From: Candidatus Bathyarchaeota archaeon
Lineage (GTDB): Archaea > Thermoproteota > Bathyarchaeia > Bathyarchaeales > Bathyarchaeaceae
NCBI GenBank assembly: GCA_020356305.1
Contig: CP070636.1
Location: forward strand, 632,447 to 637,998
Length of the DNA stretch: 5,552 nucleotides
Direction: 5' to 3'
Below the pieces are notes generated by a model. The model did no database searches and had not been told where the DNA came from. It saw only the letters and a list, made by a program, of their open reading frames with translations. The position numbers and the translations under genes are program-made. Position 1 is the stretch's first letter. Each line of letters starts with the position of its first letter. This document shows, piece by piece, positions 1 to 5,552 of the stretch.

Positions 1-805
1 AGATGCCAGCCTTCATCGCCTCTTTGACTGCATCGATGGACACCCCGTTGATCACGATCTCTGGGATGTATTTGACGCCGTTTGGAACCTTCGACGCGTT
101 ACCCAGTTTCTCCTTGAGAGTTGAGCAGTAGGGGTGGTTGGTGGTAGGTCCTATCCAAGGAAACTTTGTTTCAGGTTTTGAACCCGCTGAGCAAATCTCG
201 AAGGGTGTGACAACGCCTTCTACCTGGCTAATGGCTTTGAGGGCTTTTCTTCCCGCTTTTATAACCGCCTCCTTGGTTTTGCACATGTACCAGAAGTTGC
301 CTCCCATCACTCCCCGTCCATAGCCCAGATAGCGCTCAATTCGAAAATTAGACACCATTATGGGAACTGTGATCACATCCCGTCCATAAAGCGTCTCTTC
401 CCACTCAAATCCGTCTCCGCAATGTCCTATCCGCTCCATAGTGTCAATCTTCCCATCCGCATTGGGAAGAGCATCGAAGACGGCGGTGAAGGGTTTGACA
501 AGTATGTTCTGACGTATGGAGTAGGACATTTCGATTTCAAATCTTTTAACCGAATCGTTGAGAGGTCTCTTTTCGTCTATTCCTCCCCAAAACTGTACTA
601 TGGCGCCTCTACGTCTATCCGGCGTCTCGTCTTTGCTCAACCATTTTTCAACTCCTCCTTCGATTCTGCCAATGACCACCGCCGGGTTAGCTGTGGCATC
701 TTCAGCGGCTTTCCTCAACGTTTCCTCATCGTCGGCGGTGACTAGAATCCGTGAGTATAACCCTTCAAAGGCTTCTGCATATGTATCTTCAATTTGGACG
801 TTCAT
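1..805 (-). CDS. ftr: Formylmethanofuran:tetrahydromethanopterin formyltransferase (Ftr), C-terminus cut by window edge
   Basis: Ftr moves the formyl group between formylmethanofuran and H4MPT in the cytoplasm, a step of methanogenesis and of the archaeal methyl branch of CO2 fixation. I translated the minus strand by hand from ATG 805 and it stays open to the edge, giving 268 residues of a family that is usually about 297. Family landmarks are the N-terminal IEDTYAEAF (5-13), [13 protein letters not shown] (59-71), TAVFDALP (107-114), [10 protein letters not shown] (141-150), [10 protein letters not shown] (165-174), [10 protein letters not shown] (221-230) and [18 protein letters not shown] (249-268). 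It is divergent from textbook Ftr: it starts about three residues late, lacking the usual ING, and seems to carry about nine extra residues around 72-95. It could therefore be a paralogue (Ftr-II type). An SD (GAGGTGG) lies 4 nt upstream, and the gene follows the HAD gene by 24 nt. Family assignment is firm; the exact paralogue is not. Confidence 0.92.
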
Positions 806-809
806 AATG

Positions 810-816
810 CCACCTC
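810..816 (-). promoter_or_regulatory. Ribosome binding site of ftr
   Basis: Minus-strand GAGGTGG lies 4 nt before ATG 805 and matches the anti-Shine-Dalgarno core GGAGGTG. It supports this start, which otherwise gives a protein slightly shorter at the N-terminus than typical Ftr. Confidence 0.7.
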
Positions 817-829
817 AATTATTTCAAAT

Positions 830-1933
830 TCATCCTAGTCGTCCTATAGCTTTTCCTCGAATTGTTTTTCTAAAGGCACTGCTTTCCTCCATCAGCCTTT
901 TCTTATTGTCAGAATTTATAATTTCAACTTGGGGAAGATTTTTGGGATATAATTCGAGCATGCGTTTTTGTAAAGCAGGAGCGACGCGAAGACGCTCCAA
1001 CGTGGGATAGCTCCATTCTTCAACGAACCTAGCCACATGAGTCTTGTCAAACTTGGCGAAGGCATCAGCTAGAATCGAGGTGATGATCGCGTTGCTGGAA
1101 AGAACGGCGACTTCAGCCTCTCGCACCGCGTAGCGGTTGCCGTTAAAAGAAACTGTTAATCCTCCGTTTTCTCTCACTAGCCGAAATGGTTCAACGTCTG
1201 TGATGCTGTCCCCCACATACATGACATCAGGAAAACGGCTCCCAGTTTTTTTTACAATATCCTCAACAGCGCGTGCTTTTTCATAGCCGCCAACAGGATT
1301 AACCTCTTCTAACATTTTGCCAGATTCCATTTCCGCCATTTCCTTCCAAAATATTTCGCCTAGTCTTCTAAGGGTCTTCTGGTCTCGTGTTGAAAAATCG
1401 TTGGCTGATACAGCGCTCTCAGGAATCTCTATCATAGGCATAGTGGCTATTTCTTCTCTGACTTGTCTTAGCCGTTCAACTTCTTCGTTGGCGACCTCAT
1501 ATTTGTCTATATCCAGTTTGGTGCAGTAGACGTTTTCACACGGAAAATTTACCACAATGCACAATGCGTGTATGTACTGTTCATAGCTGGTGCTCACAAT
1601 GAAAGAGGGCATTAGGCTGCTGACAAAACGCAGCGTATTTCCAGCGCTAGGTATCAATAAAATATGTTCTGCAGAGAATTCCCTTATGTTTTCGTTAGTT
1701 GCCCCGTACGCTTTGAGAAAGGGCAGTATCAGCTTTAGGGTGTCTCCGGCCTTGTATCCGGGTCTTTTGATGATGTCTGCTTGGACGTCATCGTACTTGC
1801 TCACTAGAGCAAAGAAAGAGTTTCCGTCTGGGATGAAGTGTTCTGTGAGCTCATAGGCGTTGTCGTTTTTTGAGATTGGACCTTCACAGTCGGAGATGAA
1901 AATCTTCCTCTTTTTAACCCTCCTCCTCTTCAC
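830..1933 (-). CDS. HAD-superfamily phosphatase, archaeal EhaR-like
   Basis: Predicted cytoplasmic HAD hydrolase of 367 residues; substrate unknown. Motif I is FISDCEGP (12-19) with the nucleophile at Asp15. Position +2 is Glu where classical phosphatases have Asp. Motif II is FIVSTS (111-116), the likely motif III lysine is Lys219 in GGYEKARAV, and motif IV is YVGDSITDVEPF (239-250) with Asp242 and Asp246 for Mg2+. Residues 20-90, including the stretch YKAGDTLKLILPFLKAYGAT, form a family-specific insert and cap. From memory this matches the archaeal HAD group annotated as energy-converting hydrogenase A subunit R (EhaR), but no hydrogenase genes are visible. The start is GTG, overlapping the purD stop by 4 bp (GTGA), with GAGGAG 6 nt upstream; no other start precedes motif I. 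The N-terminus is very basic (MKRRRVKKRK). HAD membership is firm; EhaR orthology is probable. Confidence 0.85.
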   Translation of the reverse strand: MKRRRVKKRKIFISDCEGPISKNDNAYELTEHFIPDGNSFFALVSKYDDVQADIIKRPGYKAGDTLKLILPFLKAYGATNENIREFSAEHILLIPSAGNTLRFVSSLMPSFIVSTSYEQYIHALCIVVNFPCENVYCTKLDIDKYEVANEEVERLRQVREEIATMPMIEIPESAVSANDFSTRDQKTLRRLGEIFWKEMAEMESGKMLEEVNPVGGYEKARAVEDIVKKTGSRFPDVMYVGDSITDVEPFRLVRENGGLTVSFNGNRYAVREAEVAVLSSNAIITSILADAFAKFDKTHVARFVEEWSYPTLERLRVAPALQKRMLELYPKNLPQVEIINSDNKKRLMEESSAFRKTIRGKAIGRLG

Positions 1934-3345
1934 TCCTGTCTCCTCAGTCGCTTCATGTGTCTCACGCTTTTTTCAATGTGCTCTCTCGAGGCAATGTCAG
2001 TTCTAAACCACAGTGATCCACCTTTGATGGCTTTGATCCCCTCCAACGAAATTTCTCTCGCTGTCTCCATCTCTTCGCCGATGCCTACTACGCATACTGT
2101 TCTGGAGCCCAGCGCGTAGGTTCGGCTATCGTCTCCTCGTTCCATTGAGCCTGGATAGACTCTGATCTTATCTCCATGTTTCTCGGTCAATCTGTACGCA
2201 ATGTTCAGATCTACCGGTCTATCGGCATCTGCTGAATCTACACGTTCAGGAAAGACGTTCTGGAATCCGCCGTAGTTTGGAGGCGCCTTGTAGGTTACAA
2301 CTGTTGCTCTTTTTTCAAACTCGACTCGCGTTAGGTTTCCGTCAAGTATCTTGAAGCACACATCCACAAAATCGTCCTTCAATATTGGCAAGAGATTCAG
2401 TATCTCCGGATCGCCCGGCCTACTGTTGTTTTCCAGAATCTTTAGCCCTCTCCCTGTATGTATAAACGCATCGTAGAAAGGAATACCGCGCAATTCTGGG
2501 TTGCTACCTCTACCTCTCAACCTTTTAAAGATTCTATTTACAATCTGAACCTCTCTCTCTTTGTCATACGATGCCATGAACGGTAGCCAATCTCCCACAT
2601 CTTTGTAGGAGCCCATTCCACCAGTGTTAGGTCCTTTATCCCCATCAAACGCTCTCTTGTAATCACGTGTCTCTGGCAACGGAACCAAGTGCTTTCCGTC
2701 ACAGAATGCTTGGAAGCTGGATTCTTCTCCTTCAATCTTTTCTTCTACTATCACCGGACCGTGCTCATAATTGGACAGAAAGTGCTCGAACAGCTCTTCA
2801 CGAGTTTTGAAGTGGTCACCCCATACTCCTACGCCTTTTCCTGCGGCTGGATGGTCTGGTTTTACAGCGACCTGATTGTTGAGGCTATCTAACCATGGGT
2901 TAATGTCCTTCTTCACTTCGCTCATGGTGCCGTAGTCTTTTGGGTCGAATACTCTGAAACTTGGATTCACTTCTGGTGTAACTTTCTGAAAGAGGCGCCT
3001 TTGTGCGACCTTGCTTCCTTCGATAGCATACTTTCGGGTTGGACATATCACAGGTATACCTGTTTTCTTCTCAACAATATCCCTGATACCGTTGATTATT
3101 GGTTTCTCGGGACCCACAATTCCGAAATCTATCTTTTCCTTGTGCTTCTCTGCAAATTTGCATATCTCGTCCACATCGAGATCGGAAATGAGGGCATGCG
3201 CCTTTGCTTTTTCCGCGTTGAAGGGGTTCCTTTGCTTGTCTGCAACGTACATTCTAACCGAATAGTTTTGGCTGCGACTGAGGGCGTCCACCATGGAGAC
3301 TCCCCTCGAAACGTAGCAGACAAGTAGAACGCCCACTCTTTCCAT
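1930..3345 (-). CDS. purD: Phosphoribosylamine--glycine ligase (GAR synthetase, PurD)
   Basis: PurD joins glycine to phosphoribosylamine using ATP, the second step of purine synthesis. Counting from ATG 3345 the protein has 471 residues, slightly longer than the usual ~430. Visible landmarks are VGPEKPIINGI (77-87), the ATP-grasp loop KPDHPAAGKGVGVWGD (162-177), VEEKIEGEESSFQAF (200-214), the PurD signature DGDKGPNTGGMGSY (234-247), the metal-site stretch LENNSRPGDPE (304-314) and the C-terminal FRTDIASREH (447-456). The N-terminal Gly-rich GSGGREHA motif of ordinary PurD is missing; VLLVCYVSRGVSMVDAL stands there instead. A GTG at 3354 would add three residues, but GGTGG (3351-3355) sits 5 nt before ATG 3345, so I prefer ATG. 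The gene lies directly after purF and overlaps the HAD gene. Function is near certain from the central motifs; the N-domain is divergent. Confidence 0.93.
   Translation of the reverse strand: MERVGVLLVCYVSRGVSMVDALSRSQNYSVRMYVADKQRNPFNAEKAKAHALISDLDVDEICKFAEKHKEKIDFGIVGPEKPIINGIRDIVEKKTGIPVICPTRKYAIEGSKVAQRRLFQKVTPEVNPSFRVFDPKDYGTMSEVKKDINPWLDSLNNQVAVKPDHPAAGKGVGVWGDHFKTREELFEHFLSNYEHGPVIVEEKIEGEESSFQAFCDGKHLVPLPETRDYKRAFDGDKGPNTGGMGSYKDVGDWLPFMASYDKEREVQIVNRIFKRLRGRGSNPELRGIPFYDAFIHTGRGLKILENNSRPGDPEILNLLPILKDDFVDVCFKILDGNLTRVEFEKRATVVTYKAPPNYGGFQNVFPERVDSADADRPVDLNIAYRLTEKHGDKIRVYPGSMERGDDSRTYALGSRTVCVVGIGEEMETAREISLEGIKAIKGGSLWFRTDIASREHIEKSVRHMKRLRRQE
1940..1945 (-). promoter_or_regulatory. 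Ribosome binding site of the HAD gene
   Basis: Minus-strand GAGGAG sits 6 nt before GTG 1933, inside the last codons of purD. It decides the GTG start and suggests direct initiation at the 4-bp overlap as well as possible translational coupling. Confidence 0.65.
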
Positions 3346-3350
3346 TCCAG

Positions 3351-3355
3351 CCACC
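3351..3355 (-). promoter_or_regulatory. Probable ribosome binding site of purD
   Basis: Minus-strand GGTGG lies 5 nt before ATG 3345 and overlaps the alternative GTG start at 3354. The region before that GTG (TTTTTCGACG) has no SD-like bases, so this site favours the ATG. Confidence 0.45.
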
Positions 3356-3371
3356 GTCGAAAAACTAGCGG

Positions 3372-4001
3372 CTAATCACCTGTTTCGTATATTCTTCCGG
3401 TTTCTTTAAACCCTTTCTCGAATTTTTCCTTCATCTCATCTGCCATCTTTTGAGCAAGAGGAGTGGGGTATTTCCCTGTGACGCATGCAAGACACAGGTC
3501 CTCTTTCTTCATGCCTGTGGCTCGGACAAAATCATCGAGCAACTGATAGTTCACAGTGTCTGCCTTTATTTTTTTGGCAATTTCGTCAGGGCCATATCGG
3601 GAGCCTATCAGCTGTCTGTAAGTTGCCATGTCAATTCCGTAGAAGCAAGGATTCACTATTCTTGGAAACGTAACGAACACGTGAACCTTCTTTGCTCCCA
3701 ATTTGCGCAGTTTTTCTATGATCACCTTGGTGGTATCTCCTCTCACGATACTGTCCTCAACCACAGCAATGCTCTTTCCGTGGATTTTGCGGTCTAGAAC
3801 GTTGATTTTTCTGTCTATGGTGTTGTATCGTTCTCGTTGCAACAAGATGAACGCTCGTTCGGTCACGTATCTGTGTCTCCTTGAAGCCCGTTCCCATCTC
3901 ACACCAGTCTCTTCGTGAAGCCCATATGCAGGATCATTGCCGGTTTCCGGTATTCCCATGACTATATCCACTTTTCTTGCGATGTCAGAGTATTCCTTTC
4001 C
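3372..4001 (-). CDS. purF: PurF phosphoribosyltransferase half (downstream of the internal TAG)
   Basis: This is the type I phosphoribosyltransferase domain, 209 residues after the TAG. Numbered as in the full frame, the PRPP loop is VVEDSIVRGDTT (365-376; family VDDSIVRGTT). It is followed by FPRIVNPCFYGIDM (397-410), KADTVNYQLLDDF (432-444) and CLACVTGKYPT (455-465). It ends at TAG 3372-3374, where PurF proteins normally end. If translated alone, the first possible starts are GTG 3971 and ATG 3959, neither with a convincing SD. A GTG 3971 start would drop the first 10 codons after the stop (GKEYSDIARK), which still look like PurF. This argues that the piece was inherited as part of one protein, not as an evolved split subunit. 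Confidence 0.88.
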   Translation of the reverse strand, partial: GKEYSDIARKVDIVMGIPETGNDPAYGLHEETGVRWERASRRHRYVTERAFILLQRERYNTIDRKINVLDRKIHGKSIAVVEDSIVRGDTTKVIIEKLRKLGAKKVHVFVTFPRIVNPCFYGIDMATYRQLIGSRYGPDEIAKKIKADTVNYQLLDDFVRATGMKKEDLCLACVTGKYPTPLAQKMADEMKEKFEKGFKETGRIYETGD

Positions 4002-4856
4002 CTAATTTCTTCCAAAATCCTCTCTTACCTCATAGACGTGTTTTTCTCCCAGCATCGAATCCGGTCTAGAGAAGTAAGCAAACTCAAAGCTGCAGAGCGC
4101 CTTTCTGTCACATCTAAGGAGCTGCTCTCGCGCAAAACCATCTTTCGAGGCGATTACAAGTTCTCCCGGCTTCATTTCAAAGCCGTGTTCGAAGCCGCCA
4201 ATGTCTAAACCCACAGTTTCAGAAGATACAGCGTATGTATTTCGGTCTTCGCTGTAGCCGCAAGAGAGCGGTCTTATGCCACATGGATCCTTGAAGGCGA
4301 AGAGCTCCCCGTTTTTGGTCATTGCTGCTATGGAGAAGGCGCCTTCTATTTCTTTCATACATGTTCTAACCGAAGAGGCGAGATCGCCACTCTTCATTTC
4401 CATAAAGAGCTTTTTGCAGATCAGGTCTGCGTCACATTCGTGACAAAAATCTGGGAATTTTCTCCTGAGCTCTTTTCTTAACTGAGAATTGTTAACAATG
4501 TTGCCATTGAATGATATTGCGACTCCTTTTTTTTCTGACTGGACAAATAGTGGCTGGGCGCCTCTCACCAGTGATTGTTCGTCTGTTCTGCCAGAGGTTG
4601 TATATCGTATGTGCCCTATGCCTACATCCCCCGGTAATTTCTTGAGCCATCCTTGAATTTCTTCATTTTTTATCTTTGGAACTAGGTCTAAATCTCTATG
4701 CACATGGAACATTCCGTCAAACGTTAGAAAACCGTGGGACTGGTGACCACGGTGGTTCTGGGCTCTCAGTCCCCAGTAGACGTATGGAAAAATCTCTGTG
4801 TGTTTGAAATCCTGCACTCCGAAAACGCCGCAGGCTTCTTTCACATGTGTTAACAT
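3372..4856 (-). CDS. purF: Amidophosphoribosyltransferase (PurF), full-length frame interrupted by one in-frame TAG
   Basis: PurF makes phosphoribosylamine from PRPP and glutamine, the committed step of purine synthesis. From ATG 4856 to the terminal TAG at 3372 there are 494 codons in one frame, a normal PurF length, with a single internal TAG at codon 285 (4002-4004). Sequence on both sides aligns with the family without gap or shift: ...VYEVREDFGRN, then TAG, then GKEYSDIARKVDIVMG. Relatives have roughly GRELAKEYP here, so the stop stands where Leu is common; TTG to TAG is one base. No frameshift is needed. The product may be two fragments, a full protein by readthrough, or nothing functional. 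The operon around it looks intact and all active-site motifs are kept, which argues against old decay. I cannot exclude a base-call error. Confidence 0.9.
4002..4004 (-). other. In-frame amber (TAG) codon inside purF
   Basis: Reading the minus strand: GGA AGA AAT TAG GGA AAG GAA TAC. The frame before and after is the same (4002-4004 stop, next codon 3999-4001). It lies in the segment between the glutaminase and PRTase domains, at a position where family members often have Leu. Candidate explanations are point mutation, base-call error or amber decoding; the sequence alone does not choose. Confidence 0.95.
4002..4856 (-). CDS. purF: PurF glutaminase half (upstream of the internal TAG)
   Basis: This part has 284 residues from ATG 4856. 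It is an N-terminal-nucleophile (class II) glutamine amidotransferase domain that hydrolyses glutamine to ammonia. The catalytic Cys9 lies in EACGVFG; eight residues precede it, fitting a short propeptide that must be removed to expose the cysteine as in Bacillus-type PurF. Other motifs are NHRGHQSHG (34-42), GHIRYTTSG (81-89, Arg84), FNGNIVNN (117-124, oxyanion Asn-Gly), CDADL (141-145), KDPCGIRPL (189-197) and EFAYFSRPDS (258-267). GTG 4913 and ATG 4877 are in-frame alternative starts, but only ATG 4856 has a TATA-like box at the right distance, and it gives the most usual propeptide length. Without the second half this piece could still hydrolyse glutamine but could not make phosphoribosylamine. 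Confidence 0.9.
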   Translation of the reverse strand: MLTHVKEACGVFGVQDFKHTEIFPYVYWGLRAQNHRGHQSHGFLTFDGMFHVHRDLDLVPKIKNEEIQGWLKKLPGDVGIGHIRYTTSGRTDEQSLVRGAQPLFVQSEKKGVAISFNGNIVNNSQLRKELRRKFPDFCHECDADLICKKLFMEMKSGDLASSVRTCMKEIEGAFSIAAMTKNGELFAFKDPCGIRPLSCGYSEDRNTYAVSSETVGLDIGGFEHGFEMKPGELVIASKDGFAREQLLRCDRKALCSFEFAYFSRPDSMLGEKHVYEVREDFGRN

Positions 4857-4878
4857 AAACTTAGAGATATAAGGCATA

Positions 4879-4886
4879 TTATTTAT
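4879..4886 (-). promoter_or_regulatory. TATA-like box of purF operon (leaderless start at 4856)
   Basis: Minus-strand ATAAATAA is centred about 26-27 nt upstream of ATG 4856, the spacing expected between an archaeal TATA box and its transcription start. It is preceded by the A-rich AAAAAACC, compatible with a BRE. No SD precedes ATG 4856, so the mRNA is probably leaderless. A second weaker candidate, GTTATATGA at 4931-4939, would start a transcript near 4910 with a leader of about 50 nt. Confidence 0.5.
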
Positions 4887-5000
4887 GGTTTTTTGACAAA
4901 AACTTGCATTCACACAAGTATTGTCTTAATTCATATAACTGCATATAGTGTAGAAAATAAGCTTAAAACGGAATTGCAATCTGAAACGGATAACAGAAAA

Positions 5001-5049
5001 GCGTCTTTGACAACAGCGATATGAAGAGTTTTGAATAGTCAGAAGACGC
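5001..5049. repeat. Interrupted inverted repeat, 10 bp with one bulge
   Basis: GCGTCTT (5001-5007) is the exact reverse complement of AAGACGC (5043-5049). The helix extends by TGA (5008-5010) with TCA (5039-5041) if G5042 is bulged. The loop is 28 nt. It could be an RNA stem or a protein-binding site; I see no T-run after it, so a terminator is unlikely. Function unknown. Confidence 0.5.
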
Positions 5050-5226
5050 AAGTGGAACGGCGTGAAAACGCTGATCAAATTTGACCGTTTAAATGAGCTG
5101 GAAGCGCGGTGTAGTTTAGGCTCGAAAACGAGTTACTTGAAGACTTAGTATGACTTAGGAGTAAACACGGGCGAACCATACGAGGAAATGATGAAGAAAG
5201 ACTCGATACGTGCCCACAAAAGGTAA
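5035..5226 (+). pseudogene. Possible relic of a plus-strand gene, broken by TAG 5146-5148
   Basis: This frame runs from after TGA 5032-5034 to TAA 5224-5226, 63 codons with one internal TAG. The part after the TAG reads YDLGVNTGEPYEEMMKKDSI and then RAHKR; the part before includes NELEARCSLGSKTSYLKT. The pattern YL..L..LG...G.PYEEM.K.DIRA loosely recalls the helical N-terminal domain of tyrosine recombinases, but no catalytic domain follows, and two TGA codons close the frame upstream. In a sequence of this composition such a frame can arise by chance, so this is a weak call. Confidence 0.2.
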
Positions 5227-5341
5227 TGTTCGATGCCAAAAATTTTTATTACTCAGGGTGGGGATGGCTTTTTACTCCCATAGACCAGGCTTCCCAGTTT
5301 TTTGGGCGTTTCATCAAGCCATTTTGTTCCTTTCCTGAGGG

Positions 5342-5363
5342 ACACCAGCCGTTAGCTGGATGT
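5342..5363 (-). terminator. Hairpin directly after the MttB-family stop codon, possible transcript end
   Basis: The minus strand reads ACAT CCAGC TAACG GCTGG TGT. CCAGC/GCTGG form a 5-bp stem, extended by ACA/TGT around a bulged T. It begins one base after the TAA. No U-run follows immediately; the nearest is TTTTT at about 5240-5246, which archaeal termination could use. It may be a 3'-end stabilising hairpin instead. Confidence 0.3.
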
Positions 5364-5552
5364 TTACGTGAGTTCTTTGTCGGCTTCTTTCACGATCGCG
5401 CGAATCTCCTTCGCAATGTCCTTGTCCAATGGCTCAGGCTTGTGGTGCGCCAAGATATGGTCAACCTTCTCACAGGCCTTCTTGAAGAGGTCCTTCCACC
5501 CCTTCTTCTCCCAGTCGGCCCTCCAATCTCTGGTAAAGAGCTCCGGGATCCA
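5364..5552 (-). CDS. MttB-family corrinoid methyltransferase, C-terminal 62 residues only
   Basis: Only the end of the gene is in the window: 62 codons read from the right edge to TAA 5364-5366. The peptide contains FTRDWRADWEKKGWKDLF (6-23), then ACEKVDHILAHHKPEPLDKD (26-45) and a helical tail EIRAIVKEADKEL. The pattern LF.R..Y..W...G..D...KA.EKV..IL..HKPEPL...I..EI..I..EA is the C-terminus I know from the trimethylamine/glycine-betaine methyltransferase family (MttB, MtgB). These enzymes pass a methyl group from a quaternary or tertiary amine to a corrinoid protein. Members either carry pyrrolysine, encoded by an internal TAG (MttB), or lack it (MtgB-like). The deciding region and the active site lie outside the window, so substrate and type cannot be told. 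It is codirectional with purF but separated by a long gap. Confidence 0.8.
   Translation of the reverse strand, partial: WIPELFTRDWRADWEKKGWKDLFKKACEKVDHILAHHKPEPLDKDIAKEIRAIVKEADKELT

Follow-up and report, generated by a model that had tools for sequence, protein, structure and literature searches.

An in-frame amber codon interrupts the purF gene of the window, the whole stretch of 5,552 nucleotides of bathyarchaeial DNA analysed here, and raises the question of whether it is decoded as pyrrolysine (Pyl), records a nonsense mutation, or is a base error. The earlier note had put forward these three candidates. A nonsense mutation or a base error fits best; with no TAG at this position in the relatives compared, it is not a conserved Pyl site.

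The interrupted purF and its relatives

The window contains the following features:

5364..5552, minus strand: tail of mttB, a Pyl-type trimethylamine methyltransferase gene (last 62 codons and a TAA stop; TIGR02369 match)
5249..5342, minus strand: structured RNA located 3' of mttB, beginning 21 nt past the stop
3372..4856, minus strand: purF, 494 codons and a TAG stop at 3372-3374, with a single interruption
4002..4004, minus strand: in-frame TAG in purF, codon 285 from the ATG at 4854-4856
1930..3354, minus strand: purD, intact, downstream of purF
830-1933: HAD-like gene, downstream of purD
From 805, cut off by the window end: ftr, downstream of the HAD-like gene

The amber is codon 304 if the minus-strand frame 3375-4913 is numbered from 4913. 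Apart from the TAG at 4002-4004, this frame contains no stop between a point ahead of the probable ATG and the terminator, and no frameshift is seen in purF. Read through, it yields a 494-residue protein that aligns over its full length with bathyarchaeial PurF. Glutaminase-domain models match the N-terminal part, the GATase matches stopping at residue 234 of the frame, short of the TAG, and both parts of P0002, a 95%-identical protein, align with solved PurF structures. Values of dN/dS before and after the TAG are 0.12 and 0.14 against L001 (genome G001), 0.15 and 0.11 against L034 (G061), and 0.11 and 0.11 against L033 (G044); being averages over a long divergence, they leave a recent loss of function invisible. 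With one lesion and dN/dS of 0.11-0.15 on both sides, purF displays neither the several lesions nor the lost constraint of a pseudogene, although a recent pseudogene would escape this comparison. The frame, the full-length alignment and the constraint on both sides thus uphold the earlier description of one TAG, without frameshift, in an otherwise intact purF. Downstream, where an intact operon had been noted, the visible parts of purD, the HAD-like gene and ftr are free of frameshifts and stops. The earlier note did not mention that purF's own terminator is also a TAG. Directly 3' of the internal UAG, no stem-loop stands out when the fold is compared with shuffles (z +1.69), and the same test at the UAG of a G061 mttB is likewise negative (z +0.70).

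The residue found at the amber position in relatives is hydrophobic throughout. It is Leu in 16 of 19 genome loci and Ile in the other three. Among the 120 listed of 1371 protein matches, it is Leu in 95 and Phe in 24, and one protein (P0018) ends before the position. P0002, which is 95% identical over the N-terminal query, and the B. subtilis PurF have Leu too. TAG, which a programmed Pyl site would conserve among orthologues, occurs in none of the 19 loci and in none of the 119 listed proteins that reach the site. By this comparison, the purF TAG is not a conserved Pyl site. At this position L001 and L034 carry TTG, L033 carries CTT, and L002, L003, L004 and L035 carry CTG, as read in seven loci, four further ones having been left out because they were not parsed. 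Of the three closest relatives having a DNA sequence, two therefore use TTG; their purF is 83% (G001), 79% (G061) and 78% (G044) identical to that of the window. The earlier note had stated that the position usually holds a hydrophobic residue such as Leu, with TTG one base away from TAG. Polarisation of the differences between the window and P0002 assigns 11 to the window (including the TAG), six to P0002, and leaves one unpolarised.

Other interruptions of purF have been encountered. P0018, from a JGI contig of 9483 bases, matches the window PurF at 99% identity for about 200 residues and departs from the frame at residue 201, ahead of the amber site; comparison with the window DNA suggests a 5-base loss. 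This lies elsewhere in the gene, and a near-identical strain thus has a different purF break. Of the 256 genomes in the bathyarchaeial class of G001, at least 199 yield a purF match. Ten of the matches listed, read alongside three further loci, were flagged for TAG: eight carry it only at one end or the other of the frame, one (G195) is not resolved, and one, L182 of G252, has an internal TAG together with a broken N-terminal half. No PylS above cut-off is found in G252. Stray ambers in assembled purF can hence arise without a Pyl system, and an internal amber is by itself no evidence of decoding.

Probable pyrrolysine capacity and the two meanings of UAG

The mttB tail offers the first link to Pyl. 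It matches TIGR02369 with a score below the whole-protein cut-off, as a fragment should, and its Pyl codon position falls outside the window. In the seven proteins that match it best (three in G061, one in G044, three in G216), an in-frame TAG invariably lies ~100 residues upstream. The eighth, another G061 copy, is 88% identical to the tail over 34 residues, and its TAG site lies in an assembly gap. Identity reaches 87-90% with TAG-containing copies in G044 and G061, and 82-90% at the DNA level over the coding tail with five copies (four in G061, one in G044); it is at most 53% with copies devoid of TAG, and 48% with the TAG copy of G210. By these alignments, the window mttB tail belongs with the TAG-containing group. 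G001 likewise has an mttB-family gene directly ahead of purF and on its strand (L001:3-1166); it is a non-TAG paralogue, 43% identical to the window tail. No tRNA-Pyl is found in the window, either by ARAGORN or by comparison with the G061 tRNA-Pyl. Rfam returns a single chance match in the mttB-purF region, far under the gathering score.

PylS (TIGR02367) exceeds the cut-off in three of the 256 class genomes, G061, G210 and G216; weaker matches in 220 genomes and in most control genomes originate from other synthetases. In G061, PylSn, PylSc and PylB adjoin, PylC is located elsewhere, and no PylD above cut-off is found (with 15,200 N in the contig). Directly ahead of pylSn, a segment bearing a CTA anticodon can be aligned with the tRNA-Pyl called by ARAGORN in G210 and G216; on the G061 locus itself (L021) ARAGORN calls no tRNA, and Rfam gives no match around this pylT. 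G216 possesses PylS and PylD, with no PylC match. G001 and G044, of 0.8 and 1.0 Mb and probably incomplete assemblies, have no PylS above cut-off, and G044 carries a TAG-mttB nonetheless. In G210, TAG occurs in mtmB, in two mtbB and in mttB, and in G216 at least seven mttB copies have a visible in-frame TAG, several more being cut by assembly gaps. Other mttB-family matches are interrupted differently: G061:C1:518515-519927 has one in-frame TGA (selenocysteine, decay or error), and G142:C146:6182-7588 has two TAG, decay or error being among the readings. Pyl genes have also been described in Bathyarchaeia in passages of PMC9723677. Taken together, the window's lineage is very probably Pyl-using; for the window's own genome, we infer the presence of Pyl genes from its relatives and from the mttB tail. 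The amber decoding considered in the earlier note therefore gains a setting from the Pyl-type mttB tail and from the G061 Pyl genes. A designed Pyl site has against it the examined relatives without TAG, the frequent use of UAG as a stop, also at the end of purF, and the lack both of a prominent stem-loop past the codon and of a match near purF to the RNA element that accompanies TAG-mttB genes.

A Pyl code that reads every TAG as sense leaves no TAG as a stop. The lineage does not behave in this way. Taking the TAG at 3372-3374 as sense would extend the purF frame over the start of purD, and in G061 TAG ends 320 of 1202 non-overlapping ORFs of at least 150 residues (27%). Genome fragments of other members use it too, in 8 of 36 cases in G216, 7 of 15 in G210, and 11 of 35 in G044. 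Adjacent in-frame segments split by one stop show no TAG excess in G061 (38 TAG, 50 TAA, 34 TGA); among the 38 TAG-split pairs, one clear read-through gene, mttB, was recognised by eye, in what is a low-power test. Gene content and ORF ends point to a double meaning of UAG in the lineage. According to passages of PMC2933860, archaea with pyl genes use UAG both as sense and as stop. In Sifarchaeia, UAG represents 21% of the stops and occurs together with Pyl genes, and how Pyl is kept out of ordinary UAG stops in such archaea is stated to be unknown (PMC9723677, in part).

Accounts of the purF amber

Tentatively, and at a little less than even chances, we favour a real and recent accident: a one-base change of a conserved Leu codon to TAG in one strain of a Pyl-using lineage, leaky in its effect. 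Most ribosomes would then stop at the UAG and release a 284-residue fragment containing the glutaminase domain, and a minority may instead decode it with the Pyl-tRNA presumed for this organism, putting Pyl where Leu stood; this balance between stopping and read-through is a prediction. It is the probable presence of this tRNA that would make the mutation leaky and not null. The absence of TAG from all the loci and listed proteins that reach the site, the Leu of P0002, the constraint on both halves, the use of TAG as a common stop, the lack of a TAG excess among the split frames of G061 and the Pyl capacity of the lineage argue for such a change. The different break of P0018 fits a relaxed need for purF, or errors. 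Against a recent change, the TAG is the sole lesion and every motif is preserved, as would equally be predicted by a base error or a tolerated Pyl; the window-specific excess over P0002 (11 against 6) is small; and no PylS above cut-off is found in G001 and G044, the closest relatives besides G061, both small and probably incomplete.

A base or assembly error, with Leu as the true codon and purF intact, is rather unlikely, albeit a serious contender. The TAG is one base from the TTG of close relatives, the assembled purF of G252 has an internal amber along with other breaks, and P0018 is a purF record of this species broken in another way. However, ftr, the HAD-like gene, purD and the rest of purF show no frameshift or stop, and the contig of the window measures ~1.68 Mb, as given in the entry of its protein P0122, so the assembly is not obviously poor.

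Unlikely, and more so than an error, is a UAG decoded well enough to give a working full-length PurF, as a tolerated accident of the two-meaning code. The very probable Pyl capacity of the lineage, the otherwise intact gene and its two constrained halves are in keeping with it. Passages of PMC2933860 report that an introduced amber is read through at 20-30% in M. acetivorans, and describe the natural case of Thg1 (see below). The site itself speaks against it: Leu is conserved as far as B. subtilis, only Leu, Ile and Phe occupy the position among the loci and listed proteins, and the long Pyl side chain may be harmful at such a conserved hydrophobic site. Furthermore, no relative has TAG there, and the RNA element found next to mttB is absent near purF.

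Fission of the gene, with the glutaminase and the phosphoribosyltransferase made as separate chains, is highly improbable: the GATase matches do end ahead of the TAG, and GTG and ATG codons just 3' of it open an ORF of 195-199 residues across the transferase core, but no accompanying change surrounds the break and the aligned relatives (19 loci and the listed proteins) are continuous across it.

Across the relatives compared, the purF amber is thus strain- or lineage-specific; as a Pyl site it is not conserved, nor is it marked. It is best accounted for by a base error or by a recent mutation that is at most leaky, and an efficient Pyl insertion is possible, with the capacity of the lineage as its backing. 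Efficient reading of the amber would give the organism a purine enzyme with Pyl in a conserved hydrophobic position; otherwise, the amber would be a plain nonsense mutation or an error.

An RNA element 3' of mttB and comparison with known systems

A covarying element of 95 nt, with a kink-turn-like loop, resides in the 3' flank of the Pyl-type mttB. The first ~135 nt past the window mttB stop are 74-83% identical to the G061 copies, compared with 82-90% in the coding tail, beyond which flank identity falls to 35-39%, and the same flank is 81% identical to that of G044 over 47 nt. A model built from five sequences (R1), used with strict filters, finds matches in two of the 256 class genomes, G061 (four) and G216 (eight), which are two of the three PylS-bearing ones. 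A second model (R2), with laxer filters and E up to 1, yields 17 matches, four in G061 and 13 in G216, the scores of most G216 copies not being independent as these copies were used in building it. An mttB lies upstream of 15 of the 17. It has a visible in-frame TAG in ten cases (L194, L196, L197, L199, L200, L201, L202, L218, L219 and L221), that is, in all ten element-linked mttB with a readable site; in five others (L195, L198, L203, L205 and L220) the TAG site of the mttB tail falls in an assembly gap. No mttB precedes the remaining two, L204, which follows an assembly gap, and L222, the weakest match (E 0.0017). Other element loci recorded are L172, L173, L174, L175, L177, L178 and L179. 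Among the mttB segments of G061, the element accompanies three of three with a visible TAG and none of the 16 without, and a scan of the whole G061 contig with E up to 5 detects the four copies only. Of 51 loci retrieved, for the most part further mttB and mtmB/mtbB genes, only the window and a cut-off start in G044 match. No match is found in the purF vicinity, in the Pyl-using G210, or in 398 genomes of the phylum, the last being weak evidence since no known positive was detected in that sample.

In a 15-sequence alignment, 18 of 28 pairs show compensatory change, in 63 cells against 20.9 (sd 3.7) in shuffled and at most 20 in slid controls, the alignment being fitted to the model's own structure, which favours covariation, and the shuffles ignoring relatedness. 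RNAalifold on a 9-sequence alignment finds compensatory change in 12 of 25 pairs. Of 200 shuffles, 199 fold less well than the window copy (z -2.80). By inspection, a 5' GAUGA and a 3' GA flanking helix 4 look like a kink-turn; the window copy has A in place of the 3' G, which makes its loop less canonical.

Two functions were considered and rejected. A riboswitch for the next gene, as a general reading, is at odds with the next long ORF being convergent in three of the four G061 copies. That Pyl use in general requires the element is contradicted by G210, where TAG is present in four methyltransferase genes without a match. A third is that the element is the Pyl counterpart of SECIS, a 3' mark by which the UAG of its own mRNA would be read as Pyl while other UAGs stop. 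We hold this to be quite doubtful. At present, shared ancestry of the TAG-mttB copies accounts for the association at least equally well; the scans turned up no element beside an unrelated TAG gene. If the SECIS-like function holds, the unmarked purF amber of the same window would be a natural negative control that terminates. The element hints at a testable idea, of putative function, for how the two meanings of UAG may be separated. Titles and abstract beginnings of the papers listed in the open-licence PMC, on PYLIS or kink-turns, structured RNA at mttB, and Pyl in Bathyarchaeia, mention no mttB 3' element.

Several known systems can be compared with this locus. In Thg1 of Methanosarcina acetivorans, an accidental in-frame amber has been described for which Pyl was physically observed (Heinemann 2009, via passages of PMC2933860). 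The purF amber resembles it in being a lone amber, in frame and peculiar to one lineage, within the gene of an ordinary enzyme in an archaeon that uses Pyl, and differs in being known from sequence alone and in occupying a conserved hydrophobic site. With regard to the Pyl-containing MttB (TIGR02369), the window tail groups with the TAG copies, its Pyl codon lying beyond the window. As in Sifarchaeia, Pyl genes coexist with a common UAG stop (21% there, 27% of the long G061 ORFs); unlike here, the Sifarchaeia passages of PMC9723677 describe no 3' element. 

The mttB element is, like PYLIS and SECIS, a structured RNA tied to recoded genes. The stem-loop PYLIS, located right after the UAG, has been reported as dispensable, and eukaryotic SECIS elements occupy a 3' position. 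The mttB element sits past the stop of its gene, in contrast to PYLIS, and shares with eukaryotic SECIS the 3' position and a kink-turn-like loop, the SECIS kink-turn being documented in passages of PMC9499178. Unlike SECIS, it is tied to UAG genes and is absent from the Pyl-using G210. In the window, the end of a Pyl-type gene and a conserved covarying RNA adjoin the gene of a central enzyme whose amber is unmarked, and this juxtaposition makes the separation of the UAG meanings a testable question.
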